Below, in pieces: positions 1 through 64,000 of a stretch of 64,000 bases of DNA. Origin of the DNA: Lentzea fradiae (GTDB taxonomy: Bacteria; Actinomycetota; Actinomycetes; Mycobacteriales; Pseudonocardiaceae). Numbering within the stretch: position 1 is the stretch's first letter; each line of letters opens with the position of its first letter. The translations under genes and the position numbers were made by a program. The stretch lies in contig NZ_FNCC01000001.1 in the NCBI RefSeq assembly GCF_900100955.1, positions 434,001 to 498,000 on the forward strand, given 5' to 3'. The notes below the pieces were generated by a model. That model did not search any database. It saw nothing but the letters and a program-made list of their open reading frames with translations, and was not told the origin of the DNA.

Positions 1-129
1 GTCTACGTCGCGGGCGGGCACGGCATGTGGGGCCTCGCCCAGGGGCCGGTGACCGGACGGCTGCTGGCCGAGCAGATCACCACCGGCAAGCAGCCCGGTG
101 CCCTGCGCGAGTTCGACCCGCTGAGGTGA
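1..129 (+). CDS. FAD-dependent amine/D-amino-acid oxidase-type protein, C-terminal fragment
   Basis: The window opens inside this gene; only the last 42 codons are present, ending in TGA at 127-129. The residues GGHGMWGLAQGPVTGRLLAE near the fragment start match the C-terminal FAD-contacting segment of DAO/DadA-type flavoprotein oxidases, where a Gly-His-Gly precedes a T/S-G-(K/R)-x-(L/V)-A-E helix that closes the dinucleotide-binding fold. The substrate cannot be judged from this piece; a glycine or D-amino-acid oxidase or a related dehydrogenase is possible. The next small gene starts 6 bp downstream, so the two are probably co-transcribed. Confidence 0.7.
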   Translation, partial: VYVAGGHGMWGLAQGPVTGRLLAEQITTGKQPGALREFDPLR

Positions 130-135
130 GCGCCC

Positions 136-309
136 GTGGAAGCCGAACCGCTGGACGACGCGCTGACCGGTGACGAACGGTCCGAACTGGCCTGGCTGCG
201 CAAGGAGAACGAGTTCCTCCGCGCGCAGCGCGACATCCTGCTGAGCGTGGCCTCCGGCTACGCCCACGACTTCGAGGCGATGCTCCGCCGCGGGCAGCGC
301 CACACCTGA
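136..309 (+). CDS. Small helical protein resembling the zipper region of IS3-type OrfA
   Basis: A 57-residue frame starts at GTG 136, six bases after the preceding stop. Its middle part (ELAWLRKENEFLRAQRDILL) has the leucine-zipper-like L-(R/K)-K-E-N-x-x-L pattern seen at the C-terminus of IS3-family transposase OrfA proteins. Short chromosomal actinobacterial proteins share this pattern without a transposon around them. There is no OrfB-like integrase and no terminal repeat here, so I read it as a small resident coiled-coil protein and not as an active insertion element. Its function is unknown. Third codon positions are mostly G/C, supporting coding. Confidence 0.5.
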   Translation: MEAEPLDDALTGDERSELAWLRKENEFLRAQRDILLSVASGYAHDFEAMLRRGQRHT

Positions 310-364
310 CCACATTTCCGGTCCGTACGGGTCGCGCGCACACTCCGGCCCGCATGGACACCCC

Positions 365-407
365 GCCGTCAGGGCGGTTCCCTCCCCCCCCAGACCGTCC
401 TGACGGC
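365..407. terminator. Imperfect 14-bp hairpin with C-rich loop
   Basis: The arms at 365-378 and 394-407 pair at 13 of 14 positions around a 15-nt loop dominated by C. It follows the small gene ending at 309 and precedes the GreA-like gene at 433. It could terminate the upstream operon or fold in the leader of the next message; there is no U-tract. Confidence 0.5.
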
Positions 408-432
408 AACTACTCCTGCCCTGGGAGGCAAC

Positions 433-891
433 ATGACCAGCACGACCCCGCGCGTGTGGCTGTCACCGCAGGCGCACCACCGGCTCCGCAACGAACTGGC
501 GGCCCTGCTGGCCCAGTCGCGCGGCCGCCCGGAGGACTCCGACGACGCGGGCGCCGTGCCGCCCGGCGAGCGCGAGGCCCGCATCCGCCAGATCAACGAC
601 CTCCTCACCAACGCGGTCGTCGGCGAGGACCCGCCGGACGACGGCGTCGCCGAGCCCGGCATGGTCCTCACCGTCCGCTTCGACGACACCGGTGAGACCG
701 AGACGTTCCTGCTCGGCGCCCGCGGCGCGGAGCACGGCACGATCGAGGTCTACTCGCCGACGTCCCCGCTGGGCGCGGCCCTGATCGGTGCCCGCCGCGG
801 CGAGCAGCGCTCCTACCGCACCCCCAGCCGCGCCACGGTCCGCGTGACCCTGCTCGACGCGGTGCCCTACGGCCTCGCAGGAGGTGCGTGA
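433..891 (+). CDS. GreA/GreB-family transcription elongation factor-like protein
   Basis: The protein has 152 residues. Residues 1-75 form the charged helical N-terminal part. Residues 80-145 carry the GreA C-terminal fold, recognisable by VYSPTSPLGAALIGA followed by a strand-rich end. Canonical Gre factors bind the RNA polymerase secondary channel and stimulate cleavage of backtracked RNA through acidic residues at the coiled-coil tip. Actinobacteria carry extra divergent members of about this size whose role is less clear. ATG 433 is preceded by GGGAGG. The stop overlaps the region upstream of the DUF3040 gene, suggesting co-transcription. Confidence 0.85.
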   Translation: MTSTTPRVWLSPQAHHRLRNELAALLAQSRGRPEDSDDAGAVPPGEREARIRQINDLLTNAVVGEDPPDDGVAEPGMVLTVRFDDTGETETFLLGARGAEHGTIEVYSPTSPLGAALIGARRGEQRSYRTPSRATVRVTLLDAVPYGLAGGA

Positions 892-922
892 TGAGCCGGG
901 GACCGGGGAAGGGAGGGTGATC

Positions 923-1231
923 GTGCTCAGCGACCGTGAACGCGAGAAGCTGTGCGAGATCGAACGGGGACTGGCCGAGGACGACCCGCGCCTAGTCGAG
1001 AAGCTGCAGACCGCGGACTGGCCCGCGCCGAAGGTCGCCGACCACTGGTTCACGGCCCTGCTGGCCGTGTCCGGTGTGCTGGCCGTCGCCTCTCTGGCGC
1101 TGGGCCACACCACCGGAGGGCTGGCCTGTGCGCTGGTCGCCGGGTGGGCGTGGGGAACGCTGCACCGCCGGAAGGCCGCGGCACGCGGAGCGCTGCCCAA
1201 GAGCGGTGAGCGGACCTGGCCGCAGGACTGA
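923..1231 (+). CDS. DUF3040 small membrane protein
   Basis: The protein is 102 residues. It starts with the DUF3040 signature LSDREREKLCEIERGLAEDD, which is usually the very N-terminus of this actinobacterial family. GTG 923 was therefore chosen over longer starts at 884 and 917; it also has GGGAGGG at a good distance (911-917). Two hydrophobic segments follow (about residues 40-75), ending in a basic tail that should be cytoplasmic. The family's function is unknown. Codon use is typical of the neighbourhood. Confidence 0.85.
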   Translation: MLSDREREKLCEIERGLAEDDPRLVEKLQTADWPAPKVADHWFTALLAVSGVLAVASLALGHTTGGLACALVAGWAWGTLHRRKAAARGALPKSGERTWPQD

Positions 1232-1255
1232 CCTCCGCGTCCACAAAGGACTGGT

Positions 1256-1858
1256 TCACAGCCCTCCCGGAGAGGAGGAGAGCCACTCGGGGTGGCGGTT
1301 CTTCAGGACGTCGCGGTCCGCGCTGGTGGGCAGGAGGACGTCGGCGCCTCCGTCGTAGGGGTGGTGGATCCGGTCGAAGGACAGGCTGGTGATCATCACC
1401 TCGGAGGCGCGGTCGTCGGCCACGGCGCGCAGCAGGTCGTCCACGAGACCGGTCCGCCAGGGCGCGGTGCTCACGTGTAGGTGGGCGTACGTGATGAACT
1501 CCGGGTCCGTTTCGTTCTCGTCGGTGCGCATGGACATCCAATGACGCGCACCGGGATGCCAGTGCGCGTGCTGTGCCTTCAGCGGTGGAGGCTGCGACTC
1601 ACCCGACCAGCTCGTCGTCACGATCCGGACTTCCTCCCCGCGGAACAGTTCGTCCAGGACGGTGTTGTAGCGGCCGAGCACGATGTCGTACTCGGCCTCG
1701 TCGGTGGGGTAGCGCTTGGAGCCCGGCAGGCTGTGGAACCGCACCCAGCGCTCGGCGTAGACGTGCTTCAGCAGGTGCGGGACCGGGAAACAGCGCTCCC
1801 AGTGCCGCTCCCACAGCGACAGGAGGTCGTCCGGCACAGGGGGTTCCGCGATCGTCAC
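1256..1858 (-). CDS. DUF3885-like hypothetical protein
   Basis: This is the second gene of a two-gene operon. Its GTG (1858-1856) overlaps the TGA of the preceding reductase gene as GTGA, which fixes the start. The 200-residue product is acidic and soluble, with no signal peptide. A segment around residues 35-65 (RFHSLPGSKRYPTDEAEYDI and following RYNTVLDELF) resembles the family I know as DUF3885; I cannot confirm this without a profile search. No catalytic motif is evident. Translational coupling to a RibD-type reductase is the only functional hint. Confidence 0.7.
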   Translation of the reverse strand: MTIAEPPVPDDLLSLWERHWERCFPVPHLLKHVYAERWVRFHSLPGSKRYPTDEAEYDIVLGRYNTVLDELFRGEEVRIVTTSWSGESQPPPLKAQHAHWHPGARHWMSMRTDENETDPEFITYAHLHVSTAPWRTGLVDDLLRAVADDRASEVMITSLSFDRIHHPYDGGADVLLPTSADRDVLKNRHPEWLSSSPGGL

Positions 1859-2499
1859 CTCCGCCAGAACAGGTGGTGCACCACTCCGCTGGAGCTCGGC
1901 ACGACGTCGAGGTGGAAGCGGTCCAGCAGCTCGTCCGGCGACTTCCACAGCGCCACCCCGTGACCGAGGGACACCGGCGCGACCGCGACGTGCAGCGTGT
2001 CGACGAGGTCGGCGTCGAGGAACGCCCTGATGGTCGTGGCGCCGCCGCCGATGCGGACGTCCTTGCCCCCGGCGGCCTCCTTCGCGAGCCGCAGCACGTC
2101 CGCCGGGTCGCCGCCGACGAAGTGGAACGTCGTGTCGGACAGCGTGAACGACGGCCGCTCGTGGTGGGTCAGCACGAAGACCGGGGTGTGGAACGGCGGC
2201 TCGTCGCCCCACCAGCCCTGCCAGTCGTGGTCGCGCCACGGGCCGCGGTGCGGGCTGAACTTGTGGGCGCCCATGATCTCCGCGCCGATGTTGTTGGCGA
2301 AGTCGCGGGTGAGGTAGTCGTCGAGGCCGCGGCTGCCGCCGGGCTCGGTGCGGTTGGGCCAGCTCGCCGTCGCTCCCGCCCACGCGAACAGGGTGCCGGG
2401 GTCGGCGTGGCCGAACGGCCGGTCGAGGGTCTGGTCCTCACCGGCGCCGAACCCGTCCTGGGACACGACGAAGTTCTGGACCTTCACCAGCTGGGTCAT
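1855..2499 (-). CDS. RibD C-terminal/dihydrofolate-reductase-fold protein
   Basis: The 214-residue protein belongs to the RibD_C family, the NADPH-binding reductase fold shared by riboflavin reductases and DHFR. Visible signatures are the N-terminal strand ending in SQDGFGAG, the PVFVLTHHERP strand-loop and the glycine-rich KDVRIGGGATTIRAFLDADL, which contacts cofactor phosphates. Stand-alone members are common in actinomycetes and are usually assigned to general pteridine/pyrimidine-type reduction without known substrate. The start is ATG 2499, behind an AGGAGG-like site; a longer GTG-started frame adds only a low-complexity stretch. Confidence 0.88.
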   Translation of the reverse strand: MTQLVKVQNFVVSQDGFGAGEDQTLDRPFGHADPGTLFAWAGATASWPNRTEPGGSRGLDDYLTRDFANNIGAEIMGAHKFSPHRGPWRDHDWQGWWGDEPPFHTPVFVLTHHERPSFTLSDTTFHFVGGDPADVLRLAKEAAGGKDVRIGGGATTIRAFLDADLVDTLHVAVAPVSLGHGVALWKSPDELLDRFHLDVVPSSSGVVHHLFWRR

Positions 2500-2605
2500 G
2501 GGTTTCCTCCCGTGTCTCGGCCGGCCTGCCGGTCCGGCTGACAGGCAGACCACCGCCGGCGCGTGAACTCATCGGTCCCCGTTCCGACGAGCTCACGCGC
2601 GCACG

Positions 2606-3277
2606 TCACGCCGTGGTCGGGACGGGGTGGCCCTCCGACGCCTGCACGACCACGATGCCCTGTCCGGTCAGCGCGAGCTGGAACGCCTCGCCGGAGCCGC
2701 GGCCGATGACCGCGCCGAGCTTGGCCGTCTTGCGGATCGAGGACTGCAGCGAGGTGGACCACAGGACGGCCGACTGCATGTCGACGAACGTCGGCACGTC
2801 CACGTTCAGCACGACCGGCGTGCCGTAGGCGGTGACCGCCAGGGCGCCGGTACCGGTGAAGGTGGTGTTGAACAGGCCGCCGCTGATCATCGACGCGCCC
2901 TCGGTGCGGTTGATGTCCCACTTGAGCGAGCTCTCGAACGCGAGCACGCTCTTGCCGTTGACCGTGACGCTCTCGTTCTCCAGGTGGACGACGAAGACCT
3001 CGTCCGCGTCCTGGGCGAGGAAGACGTCGCCGCTGCCGGAGACCTTCATGAGGGACATGCCCTCGCCGGTGAACGCCTTCTTGAACAGCTTGCCGATGCC
3101 GCCCGCGCCCTCGTAGGCGAAGTCGACCTCGCCCTGGTAGGCGACCATCGAGCCCTGCTTGGCGAAGAAGAACCCACCGCTGCCGGTGAGGTCCACTTTG
3201 AGCATCCGCTCGTTCTGCAGCTGGAAGCTGCCCGGCTCGACGGAGCGTTCCTGGTGGTTGAACAGTGAGCTGCGCAT
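2606..3277 (-). CDS. AIM24/TIGR00266-family beta-sheet protein
   Basis: The 223-residue protein is built from repeated short beta units such as GSGGFFFAKQGSMVAY, GSGDVFLAQ, GTGALAVTAYG and GQGIVVVQ, the hallmark of the AIM24 (mitochondrial biogenesis) family in bacteria. Members form a trimeric tryptophan-RNA-binding-attenuator-like fold; the biochemical role is unresolved. No signal peptide or membrane segment is seen. ATG 3277 begins the conserved MRSSLFNHQ start. The next gene on this strand (stop at 3292) lies 14 bp upstream, so these genes are likely co-transcribed. Confidence 0.85.
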   Translation of the reverse strand: MRSSLFNHQERSVEPGSFQLQNERMLKVDLTGSGGFFFAKQGSMVAYQGEVDFAYEGAGGIGKLFKKAFTGEGMSLMKVSGSGDVFLAQDADEVFVVHLENESVTVNGKSVLAFESSLKWDINRTEGASMISGGLFNTTFTGTGALAVTAYGTPVVLNVDVPTFVDMQSAVLWSTSLQSSIRKTAKLGAVIGRGSGEAFQLALTGQGIVVVQASEGHPVPTTA

Positions 3278-3291
3278 GCGCAGATCATGCC

Positions 3292-4659
3292 TCAGCGCTT
3301 GGACGCGCTCCGCACGATCCCATGTGCCATGGTCGCGAACACGATGTCGTGCAATGGTTTCTGAACTGCCCAATACAACTGGCCGAGCAGACCGTCCGCG
3401 GTGAACGTGACCTTCTGCCGATAACGGGTGCGGTCACCCTCGCGGTCCACTCGCATGTCGAGCACCGTGCGGCCGGGCATCTTCATGTCCGCCCGCAGGA
3501 CCAGTCGCCGCCCCTCGTCGTCGCGGTCCACAACGGTCCAGAAGTCGACGACGTCGCCCGCCCCGACCTCCGGCGCCCGGCCCCGGTACAGCCCGATGCC
3601 GCCCAGCAGGTGGTCGACGGCGCCCCGGACCGTCCACACGAGAGGGATGGTGTGCCACCCCTCGTCGCCGCCCAGTGAGCTCACCGTGCGCCACACGTCG
3701 TCGGGCGACGCGTCGGTCAGCACGGTCTGCTCCTCGGTGAACACCTCGCCGCCGGTCTCCTCGTCCGGCGGGTCGATGGCGGCGCGGATGGCGTTGTCGA
3801 CGCTCGTCAGCCCACCGGGCGGGGCGGGCAGCACCTCGGTGACGGGGGTTCCGCCGGAGCCGAGGTCGTGGTCCAGCGACACCAGCAGCGGTTCCGCGAC
3901 CGTCGCGGACACCGGCGTGAGCAGCCCGGCGACCTGCGCGGCGAGCTTGTGCGACCACAACGGCGACGGCACCGGCACGCGGACGGGCAGCCGCAGCACC
4001 CGCGCGCACCGCTGCACCAGGTCCAGGTAGGACAGCCGTTCCGGCCCGAGCACGTCGAACGCGCCGTCGACCGGTTCCGGCAGGTGCGCGGAGGCCACCA
4101 GGAAGTGCACGACGTCGGCGACCCCGACCGGCCTGCTGGTGTGGTGCATCCACGACGGCACCGGCACCCACGGCGACAGCCGCGCGGACGAGCGCAGCAG
4201 CTCGAAGCTCGCCGACCCGGCGCCGATCACCATCGGGGTGCGCAGCACGAGCGCGGGCACCCGGCCCGCCGCCACGACGTCACCGACCTCGGCGCGGGAG
4301 CGCAGGTGCGGGGACAGGCCGGGGCCGTCGGGGCGCGGCCCGCCGACGTAGACGACCTGCCGCACCTCCGCCCGTTGCGCCGCCTCCGCCAGCACGGTGG
4401 CGGCCGCGCGGTCGACGTCGGCGAAGTCCGGCCGGTCCAGCGAGTGCACGAGGAAGTACACGACCTCGGTGCCCGCCAGGGCTTTCCCGACCGCGCGCCG
4501 GTCCGTGGCGTCACCGCTGTGCACCAGCACCGAGGTGGGGAACCGGGTCGCCTGGGCGCGGTCGCGCACCAGCACCGCCACCTCGTGGCCGTGCGCGAGC
4601 AGCTCCGGCACGAGGTGCGACCCCAGGTGCCCGGTCGCGCCCATGACGAGGCACCTCAT
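3292..4659 (-). CDS. NAD(P)-binding Rossmann protein fused to a DUF2867 domain
   Basis: The 455-residue protein has two parts. Residues 1-240 form an atypical short-chain dehydrogenase/NmrA-like fold starting with the dinucleotide motif GATGHLGSHL; the catalytic Tyr-x3-Lys of classical SDRs is not evident. Residues 310-450 match the DUF2867 (START-like) region, including TEEQTVLTDASPDDVWRTVS and LYWAVQKPLHDIVF. This fusion is common in actinobacteria as a YbjT-like NAD(P)H-binding protein of unknown substrate. ATG 4659 overlaps the stop of the preceding gene as ATGA, so the two are translationally coupled. Confidence 0.88.
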   Translation of the reverse strand: MRCLVMGATGHLGSHLVPELLAHGHEVAVLVRDRAQATRFPTSVLVHSGDATDRRAVGKALAGTEVVYFLVHSLDRPDFADVDRAAATVLAEAAQRAEVRQVVYVGGPRPDGPGLSPHLRSRAEVGDVVAAGRVPALVLRTPMVIGAGSASFELLRSSARLSPWVPVPSWMHHTSRPVGVADVVHFLVASAHLPEPVDGAFDVLGPERLSYLDLVQRCARVLRLPVRVPVPSPLWSHKLAAQVAGLLTPVSATVAEPLLVSLDHDLGSGGTPVTEVLPAPPGGLTSVDNAIRAAIDPPDEETGGEVFTEEQTVLTDASPDDVWRTVSSLGGDEGWHTIPLVWTVRGAVDHLLGGIGLYRGRAPEVGAGDVVDFWTVVDRDDEGRRLVLRADMKMPGRTVLDMRVDREGDRTRYRQKVTFTADGLLGQLYWAVQKPLHDIVFATMAHGIVRSASKR

Positions 4660-5273
4660 CGCAGGCCGGTCCGGTTCTGCAGCGCCCCGATCTTCGTCCC
4701 GTACAGGAAGAACACGGCCATGAACACCTCGATCCGCTGCTGCGACGAGAGTCCGTCGAGGTCCACCGCGATCTCGGTGTCCCGCACGTCCGCGTTCTCC
4801 GCGAGCCGCCGGTTGAACACCGCCCTCGCGATGTCCTGGCAGCGTTCGTCGACGTCGGCGTGGAACAGGCGGCGCAGGTCGCAGTCGGGCGGCAGCGGGT
4901 GGCGGACGAGCTCGGCGGGGTAGCGGGCGTTCATGACCCGCGCGGCCGTGTTGAGCACGTGCGCGACGAGCTCGGGGCCCCTGTCGAAGTGCTCCACCAT
5001 CGCGACCAGCTCGTCGAGGGTCGCGACGTCCTCCTCGATGCTCACGGGCGTGCTGATGTCGAGGTCCAGGCGTTCCATCGCCATCGCGACGTTCTCGAGC
5101 ACCTGGCCGGGGTCGACCACGAACCGGTCGCCGAGGCGTGCGCTCGCGCGGTGGTGGTGCGGGTCGAGCAGCTCCTGCGTCTCGCGGTCCAGACGCAAGG
5201 GGAGCAAGTCGTCGTGGTCGGTCGTCACGCGGATGACGTGCCCATTTTGGAGCCCCCGCAACCGTCCAGTCAC
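4656..5273 (-). CDS. Hypothetical protein coupled to the DUF2867 dehydrogenase-like gene
   Basis: The frame gives up to 205 residues from GTG 5273; an internal GTG at 5228 would remove 15 residues and is equally defensible, as neither has a strong ribosome site. The product is acidic and helical, with no signal peptide or metal motif that I recognise. Its TGA overlaps the ATG of the downstream Rossmann/DUF2867 gene. It is divergent from the ECF sigma factor gene across a 120-bp gap. I do not recognise a family. Confidence 0.7.
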   Translation of the reverse strand: MTGRLRGLQNGHVIRVTTDHDDLLPLRLDRETQELLDPHHHRASARLGDRFVVDPGQVLENVAMAMERLDLDISTPVSIEEDVATLDELVAMVEHFDRGPELVAHVLNTAARVMNARYPAELVRHPLPPDCDLRRLFHADVDERCQDIARAVFNRRLAENADVRDTEIAVDLDGLSSQQRIEVFMAVFFLYGTKIGALQNRTGLR

Positions 5274-5322
5274 GAACGGACGATGCCCCGGCCGGACGCC
5301 GACCCCTCTGACCTGCGGCGCA

Positions 5323-5351
5323 GGGCAACCTGAACGGTTCGGGCCCGCGTT
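5323..5351 (+). promoter_or_regulatory. Candidate ECF-type promoter ahead of the sigma factor gene
   Basis: GGGCAACC at 5323-5330 and CGTT at 5348-5351 are separated by 17 bp. An AAC-containing -35 and a CGT-containing -10 are typical of group-4 (ECF) promoters, which are often autoregulated. The spacing is one base longer than usual, so this is tentative. Confidence 0.35.
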
Positions 5352-5393
5352 GGCAAGAGAGGGGTGGAAGGCGGAGCGAACCCGAGGAGCTTC

Positions 5394-5948
5394 ATGTCGT
5401 CAGACGCGGAACTGATCGGCAGATCACTGCGCGGAGACACAAACGCCTTCGTGGAAGTGATCAGCCGCCACGAGACCGCGATCGGGAACTACCTCGCGCG
5501 CCGGATCGGGCGCCAGGCGGCCGAGGACGTCCTCGGTGAGGTGTGGGTGGCGGCGTACGAGTCGCGGGCCACCTACGACCGGTCGTACCCGGAGGCCAGG
5601 CCCTGGTTGTACGGCGTCGCGCTGAACAGGCTGCGGCGGCACTGGCGGTCGGAACCGGCCGAGGACCCGGCGGCGGACCTGAGCGGGACGGCGACGGGCT
5701 GGGACCCGTGGCCCGCCGTGGACGCCCGTGTCGACGCGCAGGCACTGCTGCGCACGGCGCTGGCACGGCTGAGACCGGAGGAACGCGAGGTGCTCGGCCT
5801 GGTCGCCTGGGAGGACCTGACCGTCGCGGAGGCGGGCCGGGTGCTCGACCTGCCGGCCGGCACGGCACGCCGTCTGCTGCACCAGGCGCGCAAAGCGTTG
5901 CGAGAGGCCCCCGAGGTGGCCGTGCTGCTGCAGGTCCCGACAACGTGA
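5394..5948 (+). CDS. ECF (group 4) RNA polymerase sigma factor
   Basis: The 184-residue protein has sigma region 2 at about residues 10-80, with the DNA-melting and -10 recognition helix around AAEDVLGEVWVAAYESRATY, and region 4 at about 115-170 with the HTH DLTVAEAGRVLDLPAGTARR. A SnoaL-like C-terminal extension is absent. ATG 5394 was chosen over an upstream in-frame ATG because GAGGAG lies at 5384-5389. The adjacent gene encodes a membrane protein of the CU044_5270 type, the usual partner of this subgroup and a likely anti-sigma factor. Confidence 0.92.
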   Translation: MSSDAELIGRSLRGDTNAFVEVISRHETAIGNYLARRIGRQAAEDVLGEVWVAAYESRATYDRSYPEARPWLYGVALNRLRRHWRSEPAEDPAADLSGTATGWDPWPAVDARVDAQALLRTALARLRPEEREVLGLVAWEDLTVAEAGRVLDLPAGTARRLLHQARKALREAPEVAVLLQVPTT

Positions 5949-5959
5949 GAAGACGACCC

Positions 5960-7024
5960 GTGGATGAGATGGATCTGATGAAGAAGCTGCGTGACGTGCA
6001 TTCCCCGAGCTCCGAAGCCTATGACCGTGCGCGCGGCGCGCTGCACTCGGCGATGGGAGAACAGATGACCACCGTCCCGCCGCCACGGCGCCGGAGGTCG
6101 TGGCCCAGGCTGAGCGTCGCGGCGCTCGGCGCGGCGGCGGTCGTGACCGCGGTGGTGATCGGGACGACCGGCGGTGGAGCCCCCGCCACCACCCCGGCGG
6201 ACTCCGCCGCACCGGAGGCCGGTGCGGCTCCCCAGGTCGTCGAGTCGCCGCTCGTGGAGCTGGCCTCGGCGGTGCAGGCGGCCGGTCAGCTGCCGGGCGA
6301 CTCCTCGCTGGTCGTCAAGCGATGGGCCGCGCCGGACGGGTCGCCGTCGGTCCACTACACCGTCTACACCGACCAGGGCCAGATGTTCTACGGCGACTCG
6401 CCGCAGTCCCTCGCAGAGGGGGCCCGCAGGAACGACGACCAGGCGCAGGAGCACCACCGGAAGGCGATGGACGCCGCCCGCCTGGCCGCGACCGGCGACG
6501 TGGAGAAGGCCAGGGACGACATGCTCGCCTCCACCGGGGCCCCGTTCGGCTTCGGGACGACCCCGGAGGAGGCGGACAAGGCGTGGCAGGAGTCGTACGA
6601 GCGGCGGGCGGCGGAGTTCCGCAGGCTCGGCAAGGAGGTGCCCCCCTTCAAGCCGCGCCCGACGGGCAAGGAGTTCGAGGACCTGCTCAACAACCAGCTG
6701 TGGGCCAGCACGACCTCCGCGCTGTTCTCCGGGGCCTCCAACGCCGACGTCCGGGCCGGTGTGCTGAAGCTGCTCGCGACGATCGGGGACGTGAAGGTCG
6801 AGAAGGCCGAGGCCGGCGGACGGCAGGTCCTCACCCTCACCGGGTCCCCCGCCATCCACGGCGGTGACGGGCACGCGGTCCTGACGGTCAGCGCGGAGAC
6901 CGGCCTGCCGATCAGCAGCGAGATCGTCCCGAACCCGCTGTCGCCGGAGCCCTCGAAGGCCGCGATCGTCCGGTACGAGTCGTCGCGCGTGACGCTCGAC
7001 GACGTGAAGGCGGGCCGGATCTGA
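5960..7024 (+). CDS. CU044_5270-family membrane protein, probable anti-sigma partner
   Basis: The 354-residue protein begins with a cytoplasmic stretch (VDEMDLMKKLRDVHSP) typical of CU044_5270 proteins. A single transmembrane helix follows at about residues 51-70, then a large extracytoplasmic domain. It starts 11 bp after the sigma-factor stop, with GAGAAG ahead of GTG 5960; ATG 5969 is an alternative. The topology fits a membrane-anchored anti-sigma factor or sensor that holds the neighbouring ECF factor. The pairing is known for this family, but the signal is not. Confidence 0.85.
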   Translation: MDEMDLMKKLRDVHSPSSEAYDRARGALHSAMGEQMTTVPPPRRRRSWPRLSVAALGAAAVVTAVVIGTTGGGAPATTPADSAAPEAGAAPQVVESPLVELASAVQAAGQLPGDSSLVVKRWAAPDGSPSVHYTVYTDQGQMFYGDSPQSLAEGARRNDDQAQEHHRKAMDAARLAATGDVEKARDDMLASTGAPFGFGTTPEEADKAWQESYERRAAEFRRLGKEVPPFKPRPTGKEFEDLLNNQLWASTTSALFSGASNADVRAGVLKLLATIGDVKVEKAEAGGRQVLTLTGSPAIHGGDGHAVLTVSAETGLPISSEIVPNPLSPEPSKAAIVRYESSRVTLDDVKAGRI

Positions 7025-7027
7025 CCT

Positions 7028-7064
7028 GACCGGCGCGGGGGAGCACGGCTCTCCCGCGCCGGTC
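7028..7064. terminator. Bidirectional GC-rich terminator
   Basis: An inverted repeat pairs 7028-7043 with 7051-7064 (14 bp, with a GG bulge) around a 7-nt loop. It sits exactly between the + strand anti-sigma gene (ends 7024) and the - strand oxidoreductase pseudogene (ends 7067), so it can serve both. Confidence 0.7.
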
Positions 7065-7066
7065 GG

Positions 7067-7831
7067 TCATGCCACGTGCACGGCCAGACCGGTGACCCCC
7101 GGCGCGACCCCGGGCCGCAGCACGAGGTTCTCGTCGTAGTCACCGCCGCGTCCCGGCCGGTACGCGATCGGCTCGGTGGCCGGGATCGCGAGCAGCCGTT
7201 CCCGCAGGTGCGCGGCCGCCCGGTCGCCTTCCTCCGGTGTGTGGCGGTCGGCTCCGGTGACCAGCACCGGCGGCAGCACCTCCGCGCCGCCGTAGAACAG
7301 GATCCCGTGCTGCAACGGGAAGAGCAGGGCGTCGGCGGAGCCGTGGATGCCGCGCTCCCCGTACGTCCACGCCGGTCCGCCCGCCGTCACGACCGCCAGC
7401 GCGCGTGTGCCGGAGAGGAACCCGTCGCCGTAGCCGAGCCACTCGCCATCGGGGCCCCGGTGGCCGTAGGCGTACCCCTGGTGCCACACCCGGTCGAACC
7501 AGCCCTTGAGGATCGCGGGCATCCCGAACCATCACAGCGGGAACTGGACGACGAGCACGTCCGCCCGGTCGATCTTCTCCTGCTCCGCCCGGATGTCCGG
7601 CGCCACCTCGCCGTTCGCGTGCGCCCGTCGCGCGGCGGTGGCGACCTGGAAGCGCCCGGCCGGGTCGTGCGCGTAGTCCCCGGTGCCGACGACGGGGTTC
7701 CAGCCCATCTCGTAGAGGTCCGACACCACGACCTCGTGGCCCTCCTCGCGCAGCGCCCGCTGTCCCTCGGCGGCGAGGAAACCGTTGAGGGAACGGGGTT
7801 CGGGGTGGGCTTGGATCCACAGAACGTTCAT
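7067..7831 (-). pseudogene. NAD(P)H-dependent oxidoreductase (flavodoxin-fold), interrupted by an in-frame TGA
   Basis: One continuous frame of 255 codons encodes a quinone-reductase/MdaB-like flavoprotein. The N-terminal part is MNVLWIQAHPEPRSLNGF, and the C-terminal part runs from WFGMPAILKGWFDRV to GLAVHVA. At 7532-7534 a TGA replaces the first Trp codon of the family's FPLWWFGMPAILKGW motif, so the frame reads FPL-stop-WFG. Both halves are otherwise intact, conserved and in the same frame. A single base change would restore the gene. It is divergent from a GlxA-type regulator, a common arrangement for this family. A sequencing error or stop readthrough remains possible. Confidence 0.85.
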
Positions 7832-7869
7832 GGCACCGATCGTGGCCGCGCCCGTCCGCCGCCACGACT

Positions 7870-7902
7870 GGCCCGATGGACAACATGTGCGAGGATCGGG
7901 CC
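7870..7902. promoter_or_regulatory. Inverted repeat in the divergent control region
   Basis: GGCCCGAT (7870-7877) and ATCGGGCC (7895-7902) are perfect 8-bp arms separated by 17 bp. They end directly at ATG 7903 of the AraC-type regulator and lie 38 bp upstream of the divergent oxidoreductase start. The position suits autoregulation or a mRNA structure blocking initiation; which one cannot be told. Confidence 0.45.
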
Positions 7903-8886
7903 ATGACCGTTTTCGCGCGGGACGGCCGCCACCGCGTGGCCGTGCTGGTCCGCGACGGCGTGCTGCCGTTCGAGCTGAGCCTCGTGCACCGGCTCTTCGG
8001 CCAGGCCCGATCGGCCGCGGGCGCGCCCCTCTACGAGGTCGTGACCTGCACCACCGCACCGGGTGAGGTCCGCACGGACGCCGACTTCGCGGTCACCGTC
8101 GCGCACGGCCCGGAAGCGCTCGCCGAGGCGGACACGGTGGTGGTGCCGGGAGCCGACACCGACCACGCGCCCGGCGGCGTGCGCGTCGACCCGGCGCTGA
8201 CCGCCGCGCTGACGCGGATCCGGCCGGGCACGCGGATCGCGTCGATCTGCACGGGCGTGTTCGTGCTGGCCGCCGCGGGACTGCTGGCGGGCAGGCGGGT
8301 GGCGACGCACTGGCGTTCACCGGAGGAGGTCCGCGCGCGGTTCCCGGACGTCACCTTCGACCTCGACGTGCTCTACACCGACGACGACGGCGTGCTCACC
8401 TCGGCGGGCGCCGCCGCGGGCATCGACCTGTGCCTGCACATGATCCGCACCGACCACGGCGCCGCCGTCGCCAACGAGGTCGCCCGCGGCACGGTCGTCC
8501 CGCCGCACCGCGACGGCGGGCAGGCGCAGTACGTCACCCGGCCCGTGCCGGAGCCCGCGATCTCCTCGACCGGCAGAGCCCGCGAGTGGGCGCTCGCGAA
8601 CCTGCACCGGCCCGTGACGCTGCGGGAGCTCGCGGCCCAGGAGGCCACGAGCACCCGGACGTTCACACGCCGCTTCCGCGACGAGATCGGCACCTCGCCC
8701 GGCCGGTGGCTCACCCGGCAGCGGGTGGAACGGGCCTGCGCCCTGCTGGAGCGCACCGACCTCAGCGTCGACGAGGTCGCCGCCGCTGCCGGGTTCGGCA
8801 CCGCCGGGTCGATGCGCCTGCACCTGCAGGCCGAGCTGGGTGTCTCGCCGACCGCCTACCGTGCGACGTTCCGCGGCCGTGCCTGA
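7903..8886 (+). CDS. GlxA-type AraC-family transcriptional regulator
   Basis: The 327-residue protein has an N-terminal DJ-1/PfpI-like domain (residues 5-190), including the nucleophile-elbow sequence SICTGVFVLAAAG. A C-terminal AraC DNA-binding domain (about 220-325) carries two HTH units (LRELAAQEATSTRTFTRRF and VDEVAAAAGFGTAGSMRLH). This architecture is typical of GlxA-like regulators controlling a divergent gene; here the divergent gene is the broken oxidoreductase. ATG 7903 has GAGG eight bases upstream and was preferred to ATG 7876, which would place the inverted repeat within the coding region. Confidence 0.92.
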   Translation: MTVFARDGRHRVAVLVRDGVLPFELSLVHRLFGQARSAAGAPLYEVVTCTTAPGEVRTDADFAVTVAHGPEALAEADTVVVPGADTDHAPGGVRVDPALTAALTRIRPGTRIASICTGVFVLAAAGLLAGRRVATHWRSPEEVRARFPDVTFDLDVLYTDDDGVLTSAGAAAGIDLCLHMIRTDHGAAVANEVARGTVVPPHRDGGQAQYVTRPVPEPAISSTGRAREWALANLHRPVTLRELAAQEATSTRTFTRRFRDEIGTSPGRWLTRQRVERACALLERTDLSVDEVAAAAGFGTAGSMRLHLQAELGVSPTAYRATFRGRA

Positions 8887-8889
8887 GAC

Positions 8890-9579
8890 CTACGGGCGCC
8901 AGACGGTTCCGCGTCGTTCGTACTCCATCTGCGTCTCCACCTGGTGCGCCGTCCGCGCGCCGAGGAACCGTTCGACGAGCCACAGCGCGACGTCCAGGCC
9001 GGAGGTGATGCCACCGCCGGTGATCAGGTCGCCGTCGTCCACCACCCGCGCGTCGACCACGTTCGCCCCGCGCGCGGCGAGGTCGGCCTTCGCGCGGTGG
9101 TGCGTGGTGGCGTTGCGCCCGCGGGTGATCCCGGCCGCGGCCAGCACCATCGTGCCGGTGCAGATGCCCACCGGCAGCGCCTCGACCGCCGCCAGCCGGT
9201 CCAGGAACGCCTTGTCGGCCATCAGCCGGCGCACGCCCGTCCCGTTCGGGTCGGAGTAGCGGCCGCCGCCGGGCACCACCAGCACGTCCGCGTCCCGCGG
9301 CGACCAGCCCTGCCCGACGACCACCTTCGTCCCGTGCACGCACGTGACCGTCCCGGGCCTGCCCGTGGTGACCTGGGTAGTGCGGATCGCGCCCCCGGTC
9401 AGTGCCCCGGCGATGCTCAGCACCTCCACCGGTGCCCCGAAGTCCAGCTCCTCCACACCCTCGAACATCAGCACCTGGATGCGCAGCGGGTTCGCCGCCG
9501 ACGCCACCGCGGTGCCCGCCGCACCCGAGATGCCCAGGGACAGTGCCGATGCCCGGAGAAAAGTCCTGCGTTCCACCAC
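8890..9579 (-). CDS. Tat-exported DJ-1/PfpI-family protein
   Basis: The 229-residue protein begins VERRTFLRASALSLGISGAA, a twin-arginine signal followed by a hydrophobic stretch and an alanine-rich cleavage region near residues 25-29. The mature part is a DJ-1/PfpI fold with nucleophile Cys140 in GICTGT and a glutamate in the FEGVEELDF strand. It resembles isonitrile hydratase-like members, which are normally cytoplasmic, so the Tat signal is unusual. Two tandem GTG codons (9579 and 9576) follow GAGGAGG. It converges on the GlxA-type regulator with a 3-bp gap. Confidence 0.85.
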   Translation of the reverse strand: MVERRTFLRASALSLGISGAAGTAVASAANPLRIQVLMFEGVEELDFGAPVEVLSIAGALTGGAIRTTQVTTGRPGTVTCVHGTKVVVGQGWSPRDADVLVVPGGGRYSDPNGTGVRRLMADKAFLDRLAAVEALPVGICTGTMVLAAAGITRGRNATTHHRAKADLAARGANVVDARVVDDGDLITGGGITSGLDVALWLVERFLGARTAHQVETQMEYERRGTVWRP

Positions 9580-9641
9580 GTCCTCCTCGACTGGTCGCCG
9601 AGGTGCAGGTCGGACGGGAGGACCCGGCGGTTCCCGGCTCG

Positions 9642-10523
9642 TCAGGACTCGGGTGCGGTCCGAGGCGTGCGGGCGCCCGAGTCCGACGCCGTCCAGCTGG
9701 CCAGGAGGTCCATCGCCTGGCGTGAGGGCGAGCCGGGAGGCGTCGTGTAGACGTACAGCATCATGTCCGGGTCACCGGGCAGCGCGAGCGACTCGTACTC
9801 GACGGTCAGCTCGCCGACCAGCGGGTGCCGCAGCCGCTTCGACCCGTGCGTCCGCTGGTGCACCCGGTGCTGCTCCCACCACTGGTCGAAGTCGCTGCTG
9901 CGTTCCCGCAGCTCGGCCACGAGCGTGCCGGTGGCCGCGTCGGCCGGGTCCTTGCCGACCTCGAACCGCAGGCTCTCCACCGCGGCACGGGCCTGGTCGC
10001 GCCAGTCGATGAACAACGCGCGGGCGCTCTCGTCGAGGAAGATCCACCGCGCGTAGTTGCGCTCCTTCGGCGGCATCGCGTCGAAGTCCGCGAACAACGC
10101 CTTCGCCATCCGGTTCGCCGCGAGCACGTCGGTCCGGCGCCCCAGCACCAGCGCCGGCTCCCCGTCGAGCGCGTCGATGAGCTGGTGGAGCCCCGGCCGC
10201 ACCCGCTGCACGGCCCGCGACCGGCGCGGCGCCGGGTTGGCGGGCAGCCCGATCAGGTCCCGCAGGTGGGTGCGTCCGGCGTCGTCCAGCTCCAGCGCAC
10301 GCCCGATGGCCTCGACCACCGCCTCCGACGGGTTGATCCGCCTGCCCTGTTCGAGCCGCGCGTAGTAGTCGGCCGACACCCCGGCCAGCAGCGCGACCTC
10401 CTCGCGGCGCAACCCCTTGACCCGCCGGACCCGCCCGTCGGAGGGCAGCCCGGCACGGGACGGGTCGACCTGGGCACGGGCGCGGCGCAGGAAGTCGGCG
10501 AGTTCGCGGTTGAGTCCGGCCAT
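9642..10523 (-). CDS. Helix-turn-helix regulator with MmyB-like ligand domain
   Basis: The 293-residue protein has an Xre-type HTH at residues 5-85 (RRVKGLRREEVALLAGVSAD, then YYARLEQGRRINPSEAVVEA). A PAS-like MmyB domain at about 105-280 contains the LGRRTDVLAANRMAKALFADF motif. MmyB-like regulators are abundant in actinomycetes, where the C-terminal domain is thought to bind a fatty-acid-like ligand. ATG 10523 opens the conserved MAGLNRELADFLRRAR start. It is divergent from the GntR gene across 155 bp and may control the Tat-exported protein downstream. Confidence 0.9.
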   Translation of the reverse strand: MAGLNRELADFLRRARAQVDPSRAGLPSDGRVRRVKGLRREEVALLAGVSADYYARLEQGRRINPSEAVVEAIGRALELDDAGRTHLRDLIGLPANPAPRRSRAVQRVRPGLHQLIDALDGEPALVLGRRTDVLAANRMAKALFADFDAMPPKERNYARWIFLDESARALFIDWRDQARAAVESLRFEVGKDPADAATGTLVAELRERSSDFDQWWEQHRVHQRTHGSKRLRHPLVGELTVEYESLALPGDPDMMLYVYTTPPGSPSRQAMDLLASWTASDSGARTPRTAPES

Positions 10524-10623
10524 GCGCCCCATTGTCGGGCAGCCGCGGGCGTCGTGCCTGGACCTCCGAGTCCTCGGTTCGCGAGTTCCTCCCCGCGTCC
10601 ACACCGGACCGGCGCCCGAGGTG

Positions 10624-10652
10624 CTGACACGTCCCGCATCGGCCGCTACCGT
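10624..10652 (+). promoter_or_regulatory. Sigma70-type promoter for the GntR gene
   Basis: CTGACA (10624-10629) and TACCGT (10647-10652) are separated by 17 bp, giving a predicted start about 20 nt before ATG 10679. Confidence 0.5.
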
Positions 10653-10678
10653 GACCCGATGCCCACCCCGGTCCCGCG

Positions 10679-11425
10679 ATGAGCCGCTCCCCGAGGCGCC
10701 GGTCGGTCGTCGTGGCGAAGCTGGAGGCGGGCCGCGGCGGTACCGCGCAGGCGGCGATCCTGGCCGAGCTGCGGCGGTGCCTGCTGGACGGGGTGCCGCC
10801 GGGCAGCGCCATCCCGCTCGACGAGGTGGCGGCGGTGTTCGGGGTCAGCCGGATCCCGGTGCGGGAGGCGCTCAAGACGCTGATCGGCGAGGGCCTGGTC
10901 GAGCACCGGCCGAACTTCGGCTACACGGTGGCGAAGCTGACGCCGGAGGAGCTGCACGAGCTGTACGTGGTGCGAGGTGTGCTGGAGGCGGCGGCGTTGG
11001 GGGCGGCGGTGTCGCGGGCCACTGCGGCGGATGACGAACTGGCCGCCGACGCGCACGGTGCGCTGGCCGACGCGCTGGCGGCCGGGGACGTGCGGGCCTA
11101 CCACCGGGAGAGCAGGCGGTTCCACCTCGCGCTGGTGCGGCCGAGTGGCATGAGACGGCTGCTGGACATGTTCGAGTCGGCCTGGAACCTCACCGAACCG
11201 TTGCAGCCCATGGCACACGTGCCGGCGGAGGAACGGCGCACGCTGCACGCCGACCACGGCGGCATGCTCGCGGCGTTCACCGGGCGGGACGCGGCGGGGC
11301 TGGTGGAGGCGGCCAGGGTGCACCACGAGCGGCTGCGGTCGTCGCTCGCGGCGGTGCCGAGGGACACCGGGCTCTTCGCTGCGGGGCCTTCCGCGGCCTC
11401 CCGGGAAGATATACGTCTCCCGTAG
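10679..11425 (+). CDS. GntR/FadR-family (FCD domain) transcriptional regulator
   Basis: The 248-residue protein has a winged HTH at residues 25-90 (LDEVAAVFGVSRIPVREALK is the recognition region) and an all-helical FCD ligand domain at about 95-225. FCD regulators usually respond to small carboxylates or amino-acid derivatives and control the adjacent catabolic or transport genes, here the NCS1 permease and the racemase. The C-terminal tail of about 20 residues lies beyond the domain. ATG 10679 is the first good start after the promoter-like site at 10624-10652. Confidence 0.9.
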   Translation: MSRSPRRRSVVVAKLEAGRGGTAQAAILAELRRCLLDGVPPGSAIPLDEVAAVFGVSRIPVREALKTLIGEGLVEHRPNFGYTVAKLTPEELHELYVVRGVLEAAALGAAVSRATAADDELAADAHGALADALAAGDVRAYHRESRRFHLALVRPSGMRRLLDMFESAWNLTEPLQPMAHVPAEERRTLHADHGGMLAAFTGRDAAGLVEAARVHHERLRSSLAAVPRDTGLFAAGPSAASREDIRLP

Positions 11426-11484
11426 CAGCCGGGAAACAACTCCTTCCTACGGTGGCGCCACCCCCACCAGGCAGGAGTGCGGCG

Positions 11485-12924
11485 ATGACAGCGACAGCAA
11501 CCACCGCGGAACGCGGGCTCGCCTACGACCCGAGACTGACGAACGCCGACCTGGCCCCGTTGGAGAAGCAGACCTGGGGCTCCTACAACATCTTCGCGTT
11601 CTGGATGTCGGACGTGCACAGCGTCGGCGGGTACGTCACCGCCGGCAGCCTGTTCCTGCTCGGCCTGAGCGGCTGGCAGGTGCTGGTCGCGCTGCTCGCC
11701 GGGATCGGCATCGTGTACTTCTTCTGCAACCTGGTCGCGAAGCCCAGCCAGCAGACCGGTGTGCCGTACCCGGTGATCTGCCGCAGCGTGTTCGGCGTGC
11801 TCGGGGCCAACGTGCCGGCGGTGATCCGCGGACTGATCGCGGTCGCCTGGTACGGCATCCAGACCTACCTGGCGTCGGCGGCACTGGACGTGGTGCTGCT
11901 CAAGCTCTTCCCGTCGCTGCTGCCCTACGCGAGCGTGCAGCAGTACGGGTTCCTGGGGCTGTCGGCTCTCGGCTGGGCGTCGTTCACGGCGCTGTGGCTG
12001 TTGCAGGCGGCGGTGTTCTGGACCGGCATGGAGACGATCCGGCGGTTCATCGACTTCTGCGGCCCCGCCGTGTACGTGGTGATGTTCCTGCTCGCGGGCT
12101 ACCTCATCGCCCGCGCGGGCTGGGGCGCGATCGACTTCACCCTGGGCGAGGTCGAGCACACCGGCTGGGCGTCGCTGCCGGTGATGTTCGGCGCCATCGC
12201 GCTCGTCGTCTCCTACTTCTCCGGGCCCATGCTGAACTTCGGCGACTTCTCCCGCTACGGCCGGTCGTTCGCCGCGGTCAAGCGGGGCAACCTGCTCGGG
12301 CTGCCGGTGAACTTCCTCGTGTTCGCCGTCCTCGTCGTCGTGACGGCGTCGTTGACGGTGCCGGTGTTCGGCGAGCTGCTCACCGACCCGGTCGCGACGG
12401 TCGCGCGGATCGACAGCACGTTCGCGATCGTGCTGGGGGCGTTGACGTTCAGCATCGCGACGATCGGCATCAACATCGTCGCGAACTTCATCTCGCCCGC
12501 GTTCGACTTCTCCAACGTGAGCCCGCGCCGCATCAGCTGGCGCGCGGGCGGCATGATCGCCGCGGTCGGCTCGGTGCTGATCACGCCGTGGAACCTCTAC
12601 CACAACCCGGAGGTCATCCACTACACGCTGGAGACGCTGGGCGCGTTCATCGGCCCGCTGTTCGGCGTCCTGATCGCCGGGCACTACGTGGTGGCGCGCC
12701 AGCAGGTCGACGTGGACGACCTGTTCACCATGTCGCCGGCCGGGAAGTACTGGTACCACAAGGGCTACAACCCGCGCGCGATCATCGCGACCACGCTCGC
12801 GTCGCTGGTGGCGATGGTGCCCGTGCTGGTGCCCGCGCTGGCGGACGCGGCGCCGTACAGCTGGTTCATCGGCATGGCGCTCGGCTTCGTCCTGTTCACC
12901 CTGCTGTCGCGGGGTCGCCGGTGA
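11485..12924 (+). CDS. NCS1 nucleobase/hydantoin/allantoin permease
   Basis: The 479-residue integral membrane protein has about twelve hydrophobic segments. The N-terminal NADLAPLEKQTWGSYNIFAF is the diagnostic start of NCS1 transporters such as PucI and Mhp1, and AFDFSNVSPRRISWRAGG matches the helix-8/9 loop. It should import a purine-derived or hydantoin-type substrate with a cation. AGGAG at 11473-11477 fixes ATG 11485. Its stop overlaps the racemase start (GTGA), so substrate uptake and racemisation are translationally linked. An allantoin or hydantoin substrate is the best inference from context. Confidence 0.92.
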   Translation: MTATATTAERGLAYDPRLTNADLAPLEKQTWGSYNIFAFWMSDVHSVGGYVTAGSLFLLGLSGWQVLVALLAGIGIVYFFCNLVAKPSQQTGVPYPVICRSVFGVLGANVPAVIRGLIAVAWYGIQTYLASAALDVVLLKLFPSLLPYASVQQYGFLGLSALGWASFTALWLLQAAVFWTGMETIRRFIDFCGPAVYVVMFLLAGYLIARAGWGAIDFTLGEVEHTGWASLPVMFGAIALVVSYFSGPMLNFGDFSRYGRSFAAVKRGNLLGLPVNFLVFAVLVVVTASLTVPVFGELLTDPVATVARIDSTFAIVLGALTFSIATIGINIVANFISPAFDFSNVSPRRISWRAGGMIAAVGSVLITPWNLYHNPEVIHYTLETLGAFIGPLFGVLIAGHYVVARQQVDVDDLFTMSPAGKYWYHKGYNPRAIIATTLASLVAMVPVLVPALADAAPYSWFIGMALGFVLFTLLSRGRR

Positions 12925-13640
12925 AGATCAAGGTCGTCAACCCCAACACCAGCAGGGCCATGACCGCGGCGATCGGCCGCGCGGCCTGCGCGGTCGCCGG
13001 GCCGGGCGTCGAGGTGCTGGCCACCTGCCCGGCGATGGGGCCCGCGTCGATCGAGAGCCACTACGACGAGGCGCTCAGCGTGCCGGGGCTGCTCGCCGAG
13101 ATCGCGGCGGACCGGGCGGACGGCTACGTGATCGCCTGCTTCGGCGACCCCGGCCTGGACGCCGCGCGGGAGCTGGCCGACGGCCCGGTGGCGGGCATCG
13201 CCGAGGCGGCCATGCGCACGGCGGCCTACCTGGGCGGCGGGTTCAGCGTCGTCACGACGCTGAACCGCACCACGGGCCGGGCCTGGGACCTCGCGCGGCG
13301 GTACGGGCTGGCCGGGTTCTGCCGCGGGGTGACGGCCTGCGACGTGCCGGTGCTGGAGGTGGAGGCCGCGGTGGACACCGTGGTCGCCGCCTGCCGCGCG
13401 GCGGTGCGGGCGGACCGCTCGGACGTGGTCGTGCTCGGCTGCGCGGGCATGACCGAACAGCGGGAGGAGATCGAACGCCGGGTCGGCGTGCCCGTCGTGG
13501 ACGGTGTCCAAGCCGCGGTGCTGCAAGTGGAGTCGTTGGTGCGCATGGGTTTGCGCACCTCCGCTGCTGGTGAGTTCGCCGCGCCGCCGCCGAAACCGTA
13601 CACCGGCCTGCTGGAGCGGTTCGCGGTGGGCGTGAACTGA
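12921..13640 (+). CDS. Hydantoin/allantoin racemase (Asp/Glu racemase superfamily)
   Basis: The 239-residue protein starts VKIKVVNPNTS, the classic HyuE-type N-terminus. It has the two catalytic cysteines expected of a two-base racemase: Cys73 in IACFGDPGLD and Cys174 in VVLGCAGMTE. Such enzymes interconvert D- and L-5-substituted hydantoins or (R)/(S)-allantoin before ring opening. GTG 12921 overlaps the permease TGA. No hydantoinase, allantoinase or carbamoylase is found in the window, so the pathway must be completed elsewhere. Confidence 0.92.
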   Translation: MKIKVVNPNTSRAMTAAIGRAACAVAGPGVEVLATCPAMGPASIESHYDEALSVPGLLAEIAADRADGYVIACFGDPGLDAARELADGPVAGIAEAAMRTAAYLGGGFSVVTTLNRTTGRAWDLARRYGLAGFCRGVTACDVPVLEVEAAVDTVVAACRAAVRADRSDVVVLGCAGMTEQREEIERRVGVPVVDGVQAAVLQVESLVRMGLRTSAAGEFAAPPPKPYTGLLERFAVGVN

Positions 13641-13642
13641 GC

Positions 13643-13684
13643 ATCGACGGTGATCGATGGTTGAATTCATCGATCGCCGTCGAT
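13643..13684. promoter_or_regulatory. Long inverted-repeat operator with embedded promoter
   Basis: Arms at 13643-13659 and 13668-13684 match at 16 of 17 positions around an 8-bp centre containing TTGAAT. TTGAAT (13662-13667) and TACAGT (13684-13689), 16 bp apart, form a sigma70-like promoter lying inside the repeat. A repressor bound here would block it directly, as ArsR/SmtB-type repressors do. No repressor gene is adjacent. Confidence 0.7.
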
Positions 13685-13731
13685 ACAGTGCGCCTCGCTG
13701 GTTCGATGCGGCTCGAAGCGAGGAGTACGTG

Positions 13732-15060
13732 GTGGACGAATTTCCGGTCGTGGTCGTCGGTGCGGGGCCCACGGGTCTGGCCGCGGCGGCACACCTGGCC
13801 GAACGGGGCGAGCGGGTGCTCGTGCTGGAGGCGGGCGACCGCGCGGGGGCCGCTGTGGCGCGGTGGCACCACGTCTGGCTGTTCTCCCGCTGGAGCGAGC
13901 TGGTCGACCCGGCGGCGGAGCGGCTGCTCGGTGCCACGGGCTGGGTGCGTCCGGACGACGACGGCTACCCGACCGGTGCGGAGTGGGCGGACCGCTACCT
14001 CACGCCGCTGGCCGAGGCCCTGGGCGACCGGGTGCGGTTCGGCGCGCGGGTGACCGGCGTGGCACGCCGCGGCCGCGACCGGGTCGTGGACGCGGGACGT
14101 GCGGACGAACCGCTGACCGTGCACGTGGGAGACGAACGGATCACCGCCCGCGCGGTGGTCGACGCGTCCGGCACCTACGGCTCACCGAACCCGCTGGGCG
14201 GCGACGGCCTGCCGGCGGCGGGGGAGGAAGCGGCAGCCGAGCGGATCACCTACCGCGTGCCGGACGTCGCCGCGGACCCGTCCCGCTACGCGGGCAGGCG
14301 GATCGCGGTCGCGGGCAGCGGCCACTCCGCGCTCACCGCGTTGGTCGCGCTGGCGGACCTGGCGGAACGGGAGCCCGGCACGGAGGTCGTGTGGCTGCTG
14401 CGCCGGGGTGAGCCCGGCACGGCCTTCGGCGGCGGCGAGGCGGACCAGCTGCCCGCCCGCGGCGCACTCGGCCTGCGGGCGCGCAAGGCCGTGGAGGCAG
14501 GGCACGTCGAGACGGTCACCGGGTTCCGCACCGCGGCGGTGGAACGCGGTGACGACGGCAGGCTCACGCTGACGTCGTCCGGCGGCCACCGCGTGACCGG
14601 AGTGGACGAGGTGGTGGCGCTGACCGGGTTCCGGCCCGACCTGTCGTGGCTGTCGGAGATCCGCCTCGACCTCGACCCGGTGCTGCAGGCACCGGCGGCG
14701 CTCGCGCCGTTGGTCGACCCGAACGTCCATTCGTGCGGCACCGTGTACCCACATGGTGAAAGCGAGCTGCGGCACCCGGAGCCCGGTGTTTACCTGGTGG
14801 GCATGAAGAGCTACGGACGTGCGCCGACGTTCCTGGCGCTGACGGGGTACGAGCAGGTCCGGTCCGTCGCGGCCGCGATCGCCGGTGACCACGAGGCGGC
14901 GCGGCGCGTCGAGCTGGTGCTGCCGGAAACGGGGGTGTGCGGGGGTTCCGGGGCGTTCGACGCTCCACAAGAGCCGGACGCTCCGCGCGACCAGGACAGC
15001 GGTGGTTGTTGTGGTGCACCGTCGAGCGTGCCGATCACCCTCGTGACCGGTGACCGCTGA
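13732..15060 (+). CDS. FAD/NAD(P)-binding flavoprotein with cysteine-rich tail
   Basis: The 442-residue protein has an FAD-binding motif VVVVGAGPTGLAAAAHLAE at the N-terminus and a second dinucleotide motif IAVAGSGHSALTALVALA near the middle, as in flavin monooxygenases and thioredoxin-reductase-like enzymes. The end carries LPETGVCGG and SGGCCGA, giving a Cys and a Cys pair. From memory, homologues with this tail occur in actinobacterial arsenic-resistance loci, so thiol/metalloid chemistry is plausible but unproven. GTG 13732 was chosen behind AGGAG (13721-13725); longer frames run through the operator. Confidence 0.85.
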   Translation: MDEFPVVVVGAGPTGLAAAAHLAERGERVLVLEAGDRAGAAVARWHHVWLFSRWSELVDPAAERLLGATGWVRPDDDGYPTGAEWADRYLTPLAEALGDRVRFGARVTGVARRGRDRVVDAGRADEPLTVHVGDERITARAVVDASGTYGSPNPLGGDGLPAAGEEAAAERITYRVPDVAADPSRYAGRRIAVAGSGHSALTALVALADLAEREPGTEVVWLLRRGEPGTAFGGGEADQLPARGALGLRARKAVEAGHVETVTGFRTAAVERGDDGRLTLTSSGGHRVTGVDEVVALTGFRPDLSWLSEIRLDLDPVLQAPAALAPLVDPNVHSCGTVYPHGESELRHPEPGVYLVGMKSYGRAPTFLALTGYEQVRSVAAAIAGDHEAARRVELVLPETGVCGGSGAFDAPQEPDAPRDQDSGGCCGAPSSVPITLVTGDR

Positions 15061-16240
15061 CACCGAGGCGCGGCCCGGCCTCGACGCCGGGCTGCGCCGC
15101 GTGCTGGTCGTCCTGTGCACCACCGAGATCATCAGCTGGGGCGTGCTCTACTACGCCTTCCCCGTGCAGCTGCCGGCGATCGGGGCGAGCACGGGGTGGT
15201 CGAACGCGGTGGTCACCGCCGGGTTCTCGGCCAGCCAGGTCGTCGCCGGTCTCGTGGGCATCCCGGTCGGCAGGCTGCTCGACCGGCACGGCCCGCGCGT
15301 GATCATGACGACCGGGTCGGCCCTCGCCGCGGTCGCGCTGGTGGCCCTCGCGACCGCGGAGTCGCTGGCGTGGTTCGTCGCGGCCTGGGTGCTCACCGGG
15401 GTCGCGATGGCCGGTGTCTTCTACGCGCCCGCCTTCGCCGCCGTGACCCGCTGGTTCGGGCCGCGGCGGGTGACGGCGCTGACGGCGCTGACCCTGGTCG
15501 GCGGACTGGCCAGCACGGTCTTCGCGCCGTTGACGGCCGTGCTCACCGGCCGCTTGGACTGGCGTGTCACCTACCTGCTGCTCGCCGGGTTCCTGGCCGT
15601 CACCACGGTTCCGTTGCACCTGTGGGGCCTGCGGCTGCCGTGGCCGGCGGCTGAGCACGAGACCGCTCGCGCGCCGTCCTCGGTGGCGCGCAGCAGGACG
15701 TTCCTCGTGCTCGTCGTCGCGATGAGCCTGGCCGCGTTCAGCGTGTACGCCGTCGTCGTGAACCTCGTGCCGCTGCTGACCGGACGAGGCATGACGACCT
15801 CGGCCGCCGCCGTCGCGCTCGGCCTGGGCGGGGTCGGCCAGGTGCTCGGCAGGCTCGGGTACGCCCGGCTGGCCGCGCGCACGTCGGTGCGGGTGCGGAC
15901 GTCGCTGGTGCTGCTGGTCGGCGCGGCGGCGACGACACTGCTGGGGCTCGTGCCGGGACCGGCGCTGCTGCTGGTCGCCGGGTCGGTCGTCGCGGGCGTC
16001 ACGCGCGGGATCTTCACGCTGGTGCAGGCCACCGCCATCACCGACCGGTGGGGACCCGTCCACTACGGACGGCTCAACGGCCTGCTGACCGCGCCCCTCA
16101 TGCTCAGCTCCGCCATCGCGCCGTGGGCGGGCAGCGCGCTGGCGGCGTGGCTGGGCGGCTACCCGGCGGTCTTCGTGGTGCTGGGCGTGACCGGGGTGCT
16201 GGCGGCGGCGCTGTCCACCGCCAGCGTGCCGCGCCTCTGA
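15050..16240 (+). CDS. MFS transporter, probable exporter coupled to the flavoprotein
   Basis: The 396-residue protein has about twelve hydrophobic helices and the MFS loop-2/3 motif GIPVGRLLDRHGPRV (the G-x3-D-(R/K)-x-G pattern). The first helix region (STTEIISWGVLYYAFPV-like) resembles members paired with the Cys-tailed flavoprotein. GTG 15050 overlaps the flavoprotein gene by 11 bp, so both are on one message from the promoter at 13662-13689. Export of a product or substrate of the flavoprotein, possibly an organic arsenical, is an inference from pairing only. Confidence 0.85.
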   Translation: MTADTEARPGLDAGLRRVLVVLCTTEIISWGVLYYAFPVQLPAIGASTGWSNAVVTAGFSASQVVAGLVGIPVGRLLDRHGPRVIMTTGSALAAVALVALATAESLAWFVAAWVLTGVAMAGVFYAPAFAAVTRWFGPRRVTALTALTLVGGLASTVFAPLTAVLTGRLDWRVTYLLLAGFLAVTTVPLHLWGLRLPWPAAEHETARAPSSVARSRTFLVLVVAMSLAAFSVYAVVVNLVPLLTGRGMTTSAAAVALGLGGVGQVLGRLGYARLAARTSVRVRTSLVLLVGAAATTLLGLVPGPALLLVAGSVVAGVTRGIFTLVQATAITDRWGPVHYGRLNGLLTAPLMLSSAIAPWAGSALAAWLGGYPAVFVVLGVTGVLAAALSTASVPRL

Positions 16241-16306
16241 GCCCGCTTCCGCAAGTGCCGTCCGTAACACCCCGCCCACACACGACTCCCTTTCGTGTTT
16301 CCCGTC

Positions 16307-16361
16307 GGGTACGCGGGGGCCCTACGTACTGTCTGCGGGTACGTAGGGCCCCCGCGTTCCC
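16307..16361. terminator. Exceptionally strong bidirectional hairpin
   Basis: An 18-bp perfect stem (16312-16329 with 16339-16356), extendable to 22 of 23 pairs (16307-16361), encloses a 9-nt loop. It lies between the convergent MFS gene (ends 16240) and mannanase gene (ends 16455), so a two-way terminator is the simplest reading. The rest of the 214-bp gap shows nothing else. Confidence 0.7.
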
Positions 16362-16454
16362 AAGCCGCGTCACGGAGAGGAGTTGGGACCGCTGGATGGA
16401 TGACGCGCGGGCGGGTGGGAGGGACGGCGGGACGGGACCTCCGAAAGCGACCAC

Positions 16455-17981
16455 TCAGCCCGCCGCGTTCATCAGGTCCACCGCGCTGTGCTGGCGCGCG
16501 GCGTCGCTGCGCTGGAACGGGCCGGCCCAGGGCTGGTCGTACGAGTCGGCGCTGGACCGGTCCCGCGCGTGCGCGGTGTCGGCCTGGCGGCGCAGGTACG
16601 AGGTGTACGGGCGGTCCGGCAGCGCCCTGTTCAACGCGGCGAGGCCGCGGACGTAGATGCCCTTGAAGGACGGGACGTCGCCGCCACCGCCGTCGTCGAA
16701 CAGGATGCCGCCGGGGTTGAGGAACGCGGAGGTGGTCGACGCGTCCGCCAGCGCGCGTGCCTTGGTGAGCAGGCTCGGGTCGCCGGTGGCCCGGTGCAGC
16801 TCCACCAGCGCGGCGAGCGGCACGCCCTGGTTGTAGCTCCACGGCGTGCGGTTGTTGTTGGCGCACGTGGAGGTCAGGCCGTCGTTGACGAGACCGGAGC
16901 TGTTGATCATCCGGCTGTTCAGGAACCAGGTCCAGCCTGCCAGCGCCCGTTGCAGGTAGACGGTGTCGCCGAGGATCCTGTTGTGCAGCGCGGCGTTCAG
17001 CTGGACGTACAGCGAGTTCGCGATGGCGTTCTTGTAGTTCTTGGAGGAGCTCCACCAGATCCCGCCGCCGCACACCGAGTCCCAGAACCGGAAGATGTGG
17101 TCGGCGCCCGCTTTCGCGGTGGCGAGGTACCTGCTGTCGCCGGTCAGGTCGTAGGCGGCCAGCCAGGTGAGGCCCCACCAGGCGACGTCGTCGTTGTAGT
17201 CGTTGATGAAGTCGCCCTGCCAGGCCGAGCGGTTGAGGTCGTAGGTGCGGGCGATGGCGTAGCGGTACCCGGTCATGCCGGTGAGCCGGATGTTGTCGAT
17301 GACGGCGTTGAGCGCGTTGGCCGAGTTCCACCAGCCGGTCGTGTCGAACAGGCCGGTGCTCAGGTTGTAGCGCTGCATCAGCGCCGTCGCCGCGGCCGTG
17401 CGCCGGTCCCAGGCGTTCCAGGTCGTGCGGTACCAGCTGGTGCACGCGATCGTGGACGACCCGGCGGGACGCCCGCACGCGCGCAGCAGCCCGACGCCGA
17501 GACCGGCCCAGTCGTCCACGTTGAACATCATCGTGCGCCAGTCGCCGAAGCCCGGCGGGACCGCTGTGTCGCCCAGCCGCGATCCCGCGCCCCAGCTGAC
17601 CCCGGCGTCGAACGACCGGTCCAGCCACACCTCGTCACCCGGCTGGACCGCACCGGCGATGGCGCCCCACCCCATCGCGTCGGTGTCGTCGAACCGCAGG
17701 GAGACCTGCCGCCCGGCGACCACGACGGTCTGGGCGAGGCGGTTCGACGGTGCGAGCGCCGGGTCACGCGCGTCGCAGTACCTGTTGCAGACGACGGCCG
17801 CCGGGGCCGGGGGAGTGCTCGTGCCGGGGCGGTGGGGTGAACGCCGGGCGCTGAGCGGCAGGGACGGGTCCCGGTCGTCGCAGTAGTAGTCGCAGTCCAC
17901 AGCGGAGTCGACTGGTGGCGGCGCCGTCACGGGTACAACGGAGAACACCAGCGTGGACGCCAGAAACGCAGCTCTCAGCAT
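16455..17981 (-). CDS. Secreted glycoside hydrolase family 76 alpha-1,6-mannanase-like protein
   Basis: The 508-residue protein has a Sec-type signal (residues 1-20). An N-terminal region then holds two copies of a C-x2-YCDxRDPxL motif (about 30-41 and 65-76). The GH76 (alpha/alpha)6 domain lies at about 185-505. The catalytic Asp pair is D264-D265 in NDYNDDVAWWGL, the family's nucleophile and acid/base site. It should degrade alpha-1,6-mannan of yeast cell walls or actinobacterial glycans outside the cell. A LacI-type operator and a good promoter stand upstream. Confidence 0.92.
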   Translation of the reverse strand: MLRAAFLASTLVFSVVPVTAPPPVDSAVDCDYYCDDRDPSLPLSARRSPHRPGTSTPPAPAAVVCNRYCDARDPALAPSNRLAQTVVVAGRQVSLRFDDTDAMGWGAIAGAVQPGDEVWLDRSFDAGVSWGAGSRLGDTAVPPGFGDWRTMMFNVDDWAGLGVGLLRACGRPAGSSTIACTSWYRTTWNAWDRRTAAATALMQRYNLSTGLFDTTGWWNSANALNAVIDNIRLTGMTGYRYAIARTYDLNRSAWQGDFINDYNDDVAWWGLTWLAAYDLTGDSRYLATAKAGADHIFRFWDSVCGGGIWWSSSKNYKNAIANSLYVQLNAALHNRILGDTVYLQRALAGWTWFLNSRMINSSGLVNDGLTSTCANNNRTPWSYNQGVPLAALVELHRATGDPSLLTKARALADASTTSAFLNPGGILFDDGGGGDVPSFKGIYVRGLAALNRALPDRPYTSYLRRQADTAHARDRSSADSYDQPWAGPFQRSDAARQHSAVDLMNAAG

Positions 17982-18019
17982 GAGAACCTCCCGGTGCTGG
18001 GTGGGCGGCTCGGGGCGTG

Positions 18020-18037
18020 GGTGAGAGCGCTTTCACC
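18020..18037. promoter_or_regulatory. LacI-family operator-like palindrome
   Basis: GGTGAGAGCGCTTTCACC is an 18-bp palindrome with one mismatch, centred on the CG step typical of LacI/GalR and CebR-type operators. It lies just downstream of the predicted -10 and 39 bp before the mannanase start, where a bound repressor would stop transcription until a sugar inducer is present. Confidence 0.75.
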
Positions 18038-18041
18038 CCTG

Positions 18042-18071
18042 AGGTTAGGGTTCGCGCGTTTCGGGCGTCAA
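18042..18071 (-). promoter_or_regulatory. Sigma70-type promoter of the GH76 gene
   Basis: On the minus strand TTGACG (18071-18066) and TAACCT (18047-18042) are 18 bp apart. The predicted start falls inside the LacI-type operator. Confidence 0.65.
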
Positions 18072-18108
18072 CGTCGCGGACTGGTCAGGTTTTTGTCATG
18101 ACCGCTGG

Positions 18109-19056
18109 TCAGGCCATCGGGATGGTGCCGCGGCGCCACTGCCAGTGGCCGCCCGCCTCGAGGTGCTCGACGACGGCGCGCTGCAAGGCCGTGCGGCGGG
18201 GCAGTTCGTGCAGCGGGGTGGTCAGGCTGCGGAAGACGAACCGCAGCACCTCGACGTCGGGGTCGATGCCCTCCGGCGCCTCGTAGGGCTCCAGCTCGAA
18301 CCTGTCCTGGAACCGGATGATGTTCGAGTCGGCGGGCAGGTGCTCCCGCAGCCGCGGGTCGAGCAGCCACGAGCCGCAGGAGAACACGGTGCGGTGCTCG
18401 TCGGGGAAGTGCCGGGGGAAGAACGCGCGGGCCTCGTCGAGCGACGCCGTCACGGCCTCCGGGGCGAGCGGCCCGGAGTCGGGGATGTGCAGGGCGATCT
18501 CACCGTCGGCGCGCTGGTGCTGCAACCGGCCGAGCTCGTAGAGCCCGCCGCGCACGTGCAGCGTGAGCCAGCTCCGCATGACCGGCCAGCCTTCGCCCCG
18601 CATCCGCCGGTCGACCGCGAGGTTGCGGCCCAGGTCCGCGAGGGTCGCCCAGGACACGGCCTCGGGGACGCCGTGGTCGCGGTGGTAAAGCAGGACGACG
18701 TCGACCAAGGCCAGGTACACGTGGGCGTACAGGTGCCGCCAGGCGGGGCCGCGGTCGCGCGGCAGCTCCGGTCCCGGCACCAGCCAGCCGGCCCCGCCGA
18801 GGTCGGCCCGCACCAGGGCCGTCGACCGGTCGCGCAGCCACCGCAGCTCCGGCGTCCAGTGCGGGGAGTCCTGGTCCGGCCAGCTCGCGAGGATCTCGGC
18901 GGCGTCGTCCGGCGGTACCGCCAGCCGGTCGAGCAGCGCGGGCGCGGTCCCCTTGTCCGGCGGGGGAACCGGCGGCACGTCACCGGCGAGCCGGTGCACG
19001 TGCTCGGCTTCCTCGACGGGCACTCCGAGTCGTGCGGCGATGTCCTCAAGATCCAC
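18109..19056 (-). CDS. Acyltransferase-domain protein (NAT_N plus GNAT-like C-terminal domain)
   Basis: The 315-residue protein matches the two-domain actinobacterial acyltransferase family, as far as I recognise it. An N-terminal helical domain (residues 1-110, beginning with DLEDIAARLGVPVEEAEHVH) is followed by a GNAT-like half with LQHQRADGEIALHIPDSGPL at about 180-200 and the conserved FSCGSWLLDPRL. No acyl substrate can be assigned. GTG 19056 faces the 400-bp control region of the lanthipeptide operon, so it shares that divergent region. Confidence 0.75.
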   Translation of the reverse strand: MDLEDIAARLGVPVEEAEHVHRLAGDVPPVPPPDKGTAPALLDRLAVPPDDAAEILASWPDQDSPHWTPELRWLRDRSTALVRADLGGAGWLVPGPELPRDRGPAWRHLYAHVYLALVDVVLLYHRDHGVPEAVSWATLADLGRNLAVDRRMRGEGWPVMRSWLTLHVRGGLYELGRLQHQRADGEIALHIPDSGPLAPEAVTASLDEARAFFPRHFPDEHRTVFSCGSWLLDPRLREHLPADSNIIRFQDRFELEPYEAPEGIDPDVEVLRFVFRSLTTPLHELPRRTALQRAVVEHLEAGGHWQWRRGTIPMA

Positions 19057-19164
19057 AGAGCGACTCTATCCGCACTTCACCGGGGGAGCCCGTCGTTTTT
19101 CGGCGGAGTATCGCGGCGGTGAACCTTCTGGGTCCGAAGCGATTGTCCGGAGGGTCTTCCGCGT

Positions 19165-19193
19165 TTTCGAACGGTTTCGAAAAGACTTTCGAA
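19165..19193. repeat. Three phased TTTCGAA direct repeats
   Basis: TTTCGAA occurs at 19165-19171, 19175-19181 and 19187-19193, spaced 10 and 12 bp, i.e. on one face of the helix. The core TTCGAA is itself palindromic. Direct heptamers at about one helical turn are typical of SARP-type activator sites, but other factors are possible. Confidence 0.5.
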
Positions 19194-19209
19194 TGTGATG
19201 CGTGTCACA
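19194..19209. promoter_or_regulatory. Perfect CRP/GlxR-type binding site
   Basis: TGTGA-N6-TCACA is present without mismatch, matching the consensus shared by E. coli CRP, corynebacterial GlxR and mycobacterial CRP. It directly abuts the third TTTCGAA repeat and lies 250 bp before lanA and 138 bp before the divergent acyltransferase gene. Confidence 0.75.
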
Positions 19210-19458
19210 ACAAGCTCCTCGACATTGGCCCGCGCCTCGTGATCAATCGTTCGCGGTCGGGTCCGCGACGTGTGTCAACGTCGTCGGGGTGCGCCGATCG
19301 CGCTGGTTCATTGAAGGAGTTTCGCGTGTCAATTGGCAGGCGGAAGTGTTGTCTTCCGGTTGGAGAAAGGCCCTAGAGTTCTCGGTGGCGCGAAACCCGC
19401 GCCAGCTCCGGAATGTCTCTTTCCGGATTTGTTGTGTCGATCGCAAGGAGGAGATCAC

Positions 19459-19587
19459 ATGCTTTCTGCGGACATCCAGGACCTGTTCGAGCTCGACGTC
19501 GAGGAGCTGGAGCTGGTGGACACGCCGGTCCCGGCGCCCGCCCAGGCGGCGCCGCCCCGCACGATCACCACCTGCGCGATCTGCTGA
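19459..19587 (+). CDS. lanA: Class I lanthipeptide precursor with predicted 8-residue core
   Basis: The 42-residue peptide starts at ATG 19459 behind AAGGAGG. Residues 1-34 form an acidic leader with the FELD box (residues 10-13) that LanB proteins bind in nisin-like systems (F-(N/D/E)-L-D). A Pro/Ala-rich hinge (PVPAPAQAAPP) ends in PPR, which resembles the SPR protease site of nisin. The remaining TITTCAIC (35-42) contains three Thr for dehydration and two Cys for thioether rings; Thr35-Cys39 has the same spacing as nisin ring A. Downstream genes are lanB, lanC and an exporter. The exact cleavage point and ring pattern are inferred. Confidence 0.9.
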   Translation: MLSADIQDLFELDVEELELVDTPVPAPAQAAPPRTITTCAIC

Positions 19588-19592
19588 TCACC

Positions 19593-19622
19593 GGCGGGCC
19601 CCGTCGCACGGCGGGGCCCGCC
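19593..19622 (+). terminator. Intercistronic lanA-lanB attenuator hairpin
   Basis: An 11-bp perfect, entirely G:C stem (19593-19603 with 19612-19622) with an 8-nt loop lies five bases after the lanA stop and 25 bp before lanB. Without a U-tract it likely acts as a partial terminator or mRNA stabiliser, giving more precursor than enzyme mRNA. Confidence 0.7.
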
Positions 19623-19647
19623 CCACGACTGCCTGGGGGACGGTGAC

Positions 19648-22542
19648 ATGGACACCCGCTTCGTCGCTTCGGACCGGTTTCTCCTGCGTGCGCCCGTGCT
19701 GCCGAGGGTGCGCCTGCGGCCGTCCGAGGCCGGGGTGCGCGAGCGCGTGGAAGCGCCGATGGTGCGGGAGGCCGTCGCCGTCGCCAGTCCCGCGCTGAGC
19801 GAGGCGGTGGGCAAGCTGCTCGCGGGCCACGAGCCGCCGGACGCGGCGGCACGGCGGCTGCGGGGCGCGCTGGCGCGGTACGAGCTGCGCATGGCCGGGC
19901 GGCCGACCCCGTTCGGCCTGCTCGCGGGGGTGGCGGTCGGCCGGTTCGCGGCCACCGCGGACGCCGGCCTGGGTACCCACCACCGCAGGCACGTCCACCC
20001 CGACCACGGCTGGCTCCACGAGTGGGCGACCGAGCTGGAGGCCGATCCGGGGGTCCTCGCCGGGCTGGAGGTCACCGCGAACACCCTGTGCACGCGGCAC
20101 GGCGGACGGCTCGTCGTGCCTCGCGGGACACGCCTGGCCGGTGTGCGCCGCACGCCCGCGGTCGCCCGCATGATCGAGATCGCCGCCACCCGGCCGATCG
20201 CCGTGCACGAGCTCGTCCGCGTCGTCGGGAAGGAGTTCCCCGGCGTGCGGCGGTCCGGGTTCGCCGCGCTGGTGAGGCAGCTGGTGCGGCTGGGGTTCCT
20301 GCAGACGGAGCTGCGGCGGCCGGGGAGGTCGTTCGACGACCTGGTCCGCCTGCTGCCCGCGGAATCGTCGCACGGCGAACGTGCCGAACTGGTCGCCAAG
20401 ACCGTCGACGTCTACCGGCGCAGTCCGGTGGGGAACGGCGCGGACGATTTGTCCGCTGTGCGGAGAGCGGCCGGTGCGGACAATCCGGTACAGGTCGATC
20501 TCGAATTGGACGCACGCGTCCGTCTGCCGTATCGAGTAGCCAGAGAAATAGAACGCGCCGCCGACGCCGTGTGGCGTCTTTCCGCTCACGAAAACATGCG
20601 TTCTCGCAACCTCGTCGATTTTCACGCACGCTTCTTGGAAAGATACGGAATCGGCGAGCCGGTGCCGGTGCTCGACCTGCTCGACCCGGACGCGGGCATC
20701 GGGCCGCCCGCCGGGTACGAGCAGCCGTGGTCGGCCTCGGAGGCGGAGCAGGACGGCTCCCGGCACGCCGTGCTGACCCGGCTGCTGGCGGAGGCGCTGG
20801 CCGACGGAGTCACCGAGGTGGTGCTCGACGACGACCTGATCGCCCGGCTCTGCCCACCCGGTGGCAGCCCGCCCGCCGCGGTGGAGCTGTTCACCACGCT
20901 GCACGCCGCCTCCGCAGAAGCGCTGGAGCGCGGCGACTTCGAGCTGGTCGTCAGCCCGCTGGCCGGAACCCAGCAGGGCGGCGCGTCGCTCGCCCGGTTC
21001 GGCCACCTCCCCGAGGTGCGCGGCCTGCTCGCCGAACTGGCGGCGGTGGGGGCGGACGACCGGCTGCCGGTGCAACTCGTGCACGCCACGACGAACCCAC
21101 GTGACGCCAACCTGGCGCGTGCACCGCAGGTGCTGTGCCACACGCTGGCGGTCGGAGTGCCCGGACTGCCGGGTGCTCTCATGCCGGGCGACATCGTGGT
21201 CACAGCGGACGAGCGGCGGTTGCGGCTCCACTCGCTGTCGCTCGGCCGTGAGATCGCTCCACGCGTGCTGCACGTGCTGGACATCAGCGCGGCGGCACCC
21301 GAGGTCGTCCGGTTCCTCTGGGACGTGTCGCTGATGGGCGTGCGCACCCTGAAACCGTGGGACTGGGCCGGGTTGCGGGACGCCCCGTTCCTGCCCGCGG
21401 TCCGGTACGGGCGCACGGTGCTCTCGCCGGCCCGGTGGCGGGCAGGCGAGGCGGAGGTGGGCGCGGACGAGGCGCTCGCCGCGTGGAGGCGGAGGTGGCG
21501 GGTACCGGACCGGGTCCGCGTGACGCACCACGACCAGCAGCTGTGCCTGGACCTCACGTCACCCGAGCACCGCGCGCTGCTGCGCGACGAGCTGCGCAAG
21601 TCCGGTGGCACGGTGGTCTTGTGCGAGGACCGCGCACCCGCGCTGGACGAGGGCTGGCTGCGCGGACCGGACGGAGCCCACGAGGCGGAGCTGGTCGTCC
21701 CACTGGTCGCGGTCGAGCCCAAGAGCCGTCCGGCACGGCCGTCAGCTCCGTTGCGCACCAAGCCCGTGGCGCACCTTCCCGGTGGCGACTGGGTGTCCGC
21801 GCACGTCCTGTGCTCGGCGCGGCGGCAGCGCGAGGTCCTGGTGTCCCACCTGGGGCCGTGGCTCGACACGCTGGAGTCCGTTGTGGACAGATGGTTCTTC
21901 GTGCGCTACCAGTCGCAGGACGAACCACCGCACATCCGCCTGCGGCTGCACGGCGACGTGCTCCCGCAGGTGCGCGACCAGGTGGCGGCGCTGGTGGACG
22001 CGAGGCTGTCCGGCGGCTTCTCGGTCCACCCCTACCGCCCCGAGGTCGAACGGTACGGCGGCGAGCCGCTCCTCGGTTTGGCGGAACGGTTCTTCGCCGC
22101 GGACAGCGGACTGGCACTGCGCAAGATGAGCGCCGCACAGGACTCCATCGCCGTCGCCGCCGACGTGACCGCGCTGGTCCGCTGCTTCCACGGCGTCCAG
22201 CACAGCGCCGAGTGGCCGTCGTGGCTGCTGTCCGCGATGCCCAAGAACGAGGCGACGCACCAGGCGTTCGCGCACCGGCGCGGTGACGCGCTGGCGGCGA
22301 TCACCCTGGAGCCCGTGGCGGCGGACCGCGAGTGGGGCGAAGTGCTGTCCCGGTACGGGAAAGAGGCCCGTGCGCTCGCGGAGTCCCACGCATGGGTGTC
22401 GCCCGACGAGATCCTCCGCGCTCTCCTGCACCTGCACTGCAACCGCCGGCTCGGTGCGGACTTCCGGGCGGAGGCCGAGGTGTACGCGATGGCGCGTGGC
22501 GCGGTGCAGGCACACGTGGACCGCAGGAGACACGCGCGGTGA
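19648..22542 (+). CDS. lanB: Class I lanthipeptide dehydratase, full length
   Basis: The 964-residue enzyme contains both halves of a class I LanB. The glutamylation domain spans about residues 1-700, with the signature RMAGRPTPFGLL at 81-92. The SpaB_C elimination domain follows at about 712-955, with FVRYQSQDEPPHIRLRLHG. LanB uses glutamyl-tRNA to glutamylate Ser/Thr of the core and then eliminates glutamate to give Dha/Dhb. The undivided form argues against a thiopeptide pathway, which uses split dehydratases. A stretch at about 20440-20650 uses A/T-ending and AGA/ATA codons unlike the rest of the gene. Confidence 0.95.
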   Translation: MDTRFVASDRFLLRAPVLPRVRLRPSEAGVRERVEAPMVREAVAVASPALSEAVGKLLAGHEPPDAAARRLRGALARYELRMAGRPTPFGLLAGVAVGRFAATADAGLGTHHRRHVHPDHGWLHEWATELEADPGVLAGLEVTANTLCTRHGGRLVVPRGTRLAGVRRTPAVARMIEIAATRPIAVHELVRVVGKEFPGVRRSGFAALVRQLVRLGFLQTELRRPGRSFDDLVRLLPAESSHGERAELVAKTVDVYRRSPVGNGADDLSAVRRAAGADNPVQVDLELDARVRLPYRVAREIERAADAVWRLSAHENMRSRNLVDFHARFLERYGIGEPVPVLDLLDPDAGIGPPAGYEQPWSASEAEQDGSRHAVLTRLLAEALADGVTEVVLDDDLIARLCPPGGSPPAAVELFTTLHAASAEALERGDFELVVSPLAGTQQGGASLARFGHLPEVRGLLAELAAVGADDRLPVQLVHATTNPRDANLARAPQVLCHTLAVGVPGLPGALMPGDIVVTADERRLRLHSLSLGREIAPRVLHVLDISAAAPEVVRFLWDVSLMGVRTLKPWDWAGLRDAPFLPAVRYGRTVLSPARWRAGEAEVGADEALAAWRRRWRVPDRVRVTHHDQQLCLDLTSPEHRALLRDELRKSGGTVVLCEDRAPALDEGWLRGPDGAHEAELVVPLVAVEPKSRPARPSAPLRTKPVAHLPGGDWVSAHVLCSARRQREVLVSHLGPWLDTLESVVDRWFFVRYQSQDEPPHIRLRLHGDVLPQVRDQVAALVDARLSGGFSVHPYRPEVERYGGEPLLGLAERFFAADSGLALRKMSAAQDSIAVAADVTALVRCFHGVQHSAEWPSWLLSAMPKNEATHQAFAHRRGDALAAITLEPVAADREWGEVLSRYGKEARALAESHAWVSPDEILRALLHLHCNRRLGADFRAEAEVYAMARGAVQAHVDRRRHAR

Positions 22543-23768
22543 CCGTCCTGGCGTGGCTGGAGGACGCCGTCCGCAGGCTCAGCAGACCTGAGGAGGTGGA
22601 CCTGGGCAACGGTGACTGGCCGCACCACCCGATGTCGCTCGCGGACGGGCACTGCGGCTTGGCCGTGCTGTTCGCGCGGGCCGGTGACAGGACGCCGGAG
22701 CTGCGCGCCGCCGCCCACGACCACCTGGCCACCGCCGCGACCTCCCGAAGGCCACCCGTCGAGAACCTGTTCGACGGCCTGCCGTCGCTGGGGTTCGCCG
22801 CCCGCAGCGCCGCGCGGGCGGAGGGCGACTACCGGGGTGTGCTCGCCAAGATCGACCCGCACGTGCTGCGCTTGGCCGGGAACGTGCTCGGCGCCGAGGA
22901 GACGCGCCTGCTCGCCCGCGAGCCCGGCGCCAGGATGGCTTGCTACGACGTCACCTCCGGGCTGACCGGGATCGGCAGGTACCTGCTTGCCGCCGGGCCG
23001 CCCGCCCGTCCCGTGCTGGAGCGGCTGCTGAGGTACCTGGTGCGGCTCACCGACCCGGTGCGGGTGCGCGGCCACCGCGTGCCGGGCTGGTGGACCCCGG
23101 ACCCGTCGCTGCTCGCGAACCCGGTCGCGCACCCGGACGGTCACCTCAACCTCGGGATGGCGCACGGGATCTCCGGCCCGCTGGCCCTGCTGGCGCTGTG
23201 CCACGCGGACGGGGTCGTGGTCGAGGGGCACGACGAGGCGATCCACCGCGTCACGACCTGGCTGCTGTCCCGCCGCGGCACCGACGAGCACGGCCGGTAC
23301 TGGCCCGCGCTGGTGCCCCTGGACGACGAGGTGGCGGGCACCGCCGACGCGCTGCCGCCGAGCCGGGTCGCCTGGTGCTACGGAGCACCGGGGGTCGCGC
23401 GGGCCGTGCAGCTCGCCGGGATCGCGCTGGACGAACCCGAGTGGGAGGCCGAGGCGAGGTCGACGCTGAGGGCGGCGTTCCGGCGGCCACGGGAGCAGTG
23501 GGGCCTGCGCGACGCGTCCCTCTGCCACGGGTCCGCGGGCGTCCTGCACGCCACCAGGCTCGTCCTCGGCGCCGATGCGGACGTGCTGCCCGCCCTCTAC
23601 GACCACCTGCTGGACCAGCGCGACGGCCACACGGTCGTCACGGTGCCGCCCGACCGGCCGGGGTTCCTCGACGGCGCGGCCGGGACGTTCCTCGCGCTGC
23701 ACGACCACCTCGCCCCCGTGCTGTCACCGGCGTCCCTGCCGTGGGACGCCGCGCTGGTGCTGAGGTGA
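22539..23768 (+). CDS. lanC: Lanthionine synthetase C-like cyclase
   Basis: The 409-residue protein has the LanC zinc site: Cys280 in AWCYGAPG and Cys329-His330 in LCHGSAG, plus the catalytic-region His209 in GMAHGISG. The enzyme adds the core cysteines onto the dehydrated threonines to make methyllanthionine rings. GTG 22539 overlaps the LanB TGA as GTGA, so the two modifying enzymes are translationally coupled and probably form a complex. Length and motif spacing are normal for class I LanC. Confidence 0.95.
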   Translation: MTVLAWLEDAVRRLSRPEEVDLGNGDWPHHPMSLADGHCGLAVLFARAGDRTPELRAAAHDHLATAATSRRPPVENLFDGLPSLGFAARSAARAEGDYRGVLAKIDPHVLRLAGNVLGAEETRLLAREPGARMACYDVTSGLTGIGRYLLAAGPPARPVLERLLRYLVRLTDPVRVRGHRVPGWWTPDPSLLANPVAHPDGHLNLGMAHGISGPLALLALCHADGVVVEGHDEAIHRVTTWLLSRRGTDEHGRYWPALVPLDDEVAGTADALPPSRVAWCYGAPGVARAVQLAGIALDEPEWEAEARSTLRAAFRRPREQWGLRDASLCHGSAGVLHATRLVLGADADVLPALYDHLLDQRDGHTVVTVPPDRPGFLDGAAGTFLALHDHLAPVLSPASLPWDAALVLR

Positions 23769-24958
23769 GCACCCGCACGCACACCGGCCACGGGATCACC
23801 CTGCTGACGACGGCGACCGCCGTCTCCGCCACGGGCAACGGGTTCGGGCGGATCGCCGTGACGTTCGGCGTGCTGCAACTGCCGGGTGGGACCGCGCAGG
23901 GCCTGTCCGTCGTGCTGGCGTGCCTTGTGGTGCCGCAAGTCCTGTTCGTCGTGTTCGGCGGGGTGCTGGCCGACCGGGTGAGCCGGTTCCGGCTGCTCGT
24001 GCTGTCCGACGTCGTGTCCGCGCTGGCCCACACGGGCTTTGCCGCCGGACTGTGGTGGCACGCCTCGATCCCGGTGCTGGCCGCGTTCGCCGCCGTCGCC
24101 GGGACCGCGCAGTCGGTGTCCGGACCGGCCGTCGTCGGGCTGGTGCCCGAACTCGTGCCCGCGGACCGGCTGCAACAGGCGAACAGCCTGGTGATGACCG
24201 CCGTGCGCGGCGCGGACCTGGCCGGCACCGCGCTGGGCGGCTTCGTCGTCACGTGGCTGGGGTCGCCCGCGACGGTCCTGTTGAACGCCGCGTCCTTCGC
24301 CGTCGGCGCGGCGCTGCTGTCCTTCCTGCGGCTGCCCGCACGGGTGCGCGCCGAGTCCGGGTCCGTGCTCGCGGACCTGCGGCTCGGCTGGCGGGAGCTC
24401 ACCGGCAGGAGGTGGTTGTGGAGCACGGTGATCGTGCTGTCGGCCACCTCGGGCGTGCTCGCCGCGACGATGGGCGTCCTGGGACCGCTGGTCGCCCTGG
24501 ACACCTGGGACAGCGTCCGGGCGTGGTCGCTGATCGCCGCGGCGAGCACGGCCGGGATGCTGTGCGGCGCCGCGGTCTCCGCGCGGCTGCGGCCCGGCCG
24601 GCCGGTGCGGGCCGGGCTGCTGCTGTTGCCGCTCCTGGCCGTGCCGCTGGTGCTGCTGGCCGGTGGCGCGTCACCGTGGCTGGTGGCCCCGGCGATGTTC
24701 GGCGCGGGGCTCGCCACCGACGTGTTCGGGGTGCTGTGGCACACGACCCTGCAACGCCAGGTGCCGCAGGACGTGCTCGCCAGGGTCGCGTCCTACGACT
24801 GGCTGGGAACGATGGTGCTCGCCCCGGCAGGCGTGCTGGTCGCGGCGCCGCTCAGCACCGCCTTCGGCACCGGTCCGGTGCTGGTGGGGTGCGCCGTGCT
24901 GGTGGCGGCGTCCTCACTCGGGGCCTTGGCGTCCCGCGAGGTGCGGAACCTCCGGTGA
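23765..24958 (+). CDS. MFS exporter of the lanthipeptide operon
   Basis: The 397-residue membrane protein belongs to the DHA3/enterobactin-exporter-like MFS group (about eleven to twelve helices; loop motif GGVLADRVSRFRLLVLSD). GTG 23765 overlaps the lanC stop as GTGA, so it completes the lanABC transcript. It probably exports the modified peptide or the mature product, taking the place of the ABC-type LanT usual for class I systems. No protease or immunity gene follows. Its last 45 bp overlap the convergent esterase gene. Confidence 0.9.
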   Translation: MSTRTHTGHGITLLTTATAVSATGNGFGRIAVTFGVLQLPGGTAQGLSVVLACLVVPQVLFVVFGGVLADRVSRFRLLVLSDVVSALAHTGFAAGLWWHASIPVLAAFAAVAGTAQSVSGPAVVGLVPELVPADRLQQANSLVMTAVRGADLAGTALGGFVVTWLGSPATVLLNAASFAVGAALLSFLRLPARVRAESGSVLADLRLGWRELTGRRWLWSTVIVLSATSGVLAATMGVLGPLVALDTWDSVRAWSLIAAASTAGMLCGAAVSARLRPGRPVRAGLLLLPLLAVPLVLLAGGASPWLVAPAMFGAGLATDVFGVLWHTTLQRQVPQDVLARVASYDWLGTMVLAPAGVLVAAPLSTAFGTGPVLVGCAVLVAASSLGALASREVRNLR

Positions 24959-26428
24959 GCGCCACGCCCGGCGCTCCTGCCCGCGCGGGTCCTCGGTCGG
25001 TCCGCTGTCCACGTCGAACCGCATGGTGGTGCGCCGGTCGGCCGTGTACCGCGTCCAGCCGGGGTCGCCGGTGCGGGCGAAGCGGACCCAGCTGTCGTGC
25101 ACCAGCGCGGCGAGTGACGACGGCGGTTCTCCGGTGCCCAGCAACCGGTTCGGACCGCGCAGCGACGGAAGCTCCGTCCGCCCGAACACGAACGGGAGCT
25201 CGACCGTGTGCGTGGCGCCCAGCTCACCGTCGAGCGCGGGTGACCGCCACGCGAACTCGTAGGCGAACGCCTGGCCGGTCGAACGTTCGGCGTGCGCCTC
25301 GGTCAACGCCCACGTGCCCGCACCGAACAGGGCGTCGCCCAGGACGGCCGAACGGATCTCCGCGTCCGCCGCCGCCGGCCTCGCCTCGCGGTAGGTCTTC
25401 ACGAGCCGGGCCGGGTCGGGGTGCGCCTGCGCGGCCACCTCGTCGACGTCCGCGGCCGTCGAACCGGCGTACTTCCCGAACGGCACCAGGTACAGGTGGC
25501 CCTCCTCGGCGTTCGCGCCGATGAGCAGGTCCACGTCCAGGCCGCGCCCGGCCGCGACGGCGTCCGCCGGTTGCGTGCCGAGCACCAGGCTGAACGGGCT
25601 GAGCCCGACGAGCGGGTCGGTGTGCGTCTCGGTCCGCAGGCCGATGCCCGCGAGCCGCCCCGCCGTGTCGACGAGGACCTCGTCGGACAGCCCCGCGAAC
25701 GCCGCGGCGGTCGCCTCCACCCCGAGCAGCTCGGTGGCCGCCCGCGTGACACGTGCCGCCTGCTCCGGGGAGAAGGCGCCCAGCCCGCTTCCACTTTGGA
25801 CGATCGCCCGCCGGAACAGGCCGCCGGCCCGCGGTGTGGCGAGGACGCCGCCGACGACGGTCGCCCCCGCGGACTGGCCCGCCAGCGTGACGTTGCCGGG
25901 GTCGCCGCCGAACGCGGCGATGTTCTCGCTGACCCAGCGCAGCGCGGCGACGACGTCGAGCAGGCCGCGGTTGGCGGGGGCGTCCGGGAGGTCGAGGAAC
26001 CCCGCGATGCCGAGCCGGTAGTTGACGGTGACGAGGACGACCCCGGACCGGGCGAACGCCGACCCGTCGTACAGCTCGGACCGGCCGGAACCCGCGACGA
26101 AACCACCGCCGTGCACGAACACCAGGACCGGCAGGCCGGTGGCGGCCGGGTCGGGCGTCCAGACGTTGACCGTGAGGTAGTCCTCGCCGCGGTGCCAGCC
26201 CTCGCCGAAGTAGGGGCGCATGTCCATGCTGCCCAGCACCCGCGCCGCCTGGGGAGCGGTGGGGCCGAACGCCGTCGCGTCCCGCACGTCCTGCCACGGC
26301 TCGTGCTCCACGGGAGGGGCGAACCGGCCAGCGCCCGTCGGAGCGGCCGCGTACGGGATGTTCAGGAAAGCGGTTACCCCGTTGCTCCTCACGCCTCGGA
26401 CCGGTCCCTTGGTGGTGCTGACCTCCAT
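24914..26428 (-). CDS. Type-B carboxylesterase
   Basis: The 504-residue enzyme is an alpha/beta-hydrolase of the carboxylesterase/lipase type B family. It shows the oxyanion-hole HGGGF (106-110), the nucleophile elbow GQSAGA with Ser186, and an N-terminal NIPYA motif followed by the GEDYLTVNVW strand. The acid and His residues lie in the C-terminal half. There is no signal peptide, so it is cytoplasmic. ATG 26428 is 5 bp from the upstream metallo-hydrolase stop, so the two form an operon and may act on the same ester or lactone. Confidence 0.92.
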   Translation of the reverse strand: MEVSTTKGPVRGVRSNGVTAFLNIPYAAAPTGAGRFAPPVEHEPWQDVRDATAFGPTAPQAARVLGSMDMRPYFGEGWHRGEDYLTVNVWTPDPAATGLPVLVFVHGGGFVAGSGRSELYDGSAFARSGVVLVTVNYRLGIAGFLDLPDAPANRGLLDVVAALRWVSENIAAFGGDPGNVTLAGQSAGATVVGGVLATPRAGGLFRRAIVQSGSGLGAFSPEQAARVTRAATELLGVEATAAAFAGLSDEVLVDTAGRLAGIGLRTETHTDPLVGLSPFSLVLGTQPADAVAAGRGLDVDLLIGANAEEGHLYLVPFGKYAGSTAADVDEVAAQAHPDPARLVKTYREARPAAADAEIRSAVLGDALFGAGTWALTEAHAERSTGQAFAYEFAWRSPALDGELGATHTVELPFVFGRTELPSLRGPNRLLGTGEPPSSLAALVHDSWVRFARTGDPGWTRYTADRRTTMRFDVDSGPTEDPRGQERRAWRSPEVPHLAGRQGPE

Positions 26429-26433
26429 CCCGA

Positions 26434-27345
26434 TCACCTCCCGTACGGGGCGAAAGGCGCCCAGTCCTTGACGGCGAACGCGTCCGCCGTGCGGGAGACC
26501 TCCACGGCGCCCCCGCCGGGGAAGTGCGCGGGGAACACGAGCGCGTGGGTGTCCGCGGCCTCGCCGAGGACACGGCGGCGGGTGGCGCGTGCCTGGGCGG
26601 GGTCCTCGCAGAAGCAGCTGTTGGCGTGGGGCTCGGCCAGCTGCACCGGGCTGTGCAGCATGTCGCCCACGAACACCGCGCGGTCGGTGCCGGAGGTCAG
26701 GGTCAGGAGGCTGGAACCGGGGGTGTGGCCGGGCGCCGGTTCCAGCCGCAGGTTCGCGTCGATCTGGTGGCTGTGCTCCCACAGCACCGCCTGTCCCGCC
26801 TGGTGCACGGGCACGACGCTGTCCTCGAAGACGTTCTGGTTGCCGCGGCCGAACACCGTCGGCCGGTTGTTCCCGGGGTTCCAGAAGTCGAAGTCGGCCT
26901 TGGGCATCAGGTAGGTGGCGTTGGGGAACGTCGGCACCCACTCGCGGTCGTCCAGGTAGGTGTTCCAGCCGACGTGGTCGATGTGCAGGTGGGTGTTCAC
27001 GACCAGGTCCACGTCCTCGGGGCGGACGCCGGCCTGTTCCAGGTTGGTGAGGAAGTCGCTGCTGCGGTGGCCCCAGAGAGGCGCGTACGGGCGCTCCTTG
27101 TGGTTGCCGGCGCCCGTGTCGACGAGGATGGTCTTGCCTTCGCTGCGCAGAACCCAGGTCTGCAACGCGGTGTGCACGGTGCGGGTGGCGCGGTCGAGGA
27201 ACTCCGGCGCGAGCGACGGTTCGTCCCACGCCTGCCGCGAGGACTCGGGGAAGAAGACCTCGGGCGTCATGTCCGCCGAACCGTAGTACTCGTGCACGCG
27301 GGTGACGGACACCTCGCCCAGCTCGATCGTGTCGCTGTACGTCAT
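26434..27345 (-). CDS. MBL-fold metallo-hydrolase
   Basis: The 303-residue protein has the metallo-beta-lactamase zinc motif HLHIDH (His119, His121, Asp123, His124), later ligands in PAPGHTPGS and FVGDMLHSP, and a final His in FPAHFPG. Length and organisation resemble N-acyl homoserine lactonase/quorum-quenching-like and related lactonase members, but substrate cannot be deduced. ATG 27345 starts the conserved part; longer frames add a non-conserved basic extension. It is transcribed with the carboxylesterase. Confidence 0.9.
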   Translation of the reverse strand: MTYSDTIELGEVSVTRVHEYYGSADMTPEVFFPESSRQAWDEPSLAPEFLDRATRTVHTALQTWVLRSEGKTILVDTGAGNHKERPYAPLWGHRSSDFLTNLEQAGVRPEDVDLVVNTHLHIDHVGWNTYLDDREWVPTFPNATYLMPKADFDFWNPGNNRPTVFGRGNQNVFEDSVVPVHQAGQAVLWEHSHQIDANLRLEPAPGHTPGSSLLTLTSGTDRAVFVGDMLHSPVQLAEPHANSCFCEDPAQARATRRRVLGEAADTHALVFPAHFPGGGAVEVSRTADAFAVKDWAPFAPYGR

Positions 27346-27498
27346 GTCCCCGATGCTCGTCCGGAGCGCGTCCCGGCAACCAGACCCGCTCCTGCGTATC
27401 CCCGGCGGGGACACCCTCACACGAGGCACCGCCGCCGCTGACCGGTCCCGGCGCAGTGGCGCACGCCTCCGGTCCCTGAGATGCGAATCAGGTGGACG

Positions 27499-27515
27499 TC
27501 AGGGATGAACCCTGA
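27499..27515. promoter_or_regulatory. Short inverted repeat in a divergent intergenic region
   Basis: TCAGGG and CCCTGA are perfect 6-bp arms with a 5-bp centre, 70 bp before the DUF4342 start and 154 bp upstream of the divergent metallo-hydrolase start. It could be an operator; nothing more can be said. Confidence 0.3.
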
Positions 27516-27584
27516 TGGCACGGAGCCCCGCCACGGGCAAGCTTGGAGGCGTCAAGGGAGATCCACACCAGCACGAGGAGAGTC

Positions 27585-27869
27585 ATGAGCGAGTCCACGC
27601 CGGAGTCCGCCCGCACCACCGTCGACTCGGTGGTCGACGCCGTCCGCGGCCTGGTCAGCGAAGGCGTCAACCGCCGGGTGGTCGTCCGCGACACCCACGA
27701 CGACGTCCTGCTCGAGGTGCCGGTGGCTCTCGGGGTCGTCGCGGCGCTCGCCGCTCCGGTGGTCACGACCATCGGTGCCGGTGCGGCGCTGGTCGGCAAG
27801 TACCAGATCTCGGTGGAGGACCGCCGGAAGCCGGGCACCCAGCCCGCCACGACGGTCGACGCCGAGTAG
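27585..27869 (+). CDS. DUF4342 protein
   Basis: The 94-residue protein shows the DUF4342 pattern: a helical start, the strand pair NRRVVVRDTHDDVLLEVPV, then a hydrophobic stretch (about residues 45-72) likely to sit in or on the membrane. The family is widespread in Gram-positives and its function is unknown. ATG 27585 follows GAGGAG. A strong hairpin ends its transcription at 27998-28027. Confidence 0.85.
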   Translation: MSESTPESARTTVDSVVDAVRGLVSEGVNRRVVVRDTHDDVLLEVPVALGVVAALAAPVVTTIGAGAALVGKYQISVEDRRKPGTQPATTVDAE

Positions 27870-27997
27870 GGGGAGCGCAGGGGGTTCGTGGTGGTGCCGC
27901 TGCCTGGGGAGGCGGGGGTGCGGGGGAGTTCGAGGTGGTGCCGTCGGCCGGGGAGGCGGCGGGGCCACCAGACCACAAGGGGAGTCGAAGAAGAGGC

Positions 27998-28027
27998 GAT
28001 GCCGCTGTCCGGGGAGACAGCGGCATC
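27998..28027 (+). terminator. 12-bp perfect terminator hairpin
   Basis: 27998-28009 pairs perfectly with 28016-28027 around a 6-nt loop. It lies between the DUF4342 gene and the VWA gene, and is the third and best-formed member of a group of similar G-rich units beginning near 27889. Confidence 0.65.
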
Positions 28028-28104
28028 GTCGCGTACGAGGGCCGTGCCAAACCGGAACCGGGGAGTTCTGGTGGTGCCGGGACGGGTTGTCTAGGGTGTC
28101 GGCC

Positions 28105-29655
28105 ATGGTGCGACCACGGCGGGTGACGACGCCCGTCGCCGGGCTTTCGGTGTTGCTCGTGCTGTCCGTCGTGGCCTGGGTCGGCGGGGACGCGGTCATC
28201 GAGCGGCTCAACGCGGTGCGGTGTACCGACCCGGCGACGGTCCTGGTCACCGCCGCGCCCGCGGTCGCGCCCGCGCTCGGGGCCGCGGCGGAGGGGCTCG
28301 GGGCGGGGGACGACTGCTTCCGGGTCGAGGTGAAGGCGGAGGCCGCGCGCGAGACCATGAGCCGCCTGGTCGAGGACCGCGGCGAGTCGCCGTCGGTGTG
28401 GGTGCCCGAGTCGACGATGTGGCTGCGGCAGGCGCGCGACTCCGGTGCGTGGCGGGTGCCGGAGTCCGGCACGTCGGTCGCGATGTCGCCGGTCGTGCTG
28501 GCCGTCAAGGACCCGGCGAAGGGCGCGAGCTGGCGGGAGCTGATCGGGCCCGGTGCCACGGCGGTCGCCGGGATCGCCGACCCGGCGAAGGACCCGGCCA
28601 GCCTGTCGGCGCTGCTGGCGCTGCGCGGGTTCGCGTCGGGGGAGAAGGACCCCGCGACCGCGGCGGTCGCGGCCATCCGGCCCGTGTCGGCCGACTACGC
28701 CGAACGCGCCGAGGACCTGTTCACCCGGCCGCTGGACGTGTTCCCCACCTCCGAGCAGGAGCTGGAACGGCACAACTCCACGCCCGGCGCGACCCGGCTG
28801 ACGGCGGTCGCCGCGGAGAGCCCCGTGCCGCCGCTTGACTTCCCGTACGTGGTGCTCCCCGACGCGGGGGAGGCGCAGCGGGCGGGTGCCGAGAAGTTCC
28901 TGGCACACCTGCGGTCGGGGGCGAACCTGGAGAAGTTCGGCCTGCGGGCGCCCGACGACGGCGCTCCCGGCCTGGACCAGAGCTCCGTGGACGAGACGCT
29001 GCGGGTGTGGAGCGGGCTGACGCTGACCGCGCGGGTGCTGGGTGTGCTGGACGTGTCCGGCTCGATGAACCAGATCGTGCCCAGGACCGGCACCACCCGG
29101 ATGGCGCTCGCGGTCGCCGCCGCCGAGCGCGGGCTCGGGCTGTTCAAGCCGGGCACGCAGATCGGCCTGTGGAAGTTCTCCACGAAGCTCGACGGGGACA
29201 AGGACCACAAGCAGATCATCCCGTTCGCGTCGGTCCGCGAGCACCTGGCCAACGGCGAGGCCATCGCCGCGGTCAGGGCGACCCGCGCCACCGCCAACGG
29301 GGCGACCGGCCTCTACGACACCACGCTGGCCGCCTACCAGGAGGCCAGGAAGAGCTGGGAGCTCGGCCGGATCAACATCGTCATCATCATGACCGACGGC
29401 CGCAACGAGGACTCCGACTCGATCACCCAGCGCCAGCTGCTCGACGAGCTGGCCAAGCTGCAGGACAAGCGCAGGCCGCTGCCGGTCATCGCGATCGGGA
29501 TGGGGCCGGACGTCGACGTCGACGAGCTGACGAGGATCGCGGACGCGACGGGCGGCCGGGCGTTCACGACCGCGGACCCGGCGGGCATCGGCGAGATCTT
29601 CGCGCAGGCGCTGAGCAGCATGCTGTGCCAGCCGCCCGCCTGCCGTCCCCAGTAG
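28105..29655 (+). CDS. Extracytoplasmic VWA-domain protein with substrate-binding-like region
   Basis: The 516-residue protein has an N-terminal membrane anchor or signal (residues 10-30), a region of about 260 residues with features of extracellular solute-binding proteins, and a C-terminal von Willebrand A domain. The MIDAS motif DVSGSM starts at residue 316 and a second acidic cluster occurs in IMTDGRNED. Such proteins bind divalent metal and protein or glycan partners at the cell surface. It directly precedes the AftD gene, so a role in envelope assembly is plausible. A GTG nine bases upstream is an alternative start. Confidence 0.85.
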   Translation: MVRPRRVTTPVAGLSVLLVLSVVAWVGGDAVIERLNAVRCTDPATVLVTAAPAVAPALGAAAEGLGAGDDCFRVEVKAEAARETMSRLVEDRGESPSVWVPESTMWLRQARDSGAWRVPESGTSVAMSPVVLAVKDPAKGASWRELIGPGATAVAGIADPAKDPASLSALLALRGFASGEKDPATAAVAAIRPVSADYAERAEDLFTRPLDVFPTSEQELERHNSTPGATRLTAVAAESPVPPLDFPYVVLPDAGEAQRAGAEKFLAHLRSGANLEKFGLRAPDDGAPGLDQSSVDETLRVWSGLTLTARVLGVLDVSGSMNQIVPRTGTTRMALAVAAAERGLGLFKPGTQIGLWKFSTKLDGDKDHKQIIPFASVREHLANGEAIAAVRATRATANGATGLYDTTLAAYQEARKSWELGRINIVIIMTDGRNEDSDSITQRQLLDELAKLQDKRRPLPVIAIGMGPDVDVDELTRIADATGGRAFTTADPAGIGEIFAQALSSMLCQPPACRPQ

Positions 29656-29672
29656 AACTCCTGCTCGGACAC

Positions 29673-29704
29673 GGTTACCAGTGAGGACTACCCGGTGGTA
29701 ACTT
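29673..29704 (+). promoter_or_regulatory. TAC-rich motif overlapping the aftD start
   Basis: This 32-bp stretch is identical at 24 positions to 34994-35025, ahead of the next envelope gene. It contains the 17-mer form CTACCCGGTGGTAACTT. It covers the aftD ribosome site and GTG start, so a regulator bound here could act as a roadblock. Confidence 0.45.
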
Positions 29705-32700
29705 CTCGCGCCATCGAGAGACTGAAGATCGCGCACCGGAACCCGACGACGTGGGTGCTCCTCGCACTCACGGCGCTGTCGTTCGCCCAGCGGCCCGGCA
29801 AGGCCACCTTCGACACCAAGCTCGACCTGGTCGTGAACCCGGTCGGCTTCCTCGGCAGGGCGCTGCACCTGTGGAACCCCGCGGCGACGGCCGGTGAGCT
29901 GCAGAACCAGGCGTACGGCTACTTCTTCCCGATGGGGCCGTTCTTCGCGGCGGGCCAGCTCCTGGGCGTTCCCGCGTGGGTCACCCAGCGGCTGTGGTGC
30001 GCGCTGCTGCTCTGCCTCGCCTTCTACGGCGTGCTGCGGCTCGCCCGCGCGTTCGGTGTCGGCCGCGAGCCGACGCGGTACGCCGGTGCGCTGGCCTACG
30101 CGCTGGCCCCGCGCGTGCTCACCGAGATCGGTCCGCTGTCGGCGGAGATGCTGCCCGCGGTGATGCTGCCGTGGGTGCTGCTGCCGCTGGTGCGGGCCGA
30201 CCGGATCGGGTCGCCGCGCCGGGCAGCCGCCCTGTCCGCGCTCGCGGTGCTCGGGATGGGCGGCATCAACGGCGCGATGGTCGTGATGGCGCTGGTCCTG
30301 CCGGGGATCTGGCTGCTGACCCGCCGGTGGAACGCCGCGCACGTGCGGCTCGTGCTGTGGTGGGCGGCCTGCGTCCTCGCCGTCGCGCTGTGGTGGATCG
30401 TGCCGCTGCTGCTGCTCGGGCGGTACAGCCTGCCGTTCCTCGACTACATCGAGTCCGCGGCGAACACGACCGCGCCGATGTCGCTGTTCCAGGTGCTGCG
30501 CGGCACGAACCAGTGGGTCGCGTACGTGCTGCAGGGCGAGCCGTGGTGGCCGAACGGGTTCCTGCTCGTCGACAACCCCGTGCTGATGGCCGGCACGGCG
30601 CTGGTCGCGTTGATCGGCGTCGTCGGGCTGGCCAGGCTCGGCCTGCCGGAACGCCGGTTCCTGGTGCTGGGCACGCTCGCCGGGGTGACGCTGCTGACCG
30701 TCGGGTACGTCGGCTCGCTCGACTCGCCGCTCGCGGAGGTCGTCCGCGGCCTGCTCGACGGGCCGCTCGCACCGCTGCGCAACGTGCACAAGTTCGAACC
30801 CGTGCTGCGGTTGTGCCTGGTCCTCGGGTTCATCCACGGCCTGCACCTGACCAGGCCCACCGGCATGAGGGCCGCTCCCGAGCACTGGCGGCGCCGCGTG
30901 CGGGCCGGGGTGGCGCTGGCGCTGATCGTCGTCGTGTCGGCGCCCGCGTGGCTGCTCACCCTGCGTCCCGGCCTCGGCTGGTCGGACGTGCCGGGGTACT
31001 GGCGCGAGGCCACGGGCTGGCTCGCCGAGCAGGACGGACGGGCCAGGACGCTGCTGCTGCCCGCGACCGGGTTCGGCCAGTACACCTGGGGCCGGACGGC
31101 GGACGAGCCGATGCAGTCGCTCGCCAAGTCGCCGTGGGCGGTGCGCAACCAGATCCCGCTCGGCTCCGAGGGCAACACGCGGTTCATGGACGCCGTCTAC
31201 GACGCCCTCGCCGACGGACGCGGCTCGGCGGGTCTCGCGGACTTCCTCGCCCGCGGCGGCTTCCGCTATCTGCTGCTGCGCAACGACATCGCGCGCGATG
31301 CGACCAGCTCGCCGCCGCTGGCCGTGCTGCGGCAGGCGTTGCGGGGCTCACCGGGCATCGAACGGGTCGCCGAGTTCGGGCCCGAGGTGCGGATGAGCGA
31401 CCAGAAGCTGGTCAGCTCCGTCGACGCGGGCGCGGGCGGCCGGGCGCTGGAAGTCTTCGAGGTGAAACGGGACGTGCCCGTCGTGTCGGCGGTCGACGTC
31501 GCGGACGTGCCGACGGTCAGCGGCGGGCCGGAGTCGCTGCTGCCGCTGCTCGCGCAGGGACTCGTGCGGGCCGACCAGCCCACCGTCCTCGCCGGGGACG
31601 CCGGGGAGCGGACCGGGGAGCTGCTCGTCACCGACGGCCTGCGGCGCAAGGAGCGCAACGTCGGCAGGGTCGCCGACAACCTCAGCCAGACGATGTCGGA
31701 GGACGAGGCGTCCCGGCAGGGCAGGGTCGCGCTGGACGTGTCGCCGTTCCAGGACGTCACGCACCAGACCGCGGCCGAGTACCGGGGCATCCGGGCCGTC
31801 CGCGCGTCCACGTCGACCGCCTACGCCGACGCGGCGGGGGCGATCGACCCCGCCAACTCGCCGTTCGCCGCGGTCGACGGCGACGGCGGCACCGCGTGGC
31901 ACTCGTCGAGCTTCACTGGGCCGGTCGGGCAGTGGCTGGAGATCGAGCTCGACACCCCGCGCTCGGTCGGCGAGGTGACGCTGGACCTCGTCGAGGACCT
32001 GCGGGTGGGCTGGCCGGTCACCCGGATCAGGCTCACCACGGACACCGGTTCGATCGAGCACGACGTGCAGCCGGGCGGCGGCCCGCGGACCTACCCGGTC
32101 CGCCCCGGCCTCACCAGCACCGTGCGCGTCACGATCGTGCGGCTCGCCGCGGACCGCCAGGACGGCAACGCGGGCGTCAAGGAGCTGACCGTGCCGGGCA
32201 TGACGGCCCAGCGGGCGCTGCGCGTGCCGGACGACCGCGAGTCGGCGGCGCCCGGCTTCTCGTTCACCCGCGGCAGCCAGGCCCGTCCCGCCTGCTACCG
32301 GACGGACGGGGTGGTGCGGTGCGACTCGGCGCTGTCCCGGTTCGGCGAGGAGGTCAACGGCCTCACCCGGCTCTTCCGGACCTCCGAGGCGGGCAGGTTC
32401 GCCGTCGCCGCGACGGTCGTGCCCGCGTCGGGCGGCAGGAACCCGGTGACGCCGGACGGCTTCACCGTGGCCGGCTCGACGTCGCTCGCGGGCGACGTGG
32501 CGGCGACCGCGCTGTCCGCGGTGGACGGCGACCCCGGCACGTCGTGGGTGCCGGACGTGACCGACCTGCGGCCGACGCTCACGCTGACCTGGCAGGGCAA
32601 GCGCACGATCGAGGAGTTCCGCGTCGAGACGCCGGACGGCACCCGGCGGCCGGTCGAGCTGGAGGTCCGCACGGACGCCGGGACCGAGATCGCCCGGCTC

Positions 32701-33786
32701 GGTGCCGACGGGGCCGTCTCGATCCGGCCGGCGGAGACGGAGAAGCTCGAGCTGGTCGTGCTGGAGTCGGGTGGCGCCGGTCCCGCCGGGATCGGGGAGC
32801 TGCGCGTGCCCGCGCTCGACGGCGTCCTGAAGCCGGTGCCCGCGACGACCCCGTTCACCGTGCCATGCGGTCAGGGACCGGTCATCGACGTGGACGGCAA
32901 GAAGATCACCAGCTCGGTCTCGGGCGAGCTGGGCGACCTCGTGGCGGGCCGCGCCCTCAAGGCGACCCTGTGCGACGACGACCTGGCGACGGCGCTGGAG
33001 CTGGAGGCGGGCGACCACGTGCTGACCACGACCAGGTCGGACTCGTTCGTCGTGCAGGACGTCTCCGTGACGCACCTCGACCTGCCGAAACCGGCCGCCC
33101 GGCACCGTGACGTCACCGTCACGACCTGGGACGCCACCGAACGCGAGGTCACCGTCGCCGCGGGCGCGCAGGCGCTGCTCGTGGTGCCGGAGAACGTCAA
33201 CGACGGCTGGCAGGCCACCCTGAACGGGCAGGTGCTGGAGACCGTCCGGGTCGACGGGTGGCAGCAGGGCTACGTCCTGCCCGAGGGCGACGGCGGCGTG
33301 GTGGCGCTGACGTTCACCCCGGACAGCCGGTACCGGACGGGCCTGCTCGCCGGTGTGCTCGGCGCGCTGGCGGTGCTGGTGCTCGCGGCGTTGCCGGTGC
33401 GGCGGCGGATCGAGTTCGTCGCGCCTTCGGAGAGCCGCTGGCTGGTGGCCGCGATGCTGGTGCTGCTGGCCGTGCTGGGCGGGATGCTGCCGATCGTGGC
33501 CGTGATCGCGTGCCTGCTGGCGCGCGAGTTCTGGGCGGCGGCACCGAAGGTGATCGCGTGGACGGGCGGCGTGCTGGGAACGGCGACCGCCGTGCTGGGC
33601 CGGATTCTCGGCCACGGTCAGGAGTGGGCCTACTCCCCGGTGGCGCAGGCCGCGCTGATGGTGGCGCTGTCGGCGGTGGTCGCGTCCGCGTTCCGGCCGT
33701 TCACACCGCGTCACCAGGCCGGGAAGGAGCCTCCAGAGGAGGACGAGGCCGAACGGACGGTGCCGGTCGCGCCCGTCACGCCCTGA
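29695..33786 (+). CDS. aftD: Alpha-(1->3)-arabinofuranosyltransferase AftD-type (DUF3367) glycosyltransferase
   Basis: The 1363-residue GT-C enzyme has an N-terminal multi-spanning part (residues about 20-430) with the conserved TKLDLVVNPVGFLGRALHLW and AYGYFFPMGPFF motifs that precede the catalytic site in mycobacterial AftD. A long extracytoplasmic region with two F5/8-type carbohydrate-binding-like modules follows (about 690-1010), and the end is again membrane-spanning (about 1220-1340). AftD adds branching arabinofuranose in arabinogalactan and lipoarabinomannan using a decaprenyl donor. GTG 29695 follows GAGG; the conserved motif overlaps it. Its end overlaps the convergent flippase gene by 11 bp. 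Confidence 0.92.
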   Translation: MVTSRAIERLKIAHRNPTTWVLLALTALSFAQRPGKATFDTKLDLVVNPVGFLGRALHLWNPAATAGELQNQAYGYFFPMGPFFAAGQLLGVPAWVTQRLWCALLLCLAFYGVLRLARAFGVGREPTRYAGALAYALAPRVLTEIGPLSAEMLPAVMLPWVLLPLVRADRIGSPRRAAALSALAVLGMGGINGAMVVMALVLPGIWLLTRRWNAAHVRLVLWWAACVLAVALWWIVPLLLLGRYSLPFLDYIESAANTTAPMSLFQVLRGTNQWVAYVLQGEPWWPNGFLLVDNPVLMAGTALVALIGVVGLARLGLPERRFLVLGTLAGVTLLTVGYVGSLDSPLAEVVRGLLDGPLAPLRNVHKFEPVLRLCLVLGFIHGLHLTRPTGMRAAPEHWRRRVRAGVALALIVVVSAPAWLLTLRPGLGWSDVPGYWREATGWLAEQDGRARTLLLPATGFGQYTWGRTADEPMQSLAKSPWAVRNQIPLGSEGNTRFMDAVYDALADGRGSAGLADFLARGGFRYLLLRNDIARDATSSPPLAVLRQALRGSPGIERVAEFGPEVRMSDQKLVSSVDAGAGGRALEVFEVKRDVPVVSAVDVADVPTVSGGPESLLPLLAQGLVRADQPTVLAGDAGERTGELLVTDGLRRKERNVGRVADNLSQTMSEDEASRQGRVALDVSPFQDVTHQTAAEYRGIRAVRASTSTAYADAAGAIDPANSPFAAVDGDGGTAWHSSSFTGPVGQWLEIELDTPRSVGEVTLDLVEDLRVGWPVTRIRLTTDTGSIEHDVQPGGGPRTYPVRPGLTSTVRVTIVRLAADRQDGNAGVKELTVPGMTAQRALRVPDDRESAAPGFSFTRGSQARPACYRTDGVVRCDSALSRFGEEVNGLTRLFRTSEAGRFAVAATVVPASGGRNPVTPDGFTVAGSTSLAGDVAATALSAVDGDPGTSWVPDVTDLRPTLTLTWQGKRTIEEFRVETPDGTRRPVELEVRTDAGTEIARLGADGAVSIRPAETEKLELVVLESGGAGPAGIGELRVPALDGVLKPVPATTPFTVPCGQGPVIDVDGKKITSSVSGELGDLVAGRALKATLCDDDLATALELEAGDHVLTTTRSDSFVVQDVSVTHLDLPKPAARHRDVTVTTWDATEREVTVAAGAQALLVVPENVNDGWQATLNGQVLETVRVDGWQQGYVLPEGDGGVVALTFTPDSRYRTGLLAGVLGALAVLVLAALPVRRRIEFVAPSESRWLVAAMLVLLAVLGGMLPIVAVIACLLAREFWAAAPKVIAWTGGVLGTATAVLGRILGHGQEWAYSPVAQAALMVALSAVVASAFRPFTPRHQAGKEPPEEDEAERTVPVAPVTP

Positions 33787-34951
33787 CCTTCCCGCGAGCC
33801 TCGATGACGGTGCCCGCGACCACCAGCCCGGCCGTCGCGAGCAACGCCCCCGTGACGACCTGGCCCACGGAGTCGTTCAGCCACAACGTGATCAGCGCGA
33901 CCTCGGCGGCGACGGCGATCCACACGGCGAGGGTGGAGCGCCGGTCGCCGCTCGCGATCCGGGAGAACAGCAGCAGCTGCACCAGCGCGAGGCACGACCC
34001 GACGAGCGCGAACTGCCACAACGGGATCGAGTCGCCCTCGTAGTTCGCGCCGCCGACCAGCGCCACGCCCAGCGGCCCGAACAGCGCGCACCCGGCGACG
34101 ACGAACGCGTCCAGGCCGGCGCACACCGCCAGCGCTCTCGGCAGCATGCGCCGCCGGTCGTCCGCGACGGCCATGCGCGGCAGCACGAGCACGCCGATCG
34201 CCTGGGGCAGCCAGTAGGCGATCTTCGTGACGACCGCGCCGACGGCGTAGCCGCCCGCCTGGTCGGCGAGCTGGTGCCGGGCCAGCACGAGGTCGAGGTT
34301 CACCAGCAGCACCAGCGCCAGCATGGCCTGCGACGCGTGCAGCACGTCCGGTCCGCCCGCTGGCCGTGCCGGGCGGGGACGGCCGCACAGCCGCCACCCG
34401 GTCAGCACCACCAGGAACGACCCGGCCGCGGTGCCCGCCAGCACCGACGCGGACGTGGGCGAGATCCACAGGCCCAGCACGCCGCCGCCGACCTTGCCCA
34501 GCCCTTCCAGCGAGACGAGGAGCGCCAGGGAGCCGAACCGGTGCGTGCCCTGCAACAGCCCGTGCAGGACGCCGAGGACCGTGAGCGGCGCCAACGAGAG
34601 CGCGAGCCACACGACCGGCCACGGGCCGTCGAGGTGCAGCAGCCGGGCGAGCAGCGGCACGGCGGCCAGCGTCAGCACGGTCATGCCCGCGCTCACGGCG
34701 AGACCCAGCCCGAACAGCGGACGCGGGCCGAGGCTCGTCACCCGCAGGGCCGCGACGGTCTGCAGGCTCATCGCGGGCACCACGCCGATGACGACGAGCG
34801 CGAGCAGTGCGCTCAGCTCGCCGAAGACCGCGGGGGCCAGGATACGGGCCGCCGCGATGGTCAGCACGTAGCTGGCCGCGTTCGCGCCGAGCAGCGCGCC
34901 CGTGATCAGCAGGGCGTCGAGCCGGGTGGTGGTCGGTGCCGGAGCGGACAC
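33776..34951 (-). CDS. Polysaccharide-type flippase (MOP/Wzx-like)
   Basis: The 391-residue protein has about twelve hydrophobic segments and the N-terminal start LLITGALLGANAASYVLTIAAARILAP, the typical first helix pair of Wzx/MVF-like flippases. It should move lipid-linked sugars across the membrane for the adjacent glycosyltransferases. It is slightly shorter than usual for the family. GTG 34951 faces the membrane-protein gene at 35064 across a 112-bp divergent region holding the shared TAC-rich motif. Confidence 0.85.
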   Translation of the reverse strand: MSAPAPTTTRLDALLITGALLGANAASYVLTIAAARILAPAVFGELSALLALVVIGVVPAMSLQTVAALRVTSLGPRPLFGLGLAVSAGMTVLTLAAVPLLARLLHLDGPWPVVWLALSLAPLTVLGVLHGLLQGTHRFGSLALLVSLEGLGKVGGGVLGLWISPTSASVLAGTAAGSFLVVLTGWRLCGRPRPARPAGGPDVLHASQAMLALVLLVNLDLVLARHQLADQAGGYAVGAVVTKIAYWLPQAIGVLVLPRMAVADDRRRMLPRALAVCAGLDAFVVAGCALFGPLGVALVGGANYEGDSIPLWQFALVGSCLALVQLLLFSRIASGDRRSTLAVWIAVAAEVALITLWLNDSVGQVVTGALLATAGLVVAGTVIEARGKVRA

Positions 34952-34993
34952 GCGGGATCCTTCCGGTGCGGGTCTGCCTGGGTGTGCGACAGG

Positions 34994-35025
34994 GGCTACC
35001 CGTGAGTACTACTGGCCGGTAGCTT
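34994..35025 (+). promoter_or_regulatory. TAC-rich motif with -10-like end
   Basis: The 32-bp motif shared with the aftD start ends in TAGCTT (35020-35025), a TAnnnT-type -10 that would start transcription about 32 nt before GTG 35064. It lies between two divergent envelope genes. Confidence 0.45.
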
Positions 35026-35063
35026 CGGCGACTGTAGCCCCGGCACGACCGAAGAGGGAGCAA

Positions 35064-36668
35064 GTGCGTCCGAACGGACTGAAGCTCTACGCCACCTGCA
35101 CGGCGCTGGCGCTGCTCGCGCTCGCCCCTGTGCTGTGGCCCGGCTACGTCCTCGTCTACGACATGGTGTTCACGCCGGAGCAACCGCTGAACGCGGCCGC
35201 GTTCGGGCTCGGGGACGCGTTGCCGCGCGCGGTGCCGGTCGACGCCGTGGTGGCGCTCGCCACCCAGGTCGTCCCAGGTCAGGTGGTGCAGAAGGCGGCG
35301 CTGCTCGCGATCGTCGTGGCCGGGTCGCTCGGCGCGGGGCTGCTCGTGCCGACGGAGAGGACCGGCGTGCGGGTCGTCGCCGCCGTGGCCTACTCGTGGA
35401 ACGCCTACGTCGCCGAACGCCTCTTCATCGGCCACTGGACGCTCCTGCTGGGCTACGCGGCGCTGCCGTGGGTGGCGATGGCCGGCCTGAGGCTGCGCGA
35501 CGGCGAGCCGCGGGCGTGGACCCGGCTCGTGCTCGCGAGCCTGCCCGCCGTGCTCTCGGCACCGGGCGGCATCCTCGCGCTCGGCACGGCGCTGGCCACC
35601 GCCGGGCGCCGCAAGGTCTGGCAGGTCCTCGGCGTCTCCGTCGTCCTGAACTCGCCGTGGTGGGCGCCGTCGCTGCTGCACGACGGGTTCTCTGACCCGG
35701 CGGGGGTCGAGGCGTTCAGCGCGCGCGGGGAGAACTGGGGCGGGCCGGTGCTGAGCGTGCTGGGTCTCGGCGGGATCTGGAACGCCGAGGTCGTGCCCGC
35801 GAGCCGCGCCAACCCGGTGCTGCCCGTGCTCACCGTGCTGCTGCTCGGGCTGGCGTTCCTCGGGCTGCGGCGGCTGGCTCCCCGGCTGCCCGTGTGGCCG
35901 CTCGCGGGGCTCGGCGTGCTGGGCGCGGTGCTCGCGCTGGTCGCCGTGCTGCCCGGCGGGGTGGCGGTGCTGGAGGCGTTGATCGAGCACGTGCCGGGCG
36001 CAGGGCTGCTGCGCGACGGCCAGAAGTGGGTGGCGTGGCTCGCGCTGCCGTTCGCGCTCGGGCTCGCCGCCGCGGTGGAGCGGTTCCGCGCCCGGCTGCT
36101 CGTGGCGGTGCTGCTGCTGGGGCTGCTGCCGGACCTCGCCTGGGGCGGGTTCGGGCGCCTCGAACCGGTGCGCTACCCGGCGGACTGGGCCGCCGTCCGG
36201 GAGAAGCTCGACGGGCAGCCCGGTGACGTGGCCGTGTACCCGCTGTCGGCGTTCCGCCGGTTCGACTGGAACGACCGGCGCACCCAGCTCGACCCGGCGC
36301 CGCGCTACCTGCCGGGGACGACCGTCGTCGACGACTCGCTGTCGGTCGGCGGCCGGGTCGTGGCGGGAGAGGACCCGCGGGCGGCGCGGCTGCGCGCGGG
36401 CGACCTGAGCGGCATCGGCTGGGTGCTGGTGGAACGCGGGACGCCCGGCCGCGTGGACGAGGAGCTGCTGGCCCGTTCGGAGCTGGTCCACGACGGGCCG
36501 GACCTGGCCCTTTACCGCGTTCCCGGAGCGGTGGAGGTTGCGCCGAACGGTCCAGCGGCGGCGCCCGTTCTGCTGGCATGGGTCGCAACTGGGTTACTGA
36601 TCGGTACGAGCCTGTTGTGGAGATGGTTACCCGTGGGTAGATTCGCGTCAGCCCGACGTGAGGAGTAG
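35064..36668 (+). CDS. Polytopic GT-C-like envelope membrane protein (Rv0226c-like)
   Basis: The 534-residue protein has about eleven hydrophobic helices, a short first extracytoplasmic loop containing YDMVFTPEQPL, and a soluble C-terminal region before a last helix. The first-loop acidic residue and layout recall GT-C glycosyltransferases and the uncharacterised mycobacterial Rv0226c. Its surroundings (GT4, methyltransferase and DUF3068 genes) match that mycobacterial locus. GTG 35064 follows GAGGGAG. Involvement in mannan or arabinan assembly is an inference from context. Confidence 0.75.
   Translation: MRPNGLKLYATCTALALLALAPVLWPGYVLVYDMVFTPEQPLNAAAFGLGDALPRAVPVDAVVALATQVVPGQVVQKAALLAIVVAGSLGAGLLVPTERTGVRVVAAVAYSWNAYVAERLFIGHWTLLLGYAALPWVAMAGLRLRDGEPRAWTRLVLASLPAVLSAPGGILALGTALATAGRRKVWQVLGVSVVLNSPWWAPSLLHDGFSDPAGVEAFSARGENWGGPVLSVLGLGGIWNAEVVPASRANPVLPVLTVLLLGLAFLGLRRLAPRLPVWPLAGLGVLGAVLALVAVLPGGVAVLEALIEHVPGAGLLRDGQKWVAWLALPFALGLAAAVERFRARLLVAVLLLGLLPDLAWGGFGRLEPVRYPADWAAVREKLDGQPGDVAVYPLSAFRRFDWNDRRTQLDPAPRYLPGTTVVDDSLSVGGRVVAGEDPRAARLRAGDLSGIGWVLVERGTPGRVDEELLARSELVHDGPDLALYRVPGAVEVAPNGPAAAPVLLAWVATGLLIGTSLLWRWLPVGRFASARREE
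36615..36643 (+). promoter_or_regulatory. Promoter for the DUF2613 gene with TAC-rich spacer
   Basis: TTGTGG (36615-36620) and TAGATT (36638-36643) are 17 bp apart; the spacer plus -10 make up the recurring motif TTACCCGTGGGTAGATT (36627-36643). It lies inside the end of the preceding gene, 28 nt before GTG 36671. Confidence 0.5.
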
Positions 36669-36670
36669 AC

Positions 36671-36838
36671 GTGGAACTGGTTTCGGTGCTGGTCGCGATC
36701 GTCGCCGGTGCTGCGCTCGCCGGAGGGGTCGGCGTGCTCGTCGTCGAGCAGAACCACCCCGACAAGGTGATCGAGCAGCGGATCGAGGAAGGCGTCAAGG
36801 CCGTCGAGCCCGAGGTGCTCGACTACGGCAAGCGCTGA
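36671..36838 (+). CDS. DUF2613-like 55-residue membrane protein
   Basis: GTG 36671, behind AGGAG, opens a 55-codon frame. An N-terminal hydrophobic helix (residues 3-25, LVSVLVAIVAGAALAGGVGV) is followed by a charged amphipathic tail ending EVLDYGKR. Size and layout fit DUF2613, a family whose mycobacterial member Rv0236A sits next to aftD (Rv0236c). Here it is also in the aftD block, supporting a conserved link. It may assist or anchor AftD-related enzymes; no direct function is known. It is easily missed by gene finders. Confidence 0.7.
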   Translation: MELVSVLVAIVAGAALAGGVGVLVVEQNHPDKVIEQRIEEGVKAVEPEVLDYGKR

Positions 36839-36842
36839 CCCC

Positions 36843-37865
36843 GTGCCGGTGGCGTTCTCCGGTGACCAGTCGGCGTCCTGGAGCATCCTGCTGGAGGCGC
36901 GCCCGCGCGAGATGCCGGACCCGGCGGCGGTGGCCGCACGGATGTCCCGTGCCAGCGCGGAGTTCCCCAACCTCGGTCCGGCCGCGACAGTGCTGCGACC
37001 GTCCGATGTGGAGCTGACGCGCGCGGAGTTCGCCGACGAGCATTACCACGAGGGCGATCCGCTGGTGCGGGTCGCCCTCGCCGGTGACACGCTGCTGATC
37101 GCTGCGCACCACGGCGCTGTCGACGGGCTCGGCCTGCTCGCGTTGCTGGGCATAGCGCTCGGCGAGCCCGTGCACAGTTCCGCGACGGGCGTGGCGTCGC
37201 GCAGCCCCGACCGTCCGTACCTGCTCAGCGCGCTGGGCCGGGTGCACGAGGCGGTGTGGACGCCGCCCACGCGCATCCAGCCTTCGTCGCGCGGCGACGA
37301 AACCGGCGACCACCTGGTGTCCCGCACGGTGCCCGCCGTCAAGCTCGACAGCGCCAGGATCACCGCCGCGGCGCTGGAGGCGACGCGGAAGTGGAACTCC
37401 GCCAAGGGAGTGCGGCACCACCGCGTGGTCGCCGCGATCGGGGCGTCCTGGCGCAGCGGCGCCGATCCGCGTCCCGAGCTCGCCAGCGCCCTGCTCCGGC
37501 TGCGCCTGCCCGACGGCTCCGGCGAGGAGGACGTCCGCGCGCTGCTGGCCGCGTCCGTCCCCGAGGCCGGCTTCCCCAGTGAGCGCAACCCGCTGGCGCG
37601 GTGGGGGATGCGGTTGCTGGCGGACCGGCTCGGCAGCACGTTCCTCGTGTCGAACCTGGGAGTCGTCAAGGCGCCCGTGGACGCCCTGTGCTTCTACCCC
37701 GCGGCGAGCGGCCGGTCGGGCGTCGCGTTCGGCGTGATGACGGCAGGGGAAGCCACCACGCTCACGGTGCGCGTGCGCCGCCGCGACTTCGACGCGGCCG
37801 CCGCCGCGGGGTTGCTGGACCTGGTGTGCGAGGCGGCCCTCAGCGGCCTCGAGGCCCAGCGGTAG
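36843..37865 (+). CDS. Condensation-domain-like acyltransferase
   Basis: The 340-residue protein carries HHGAVDG (His89-His90 to Asp94-Gly95), the HHxxxDG motif of the CoA-dependent acyltransferase superfamily (NRPS condensation domains, PapA enzymes). It is shorter than a full condensation domain (about 450 residues), with a recognisable second half (STFLVSNLGV). It probably transfers an acyl group to an envelope glycan or lipid. GTG 36843 lies 4 bp after the DUF2613 stop. Its end overlaps the convergent GT4 gene by 26 bp. Confidence 0.8.
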   Translation: MPVAFSGDQSASWSILLEARPREMPDPAAVAARMSRASAEFPNLGPAATVLRPSDVELTRAEFADEHYHEGDPLVRVALAGDTLLIAAHHGAVDGLGLLALLGIALGEPVHSSATGVASRSPDRPYLLSALGRVHEAVWTPPTRIQPSSRGDETGDHLVSRTVPAVKLDSARITAAALEATRKWNSAKGVRHHRVVAAIGASWRSGADPRPELASALLRLRLPDGSGEEDVRALLAASVPEAGFPSERNPLARWGMRLLADRLGSTFLVSNLGVVKAPVDALCFYPAASGRSGVAFGVMTAGEATTLTVRVRRRDFDAAAAAGLLDLVCEAALSGLEAQR

Positions 37866-38970
37866 CGCGCAGTGCGCCGTTGAGCACGTTCTCGAACGCG
37901 CCCAAGCTCTCTTCCCAGCTGAACTGCTGTGCGCGCTGCCGTCCGGCGGCGCCCATCGCCTTGCGCAAGGGCCGGTCGCGCAGCAGCGTGTCCGTGTGCC
38001 GCACGAAATCGGCGAAGTCCTCGGCCAGCAGGCCCGTCTCGTGGTCCACGATGGCCTCGGCCACGCCGCCCGCCGAGCGGTAGGCGACCGTCGGCACGCC
38101 GTGCGAGGCGGCCTCCATGATGACGATGCCCCAGCCCTCCTTGACCGACGGGCACAGGTGCACCCAGGCCCCGGCGAGGATCTCGTGCTTGGTCTGCTCG
38201 TCGACCCAGCCGTGGATCACGACGTTGTCCTGCACACCGCGGTCGATCGCGTGCTGGTGCAGGACTTCCTTCCACGGTCCCTCGCCGACGAGCTCCAGCC
38301 GCAGGTCCGGCCACTGCGGACGGAGCTGGGCGACCAGGTCGATCGCGTGCTCCAGCCGCTTGTGCGGGACCAGCCGCGACACCGCGACGAGGACGGGCGA
38401 CTCGGTGCGCCGCGTGGTGACGGCGGGTGGCGCGTCCAGGCCGTTCGGCACGACCGCGGTGCGGCGCAGCTCGACGCCCAGGTGTGCCAGCTCGTCGCGC
38501 GTCACGTTGGACACGGTGATGTAGCGGCACTTCCGGTACAGCCGGGGCGCGAGCCACGACTCGACCCACCAGCCGATCCGGCCGAGGAACGGGCCGAGCG
38601 CGCTGTGCCACTGCTCGCGGTGCACGTGGTGCACCAGCACCAGCACGGGACAGCGCGCGACGAGCCGGCTGAAGAACGGCATCCCGTTTTGCACGTCCAC
38701 GATGACGTCCGCGTCGGAGCGCAGGATCGCCAGCAGCGCGTGCAGGTAGACCGTGAACTTGTTGCCGCGCCGCCGGAAGTGGACGCCCGCGACCCAGTCG
38801 CCGGACGGGGCGCGGCCGTGGCCCGCGCACTGGATCGCGACGCGGTAGCCGAGCTGCGCGAGTCCCTCCGCGATGCGCTCGACGTACCGCTCGGAACCTC
38901 CGCCCTCGGGGTGCCTGGTGTCGCGCCAATTCACCAGCAGAATGCTCGGCCGGTAATCAGAACGGGACAT
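37840..38970 (-). CDS. GT4-family glycosyltransferase
   Basis: The 376-residue GT-B enzyme has an N-terminal acceptor domain starting ILLVNWRDTRHPEGGGSERY and a C-terminal donor domain. The donor domain has VAVSRLVPHKRLEHAIDL and the retaining-GT4 E-x7-E motif in PSVKEGWGIVIMEAASHGVP. The TRHPEGGGSE loop and context match mycobacterial Rv0225, a predicted mannosyltransferase-like enzyme. It is divergent from the methyltransferase gene across 64 bp. The sugar donor is not deducible. Confidence 0.9.
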   Translation of the reverse strand: MSRSDYRPSILLVNWRDTRHPEGGGSERYVERIAEGLAQLGYRVAIQCAGHGRAPSGDWVAGVHFRRRGNKFTVYLHALLAILRSDADVIVDVQNGMPFFSRLVARCPVLVLVHHVHREQWHSALGPFLGRIGWWVESWLAPRLYRKCRYITVSNVTRDELAHLGVELRRTAVVPNGLDAPPAVTTRRTESPVLVAVSRLVPHKRLEHAIDLVAQLRPQWPDLRLELVGEGPWKEVLHQHAIDRGVQDNVVIHGWVDEQTKHEILAGAWVHLCPSVKEGWGIVIMEAASHGVPTVAYRSAGGVAEAIVDHETGLLAEDFADFVRHTDTLLRDRPLRKAMGAAGRQRAQQFSWEESLGAFENVLNGALRATAGPRGR

Positions 38971-38991
38971 CTGCCTCTCCCGGGTGCTAGG

Positions 38992-39008
38992 TTACCGTCA
39001 AGTAGCCA
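38992..39008. promoter_or_regulatory. Divergent copy of the TAC-rich motif
   Basis: TTACCGTCAAGTAGCCA lies midway between the divergent GT4 and methyltransferase genes. It keeps the TTAC and GTAG halves but not the NTT end, so it is the weakest of five copies. Confidence 0.3.
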
Positions 39009-39034
39009 TCGTAGACGGAATGCGGGAGAGCGCA

Positions 39035-39796
39035 ATGGTCGAGATCGGTTCAGTTTCGGCCCGGGAAAGTTCGCACAGGGCGACTCTCGCGCGCTCGGTG
39101 CGACTTTTCCGCGCATTTCTGAAAGAGCAGTCCGACCCCGACCACTTCTACTCGGTCCTCGCGCGGGACTCGGTGGCGCAGGTGTCGTCGTACGTCCCGC
39201 TGGACGGCGGGGTGGTCCTCGACGTCGGCGGCGGGCCGGGGTACTTCGCCGAGGCGTTCCGCGCCGCCGGCGCCCGGTACGTGGGGCTGGACCCGGACGT
39301 CGGCGAGCTGTCCGCGCGCGGCGAGCCCGACCCCGGCATGATCCGCGCGAGCGGGACGGCGCTGCCGTTCCGTGACGGCGCGGTGGACGTCTGCTACTCC
39401 TCGAACGTCCTGGAGCACGTGGACGACCCGTGGCTGATGCTGGCCGAGATGGTGCGGGTGACCAGGCCGGGAGGCACGATCTTCATGTCGTACACGCCGT
39501 GGTGGTCGCCCTGGGGCGGGCACGAGACGGCGCCGTGGCACTTCTTCGGCGGTCACTACGCGCGACGGCGGTACGAGCGCCGCAACGGCAAGCCGCCGAA
39601 GAACGCGTTCGGCACGTCGCTGTTCCCGGTGGGCGTCGGTGAGGTCCGGCGGTGGGCTCACCGCCAGACCGGCGCCGACGTGGTGGAGACGTTCCCCCGG
39701 TACCACCCGGCCTGGGCGAAGTGGATCGTCCGCGTGCCGGGGGTCCGGGAGATCGCCTCCTGGAACTTCGTGGTCGTGCTCAGGCGGCGTGCCTAG
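39035..39796 (+). CDS. SAM-dependent methyltransferase (Rv0224c-like)
   Basis: The 253-residue class I methyltransferase (Methyltransf_11 type) has motif I VVLDVGGGPGYFAEAF, the acidic ribose-binding GLDPD, and motif IV-like YSSNVLEHVDDP. Its partner genes (GT4, GT-C-like protein, DUF3068) match the mycobacterial Rv0224c neighbourhood, where an essential envelope methyltransferase is proposed. ATG 39035 follows GGGAGAG; a longer frame passes through the intergenic motif. It overlaps the convergent DUF3068 gene by 17 bp. Confidence 0.9.
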   Translation: MVEIGSVSARESSHRATLARSVRLFRAFLKEQSDPDHFYSVLARDSVAQVSSYVPLDGGVVLDVGGGPGYFAEAFRAAGARYVGLDPDVGELSARGEPDPGMIRASGTALPFRDGAVDVCYSSNVLEHVDDPWLMLAEMVRVTRPGGTIFMSYTPWWSPWGGHETAPWHFFGGHYARRRYERRNGKPPKNAFGTSLFPVGVGEVRRWAHRQTGADVVETFPRYHPAWAKWIVRVPGVREIASWNFVVVLRRRA

Positions 39797-40736
39797 CCCG
39801 TCGCCCGAGGAACCCGAGAACAATTCCGGCGAGCAGCAGGACGAGCCCGACGGAAAGCAGGACGACCGGTCCGGTGGTGCTGATCAACGTCAATTTGTCG
39901 CGGGCCTCGACGGCATTGCGAGTCGATTCTTCGACCGTTTTGTCGTTGAAGGTCAGCGTGGCGTCGAGCAGCACCGTTCCTTCTTTTCCGTCCGGCCCGA
40001 CGAGCACCTGCCGCTGCTTCTCCTGGCCCTTGACGATGATGCCGCTGACCGGCTCCACCCACATCGTGCGGGTGTTCTGGTAGTGGCGTGCCGCGGTGAC
40101 CGACGCCTCGTCGCTGCCGATCAGCTGACCGGGCACCTCCTGGTCGCGGAACTTCGTCGACGGGATCTTCTGGACGAACTTGTAGACCTCGACGCCGTTG
40201 AGCTCCTCGGTGCCCTCGAAGCGCGCGGTCGAAGCCTTGCGCAGCGTGGCGTCGAAGTACTCGTAGTCCTGCTGCTGGGTGTCGAAGGGGAACTTGTAGT
40301 TCAGGCCCTCCTGGTGCACCGCCTTGTCGGCCGGCGTCGGGTCACCCTCGGTGTCGGTCACGTACTGCTGGCTGCACTCCTGCAGGGCCATGTTCGTCCG
40401 GCGGTCGAGGCACACCCGGTGCTTCATCGCGGAGACCAGCTGGTTCTTGCTGTCGGTGACGACGAGACCCTGGTCCCAGACCATCACGTCGCCGTCGACC
40501 TTCGCCTCCGCCGCGGTCAGGTTGCTCTCGACCTTGCGGGTCGCCGTCAGCCGCGTATCCCTCACGACGAGTTCGTTGGGGTAGAAGACCTTCGCGTCGC
40601 CTTCGGCGACGGACTCCGTCTTCTGGTCGAGCGGCACGACGGCGAGCTCGGGGTACGCGTAGAAGCGCAGGACTGCTCCGAGCGCCAGGGAGAAGATGCC
40701 CAGTCCTACCAACACGAGGCTCGCAACGCGTCGCAC
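39780..40736 (-). CDS. DUF3068 (PorA-like) envelope protein
   Basis: The 318-residue protein has an N-terminal helix (residues 5-27), a large extracytoplasmic domain and a C-terminal helix (about 288-310), the two-TM layout of DUF3068. Homologues include mycobacterial Rv0227c. Signatures such as RFYAYPELAVVPLDQ and MWVEPVSGIIVKGQEK fit the family. It may support export or assembly of envelope glycolipids, but function is unproven. GTG 40736 follows AGGAGG. The TAC-rich motif and a promoter lie 44-71 bp upstream. Confidence 0.88.
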   Translation of the reverse strand: MRRVASLVLVGLGIFSLALGAVLRFYAYPELAVVPLDQKTESVAEGDAKVFYPNELVVRDTRLTATRKVESNLTAAEAKVDGDVMVWDQGLVVTDSKNQLVSAMKHRVCLDRRTNMALQECSQQYVTDTEGDPTPADKAVHQEGLNYKFPFDTQQQDYEYFDATLRKASTARFEGTEELNGVEVYKFVQKIPSTKFRDQEVPGQLIGSDEASVTAARHYQNTRTMWVEPVSGIIVKGQEKQRQVLVGPDGKEGTVLLDATLTFNDKTVEESTRNAVEARDKLTLISTTGPVVLLSVGLVLLLAGIVLGFLGRRARHAA

Positions 40737-40779
40737 TCGTCCTCCTTCTGGGGGTGAGAGGGACGTCACAGTGGCGTGA

Positions 40780-40807
40780 AACCTACCCGACAGTAACCTC
40801 AGCGCAA
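40780..40807 (-). promoter_or_regulatory. Promoter of the DUF3068 gene with TAC-rich motif
   Basis: On the minus strand TTGCGC (40807-40802) and TAGGTT (40785-40780) are 16 bp apart. The motif TTACTGTCGGGTAGGTT (40796-40780) covers the spacer and -10, exactly as at 36627-36643. Confidence 0.5.
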
Positions 40808-40974
40808 AACCAGAACTACCGTGACTCGAATCATCTTGATCGGTCCGCACGAGGAAAGCGGCCACTTGACCGGACGCTTTCGCGGCCGTTCGGCGCAGTC
40901 CACTCGTCTTGACGGAGGGCCGCCGGACCAACCAGTTCCTTACTCGTCGGCGACGGTGCCGGAGGAAGAGACAC

Positions 40975-42099
40975 GTGGACGAAACCCCTGTGTGCTATCC
41001 CGGAGCAGCTGCTCAGGCCCAGTTGCTCCAAAGCGGTGCGACCACCGCCGCAGCCCTTCTGGCGACCGTTGAGGAGCTGCTCGGCGGCCGACGCGAAGCT
41101 TTCTCGGATATCGATCTGGTCACTGCGCGTCGTAAGGCGGAAGAGGCCGATCGGCGGTTGTCATCAGGTGAGAAAGGTCCACTGCTCGGCCTGCCGATGG
41201 CCGTGGAGGACTCGCTGCCCAGGTCGGCCGCCGACGCGCTGGAGGCCGCCGGGGCCGTCGTGATCGGACGAACCGCCGCCGCGGAACGGCACCGCAACCC
41301 GGCATCGGCCGTCCCGGCGACCGCGCTGGACCCGAAGGTGTCCGGCAGCGCGGTGGCCGTGGCGACCGGTGTCGTGGCGGCCGTTCTCGCGCGCCGCGCG
41401 CCGGGAGCCGGGCAGGTGCCGGCGGGCGGTGCCGGGGTCGTGGGCTTCGAGACCACCGGCGGACCCGGCGTGCTGGCGAGGTCCGTGGAGGACGTGGCGC
41501 ACGTCGTGCGCGGGCTCGGCTGGGCGGCGGAGGGCGCGGACCGTCCATTACGGATCGGCGTCTCGGTGCGCGGCGTCGCGATGACGACTCGCACCCGCCC
41601 ACCCATGCGCCGCGCCGTCGAGGACGTCGCCGCACTGTTGTCCTTGCACGTGAACCAGGTCGTGGACCACGACCCGCACGTGGCCAACGGGCAACGGTTG
41701 CTGCTCGCGCCCCACCTCACCGCGGGACGGCGAGCGCTCGACCTGCTCGACCGGTACGTGCCGCGGTCGTTGCGGGGCCTCTGCCGGCAGCTGCGCGCGG
41801 CCGAGCAGGTGATGCTCAAGCAGATGCTCGCGGGCGTCGACGTGCTCGTGACGCCGGGCCACACCGGCCCCGCCGAGACGATGTCACTGCCCGGCGGGGT
41901 GCTGGTGCGCACCGGCGCCACGGAGCCGTTCGCGCCGCTGTGGCGGGTCAGCGGTTTCCCGGCGGTGTCCGTGCGCGCGGGCAGCGACGCGGACGGCAAC
42001 CCGTTGCCGGTGACCCTGGTCGCGCCGCCGGACGCGGAGGCCGCACTGCTGCGCGTCGCCCGGATCATCGAGGAGGGGCAACGGAACCCGCACGCCTGA
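40975..42099 (+). CDS. Amidase-signature homologue lacking catalytic residues
   Basis: The 374-residue protein aligns over its length with amidases such as the one at 44685-46109, but the catalytic Lys is Glu78 (LPMAVEDS where active enzymes have LPVLLKDN). The nucleophile segment (TETSGSI in its relative) is replaced by a shorter RRAPGAGQVP. Part of the Gly/Ser-rich motif remains (VSGSAVAVATG). The frame is open and codon use is normal, so this is a pseudoenzyme rather than a decaying gene. GTG 40975 follows GGAGGAAGAG. A binding or regulatory role is possible. Confidence 0.8.
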   Translation: MDETPVCYPGAAAQAQLLQSGATTAAALLATVEELLGGRREAFSDIDLVTARRKAEEADRRLSSGEKGPLLGLPMAVEDSLPRSAADALEAAGAVVIGRTAAAERHRNPASAVPATALDPKVSGSAVAVATGVVAAVLARRAPGAGQVPAGGAGVVGFETTGGPGVLARSVEDVAHVVRGLGWAAEGADRPLRIGVSVRGVAMTTRTRPPMRRAVEDVAALLSLHVNQVVDHDPHVANGQRLLLAPHLTAGRRALDLLDRYVPRSLRGLCRQLRAAEQVMLKQMLAGVDVLVTPGHTGPAETMSLPGGVLVRTGATEPFAPLWRVSGFPAVSVRAGSDADGNPLPVTLVAPPDAEAALLRVARIIEEGQRNPHA

Positions 42100-42252
42100 A
42101 TCCTCGGTCCTGACAGGACTCGGCTGAGGGATCAGGGCGGTGGCGAGGAAGGCTTGCGGTTGCCGGGAGTGTGGTCCGTCCGGCGGGCTGAGATCCACAG
42201 TGGACGGCCTGGCCTCGTGCCGGTCTTGCTCACCGAACACCTTCGACGCGTC

Positions 42253-42296
42253 GGGCACCGGTGCCCTGCTCTGATCCTGACAGGGCACCGGTGCCC
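42253..42296. terminator. 16-bp inverted repeat made of two perfect palindromes
   Basis: GGGCACCGGTGCCC occurs at 42253-42266 and 42283-42296. With flanking TG/CA the copies pair as a perfect 16-bp stem with a 12-nt loop. The site lies between convergent genes (42099 and 42311), which suits a terminator. The two 14-bp palindromes 30 bp apart also look like paired operators. A smaller hairpin lies at 42107-42119. Confidence 0.55.
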
Positions 42297-42310
42297 GGTC
42301 CGGCCGGCGG

Positions 42311-42703
42311 TCAGACCGGCTCGTCCGGGGTGCGGACCGTGCCCGCCACCGAACCGCCGGGCTCGTCCGCGAGCTGCCCGCGTCCGGCGGCCTCCTCGCG
42401 CGACTCGTCGTCGATCGGGTCGGACGCGACGGGCACGTCCGGCTGCTCCTCGGCGAGCCGGTCGTCCAGCGGCCGGGGGTGCGCCTCCTCGTACGGCGTC
42501 ATGCCGTACTTGTCCACGCCGCTCCACCGCTCCGGCGGGTCCATGCCCGCTTCGAGCGGGTCGAGCTTGATGCGGTCCTCGTCGAGGTCCTCGGCGCTGT
42601 TGAGCGCCGCCGGGTCCGTCTCGACCGAGTCGGGCGCACCGGTGTCCTGCGGCGGCGCGTAAGCCGCCTGGTCCTCGTCGGGGGTCATGTCGTGTGTTGC
42701 CAT
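42311..42703 (-). CDS. DUF5709-like acidic protein
   Basis: The 130-residue protein is very acidic and low in hydrophobics. It contains the block LDPLEAGMDPPERWSGVDKY and DDRLAEEQPDV that I associate with the actinobacterial DUF5709 family. No enzymatic motif is visible, and it is probably disordered. Its ATG lies 9 nt after a stress-sigma-type -10 element, so the message may be leaderless and stress-induced. It is encoded on the same strand downstream of the NAGGN-amidotransferase-type gene. Confidence 0.7.
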   Translation of the reverse strand: MATHDMTPDEDQAAYAPPQDTGAPDSVETDPAALNSAEDLDEDRIKLDPLEAGMDPPERWSGVDKYGMTPYEEAHPRPLDDRLAEEQPDVPVASDPIDDESREEAAGRGQLADEPGGSVAGTVRTPDEPV

Positions 42704-42712
42704 GCCGCTCGT

Positions 42713-42736
42713 GTACCCCGTGGGAGCCCGGCCAAC
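42713..42736 (-). promoter_or_regulatory. Stress-sigma-type promoter (GTTG-N14-GGGTAC)
   Basis: The -35 GTTG (42736-42733) and -10 GGGTAC (42718-42713) match the SigB/SigF/SigH consensus with one mismatch. Only 9 nt separate the -10 from ATG 42703, which predicts a leaderless mRNA. Confidence 0.45.
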
Positions 42737-42741
42737 CGATC

Positions 42742-44523
42742 TCAGCGGATGCCGTGCTGCTGCAACCACATCTCCAGCACGCCGAGGTGCCACAGCTCGT
42801 TCCCGCCCGCCTTGGTGGCGTGGCCGTTCGGGTCGGCCAGCAGCGCGTCCACGTAGTCGCGACGGAACAGCCCGCGGCCGCGCGCGGCGGGGGAGGACAT
42901 GGCGTCGCGGAGCAGGCCGAGCACCTCGCCGTCGAGCCTGGTGAGCGCCGGCACGGGGAAGTAGCCCTTCTTCCGGTCGACCACCTCCAGCGGCAGCATC
43001 TCCCGGCCGATGTCCTTGAGCAGGCCCTTGCCCTCCTGGTCGGCCTTGAGCTCCGGCGGGCACGCCGCCACCAGCTCCACCAGGTCCTGGTCCAGGAACG
43101 GCACGCGCGCCTCGACGCCCCACGCCATCGCCATGTTATCCACGCGCTTCACCGGGTCGTCCGGCATCAGCAGGTGGGTGTCCGTGCGCAGGACGGCGTC
43201 GAGCGCCGTGTCGGCTTCCGGACCACCCAGGTGCCGTGCGGCCAGCTCGCCGCTGACGTCGTAGTTCGTGAGCCACCGCGGCTCCAGGACGGACGCCAGG
43301 TCGTCGTGGTCGACGTCGTGGAACGCCTCCCGCAGCACCGCCGCCGCCTCACGCCTGGCCGCGTCCGCCGCCGGCTGGTGGTAGCGGTACCCGGCGAACA
43401 CCTCGTCGGCGCCCTGACCGCACTGCACGACCTTGACGTGCTGCGACACCTCGCGGCAGACCAGGTGGAACGCGGTGACGTCGTGGCTGCCCATCGGCTC
43501 GCTCATCGACCCCACCGCGTCCCCGACCGCCGCCGCGATCTCCTCGTCGCCGATCCGGATCTGGTGGTGGTCGGTGCCGAACTTCTGCGCGATGGCGTCG
43601 GAGTAGACGAACTCGTCGCCCTCCACGTCGCCCCGGCTGGTGAACCCGATGCTGAACGTGCTGGGCCGCTCGCCCTCCTCCGCGAGCAGCGCCACCAGCA
43701 GGCTGGAGTCGAGACCGCCGGACAGCAGTACGCCGACCTCCACGTCGGACACCGTGCGGCGGCGCACCGCGACCCGCAACGCCTCGCGCACCGCGTGCCG
43801 CCAGTCGCTCGCCGTCCAGTCCGCGTGCTCGGGGCGGCGCGTGTAGGAGGGCTGCCAGTAGACGTGGTCGCGGGGCGGCTTGCCCGGTTCGAGGACGCGG
43901 ACCGTCGCGGGCGGCAGCTTGGTCACTCCACGCAGGACGGTGCGCGGCGCCGGCACGATCGAATGCCAGGTCAGATAGTGGTGCAGGCCGACGGGGTCGA
44001 GCTCGGTGTCCACCCCGCCGCCCGCGAGCAGCGCGGGCAGGGTCGAGGCGAACCGCGTCCGTCCCCGCACGTCGGCCACGTAGAGGGGCTTGATGCCGAG
44101 CCGGTCCCGCACCAGCAGCACCCGGTCGCGCCGGCGGTCGGCCAGGGCGATGGCGAACATGCCGACCAGGTGGTCGACGAACGCGTCACCCCAGTGGTGG
44201 TACGCCTTGAGGATCACCTCGGTGTCGCTCGTGGACCGGAACTCGTACCGGCCGGACAGCTCCTCGCGCAGCTCCTCGTAGTTGTAGATGCAGCCGTTGA
44301 ACGCCACGGCGAGCCCCAGCTCGTCGTCGACCATCGGCTGCGCGCCGCCGCTGGACAGGTCGATGATGGACAGTCTTCTGTGGCCGAGCGCCACCCGTCC
44401 CTCCGACCAGTGGCCCGCCCCGTCCGGCCCGCGCGAGTACATCGACCGGACCATCCGCTCGACCGCGCCGAGATCCGGCCGCTCCGACTCGTCCGTGACC
44501 ACCTCACCGGCGATTCCGCACAT
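42742..44523 (-). CDS. N-acetylglutaminylglutamine amidotransferase-type asparagine synthase
   Basis: The 593-residue enzyme has a class II glutaminase domain, with catalytic Cys right after Met in MCGIAGE, and a synthetase domain with the PP-loop VGVLLSGGLDSSLLVALL. ATG 44523 is required to expose the cysteine; two GTGs upstream would mask it. Segments AVAFNGCIYNYEELREEL and VVQCGQGADEVFAGYRY match the amidotransferase of N-acetylglutaminylglutamine amide (NAGGN) synthesis, a compatible-solute pathway, better than AsnB of primary metabolism. The partner NAGGN synthetase and M42 peptidase are not in the window. Confidence 0.82.
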   Translation of the reverse strand: MCGIAGEVVTDESERPDLGAVERMVRSMYSRGPDGAGHWSEGRVALGHRRLSIIDLSSGGAQPMVDDELGLAVAFNGCIYNYEELREELSGRYEFRSTSDTEVILKAYHHWGDAFVDHLVGMFAIALADRRRDRVLLVRDRLGIKPLYVADVRGRTRFASTLPALLAGGGVDTELDPVGLHHYLTWHSIVPAPRTVLRGVTKLPPATVRVLEPGKPPRDHVYWQPSYTRRPEHADWTASDWRHAVREALRVAVRRRTVSDVEVGVLLSGGLDSSLLVALLAEEGERPSTFSIGFTSRGDVEGDEFVYSDAIAQKFGTDHHQIRIGDEEIAAAVGDAVGSMSEPMGSHDVTAFHLVCREVSQHVKVVQCGQGADEVFAGYRYHQPAADAARREAAAVLREAFHDVDHDDLASVLEPRWLTNYDVSGELAARHLGGPEADTALDAVLRTDTHLLMPDDPVKRVDNMAMAWGVEARVPFLDQDLVELVAACPPELKADQEGKGLLKDIGREMLPLEVVDRKKGYFPVPALTRLDGEVLGLLRDAMSSPAARGRGLFRRDYVDALLADPNGHATKAGGNELWHLGVLEMWLQQHGIR

Positions 44524-44684
44524 CACCACTCCTCGGGGCGTTCGTCCGACAGGTGGTCACCAGGTACCCCCGATCGCGAGTGATCATGTTCCGGCTGTGG
44601 CCGGGCTCGCGTGTGAGCAAGAGCACCGCCCTGTCGCCCGTCCGCAGGTTGACGCGGGCCGCCCGGGACCCCGGCAATGGAGGC

Positions 44685-46109
44685 ATGGACCTCTCGGCCG
44701 CCTCACTCGACCGGGCGACCATCCCGCAGCTGACGCGCCGGATGGCCGCCGGTGAGCTGACCTCGGCCGGCCTCACCCGCGCCTACCTCGGCCGCATCGC
44801 CGAGGTCGACCCGGTGCTGCGGTCCGTGCTCGCCGTCGACCCGACCGCACTGCGCCAGGCGCAGGAGAGCGACCTGCGCCGGGCGCACGGCCGGTCGCGG
44901 GGGCCGATGGACGGCATCCCCGTGCTGCTCAAGGACAACGTCGACACCGCCGGCCTGGCCACCACCGCCGGGTCACGCGCCCTGGCGGTGCCACCCAGGT
45001 CCGACGCCGCGGTCGTGACCCGTCTGCGTGCGGCCGGTGCCGTCGTGCTCGGCAAGACGAACATGACCGAGTGGGGGAACTTCCGCTCCCCGTGGGCGAC
45101 GTCCGGCTGGTCCGGAGCCGGTGGCCAGACCGTGAACCCGCACGTGCTGGACCGCACCCCGTGCGGCTCGTCGTCCGGCTCGGCCGTCGCGGTGGCGGCG
45201 TCCCTCGCCCAGGTCGCCGTCGGCACCGAGACCAGCGGCTCCATCGTCTCGCCCGCCGGGCACGCGGGCGTCGTCGGCTTCAAGCCGACCCCCGGCCGGG
45301 TGAGCACCGCGGGCATCGTGCCCATCACCGCCCGCCGTGACACGGCCGGCCCGATGGCGCGGCACGTGGTGGACGCCGCCATCCTCATGGCGGCGATGGA
45401 GGGCTCTTCTGCCACCTTCGAACCGGGCACGCTGGCCGGTGCGCGCGTCGGCGTGTGGCGCCGGACCGGTTTCGACCCCGAGGTGGACCGGGTCGTCGAG
45501 TCCGTCGTGGACCTGCTGCGTCGCAACGGCTCGACGGTCGTTGACGTCGAACCGCGGCACCAGGACCTGGTCCAGGCGGCCGACCGCCCCGCGATGCTCG
45601 CCGAGTTCCGCCACGACCTGGAGCGCTATCTCGGCACCCGCACCGGCGTCCCGCGCACGATGCGCGAGCTGATCGAGTTCAACGAGGCCGACCCGGTCGA
45701 GCTGAGCGCGTTCGGGCAGGAGATCTTCCACGAGGCGGAGAAGGCGCGGCTGGTCACCGACCCGGTGCACCGCCACCAGCGCCGCACGGCCACCGAACTG
45801 GCCCGCCGCTCGCTCGACGAGCTGCTGTCCGGCGTGGACGTGATCGTGGCGCCCTCGAACGGCCCCGCCTGGCCCGCCCGCGGCGCCGACCCCGCCGGAC
45901 CGCGCACGGCGCTGCCCGCCGCCATCGCCGGTTACCCGAACATCAGCGTTCCTGCCGGGTTCGCCGGGGCGCTGCCGCTCGGTGTGTCGATCATCGGGGG
46001 AGCCGGGGCGGACGACGCGGTGCTGCGGTTCGCGGGTGCGTTCGAGATCGCGTCCCCGGTTCGCCGGGCGCCTCGGTACCTGCCCACGTCACCCCGGGCG
46101 TCGGGATGA
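44685..46109 (+). CDS. Amidase-signature family hydrolase
   Basis: The 474-residue amidase has an intact triad: Lys83 in LLKDN, the cis-Ser region GSSSGSAVAVA (161-171) and nucleophile Ser186 in TETSGSI. Length and order match Glu-tRNA-amidotransferase-A-like and peptide amidases; without GatB/GatC nearby a stand-alone amidase is more likely. GGAGG lies close to ATG 44685. It is divergent from the NAGGN-type gene and could act on a related amide, though this is only context. Its end overlaps the next convergent gene by 21 bp. Confidence 0.9.
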   Translation: MDLSAASLDRATIPQLTRRMAAGELTSAGLTRAYLGRIAEVDPVLRSVLAVDPTALRQAQESDLRRAHGRSRGPMDGIPVLLKDNVDTAGLATTAGSRALAVPPRSDAAVVTRLRAAGAVVLGKTNMTEWGNFRSPWATSGWSGAGGQTVNPHVLDRTPCGSSSGSAVAVAASLAQVAVGTETSGSIVSPAGHAGVVGFKPTPGRVSTAGIVPITARRDTAGPMARHVVDAAILMAAMEGSSATFEPGTLAGARVGVWRRTGFDPEVDRVVESVVDLLRRNGSTVVDVEPRHQDLVQAADRPAMLAEFRHDLERYLGTRTGVPRTMRELIEFNEADPVELSAFGQEIFHEAEKARLVTDPVHRHQRRTATELARRSLDELLSGVDVIVAPSNGPAWPARGADPAGPRTALPAAIAGYPNISVPAGFAGALPLGVSIIGGAGADDAVLRFAGAFEIASPVRRAPRYLPTSPRASG

Positions 46110-46361
46110 GGCGTGCAGGCACAGGCCCGCCAGCAGGATCACCGTTCCGCCGAAGGCCAGGGTGAACACTCCTGTGACGGCACCGGCCGCCAGCCCCAGC
46201 GCGCCGGTCAGGTCCACCGCGTAGCGGACGGCGGGGCGGTTCGCCTGCGGAGACCTCGCTTGCGGCCGGGCCGTGTTCATCGAGGACTTGACCTGCGGAG
46301 ACCCGTTCTCCGGTGACCTGGCCTGGTGCGGGACGACCGGAGCGTGCCTGAGCGTGCTCAT
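46089..46361 (-). CDS. Small single-pass membrane protein
   Basis: The 90-residue frame has a polar, Gln/Pro/Arg-rich N-terminal half and one long hydrophobic segment (about residues 55-82, GALGLAAGAVTGVFTLAFGG) near the C-terminus. ATG 46361 has an AAAGGG upstream; an internal ATG at about residue 28 is possible. No family is recognised. It converges on the amidase gene. Confidence 0.5.
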   Translation of the reverse strand: MSTLRHAPVVPHQARSPENGSPQVKSSMNTARPQARSPQANRPAVRYAVDLTGALGLAAGAVTGVFTLAFGGTVILLAGLCLHASSRRPG

Positions 46362-46461
46362 GATGCCCTTTCGACGCCTGGCGGCGGGGATGCCGCGGTG
46401 CGCGAATACCCGCGCACCGCTGGGTCCAGTCTCACTGGATCGGGTGGTTCCTCCGAACGGA

Positions 46462-46791
46462 TCAGTCGCGGCCGCGTGCCGGGGTCTGGTCGTAGACGCC
46501 GTGCCGCAGCGGCGTGTTGCCGGTCGGCGAGTGCTCGGGTGACACGGGCGAGCCGCCCGCCGCACCACTGACCTCCGGCGCGTTGCGCTGGTCGCCCGGC
46601 GCCGGTTCGGCACCGCGGTCCAGCTCGTCGAGTCGTGCCGCGATGAGCTGCAGCACCGGGACGCGGTTGCCGTGCTCGCGTTCGTGGTCGCGGATGCTCT
46701 CGAGCTCGGGCTTGTCGAGCGACCGGATCCGGTGCCTCAGGTCGCCCAACGAGAGCTGGTCGTAGTCGTTCAGCGGAAGTTGTTCAGCCAT
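46462..46791 (-). CDS. Hypothetical actinobacterial stress-promoter protein
   Basis: The 109-residue protein has a folded N-terminal half (YDQLSLGDLRHRIRSLDKPE, then EREHGNRVPVLQLIAARLDEL) that recurs in actinobacterial proteins of unknown function (DUF8129-like in my memory). A disordered Pro/Gly-rich tail follows. ATG 46791 lies 9 nt after the -10 of a stress-sigma-type promoter and has no ribosome site, so it is probably translated from a leaderless mRNA. Confidence 0.7.
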   Translation of the reverse strand: MAEQLPLNDYDQLSLGDLRHRIRSLDKPELESIRDHEREHGNRVPVLQLIAARLDELDRGAEPAPGDQRNAPEVSGAAGGSPVSPEHSPTGNTPLRHGVYDQTPARGRD

Positions 46792-46800
46792 TTCGCCCGG

Positions 46801-46825
46801 CTACCCGGCCGATTCGCCGGTAAAC
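46801..46825 (-). promoter_or_regulatory. Stress-sigma-type promoter (GTTT-N15-GGGTAG)
   Basis: GTTT (46825-46822) and GGGTAG (46806-46801) are 15 bp apart, a full match to the SigB/SigF-like consensus. The -10 is 9 nt before ATG 46791. Confidence 0.65.
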
Positions 46826-46833
46826 GAGCACGC

Positions 46834-47139
46834 TCAACGCTCCAGCATCCGGGTGAGACCGGCGACGTCCAGCGCCCGCCGCAGCGCGGGACTGGGGGAC
46901 ACCAGCCGCAGCGACCCGGTCATCTCGACAGCCCTGGCCCTGCTCCTGAGCAGGGCGCTGATCCCGCTGGAGTCGCAGAACGTAACACCGGAGGCGTCGA
47001 TGACGACGTGGTGCCGCCCCTCGTCGATCAGCCGGTCCAGCTTCGCCAGCAGCGCTGTCGAACCGGTCTTGTCCAACGGGCCCGTCAACGTCACCTCGGT
47101 GTGCGCCGCTGTGGTGCCGACGACCTGGATGCGCAACAC
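46834..47139 (-). CDS. STAS-domain anti-anti-sigma factor
   Basis: The 101-residue single STAS domain has the phosphorylation motif VTFCDSSGISALL with acceptor Ser57, as in SpoIIAA/RsbV. When unphosphorylated such proteins bind anti-sigma kinases and free a stress sigma factor. GTG 47139 follows GAGGGAGA. A HATPase protein at 60358-60783 and four stress-type promoters elsewhere in the window fit a partner-switching system, though the cognate pairing is unknown. Confidence 0.92.
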   Translation of the reverse strand: MLRIQVVGTTAAHTEVTLTGPLDKTGSTALLAKLDRLIDEGRHHVVIDASGVTFCDSSGISALLRSRARAVEMTGSLRLVSPSPALRRALDVAGLTRMLER

Positions 47140-47261
47140 GGTGCATCTCCCTCGATGTTGGAGGCGAGTACCCGGGTGGGGGCGGAATATGGCCGTCTGG
47201 GGGAGGGTTCATCGGCGCTTCGCGACGGCCCGCCTCGCATCGCCGGACCGGGGGCGTGACC

Positions 47262-47282
47262 GGCAGCGCCCGGGGCGCTGCC
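47262..47282. other. 9-bp perfect hairpin in an intergenic region
   Basis: 47262-47270 pairs with 47274-47282 around a 3-nt loop. It lies in the 264-bp divergent gap between the STAS and ligase genes; it might fold in the ligase leader. No promoter is clear. Confidence 0.4.
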
Positions 47283-47403
47283 CGGCTGGCCCAGCTCGCT
47301 CGTCCGCGCGGGGTCACACGGGACGGAACGAGGTCGACCGGGTTCGCCGAGCTGCGAAACGGGGCGTTCTCGCTGACGATGGCGGGGCAGAGGAGGTGGT
47401 GGG

Positions 47404-48402
47404 ATGGGGAGCGCCGTACCCGCGGGTGAGCCGCTGGGCGTTGTTCGGCCCATGCTCGCCAGTCCGGGGGCACCGCCCGGCAGTGACGGGTGGGCCGTTG
47501 AGTTCAAGTGGGACGGTTATCGGGGCGTCGCGCATTGTCAGGGGCGTGACGTGCGGGTCTTCAGTCGCAACGAGATCGACTTCCTGGTTCGTTTTCCCGA
47601 GTTGGGGATCTTGCCGGAGTTGCTGCACCATCGCACGGCTGTGCTTGATGGTGAGATTGTTGCCCTTGATGCTGACGGGCGGCCGGATTTTTCGTTGCTG
47701 CAACAGGGTCATGGGCCTGGCGTGCGGGAGTTGCGGCGGAACCGGCCGCGCATCGCCTACTTCGTGTTCGACCTGTTGCATCTTGACGGCCGGTCGTTGC
47801 TGTCCACTCCGTACTACGTGCGGCGTTCTCTGCTGTCCGAGTTGGCATTGCCCGGCAACCATGCGGTGCAGGTGCCGCCTACGTTCATGGACACCGAGCC
47901 TGCGGATGTGTTGCACGTCGCGAGTCAGTACGGGTTCGAGGGGATCGTGTCGAAGCGGGTCAAGTCTGCCTACGAGCCCGGGCGGCGGTCACCTTCCTGG
48001 GTGAAGACGCCGTTCCGTCGCACCCAGGAGGTGGTGATCGGCGGGTGGCGGGTGGGGCAGGGCAACCGGGCCGGGCGGATCGGGTCGTTGTTGCTCGGGG
48101 CCTACGACGGCGAGGGGCGGTTGGTCTACGTCGGGCACGTCGGGACGGGGTTCAGCCGGGAGGCGCTCGCCGACCTCCAGCGGAGTCTGACCCGCTTGGC
48201 GCGGGAGAGCAGTCCGTTCGACGTGGAGGTGCCGCGGGAGCACGCCCGTGACGCGTTGTGGGTGTCGCCCTGGCTGGTGGGTGAGGTGGAGTTCCGGCAG
48301 TGGACGCCCGACGGGCGGTTGCGGCATCCGGCTTGGCGAGGGCTGCGGGCTGACCGGGATCCTGACAGCGTGCGCGTGCGCGTGCGCGTGCCGGAGTCGT
48401 GA
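47404..48402 (+). CDS. Stand-alone ATP-dependent DNA ligase, LigD-ligase type
   Basis: The 332-residue protein contains the nucleotidyltransferase motif I EFKWDGYR with adenylated Lys35, motif III DGEIVALDADGRPDF, motif IV EGIVSKR and the OB-fold with WVKTP and VGHVGTGF. Length and motifs match the ligase module of LigD or LigC, without polymerase or nuclease domains. Such enzymes act in non-homologous end joining with Ku or in base-excision repair; no ku gene is nearby. Codons are somewhat richer in T-ending triplets than in neighbours, suggesting a different history. ATG 47404 follows GAGGAGG. Confidence 0.92.
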   Translation: MGSAVPAGEPLGVVRPMLASPGAPPGSDGWAVEFKWDGYRGVAHCQGRDVRVFSRNEIDFLVRFPELGILPELLHHRTAVLDGEIVALDADGRPDFSLLQQGHGPGVRELRRNRPRIAYFVFDLLHLDGRSLLSTPYYVRRSLLSELALPGNHAVQVPPTFMDTEPADVLHVASQYGFEGIVSKRVKSAYEPGRRSPSWVKTPFRRTQEVVIGGWRVGQGNRAGRIGSLLLGAYDGEGRLVYVGHVGTGFSREALADLQRSLTRLARESSPFDVEVPREHARDALWVSPWLVGEVEFRQWTPDGRLRHPAWRGLRADRDPDSVRVRVRVPES

Positions 48403-48411
48403 GCCGGTCGG

Positions 48412-48439
48412 GGCGGGACCGCCGTGGGGCGGTCCCGCC
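48412..48439. terminator. Bidirectional 12-bp terminator hairpin
   Basis: 48412-48423 pairs perfectly with 48428-48439 around GTGG, between the convergent ligase gene (ends 48402) and the secreted protein gene (ends 48445). Confidence 0.75.
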
Positions 48440-48444
48440 ACTGG

Positions 48445-48969
48445 TCACCACCGGTGGGCGACGTCCACGACGATGCGGTCCGGCAGGGTGAGGACCCGGA
48501 ACGGCAGGCGGGCGCGGACGCCCAGGCCGAGGTCGGTGGTGCCTTCCCAGGAACCGGCCCAGGCGACCTGGCGGAAGGTCTGGTAGCCGGTCACGTCCAC
48601 CACCTCGGACGGGTTCGCGGGCTGGTAGGTCGGGACGAAGTCCTGGTCGTAGGACGGCGAGTACGCCATCACGAACAGCTTCGCCCCGCCCCGCAGCGGA
48701 ACCGGCTCGCCCGAGCCGACGTGGGTCACCTCGTCGGTGTAGCTCACGTAGTAGCTGCCGTCGGCCAGGTGGGTGTCGATCACCAGCCGGTCGAAACACT
48801 CGTGCTGCCCGGAGCGGATGTCGGTCACGTAGCCCCCGCCGCCGGTGTAGACGGTCTTCTGCCCCGAGCCCCAGTCGACCGGAGCACAGGCGGTCGCGGC
48901 ACCGGCGCTCATCGGCACCACGAGCACGGCCGCCAGTGCGGCGGCGACCGCCAACGCGATTTTGCGCAT
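48445..48969 (-). CDS. Secreted AMIN-like-domain protein
   Basis: The 174-residue protein has a Sec signal (residues 1-24, cleavage after AGA) and a single beta-rich domain with a Cys pair (Cys28, Cys58). The pattern CFDRLVIDTHLADGSYYVSY and the end LTLPDRIVVDVAHRW fits the actinobacterial AMIN-like secreted family. Such domains may bind peptidoglycan or surface glycans. ATG 48969 is preceded by a G-rich ribosome site. Confidence 0.8.
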   Translation of the reverse strand: MRKIALAVAAALAAVLVVPMSAGAATACAPVDWGSGQKTVYTGGGGYVTDIRSGQHECFDRLVIDTHLADGSYYVSYTDEVTHVGSGEPVPLRGGAKLFVMAYSPSYDQDFVPTYQPANPSEVVDVTGYQTFRQVAWAGSWEGTTDLGLGVRARLPFRVLTLPDRIVVDVAHRW

Positions 48970-49097
48970 GAGTTTCCCCTTTCCCCCTTGGGCTTCCCCA
49001 AGCCCTTGAAGAACCAGACGCGCGGCCAGCTCTCCGGTTGCCCGGTTTTCGCGGAAAGTCGTTGGCGGAGGGGGAGGGGCGGAGCCATGATCGCGCT

Positions 49098-49946
49098 GTG
49101 AAACTGGACTGGGGCTACTTCCGGCAGCTGTACGAAGATGTGCCGGAGGACGTGGAAGGGCTGCGGCGGTACCTGGGCGGTCGGGTGCCGGCGGTCGTCG
49201 ACCACTTGGCGGAGCTGGCCCCGCTGCGCACGCGGGAGCTGGTTCCCGTCGGCGGGTACACCGGTGATGACGAGCAACTGTGGCGGATCATGAAGCTGTA
49301 CGCGCTCAGCCGGGTCAGCGACTTCCTGATCGACATGTCCTCAATGGACTTCCCGGTGCACGCGGAGTTCTTCGAGGCGGTGGGCTTGACGCCGTTCGAG
49401 CACGCTGACGCGTTTTCGCCGTTCCACCACGAGATCGTCGACGTCGTGCAGGACCCGTCTGCGACGAGCGTGACCGTGGAGGAGGTGCTGCGGCCCGGGT
49501 TCTGGTTCGGCGACCTGCTGTTCAACCGTGCGGGTGTGCGGGTGCGCGCGCCGCGGCACCTGGTCGACGCCACCGCGGCCACGACCTCCACGCTGTACTT
49601 CACCTTCCGCCGCGGAACCCGCCGGACCGACGACCTGTCGCACGGCTGGGGTTCGAACTCGCAGTGGCGGACGAGCTTCCCCCGGTTCTACGCCGACGCG
49701 GACGGGCTGCACCTGAACTGGGACGGCGAGGCCGACATCGGCCACGACCCTCCCGTGCCCCCGGCGGACGGGCTCGGCGACCCTCCGCTCGACGAACGCC
49801 GGGAGCTGGTGCTGCACCGGTGCTTCGTCCGCGGCCTGCCTGCCGACGAGGCCGACCGGATGCCGTACGGCGACCGGCTCAGCCTGCTCGACGCCCGGTG
49901 GCCCCTGCCGCCGGAGTCGGTCACGCACGTGCGGTGGAACCGATGA
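49098..49946 (+). CDS. Hypothetical protein, coupled to DUF5984
   Basis: The 282-residue protein begins VKLDWGYFRQLYEDVPEDVE. It is acidic and soluble, and rich in aromatic residues, with no signal or catalytic motif that I recognise. GTG 49098 starts the conserved-looking part. Its TGA overlaps the next ATG (ATGA), so it works with the DUF5984 protein. Acidic, aromatic-rich pairs like this often prove to be immunity-type or NTF2/SUKH-like proteins, but I cannot show that here. Confidence 0.65.
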   Translation: MKLDWGYFRQLYEDVPEDVEGLRRYLGGRVPAVVDHLAELAPLRTRELVPVGGYTGDDEQLWRIMKLYALSRVSDFLIDMSSMDFPVHAEFFEAVGLTPFEHADAFSPFHHEIVDVVQDPSATSVTVEEVLRPGFWFGDLLFNRAGVRVRAPRHLVDATAATTSTLYFTFRRGTRRTDDLSHGWGSNSQWRTSFPRFYADADGLHLNWDGEADIGHDPPVPPADGLGDPPLDERRELVLHRCFVRGLPADEADRMPYGDRLSLLDARWPLPPESVTHVRWNR

Positions 49947-50677
49947 CGGGGACGTCGGAGGCGGCCGGGGAGATCCGGTTCCACTTCCGGCTACGGCCGT
50001 TGGCGGAGGTGGCGCATTGGGACGGCCGGTTGCACTGGTTCGGCCTGACGGACGGCTGGTACCGGATCGAGGTGGACGGCCACAAGCTCTTTCACCACGG
50101 CGAAGCGCATTCGCCGGTCGACTACTACGTGGTCCGGTTGTGGGAGGACGTCCAAGAGCTCTTCCCGGCTCTGCTGGAACCGGTGCCCGCCGACCTCGCC
50201 GACCGGATGACCAGTGATCAGAAAGCGTGGTACGGGCGGGATCTCGAAGGGGTGGACGAGGCCCTCGACTGGTACAGCGGCCACTTGATGAACACCAGCT
50301 ACCTCCCCGGCGTGCTCAGCGTCCTGTGGTGGCGGTCGGTCGACGGTGACCGGGACACGATCACCGTCGACTGGCGCCACTCGCGTGCGGGCGCCTGGGT
50401 CTGCGCGGAGCCCGGACGAGGCCGGGCGACCGTCTCCACCGAGGCGTTCCTGCGCGCTGTCGAGGAGTTCGACCGGGAGCTGATCGACGCGATGGGCCGG
50501 CGCATCGCGGAGGTCGAGGCCGGTGGGGTGGCCGCGGACGTCGAGCTCGACCTGGAGCAGCTCCGCCAGGAGCACCAGCTGCGGGCACGATCCTTGGCCA
50601 CGGCCATGCGGCGCGTGCCCGCGACGGACTGGACGGCCGTTCGCGAGGGCGTCGCGCGGATCTTCGGCACGCGGTAG
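49943..50677 (+). CDS. DUF5984-family protein
   Basis: The 244-residue protein starts with an immunity-like motif IRFHFRLRPLAEVAHWDGRL followed by LHWFGLTDGWYRIEVDGHKL, the hallmark of DUF5984. The family is widespread in Streptomyces and relatives, often beside other small acidic proteins; its function is unknown. Overlapping ATGA with the preceding gene indicates translational coupling. The C-terminal 70 residues are helical and charged. Confidence 0.8.
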   Translation: MTGTSEAAGEIRFHFRLRPLAEVAHWDGRLHWFGLTDGWYRIEVDGHKLFHHGEAHSPVDYYVVRLWEDVQELFPALLEPVPADLADRMTSDQKAWYGRDLEGVDEALDWYSGHLMNTSYLPGVLSVLWWRSVDGDRDTITVDWRHSRAGAWVCAEPGRGRATVSTEAFLRAVEEFDRELIDAMGRRIAEVEAGGVAADVELDLEQLRQEHQLRARSLATAMRRVPATDWTAVREGVARIFGTR

Positions 50678-50690
50678 CTCGGGGGCGTCG

Positions 50691-51338
50691 TCAGCCGGTG
50701 ACCTGGATCTCGACTCGGTGCCGCAGGTAGCTGTCGTCGGACGTGCGGGCGATCCGGACGGCCTCCGCCACCAGGTCGTGCAGCTCGGCGGGATACCAGC
50801 CGGGGTGCAGGGGCAGGCGCGGCAGGATGCAGCGGCGGACGTCGAGGTCCTCGTCGGCGACGAAGCGGTGCAAGGCCGCGTGGTGGTACCGCCGGGAGAG
50901 GTCGGGAGAGGTCGGGAACGGCGAGCTGCGGAACTGGCGGTTGCTCCAGTACCAGGCGCGTGCGGCTCCCGCGGCGTCGGCGGGGGCGCCGGTCTCCAGG
51001 TGGGTCAGGAGGGCGAGCTGGACGCGGTCGCGGCCGAACGCGGCGAGCGCGGGTTCCACGAGCTGCCGGCTGAAGCTGGGATCGGGTTCGAGGATCATGG
51101 CACGCACCAGCGGGTCGAACCACTCGTCCTGCACGCCGTCTCCTTCCTCGGCACGGCGTCCGACGGCCTTGCCGGCAGTCCACCGTGCCCGGTGGACCCA
51201 GTCCCGCTCCCCGCGCGGCGGAGGTTCCGCGCCGACCAGGTCGAGCAGGTCCCACAGCAGCGCCTCGTAGTCGGCCATCCTGCTGGTGGTGCGTCCTGGC
51301 AGCGGCTGGAACGAGCGAGGCTCGTGGGTCGGAGTCAT
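50691..51338 (-). CDS. Hypothetical HEAT-like helical protein
   Basis: The frame of up to 216 residues is helix-rich, with repeated leucine spacing (ADYEALLWDLLDLVG; FSRQLVEPALAAFGRDRVQ; LHRFVADEDLDVRRCILPRL) reminiscent of HEAT-type helical repeats. ATG 51338 is chosen; GTG 51341 and an internal ATG at 51278 are alternatives. No signal peptide or enzymatic motif is present. It converges on the DUF5984 gene with a 13-bp gap. Confidence 0.65.
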   Translation of the reverse strand: MTPTHEPRSFQPLPGRTTSRMADYEALLWDLLDLVGAEPPPRGERDWVHRARWTAGKAVGRRAEEGDGVQDEWFDPLVRAMILEPDPSFSRQLVEPALAAFGRDRVQLALLTHLETGAPADAAGAARAWYWSNRQFRSSPFPTSPDLSRRYHHAALHRFVADEDLDVRRCILPRLPLHPGWYPAELHDLVAEAVRIARTSDDSYLRHRVEIQVTG

Positions 51339-51365
51339 CACCCCACGGTATTGGAGGGAACGTGA

Positions 51366-52370
51366 TCAGCAGGACGCCTTCTCGTCCGAGATGAGCAGCT
51401 GGCCCACCTCGCGGCGGGGTGTGGGCGGCACCGGGGTGCTGTATCCCAGCCGCAGCACGGTTTGCGGCACGAGCATCCCTCCCAGCGAGCGCCGCAGGTC
51501 CTCCCGCACGCGCCGCACCTCGACCGGCTGCGACAGGAACGACGCCGACAGCCCGCGCGTGGTGGCGGTGAGCAGGACGCGCTGCATCGCCTGGCCTGCC
51601 TGGAGGTCGCCGAGCGGGCCGTCGTAGAACGAGCAGAGGACGACGACCAGCGGGTCCGACTCGTAGTCCTTGCCGGGGTGGCGTTCCGGGCCCTGGAAGT
51701 CGCGGAACGCCCACTCGTCCTGTGCCGCCGGGCGCACGCCCGCCGACTGGGGCGGGATGCCGTCCGTCGCGCCGGGGCGGTGGCCGGTGAACGCGGCGAG
51801 CTCGGCCTGGACGGCCGCGTCGTGCAGCTGGATCTGGTGCGCCTCCTGGACGAACCGCTTGAGCTGCGCGCGTTCCTGCGGGGTCGAGATGACGTGCAGC
51901 CACGAGCGTTCCAGCTCGGCGGCGCGGACCAGGGCGTGGCGCTGGCGCGGGTCGACGGCCCTGTCGAGGAACGGCCTGCGGTTCGTGCGGCGGCGAGGGA
52001 CGGCGCCGAGGAGCGCGCGGTGTTCGTCGTCGATCTGGAGCGTGCCGCCGCGGCGGACGACGGCGAGGGCGCCGGGGGCGTCCTGGCCGGGCAGCATCGA
52101 CACCAGCGGACGCACGCCCATGCTTTGCAGGGCGAGCCGCAGGTTGAACAGGGCGGCGCCGCACGACAGGCGCAGCTCGCGGTCCTCGGGGTCGGTCGCG
52201 CTGAGCTTGCGGCTCGGGTCGGGGTGCAGCTCGATGCGGTCACGCCGGACGCGGAAGCGCCACGGCTGGGTGTTGTGGACCGACGGCGCGAGCGCGGCGG
52301 TCGCGAGCGCGGTCTCGATCTCCTCGGGCCCCAGTCCGAGAGCCGCCACCACCTGTGCCATGTCCTTCAC
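51366..52370 (-). CDS. Acg-family FMN-binding protein (nitroreductase-like)
   Basis: The 334-residue protein is an Acg/Rv2032-type double nitroreductase-fold protein. APSVHNTQPWRFRV near residue 30 is the characteristic FMN-pocket motif, and RRRTNRRPF and LRLGYSTPVP are family blocks. In mycobacteria Acg is a strongly DosR-induced protein that holds FMN and may sequester it rather than reduce nitro compounds. Here it is divergent from a DosS-like kinase with GGGACC half-sites between them, supporting membership of a DosR-like regulon. GTG 52370 or ATG 52361 can serve as start. Confidence 0.9.
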   Translation of the reverse strand: MKDMAQVVAALGLGPEEIETALATAALAPSVHNTQPWRFRVRRDRIELHPDPSRKLSATDPEDRELRLSCGAALFNLRLALQSMGVRPLVSMLPGQDAPGALAVVRRGGTLQIDDEHRALLGAVPRRRTNRRPFLDRAVDPRQRHALVRAAELERSWLHVISTPQERAQLKRFVQEAHQIQLHDAAVQAELAAFTGHRPGATDGIPPQSAGVRPAAQDEWAFRDFQGPERHPGKDYESDPLVVVLCSFYDGPLGDLQAGQAMQRVLLTATTRGLSASFLSQPVEVRRVREDLRRSLGGMLVPQTVLRLGYSTPVPPTPRREVGQLLISDEKASC

Positions 52371-52445
52371 CCCATCGTGTTACCTGGTCGAACGTCCTGT
52401 GCCCTTCCACTGTGCGTGGCGGTGGAGGGGCGTCCCACTGTCGAA

Positions 52446-52487
52446 GGTCCCGACCTGGCCGGGACCGCTTGGCCGTGCCGGGACCGC
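52446..52487. promoter_or_regulatory. Cluster of GGGACC half-sites
   Basis: GGTCCCG at 52446-52452 is inverted relative to two direct copies of GCCGGGACCGC at 52458-52468 and 52477-52487. These resemble DosR half-sites between the divergent Acg and kinase genes, but no full palindromic box is present. Confidence 0.4.
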
Positions 52488-52500
52488 GTGGAAGGCTTGA

Positions 52501-54177
<1,677 letters not shown>

Positions 54178-54207
54178 GCACTCCGGGCACCGGGTGACGG
54201 GGCTGGG

Positions 54208-54864
54208 TCAGCCGGTCTCGTTGTCGTGGCTGGGCTTGCGCAGCTGCGACGCCAGCACGGCGGCCTGCGTGCGGCGCTCCAGGCCGAGCTTCGCGAGCAG
54301 GTGCGAGACGTAGTTCTTCACGGTCTTCTCCGCGAGGAACATCTTCTCGGCGATCTGCCGGTTCGTCAGGCCGTCGCCGATGTACTCGAACACCGTCCGC
54401 TCCTGCTCGGTGAGCGTGCGGACGGGGTCGCCCTGCTCGCGTTCGCGGCGGATGCGGTTGAGCAGCGCGGCGGTGGAGCGCGCGTCGAGCAGCGACTGCC
54501 CGGCGGCCACCGTCTTGACCGCCGTCGTGAGGTCCGTGCCCAGGATGCGCTTCAGCACGAACCCGGACGCCCCGGCCATGATCGCGTCGAACAGCGCCTC
54601 GTCGTCGGTGAACGACGTCAGCATCAGCACCTTCAGCTCCGGCAGGCGGGACCGCAGCTCGCGGCACAGCTCGATGCCGTTGCCGTCCGGCAGCCGCACG
54701 TCGAGCACGGCCACGTCCGGGTTCGTCGCCGGGACCATCGTGAGCGCCTCGGCCACCGACCCCGCCTCGCCGACGACCTCCAGGTCGGGGGAGGCGCTCA
54801 GCAGCTCCCTGATGCCGACCCGGACGACCTCGTGGTCGTCCACCAGGAAGACACGCGACACCAC
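54208..54864 (-). CDS. devR: DosR/DevR-like response regulator
   Basis: The 218-residue NarL/FixJ-type regulator is very close to mycobacterial DevR. It has an acidic pocket and phospho-acceptor Asp55 in [10 protein letters not shown], a linker, and a LuxR HTH with [20 protein letters not shown] and [20 protein letters not shown]. On phosphorylation it should activate hypoxia/redox genes such as those for the Acg and universal stress proteins beside it. GTG 54864 has AGAGG nine bases upstream. A DosR-like box lies 61 bp before the start, suggesting autoregulation. Confidence 0.93.
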
Positions 54865-54924
54865 TTGCGACCACCTCTCCTCGACCGTCTCACGATCACG
54901 ATCTCCCACCGGGGCCCGCGCGAC

Positions 54925-54944
54925 ACAGGGACCAAAGACCCTGT
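54925..54944. promoter_or_regulatory. DosR-like box upstream of devR
   Basis: The 20-bp palindrome ACAGGGACCAAAGACCCTGT agrees with most core positions of the DosR consensus (GGGACT-WW-AGTCCC), with outer arms ACAGGG/CCCTGT pairing perfectly. Confidence 0.65.
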
Positions 54945-55034
54945 CAGGTGGAATCGCAGGTCCTCCGCTCCCGCGCCGCGGTCCCAGTATGCGGTGCGCG
55001 AGGCCGTCCCACCCGGTGCCAAGGGCCCGCCCGG

Positions 55035-55054
55035 TCAGGGACCAAGGACAGCGT
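55035..55054. promoter_or_regulatory. Degenerate DosR-like half-box before the tandem USP gene
   Basis: TCAGGGACCAAGGACAGCGT keeps the left half GGGACCAAG but only part of the right half; it lies 89 bp before ATG 55143. Confidence 0.4.
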
Positions 55055-55142
55055 CGCCGGACCTCCGCGCTCCCTAACGTCGGAGGCGACAGGTGCGGCG
55101 GTGGTTCCGAGCAGCCGCCCGCGTGCTGACTGGAGGACACCG

Positions 55143-56018
55143 ATGAAAGCCCCATCCGCCCCGATCGTCGCCGGCGTCGACGGCTCCGCCTCGGCACTGA
55201 CCGCCGTCACCTGGGCGGCGCGCGAGAGCGCCCGCCACCGGGTGCCGTTGCGGCTGGTGCACTCCTACGTGCTGCCCACGCGCGGCTATCCCCAGATCAT
55301 CATCACCGGCAACGAGATCCGTCAGGCGATGGAGAACATCGGCCGCGAGAAGCTGGCGGAGGCCGCCGCCGCGGCACGGGCGGCGGCCCCCGGCGTCGAG
55401 GTCGTGACGGAGATCGTCTGCGGCGGCTCCACCCCCGCGCTGGTCGAGGAGTCGAAGACGGCCCGGCTCGTCGTGGTCGGCTCCCAGGGACTCGGCACGG
55501 TGACCGGCATGATCGTCGGCTCCACCGCCCTGGCGCTCGCCGCGCACGGCAAGAGCCCGGTCGTCGTCGTCCGCGGCACGGAGGTGCCCGGCGGCCCGGT
55601 GGTGGTCGGCGTCGACGGGTCCCCGACGAGCGAGGCGGCGCTCGCGTTCGCCTTCGAGACGGCGTCACTGCGCGGCGCCCGCCTCACCGCGGTGCTGTGC
55701 TGGCAGGATCTCCTGGTCGAGAGCGCCTACGCCGCCGTGCCGTTCGCCGTGGACTGGGCCGCGGTCGAGGCCGACGAACGCAGGCTGCTCGCGCAACGGC
55801 TCGCCGGGTGGCAGGACAAGTACCCCGACGTCGAGGTGGAGCAGCTCGTGCTCCGCGACCGCCCGGTGCGGGCGATGATGCGGCTCGGGGCGGAAGCGCA
55901 GCTCGTCGTGGTGGGCAGCCGCGGGCACGGCGGGTTCACCGGAATGCTGCTCGGCTCGACCAGCCAGGCGCTCGTCTACAACGCGCCGTGCCCGCTGGCG
56001 ATCGTGCGTCCCGAGTAG
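55143..56018 (+). CDS. Tandem-domain universal stress protein
   Basis: The 291-residue protein has two UspA domains. Each begins with a VAGVDGS/VVGVDGS strand-loop and has an ATP-binding signature: [17 protein letters not shown] (first) and [17 protein letters not shown] (second), matching G-2x-G-9x-G-(S/T). Mycobacterial homologues such as Rv1996 and Rv2623 are DosR-induced and bind ATP to slow growth. ATG 55143 follows GGAGG. Its placement between DosR-like boxes supports control by the neighbouring two-component system. Confidence 0.95.
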
Positions 56019-56034
56019 GGACTTGCGGCCGGTT

Positions 56035-56061
56035 CCCCCCGCGTCTTCGCAGCGCGGGGGG
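56035..56061 (+). terminator. Terminator after the tandem USP gene
   Basis: CCCCCCGCG (56035-56043) pairs perfectly with CGCGGGGGG (56053-56061) around a 9-nt loop, followed by TT, 17 bp after the stop codon. Confidence 0.75.
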
Positions 56062-56120
56062 TTCTCGGCGTCGGTCCACGGCCCCGCGACCGGCGGGACC
56101 GGCGGAACGGGCGGGGACTG

Positions 56121-56140
56121 GCGGGGACCAAGGTCCCGGG
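56121..56140. promoter_or_regulatory. Strong DosR-like box before the single-domain USP gene
   Basis: GCGGGGACCAAGGTCCCGGG contains the exact core GGGAC-N4-GTCCC, the best DosR-type match in the window, 57 bp upstream of ATG 56197. A further GGGACT half-site precedes it at 56114-56119. Confidence 0.7.
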
Positions 56141-56196
56141 CGATGGAGGACCGCGGGCACTCACCCGCGGCGGCGCCGGCCGCGAGGCTGAAAGCC

Positions 56197-56655
56197 ATGA
56201 GCGAGAACGAGTCCCGGCCCGTGGTGGTCGGAGTGGACGGATCCCCTGCCTCCCTGGCCGCACTGCGGTGGGCCGTCGAGGACGCGGCACGGCGCGGGTG
56301 TGCGGTCGAGGCCGTCACGGCCTGGCACGCGGACTACGGCGTCATGATCGGGCCGTTGCCCGCCGAGGTGCTGGCCGACGTGTCGCCGCAGGCGATGAGG
56401 GAAGCGGCGCAGCGGGTGCTGGAGCGGTCCGTCGAGGGGATCGAGGGCGTGGAGGTCCGCCGGATCCTGGTCGAAGGTGACGCCCGTGACGTGCTTGCCA
56501 AGGCTTCGCGTGATGCGGAGCTGCTGGTTGTCGGCAGTCGCGGGCATGGGCGGCTTCTCGGGGCGATTTTGGGGTCGGTCAGTTCGCACTGCGTGCATCA
56601 CGCCGGTTGTCCGGTGGTCGTGGTTCACGAGGCGAAGGCCGAACACTCGAGGTGA
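56197..56655 (+). CDS. Single-domain universal stress protein
   Basis: The 152-residue UspA-type protein starts with [20 protein letters not shown] and has the ATP-binding motif GSRGHGRLLGAILGSVSSH. The GHG and GS residues are conserved. It follows the strong DosR-like box, so its induction under hypoxia or redox stress is likely. A truncated third USP gene follows 38 bp later. The last third of the gene shifts to T/A-richer third positions, and this change continues into the remnant. Confidence 0.92.
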   Translation: MSENESRPVVVGVDGSPASLAALRWAVEDAARRGCAVEAVTAWHADYGVMIGPLPAEVLADVSPQAMREAAQRVLERSVEGIEGVEVRRILVEGDARDVLAKASRDAELLVVGSRGHGRLLGAILGSVSSHCVHHAGCPVVVVHEAKAEHSR

Positions 56656-56693
56656 CGTTTCTTGCGAGGGCTTTCTGGTGAGGAGAGGGAGAT

Positions 56694-56879
56694 TTGAGCG
56701 GCAAGCCGATCGTGGTGGGGGTCGACGGCACGCCGGCGTTGGATGAGGCCGTTCTTCGTGGGTGTTCGGGCTGCTGCTCGCTTCGCCCACCCCAGCGGTG
56801 CGCGTCCAGGTCGCCTCGGCACACCCCGGCGGTGCGCGTCCCGGAGCGCCGGGGGTGGATGGGGAGGCTGAGGCTGTAG
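56694..56879 (+). pseudogene. Truncated universal stress protein remnant
   Basis: A TTG at 56694 with AGGAGAGGGAGA upstream opens SGKPIVVGVDGTPALDEAVL, a clear USP N-terminus. After about 22 residues the frame becomes Cys/Arg/Pro-rich low-complexity sequence with no USP features and stops at 56879. The ATP-binding half is missing. A 20-bp direct repeat (56788-56841) lies where the gene breaks off, so a deletion or recombination probably removed the rest. Confidence 0.65.
56788..56841. repeat. 20-bp direct repeat inside the USP remnant
   Basis: CACCCCAGCGGTGCGCGTCC at 56788-56807 recurs with one change at 56822-56841, 34 bp apart. It lies at the break of the truncated USP gene. Confidence 0.6.
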
Positions 56880-56881
56880 AG

Positions 56882-56911
56882 TGTCGAATTGAAGAATTCT
56901 TCAATTCGACA
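56882..56911. promoter_or_regulatory. Perfect 30-bp A+T-rich palindrome upstream of the SulP gene
   Basis: The 30 bases read identically on both strands, with 15-bp arms meeting at AAGAATTCTT; the centre contains TTGAA/TTCAA halves. TAGAGT just before it (56877-56882) can act as -10, placing the transcription start inside the palindrome, as for ArsR/SmtB- or TetR-type operators. It is about two-thirds A+T in a region of about 70% G+C. Confidence 0.75.
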
Positions 56912-56913
56912 GG

Positions 56914-58524
56914 TTGTGGTGCCGCTTGAGAGCCTTCCTGCCCGCGAGGGCGGACTGGTCGGCCGCGACGCCGAGGGATGTCGTCGCCGGCATCACCGTC
57001 GCTGTGGTCGCGTTGCCGCTCGCCTTGGGGTTCGGTGTCGCTTCCGGGCTTGGAGCCGCGGCCGGGCTGGCCACGGCGATCGTGGCCGGTGCGTTGGCCG
57101 CTGTGTTCGGCGGGTCCAGTTTGCAGGTGTCCGGGCCTACCGGGGCCATGACCGTTGTGCTGGTGCCGATCGTCGCCCGGTACGGGCCCGGTGGGGTGCT
57201 GACGGTCGGGCTGCTGGCCGGGGTCTTGTTGTTGTGCTTGGCGGTGGCCAAGGCCGGGCGGTACATGCGGTATGTGCCCGCGCCTGTTGTCGAGGGGTTC
57301 ACCATCGGCATCGCCGCTGTGATCGCGTTGCAGCAGTTGCCCGCCGCGTTGGGGGTGCCCAACCCGGACGGGCACAACGTGGTGGTCAACGCTGTTCGGG
57401 CGTTTGGTGCCGGGCCTGTGCTGCCTGCTGTGGCGCTTGCGGGTGGCGTGGTGGTGATCATGCTGCTGGGGGCGCACTGGAAGCCCGCGGTTCCGTTCTC
57501 GCTGCTCGCTGTGGTGGTGGGAACCCTGGTGGCCGAGGTGTGGGCGCTTCCGGTTGATCGGATCGGGGAGCTGCCCGCGTTGTTGCCGGCGCCTTCGTTG
57601 GCGTTTCTCGACGTGGGGGCGTTGTGGTCGTTGTTGCCGTCGGCGGTGGCGGTGGCGGCGCTGGCCGCGTTGGAGAGTCTGTTGTCGGCGACCGTCGCCG
57701 ATGGCATGACGGTCAACCAGCGGCACAACCCTGATCGAGAGTTGTTCGGGCAGGGGGTCGCCAACGTCATCACGCCGATGTTCGGTGGTGTGCCTGCCAC
57801 CGCGGCCATTGCCCGGACGGCCGTCAACGTGCGGTCCGGGGCCGGGTCGCGGCTGGCCGCGTTGGTTCACGCGGTGACGCTGGCTGTGATCATGTTGGCG
57901 GCCGCGCCCGTGGTGGGGCGGATTCCGCTGGCCGTGCTGGCCGGTGTGCTGCTCGCCACGGCGGTGCGGATGGTCGAGGTCGGGTCGGTGCGGGTGCTGA
58001 TGCGGGCCAACCGGTCCGACGCGGTGGTGCTCGTGCTCACGGCCGTCGCGACGCTGGCGGTCGACCTGGTCACGGCGGTGATCGTCGGGCTGGTGGTGGC
58101 GGGGGCGCTGGCGTTGCGAGCTGTCGCACGGTCGGTGCGGGTCGACGAGGAGCCGCTCGAACCCGGTGACCACACCGCGGAGGAGCACGACCTCCTCGCC
58201 GAGCACATCGTCGCCTACCGGCTGGACGGGCCGCTGTTCTTCGCCGCTGCGCACCGGTTCCTGTTGGAGCTGAGCGAGATCGCCGAGGTTTCGGTGGTGA
58301 TCCTGCGGCTGTCGCACGTGTCCACGATGGACGGCACGGGTGCGCAGGTGCTGCGCGACGCCGTCGAACGGTTGGAGCACCGCGGGATCACGGTCTTGCT
58401 CTCCGGTGTGAGGGAAGAACACCGGCGGCAGCTGGAGATCCACGACGTGCGGATGTTCGCGAGCACGCCCGAGGCCATCGAGTTCGCGCGGAACCACCTG
58501 CGCCACAACGGAACGCTGCCCTGA
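56914..58524 (+). CDS. SulP-family anion transporter with C-terminal STAS domain
   Basis: The protein of up to 536 residues has a SulP membrane domain (residues about 15-400; signatures RDVVAGITVAVVALPLALGFGVASG and GGVPATAAIARTAVNVRSGA) and a cytoplasmic STAS domain (about 430-535, including STMDGTGAQVLRDA). Members carry sulfate, bicarbonate or other anions, often with sodium or protons. The start is uncertain: TTG 56914 is the longest, TTG 56926 is also possible, and neither has a clear ribosome site. Codon use is visibly less G/C-biased than in neighbours. The 30-bp palindrome controls it. Confidence 0.9.
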   Translation: MWCRLRAFLPARADWSAATPRDVVAGITVAVVALPLALGFGVASGLGAAAGLATAIVAGALAAVFGGSSLQVSGPTGAMTVVLVPIVARYGPGGVLTVGLLAGVLLLCLAVAKAGRYMRYVPAPVVEGFTIGIAAVIALQQLPAALGVPNPDGHNVVVNAVRAFGAGPVLPAVALAGGVVVIMLLGAHWKPAVPFSLLAVVVGTLVAEVWALPVDRIGELPALLPAPSLAFLDVGALWSLLPSAVAVAALAALESLLSATVADGMTVNQRHNPDRELFGQGVANVITPMFGGVPATAAIARTAVNVRSGAGSRLAALVHAVTLAVIMLAAAPVVGRIPLAVLAGVLLATAVRMVEVGSVRVLMRANRSDAVVLVLTAVATLAVDLVTAVIVGLVVAGALALRAVARSVRVDEEPLEPGDHTAEEHDLLAEHIVAYRLDGPLFFAAAHRFLLELSEIAEVSVVILRLSHVSTMDGTGAQVLRDAVERLEHRGITVLLSGVREEHRRQLEIHDVRMFASTPEAIEFARNHLRHNGTLP

Positions 58525-58527
58525 CGG

Positions 58528-59517
58528 TCACAGCAGGCCGACCACCCCGTACGCGGCCGCGGCGACGGCGGCGGAGGCGGGCAGGGTCAGCACCCAGCCC
58601 TTGGCGATGTCGGCGGCGACGGACCAGCGCACGGCCGAGCGCCGGGTCGTCGCGCCGACGCCCATGACCGCCGACGTGATCACGTGCGTGGTGGAGATCG
58701 GCGCGTGGAAGACGAACGCGGTCAGGTAGAGCACCGACGAGGCGGACAGCTCGGCGGCGAAGCCGTGCGGCGGGGTGAGGTGGAAGATCCGCCTGCCCAG
58801 CGTGCGCATGATCCGCAGGCCGCCCGAGTAGGTGCCCGCGGACAGGGCCAGCGCGCAGGCCACGATCACCCAGAACGGGACCGAGTAGCCCTGCTGGTTG
58901 TTGGTCACGACGAGCGCGAGCACGATGACGCCCATGCTCTTCTGGGCGTCCTGAAGCCCGTGGCCGAGGGCGAGGCTCGCCGCGGAGAACACCTGCGCGC
59001 GGCGCATCAGCCGGCCCGCGCGGTGCGCGTTGGCCCTGCGGAACGCCCACATGATCAGCGTCATCACCAGGTAGCCGAGCAGCAGGCCGACGACGGGGGA
59101 CACCACCATCGGGATGATCACCTTCGCCACCACGCCCGACCAGTGCACGGTGGTGGCGGACGCGAGCGCCGCCCCGACCAGCCCGCCGACCAGCGCGTGC
59201 GAGGACGACGACGGCAGGCCGAAGTACCAGGTGACGAGGTTCCAGGTGATGGCGCCGACCAGCGCGGCCGTGACGACGTGCAGCGCGTCGTCACCGACCG
59301 GGGTGTCGATGATGCCCGAGGCGATGGTGACGGCGACGCCCGTGCCCAGCAGCGCGCCGACCAGGTTCATCACCGCCGCGAGGGACAGCGCGGCCCGCAG
59401 CGTGAGCGCCCGCGTGGACACCGCGCTGGCGATGGCGTTGGCCGCGTCGTGGAAGCCGTTGGTGAAGTCGAACGCCAGCGCGAGCACCACCACGAGCACC
59501 AGGCCCGCGGTCAGCAT
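58528..59517 (-). CDS. pit: PiT-family low-affinity inorganic phosphate transporter
   Basis: The 329-residue protein has about ten hydrophobic helices and both PiT repeat signatures: GFHDAANAIASAVSTRAL near the N-terminus and GHGLQDAQKSMGVI in the second half. It imports metal-phosphate complexes with protons. ATG 59517 overlaps the stop of the DUF47 gene (TGATG) and is preceded by AAGGAA; a GTG one codon upstream is possible. The DUF47 partner and a stress-type promoter upstream place it in an operon. Confidence 0.93.
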   Translation of the reverse strand: MLTAGLVLVVVLALAFDFTNGFHDAANAIASAVSTRALTLRAALSLAAVMNLVGALLGTGVAVTIASGIIDTPVGDDALHVVTAALVGAITWNLVTWYFGLPSSSSHALVGGLVGAALASATTVHWSGVVAKVIIPMVVSPVVGLLLGYLVMTLIMWAFRRANAHRAGRLMRRAQVFSAASLALGHGLQDAQKSMGVIVLALVVTNNQQGYSVPFWVIVACALALSAGTYSGGLRIMRTLGRRIFHLTPPHGFAAELSASSVLYLTAFVFHAPISTTHVITSAVMGVGATTRRSAVRWSVAADIAKGWVLTLPASAAVAAAAYGVVGLL

Positions 59518-60137
59518 CACGCTTCCTTGACCGCGATCGAGTGCACGGCGTCCGCGACGTGCTCGAAGGCGTCCGCGGCGGCTTCCAGCTCGTCCACCAC
59601 GTCCTTGAGCTTCATGACCTCCAGGGCGTCGCGCTCACCGTTGAACAGCTCGGACAGCAGCCGCCGGTACACCTGGTCGGCCTTGTTCTCCAGCTCGTTG
59701 ACCTCGACCCAGTACGCGGTCAGCTCCTGCGGCTCGGCGAGCCGGGGCATGGCCTCCGCGGTGAGCGCCGCGGCCCGCCGCAGCAGCTCGACCTGCGCCG
59801 GGACGCCTGCCGGTGGGTCACCCACCCGGTAGAGGGTGGCGAGGTCGACCGCTGCGTCGATGTGGTCGACGACGTCGTCCAGCCGGGCCGCCAGCCGGTA
59901 GATGTCCTCGCGGTCGAACGGCGTGACGAACGACCGGTCGAGGTGCTCGATGATGGCGTGGGTGGCGTCGTCGCCCGCGTTCTCCAGCGCGTGCATCCGC
60001 GCCGCCAGCTCCGGCCGCCGGTCGGCGGGTGCCTGCACGAACTCGTCCAGCAGGTCCACGCTGCGGGCGATGTTCGCGCCGATCTCGGTGAACAGCTCGA
60101 AGAACTTGGTGCCCGTGGGCTTGCGGCTGATCCGCAT
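59517..60137 (-). CDS. DUF47 (PhoU-like) Pit accessory protein
   Basis: The 206-residue all-helical protein matches the DUF47/Pit-accessory family (MRISRKPTGTKFFELFTEIGANI; DREDIYRLAARLDDVVDHIDAAVD), which is PhoU-related. In operons with PiT transporters it is thought to modulate phosphate uptake. Its stop overlaps the transporter start, so both are made in equal ratio. A GTTT-N15-GGGTAG promoter lies about 190 bp upstream. Confidence 0.93.
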   Translation of the reverse strand: MRISRKPTGTKFFELFTEIGANIARSVDLLDEFVQAPADRRPELAARMHALENAGDDATHAIIEHLDRSFVTPFDREDIYRLAARLDDVVDHIDAAVDLATLYRVGDPPAGVPAQVELLRRAAALTAEAMPRLAEPQELTAYWVEVNELENKADQVYRRLLSELFNGERDALEVMKLKDVVDELEAAADAFEHVADAVHSIAVKEA

Positions 60138-60327
60138 GGGGTTCTTCCCTCCTCGACGCGCGGGACCGGACGCCGGGGGAGATCGTCAGGCGCGTCCGCA
60201 CCCACCTTGGCACGACCGGGTGCGGTCGTCCCGTGAGCACGCGGGGAAGGGGGGAAGATCGGCACCCGGAGGGGTGATTCCCGGGTCGGCGGGCGCCGGA
60301 CACGCGACGGGTGATCACGTGGCAGGG

Positions 60328-60352
60328 CTACCCGTGGAGATCAAGTTCAAAC
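60328..60352 (-). promoter_or_regulatory. Stress-sigma-type promoter (GTTT-N15-GGGTAG) for the pit operon
   Basis: GTTT (60352-60349) and GGGTAG (60333-60328) are 15 bp apart on the minus strand. The leader to ATG 60137 would be about 180 nt. It begins 6 bp after the HATPase stop, so it makes the pit operon stress-inducible. Confidence 0.6.
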
Positions 60353-60357
60353 GAACG

Positions 60358-60783
60358 TCACGACGCGGCCGCGCAGGGGAGGACGGCCCACACGGTCTTG
60401 CCGGTCACCCGCCTGGCCACGCCCCAGTCCGCGCACAGGCAGTCCACCAGCACCATGCCGCGGTTGCGCACGGAGTCGTGCGTGGGCGGCACCAGGCTGG
60501 GGAGGGAGGGGGACGCGTCCTCGGCGGCGATGCTGACCACGCACGGGTCGCAGCTGTGGCGCAGCCGCAGGCGCGCCGGGAGCAGGGCGTGGTCGAAGAC
60601 GTTGGCCGCGAGCTCGCTGATCACCAGCAGGGCGTCGGTGAGGTCGTCCTCGCCGAGACCGGTGAGGACCGCTTCCGCCCACCTGCGCACCGCCGCGGTG
60701 TCGGCGGCCGCGAGGCCCAGTTCGAGCGTGTTCCACCCGGCACCGGGACCGGCCGCGGCGTCGCCTTGGTCTGGCAGGGTCAC
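60358..60783 (-). CDS. HATPase_c_2 anti-sigma-type ATP-binding protein
   Basis: The 141-residue protein is a GHKL ATPase of the RsbW/SpoIIAB-like type. N-box DALLVISELAANVFDHA binds Mg-ATP, and the G1-like RNRGMVLVDCLCADWGV segment completes the pocket; no HisKA domain is present. In actinomycetes such proteins are anti-sigma factors or serine kinases in partner-switching modules with STAS proteins. It lies just downstream of the cold-shock gene. GTG 60783 is the start. Confidence 0.88.
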   Translation of the reverse strand: MTLPDQGDAAAGPGAGWNTLELGLAAADTAAVRRWAEAVLTGLGEDDLTDALLVISELAANVFDHALLPARLRLRHSCDPCVVSIAAEDASPSLPSLVPPTHDSVRNRGMVLVDCLCADWGVARRVTGKTVWAVLPCAAAS

Positions 60784-60812
60784 GAGGGAGGTCCTCCGCT
60801 GGGTCGGCCGGT

Positions 60813-60871
60813 GGCCTGTCCGTCCACAGGAGACGGACAGGCCCGCTCGGCGCTCCCGGAGGCCGGGAGCG
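60813..60871 (-). terminator. Two tandem terminator hairpins after the cold-shock gene
   Basis: The proximal stem (60851-60859 with 60863-60871, 9 bp, 3-nt loop) lies 5 bp after the csp stop. The distal stem (60813-60824 with 60832-60843, 12 bp, 7-nt loop) follows. Both are perfect. Confidence 0.75.
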
Positions 60872-60876
60872 TCTCG

Positions 60877-61080
60877 TCAGAGAACGCGGACGGAGGTCGC
60901 CTGCGGGCCCTTGGGGCCCTGGCTGAGCTCGAACTCCACCGGCTGGTCGTCCGGGAGGCCGAGGTGGGCGTACTCCCGGATCTCGGTGTGGTGCACGAAG
61001 ACGTCGGCGCCGCCACCCTCGGGGGCGATGAAACCGAACCCCTTGGTGCCGTTGAACCACTTGATGGTGCCCTGGGTCAT
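60877..61080 (-). CDS. csp: Cold-shock protein
   Basis: The 67-residue CspA-family protein has RNP1 (KGFGFIAPE) and RNP2-like (DVFVHH) motifs on its OB fold and binds single-stranded RNA as a chaperone. Its start [18 protein letters not shown] is canonical. ATG 61080 overlaps the TGA of the upstream 93-residue frame (ATGA), unusual for csp genes, which normally follow a long untranslated leader. Confidence 0.96.
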
Positions 61081-61358
61081 CGACGAGCTCCTTCGGTCGA
61101 CCGGAACACGTCGAGCGCTTCCGGGAAGGTGAGGGGATGCGGCGCGGTCGCGACGGCGCGACCACCGCTCGGGGAGAGGCCCGACAGGCCGAGCATCGAC
61201 AGCAGGTCGAGGCAGTCGCCCGCGTCGCGCGAGTGCTCCGCGACCCTGCGTGCGGCTTGGCGCTGCTGGACGGCTTCCGCCTGCTCGGCGGCGACGCGGG
61301 CCTCGGCGAAGCCGAGTGCCGGTCGCTGCGGCGGGTCGTGTGGTGCCGATGGCCTCAT
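61077..61358 (-). CDS. Small hypothetical protein translationally coupled to csp
   Basis: The 93-residue frame begins at ATG 61358 (GGTGAG upstream) and ends in TGA overlapping the csp ATG. Its N-terminal half is Ala/Glu/Gln-rich helix, followed by [16 protein letters not shown] and a C-terminal [14 protein letters not shown]. No family is recognised. The overlap suggests it is a real upstream cistron or a leader peptide controlling csp translation. Confidence 0.6.
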
Positions 61359-61721
61359 GAGCTCACCGGTCCCCGGTGGGGAGGGATCTCGTCGGTGACT
61401 GCGGGGAAGTGCGGGCGATCCGGCGGCAAGCCGGTGCTCCTTGTCCCCGGCCGGGAGGAAAGCGCCGGACCGGATTGGCCGGGGTCCGCGGCGGCTGGAT
61501 GCCGGCAGCTGGAAGCCCAACGACCCCGACCCTACCGCACGGCGGCACCGGTTCGGCCGGGAAGACGAAGCCGGGTTCACACGGAGGTGTGCTCCGTGAC
61601 AGTGTTCCGGCGGCGGTGTTTGCACGACGGGAGCACCGGGTATACGACGAGCTTGAACTGACGCACCGATCGCCCCAGCGCCTGGCGGCGGAGATGCCGT
61701 CGGCGTCTGGAGGTGCGCGAC
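61359..61721. other. Divergent intergenic region between csp operon and desaturase
   Basis: These 363 bp contain the stress-type promoter at 61618-61643 for the desaturase and no recognisable gene. I see no clear promoter for the minus-strand csp operon and no tRNA or riboswitch-like structure. Confidence 0.5.
61618..61643 (+). promoter_or_regulatory. Stress-sigma-type promoter (GTTT-N16-GGGTAT) for the desaturase
   Basis: GTTT (61618-61621) and GGGTAT (61638-61643) match the SigB/SigF/SigH consensus exactly, 78 nt before GTG 61722. Confidence 0.65.
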
Positions 61722-62654
61722 GTGACCACATCGGCCGGACCACAACCGGTGCTCGCGGGGGAGAAGACCCCGTTCGAGATGCTGCTGGTGAAGCTGTTCG
61801 CGATCATCCCCGGGACGGCCCTCGTCGCCGCGGTCCCGCTGGCGTGGGGCTGGGGGCTCGGCTGGACGGACGTCTGGCTCGCGGTGTTCTTCTACACGTT
61901 CACCTGTCTGGGGGTGACGGTCGGTTTCCACCGCTACTTCACCCACGGCGCGTTCAAGGCGAAGCGTCCCCTGCGGATCGCGCTCGCGGTCGCGGGCAGC
62001 ATGGCGATGCAGGGCAGGGTCATCGGCTGGGTGGCCGACCACCGCCGGCACCACGCCTACGCCGACCGGGAGGGCGACCCGCACTCGCCGTGGCTGTTCG
62101 GCACGTCCGTCGGCGCGCTCGCCAAGGGGTTCTGGCACGCCCACATGGGCTGGATGTTCCGCCGCGAGCTGACCAACGCGGCCCGCTTCGCCCCCGACCT
62201 GCTGGCCGACCCGGACGTGCGGCGGGTCCACCGCTGGTTCCCGGCGCTGACGGTGGCGACCCTGGTGGCTCCCGCGGTCCTCGGCGGCCTGATCAGCTGG
62301 AGCTGGTGGGGCGCGGTGACGGGGTTCTTCTGGGCGGGCCTCGTCCGGGTCGCGGCGCTGCACCACGTGACGTGGTCGGTCAACTCGATCTGTCACATGG
62401 TCGGTGATCGCCCGTTCGAGGCACGGGACAGGTCGGCGAACTTCTGGCCGCTGGCGATCCTGTCGATGGGCGAGTCGTGGCACAACTCCCACCACGCGGA
62501 CCCGACGTGCGCGCGGCACGGTGTCCGGCGGGGTCAGATCGACGTCTCCGCGCGGCTGATCTGGTTCTTCGAGCGGTTCGGCTGGGCGACCGACGTGCGG
62601 TGGCCCAGGCAGGAGCGCATGGCGCGCAAGCTCAGGGACACCGCTGCTTCGTGA
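61722..62654 (+). CDS. Acyl-CoA delta-9 desaturase
   Basis: The 310-residue di-iron membrane enzyme has the three His boxes of stearoyl-CoA desaturases: HRYFTH (70-75), HRRHH (107-111) and HNSHH near residue 250, with four hydrophobic segments between them. It introduces a cis double bond into saturated acyl chains to keep membranes fluid. GTG 61722 has GGAGG eight bases upstream; GTG 61713 overlaps that site. The stress-type promoter and the divergent cold-shock gene suggest a role in temperature or envelope stress. Confidence 0.95.
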   Translation: MTTSAGPQPVLAGEKTPFEMLLVKLFAIIPGTALVAAVPLAWGWGLGWTDVWLAVFFYTFTCLGVTVGFHRYFTHGAFKAKRPLRIALAVAGSMAMQGRVIGWVADHRRHHAYADREGDPHSPWLFGTSVGALAKGFWHAHMGWMFRRELTNAARFAPDLLADPDVRRVHRWFPALTVATLVAPAVLGGLISWSWWGAVTGFFWAGLVRVAALHHVTWSVNSICHMVGDRPFEARDRSANFWPLAILSMGESWHNSHHADPTCARHGVRRGQIDVSARLIWFFERFGWATDVRWPRQERMARKLRDTAAS

Positions 62655-62659
62655 CGCGG

Positions 62660-62698
62660 GCCGGTGCTCAGCGCTCCGGGCGGGGGCGCTGAGCCGGC
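62660..62698 (+). terminator. Terminator after the desaturase
   Basis: GCTCAGCGC (62666-62674) pairs with GCGCTGAGC (62686-62694), extended by GCCGG/CCGGC, starting about 6 bp after the stop. Confidence 0.65.
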
Positions 62699-62817
62699 AC
62701 GGGCTCCTGGAACAGGTTCGTCCAGGACGGCTGGTCCTGGTCGGGCGCGCCGGCCGTCGCCTTGGTGGTGTGGGTCTCTGGGTGGCTGAACAGGTCGTTC
62801 GCCGAAGGAAGGGTCAC
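62668..62817 (-). CDS. Doubtful 49-residue frame
   Basis: GTG 62817 opens a 49-codon frame rich in Pro, Thr, Gln and Asp (PSANDLFSHPETHTTKA, WTNLFQEPVPAQRPRP). Third positions are mostly G/C, but there is no ribosome site, and its end lies inside the desaturase terminator. It follows the 76-residue gene on the same strand after 95 bp. It could be a small disordered protein or chance. Confidence 0.25.
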   Translation of the reverse strand: MTLPSANDLFSHPETHTTKATAGAPDQDQPSWTNLFQEPVPAQRPRPER

Positions 62818-62912
62818 AGGGTGCTTTCGGTTCGAGGGCAGGAGGCGCGAGACGCTGCCGTCCTGCACCCGACGGTACACCTCTTCGCGGCCGGGAGAGT
62901 GCGAACGGGACG

Positions 62913-63143
62913 TCAGCGGTTCGACGAGGGGAAGCGCCCGCCCTCGCTGCCGAGCGCGACGAGGTCGGTGTACTGGTCCTGCCAGGAGCGTTCGGTCGCG
63001 AGCAGGTCGGCGAGCCGCTGCACCCAGGTCGCGTCGACGGGTGGAGTGGCACCCTCCGCGAGATGACGTGCCGTCTCCTCGCGGGCCTTGAGCCACTCGG
63101 ACAGCGTCGGCTGGAGGGACGGGCCGCCTTGTGCGTCGGTCAT
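62913..63143 (-). CDS. Small hypothetical protein
   Basis: The 76-residue acidic protein (LSEWLKAREETARHLAEGAT; LLATERSWQDQYTDLVALGS) is helical and Trp-containing and has normal codon bias. TAAAGT (minus strand, 63155-63150) lies 6 bp before ATG 63143, a -10-like element that would give a leaderless mRNA. I do not recognise a family. Confidence 0.55.
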   Translation of the reverse strand: MTDAQGGPSLQPTLSEWLKAREETARHLAEGATPPVDATWVQRLADLLATERSWQDQYTDLVALGSEGGRFPSSNR

Positions 63144-63459
63144 CAGGCGACTTTACTGCGCCGCGCCCGCGCCGACCGGCCATCGCTTCAGCCGCGGACC
63201 CTTCAGCGGGGCGAACTCGCGTTCGGCGTCCGCCGCCCAGTCCGGCCGTAAGAGATCAGCCGGTCAACGCGGTGGTGCAGCCGCGCTTCGGCCCCACCGA
63301 GGATCGCGCTCGGGCCTGATGACACCAGGCCGGGTGGTCCCAGGTTCTGGGAAGTTCCTGTGAACCGGACGGCCGCGGCCGAGGCCGGTGGGGCCGGTTC
63401 CCGGAGATCTCCCAGGAACTCCCAGGGACCGGTCGGAACGGTCGTCCACGCTCCGCACC
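63144..63459. other. Intergenic region before the ABC transporter
   Basis: No gene is convincing in these 316 bp. The only structure I see is a pair of related inverted segments, CTGGGAAGTTCCTG (63347-63360) and CAGGAACTCCCAG (63413-63425), which match in opposite orientation except for one extra base and could be regulator sites for the ABC gene. Confidence 0.4.
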
Positions 63460-64000
63460 ATGACCAGGATCGAAGTACGGGGCCTCACCAAGCGGTACGG
63501 CCACGACACCGCGGTGGACGACCTGTCGTTCACCGTCGAGGCGGGCCAGGTGACCGGCTTCCTCGGCCCGAACGGTGCGGGCAAGTCCACCACGATGAAG
63601 ATGGTGCTCGGCCTGGCCGCGCCGACCAGCGGGTCCGTCACGATCGGCGGACGCCGCTACCGCGACCTGCCGGTGCCGCTGACCGAGGTGGGCGCGCTGC
63701 TCGACGCCGGGGCCGTGCACCCCGGGCGCAGGGCGTGCGACCACCTGCTGGCGCTCGCCGCCGGTGCCGGGCTGCCCCGCCGCCGGGTGGGCGAGGTGCT
63801 CGCCAGGACGGGCCTGGAACCGGTGGCGCGCAGGCGGGCCGGGGAGTTCTCGCTCGGCATGCGGCAGCGGCTCGGCATCGCGGGCGCGCTGCTCGGCGAC
63901 CCGCGGGTGCTGATGTTCGACGAGCCGGTGAACGGGCTCGACCCCGAGGGCATCCGCTGGATCCGCGGCCTGATGCGCTCGCTGGCCGCGGAGGGACGCG
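63460..64000 (+). CDS. ABC transporter ATP-binding protein, 5' part
   Basis: The gene runs off the window after 180 codons. It has Walker A GPNGAGKST (about residues 38-46), the signature FSLGMRQRLGIA and Walker B VLMFDEP followed by NGLDPEGI. The order and the RIEVRGLTKRYG start are typical of the single-domain ATPases of drug/antibiotic-type two-component exporters (DrrA/BcrA-like), whose permease should follow. Specificity cannot be assigned. Confidence 0.93.
   Translation, partial: MTRIEVRGLTKRYGHDTAVDDLSFTVEAGQVTGFLGPNGAGKSTTMKMVLGLAAPTSGSVTIGGRRYRDLPVPLTEVGALLDAGAVHPGRRACDHLLALAAGAGLPRRRVGEVLARTGLEPVARRRAGEFSLGMRQRLGIAGALLGDPRVLMFDEPVNGLDPEGIRWIRGLMRSLAAEGR

Follow-up and report, generated by a model that had tools for sequence, protein, structure and literature searches.

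The window, a 64,000-nucleotide stretch of the Lentzea fradiae genome, carries a short precursor gene followed by the genes for a lanthipeptide dehydratase, a cyclase, and a transporter, arranged as follows.

19459 to 19587, forward strand: lanA, encoding a 42-residue precursor with a FELD box at residues 10 to 13 and a predicted core at residues 35 to 42.
19561 to 19584, forward strand: predicted octapeptide core TITTCAIC, directly 3' of the codon for the invariant Arg34 (19558 to 19560).
19588 to 19647, forward strand: lanA-lanB intergenic hairpin, a probable attenuator or mRNA stabilizer setting the ratio of precursor to enzymes.
19648 to 22542, forward strand: lanB, encoding a full-length lantibiotic dehydratase of 964 amino acids, identified by Pfam and by matches to MibB and NisB.
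22539 to 23768, forward strand: lanC, encoding a lanthionine cyclase of 409 amino acids, identified by Pfam and by its match to NisC; its GTG start overlaps the lanB stop (GTGA).
23765 to 24958, forward strand: gene for an MFS transporter and possible exporter, identified by Pfam and NCBIfam; its GTG start overlaps the lanC stop (GTGA).

The lanA open reading frame is intact, is preceded by a GGAGG ribosome-binding site, and translates as MLSADIQDLFELDVEELELVDTPVPAPAQAAPPRTITTCAIC up to its stop codon. At the predicted cut it divides into MLSADIQDLFELDVEELELVDTPVPAPAQAAPPR and TITTCAIC, and the FELD leader box described in an earlier note on this DNA is present once. Arg34 is the sole Arg or Lys of the precursor. 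The computed [M+H]+ of the octapeptide is 825.385 unmodified, 789.363 with two dehydrations, and 771.353 with three. None of the curated NCBIfam RiPP precursor models gave LanA a score above its cut-off; a match to the daptide model (E value of 0.092; 12.5 bits against a cut-off of 25) was rejected.

Both modification enzymes appear complete. LanB matched the Pfam families Lant_dehydr_N (2.6e-160) and Lant_dehydr_C (7.4e-41), and PF04738 and PF14028 occupy residues 36 to 645 and 715 to 952, respectively, giving a full-length LanB with glutamylation and elimination domains. Its nearest solved structure is MibB (5EHK; 1.9e-108), and NisB (4WD9) matched at 6.6e-34. LanC matched LANC_like (1.1e-42), 8BYK (3.8e-28), and NisC (2G02; 1.3e-12). 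For mapping we used the residues required in NisB (R83 through R826) and in NisC (D141, H212, and the zinc ligands). NisB R83, R87, T89, D121, D299, R464, R786, and R826 are all retained in LanB, a mapped set from which the elimination residue His961 is absent, having fallen outside the alignment. NisC D141 and H212, together with the zinc ligands C284, C330, and H331, map to identical residues in LanC. Since the mapped catalytic residues are kept, an ordinary, working class I pathway is expected. A search of the genome (8.5 Mb in 43 contigs) found no second LanB or LanC. The class I lanthipeptide operon proposed earlier is thus upheld, with an intact lanA lying 5' of full-length lanB and lanC.

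A peptide-pattern scan of 84,980 species genomes revealed only two close relatives of this LanB, in Umezawaea endophytica (L014; 73% identity) and Amycolatopsis sacchari (L015; 66% identity), the next relatives standing at about 40%. The U. endophytica precursor reads MLSTDTQDLLELDVQEFELTDSPADAPTQSGPVR followed by TITTCAIC, and that of A. sacchari reads MHANETQDLLELDVQEFELPATAAEPPSQQIPPR followed by TVTACTLC. A profile built from these three precursors found a fourth, MPVEKLDDLFDIEIEEAEIETAVENGIVAYPTIDR followed by TITTCAIC, in a probable Micromonospora of the same order (L050/L068). All four end in R followed by T-[IV]-T-[TA]-C-[AT]-[IL]-C, with R34, T35, T37, C39, and C42 among the invariant positions, and the FxLD-type leader adjoining a Ser/Thr/Cys core is kept in the homologues. 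Three homologous precursors with a FELD-type leader and a short core next to lanB and lanC, or to a remnant of them, were recovered from three independent genomes. Because the same octapeptide or a close, conservative variant recurs in three distant relatives, the peptide looks real and selected. In a LanB tree built by a quick method, the three intact members group together with full support, and their nearest neighbors are the proteins of L021/L037 (support of 93).

The fourth locus is incomplete. Its precursor gene (4874 to 5005) is followed by a hairpin and then by a 161-residue open reading frame (5067 to 5552, forward strand). Residues 1 to 91 of its product align with the LanB N terminus (39%; 1e-12) and the final part aligns with the LanC C terminus, as expected from a deletion running from within lanB to within lanC or from an assembly error. 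A second LanB/LanC pair (37 to 38% identity) lies elsewhere in that genome, on contig C102, and might or might not act on the TITTCAIC precursor. Precursor and profile searches of the family, order, class, and phylum, and of the Micromonospora-like genus and its family, yielded no fifth member; the 1,998 genomes searched in total include some searched repeatedly, the distinct number being smaller, and the family is thus rare, with four members among at most 2,000 genomes. Other low-scoring profile matches were unconvincing, most covering the acidic leader only, and two that were inspected (L113 and L114) are not precursors. Literature searches with TITTCAIC, ITTCAIC, and TVTACTLC, and with A. 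sacchari plus lanthipeptide, found no paper in the library searched; the matches for Umezawaea plus lanthipeptide treat other subjects, going by their titles and abstracts.

The comparison bears directly on where the leader ends. Comparison of the window with Umezawaea shows changes at 8 of the 14 residues in the linker (residues 20 to 33) and at none of the nine that make up Arg34 and the core, a stretch that differs by a single synonymous change. Against A. sacchari, 9 of the 14 and 4 of the nine are changed, R34, T35, T37, C39, and C42 all being kept, and the fourth precursor retains RTITTCAIC despite its diverged leader. As leader and linker drift while Arg34 and the last eight residues hardly change, the alignment favors an octapeptide core starting after Arg34. 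The Arg/Thr boundary and very short core proposed in the earlier note are strengthened by the three homologous precursors, which keep the Arg and the octapeptide at their C termini, and no close homologue showed a longer core or another boundary. The Pro/Ala hinge of the same note did not survive the comparison: its letters differ among the homologues, and it is missing from the fourth precursor.

Between its FxLD box and the proposed cut the leader spans 21 residues; the corresponding spacing is about 14 in nisin and 13 in precursors of the planosporicin type, and a cut upstream of Arg34 would therefore also fit. The mature product might then be a longer class I lanthipeptide, cut for example near P27/A28 at a nisin-like distance, or a ladder of lengths left by an endoprotease and aminopeptidase trimming. 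The operon's lack of a protease would suit such processing, which has a precedent in lanthipeptides of classes III and IV, trimmed stepwise by AplP-like metalloproteases whose genes lie outside the cluster (PMC10885120). We nevertheless judge a longer product rather unlikely, as residues 20 to 33 are the most variable of the precursor and hold no invariant Ser, Thr, or Cys, in contrast to the conserved Arg34 and core.

Within the octapeptide, the Thr35-Cys39 ring suggested earlier stays a possible prediction, both residues being invariant. The accompanying Thr38-Cys42 ring is weakened; in A. sacchari, residue 38 is Ala, and a ring through Thr38 therefore cannot be a conserved feature. Invariant Thr37 is the better candidate for the second ring, and the simplest conserved pattern, as four sequences faintly suggest, may be Thr35-Cys39 overlapping Thr37-Cys42. 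Two overlapping rings would be crowded within eight residues, and spacing does not decide between two rings and one; a single ring, either Thr35-Cys39 or Thr37-Cys42, would leave a dehydrobutyrine and a free or oxidized Cys. None of the four precursors departs from the two Cys or from Thr35 and Thr37, which speaks against this outcome; we regard it as improbable.

The stop/start overlaps described previously are present at the lanB/lanC and lanC/MFS junctions but not between lanA and lanB, which are separated by 60 nucleotides holding a strong hairpin. A 66-nucleotide stretch spanning this gap folds at -41.9 kcal/mol, and the lanA-lanB gaps of the other three loci form hairpins of -44.5, -38.0, and -33.3 kcal/mol from changed sequences. 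Such an arrangement would probably favor the lanA transcript over lanBC. Inverted repeats also lie about 30 to 50 nucleotides 5' of lanA at all four loci; the sequences differ and the pairing is kept, as in TCCGGAA-N7-TTCCGGA in the window (19407 to 19427), TCGGA-N9-TCCGA in A. sacchari, and GGCGGA-N8-TCCGCC in the Micromonospora-like genome. The best upstream dyad per genome had shuffle frequencies of 0.02, 0.09, 0.34, and 0.09, weak statistics by which a possible operator or 5' untranslated region hairpin is suggestive only.

The MFS protein matched MFS_1 (1.3e-22) and, far under that model's cut-off, TIGR00900 (5.7e-46). The earlier note had placed an exporter in the operon, and cotranscription is plausible in the window, but neither intact homologous locus has an MFS gene beside lanC; we rejected the exporter as a conserved component. 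In U. endophytica and A. sacchari lanABC stands alone, lacking the other window neighbors as well, and the conserved unit, as judged from these loci, is lanABC without the MFS gene. Pfam searches of neighboring proteins between 7.9 and 39 kb, which covered part of the open reading frames and included three proteins without a Pfam match, gave no sign of a protease, an ABC transporter, or an immunity family. This agrees with the absence of such genes noted before and means that no clustered LanP, LanT, or LanFEG of the nisin type was seen among these neighbors. About one-third of lanthipeptide regions are without a protease gene (PMC8960859).

Divergent to lanA, and adjoining a GH76 gene, lies a gene for a two-domain GNAT acyltransferase (18109 to 19056, reverse strand), whose closest solved structures are the glycopeptide acyltransferases Tcp24 and Dbv8 (2.2e-58). 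Given that likeness, and given that nocaviogua lipolanthines, whose residue numbering runs to 8, bear an acyl chain (PMC10435860), the enzyme might attach a fatty acyl chain to the octapeptide, making an N-acylated class I counterpart of the lipolanthines. We consider this very improbable, as orthologs (75 to 79% identity) occur in congeners that yielded no lanA, in one case with the same GH76 gene alongside; the Umezawaea ortholog is on a different contig from lanABC; and none lies near lanABC in U. endophytica or A. sacchari. Across ten genomes, the acyltransferase was rejected as a part of the system, being a neighbor conserved independently of lanABC.

Short cores are not confined to this family. 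Across the roughly 60 LanB loci surveyed, the C terminus lies 29 residues from the FxLD box in the TITTCAIC family and 37 in planosporicin-like precursors (cores of about 24 residues), and 25 to 31 in several unrelated precursors, among them those of L017, L024, L026, L021/L037, and L094-L097. Several other actinobacterial class I precursors have apparent Cys-containing cores of about 10 to 15 residues. The rarity of short class I cores was consequently overstated in the earlier note; they look like a recurring actinobacterial theme, of which the TITTCAIC family is an extreme case and no exception. The undescribed short-core precursors resemble those studied here in having short Cys-containing C termini beside LanB/LanC, and L021/L037 (FSISCEGSCTRPWCI) further share a LELFDLDVQDL-like leader with the TITTCAIC family, but their core sequences are dissimilar and their LanB identity is just 36 to 40% or so. 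At L017, Streptomyces hyaluromycini encodes a 36-residue class I precursor (7025 to 7135, forward strand), MHEQSAEFDLDIREDVEIEEQPTIGRSGVTCNSLGC, shorter than that of the window, which ends in GRSGVTCNSLGC and has a possible GR cut that would leave the ten-residue core SGVTCNSLGC. The near-identical precursors of L094-L097, lying 5' of LanB and ending in SGFSDICATLWPSC, come from four genomes of one genus and form a conserved short-core family.

Among characterized systems, nisin (NisA/NisB/NisC) shares with the window the FxLD leader, the two-domain LanB, the LanC, an Arg before the core, and the mapped catalytic residues. The predicted core differs from that of nisin in having 8 rather than 34 residues, and a nonconserved MFS protein takes the place of the ABC exporter, with LanP, LanT, and LanFEG not found nearby. 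The lipid II-binding S-x-x-x-C-T-P-G-C rings are absent; only the Thr35-x-x-x-Cys39 spacing is held in common. Class I lanthipeptides of the planosporicin/microbisporicin type are alike in LanB family, MibB being the nearest solved LanB, and in their actinobacterial FxLD leaders, but their cores of about 24 residues carry S-x-x-CTPGC where TITTCAIC stands here. Eight-residue lanthipeptides are known in class III, as lipolanthines (PMC10435860). The present peptide is like these in length only: theirs are kinase-type class III synthetases (LanKC), avionin, and an acyl chain, whereas the enzymes for dehydration and cyclization here are LanB and LanC, and the conserved unit contains none of the lipolanthine genes.

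We favor, with somewhat better than even confidence, a compact class I lanthipeptide cassette that makes a C-terminal octapeptide with two overlapping methyllanthionine rings. LanB would recognize the FELD-type leader, glutamylate core Thr residues through Glu-tRNA, and then remove the glutamate to form dehydrobutyrines, to which the zinc-dependent LanC would add Cys39 and Cys42. The resulting rings, Thr35-Cys39 and Thr37-Cys42, would overlap, with Thr38 left as dehydrobutyrine or Thr. A protease encoded elsewhere would cleave after the invariant Arg34, the MFS protein, where present, would probably export the product, and the lanA-lanB hairpin would keep the precursor above the enzymes. The loss of lanB and lanC from one of the four family loci counts against the cassette reading, as do the long leader spacing, the lack of a protease gene in the operon, and the nonconserved exporter. 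Relative to the interpretation offered in the earlier note, the class I operon, the short core, and its boundary have gained support, while the Thr38-Cys42 ring and the exporter as a member of the unit have lost it. The TITTCAIC precursors constitute a genuine and apparently undescribed class I lanthipeptide family with predicted cores among the shortest.

Because the core is nearly frozen and neither immunity genes nor a nisin-type lipid II motif was found, a small signaling or target-specific peptide may be inferred. A bolder proposal, doubtful yet reasonably possible, is that the two rings are interlocked, that the octapeptide is perhaps the smallest class I product, that its three-gene cassette has spread between actinomycete families, and that it acts as a signal or on a narrow target; such a role would explain a near-frozen core beside a drifting leader. 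If made, the octapeptide would show how short a sequence can suffice for a LanB/LanC pair to form overlapping thioether rings and would offer a very small scaffold for thioether-ringed peptides. As a single Arg precedes the core, trypsin alone should free the predicted product, and one coexpression experiment would be enough for testing.

Two further LanB loci were encountered. Asanoa iriomotensis (L016) has two convergent full-length LanBs (8001 to 10970, forward strand, and 13283 to 16240, reverse strand) and no LanC match in the locus. On a Streptomyces anthocyanicus plasmid (L073; NZ_CP109229.1, 322347 to 335166), a LanB of 40.8% identity with no annotated LanC nearby adjoins genes for a thiamine pyrophosphate-binding protein and for MFS proteins.
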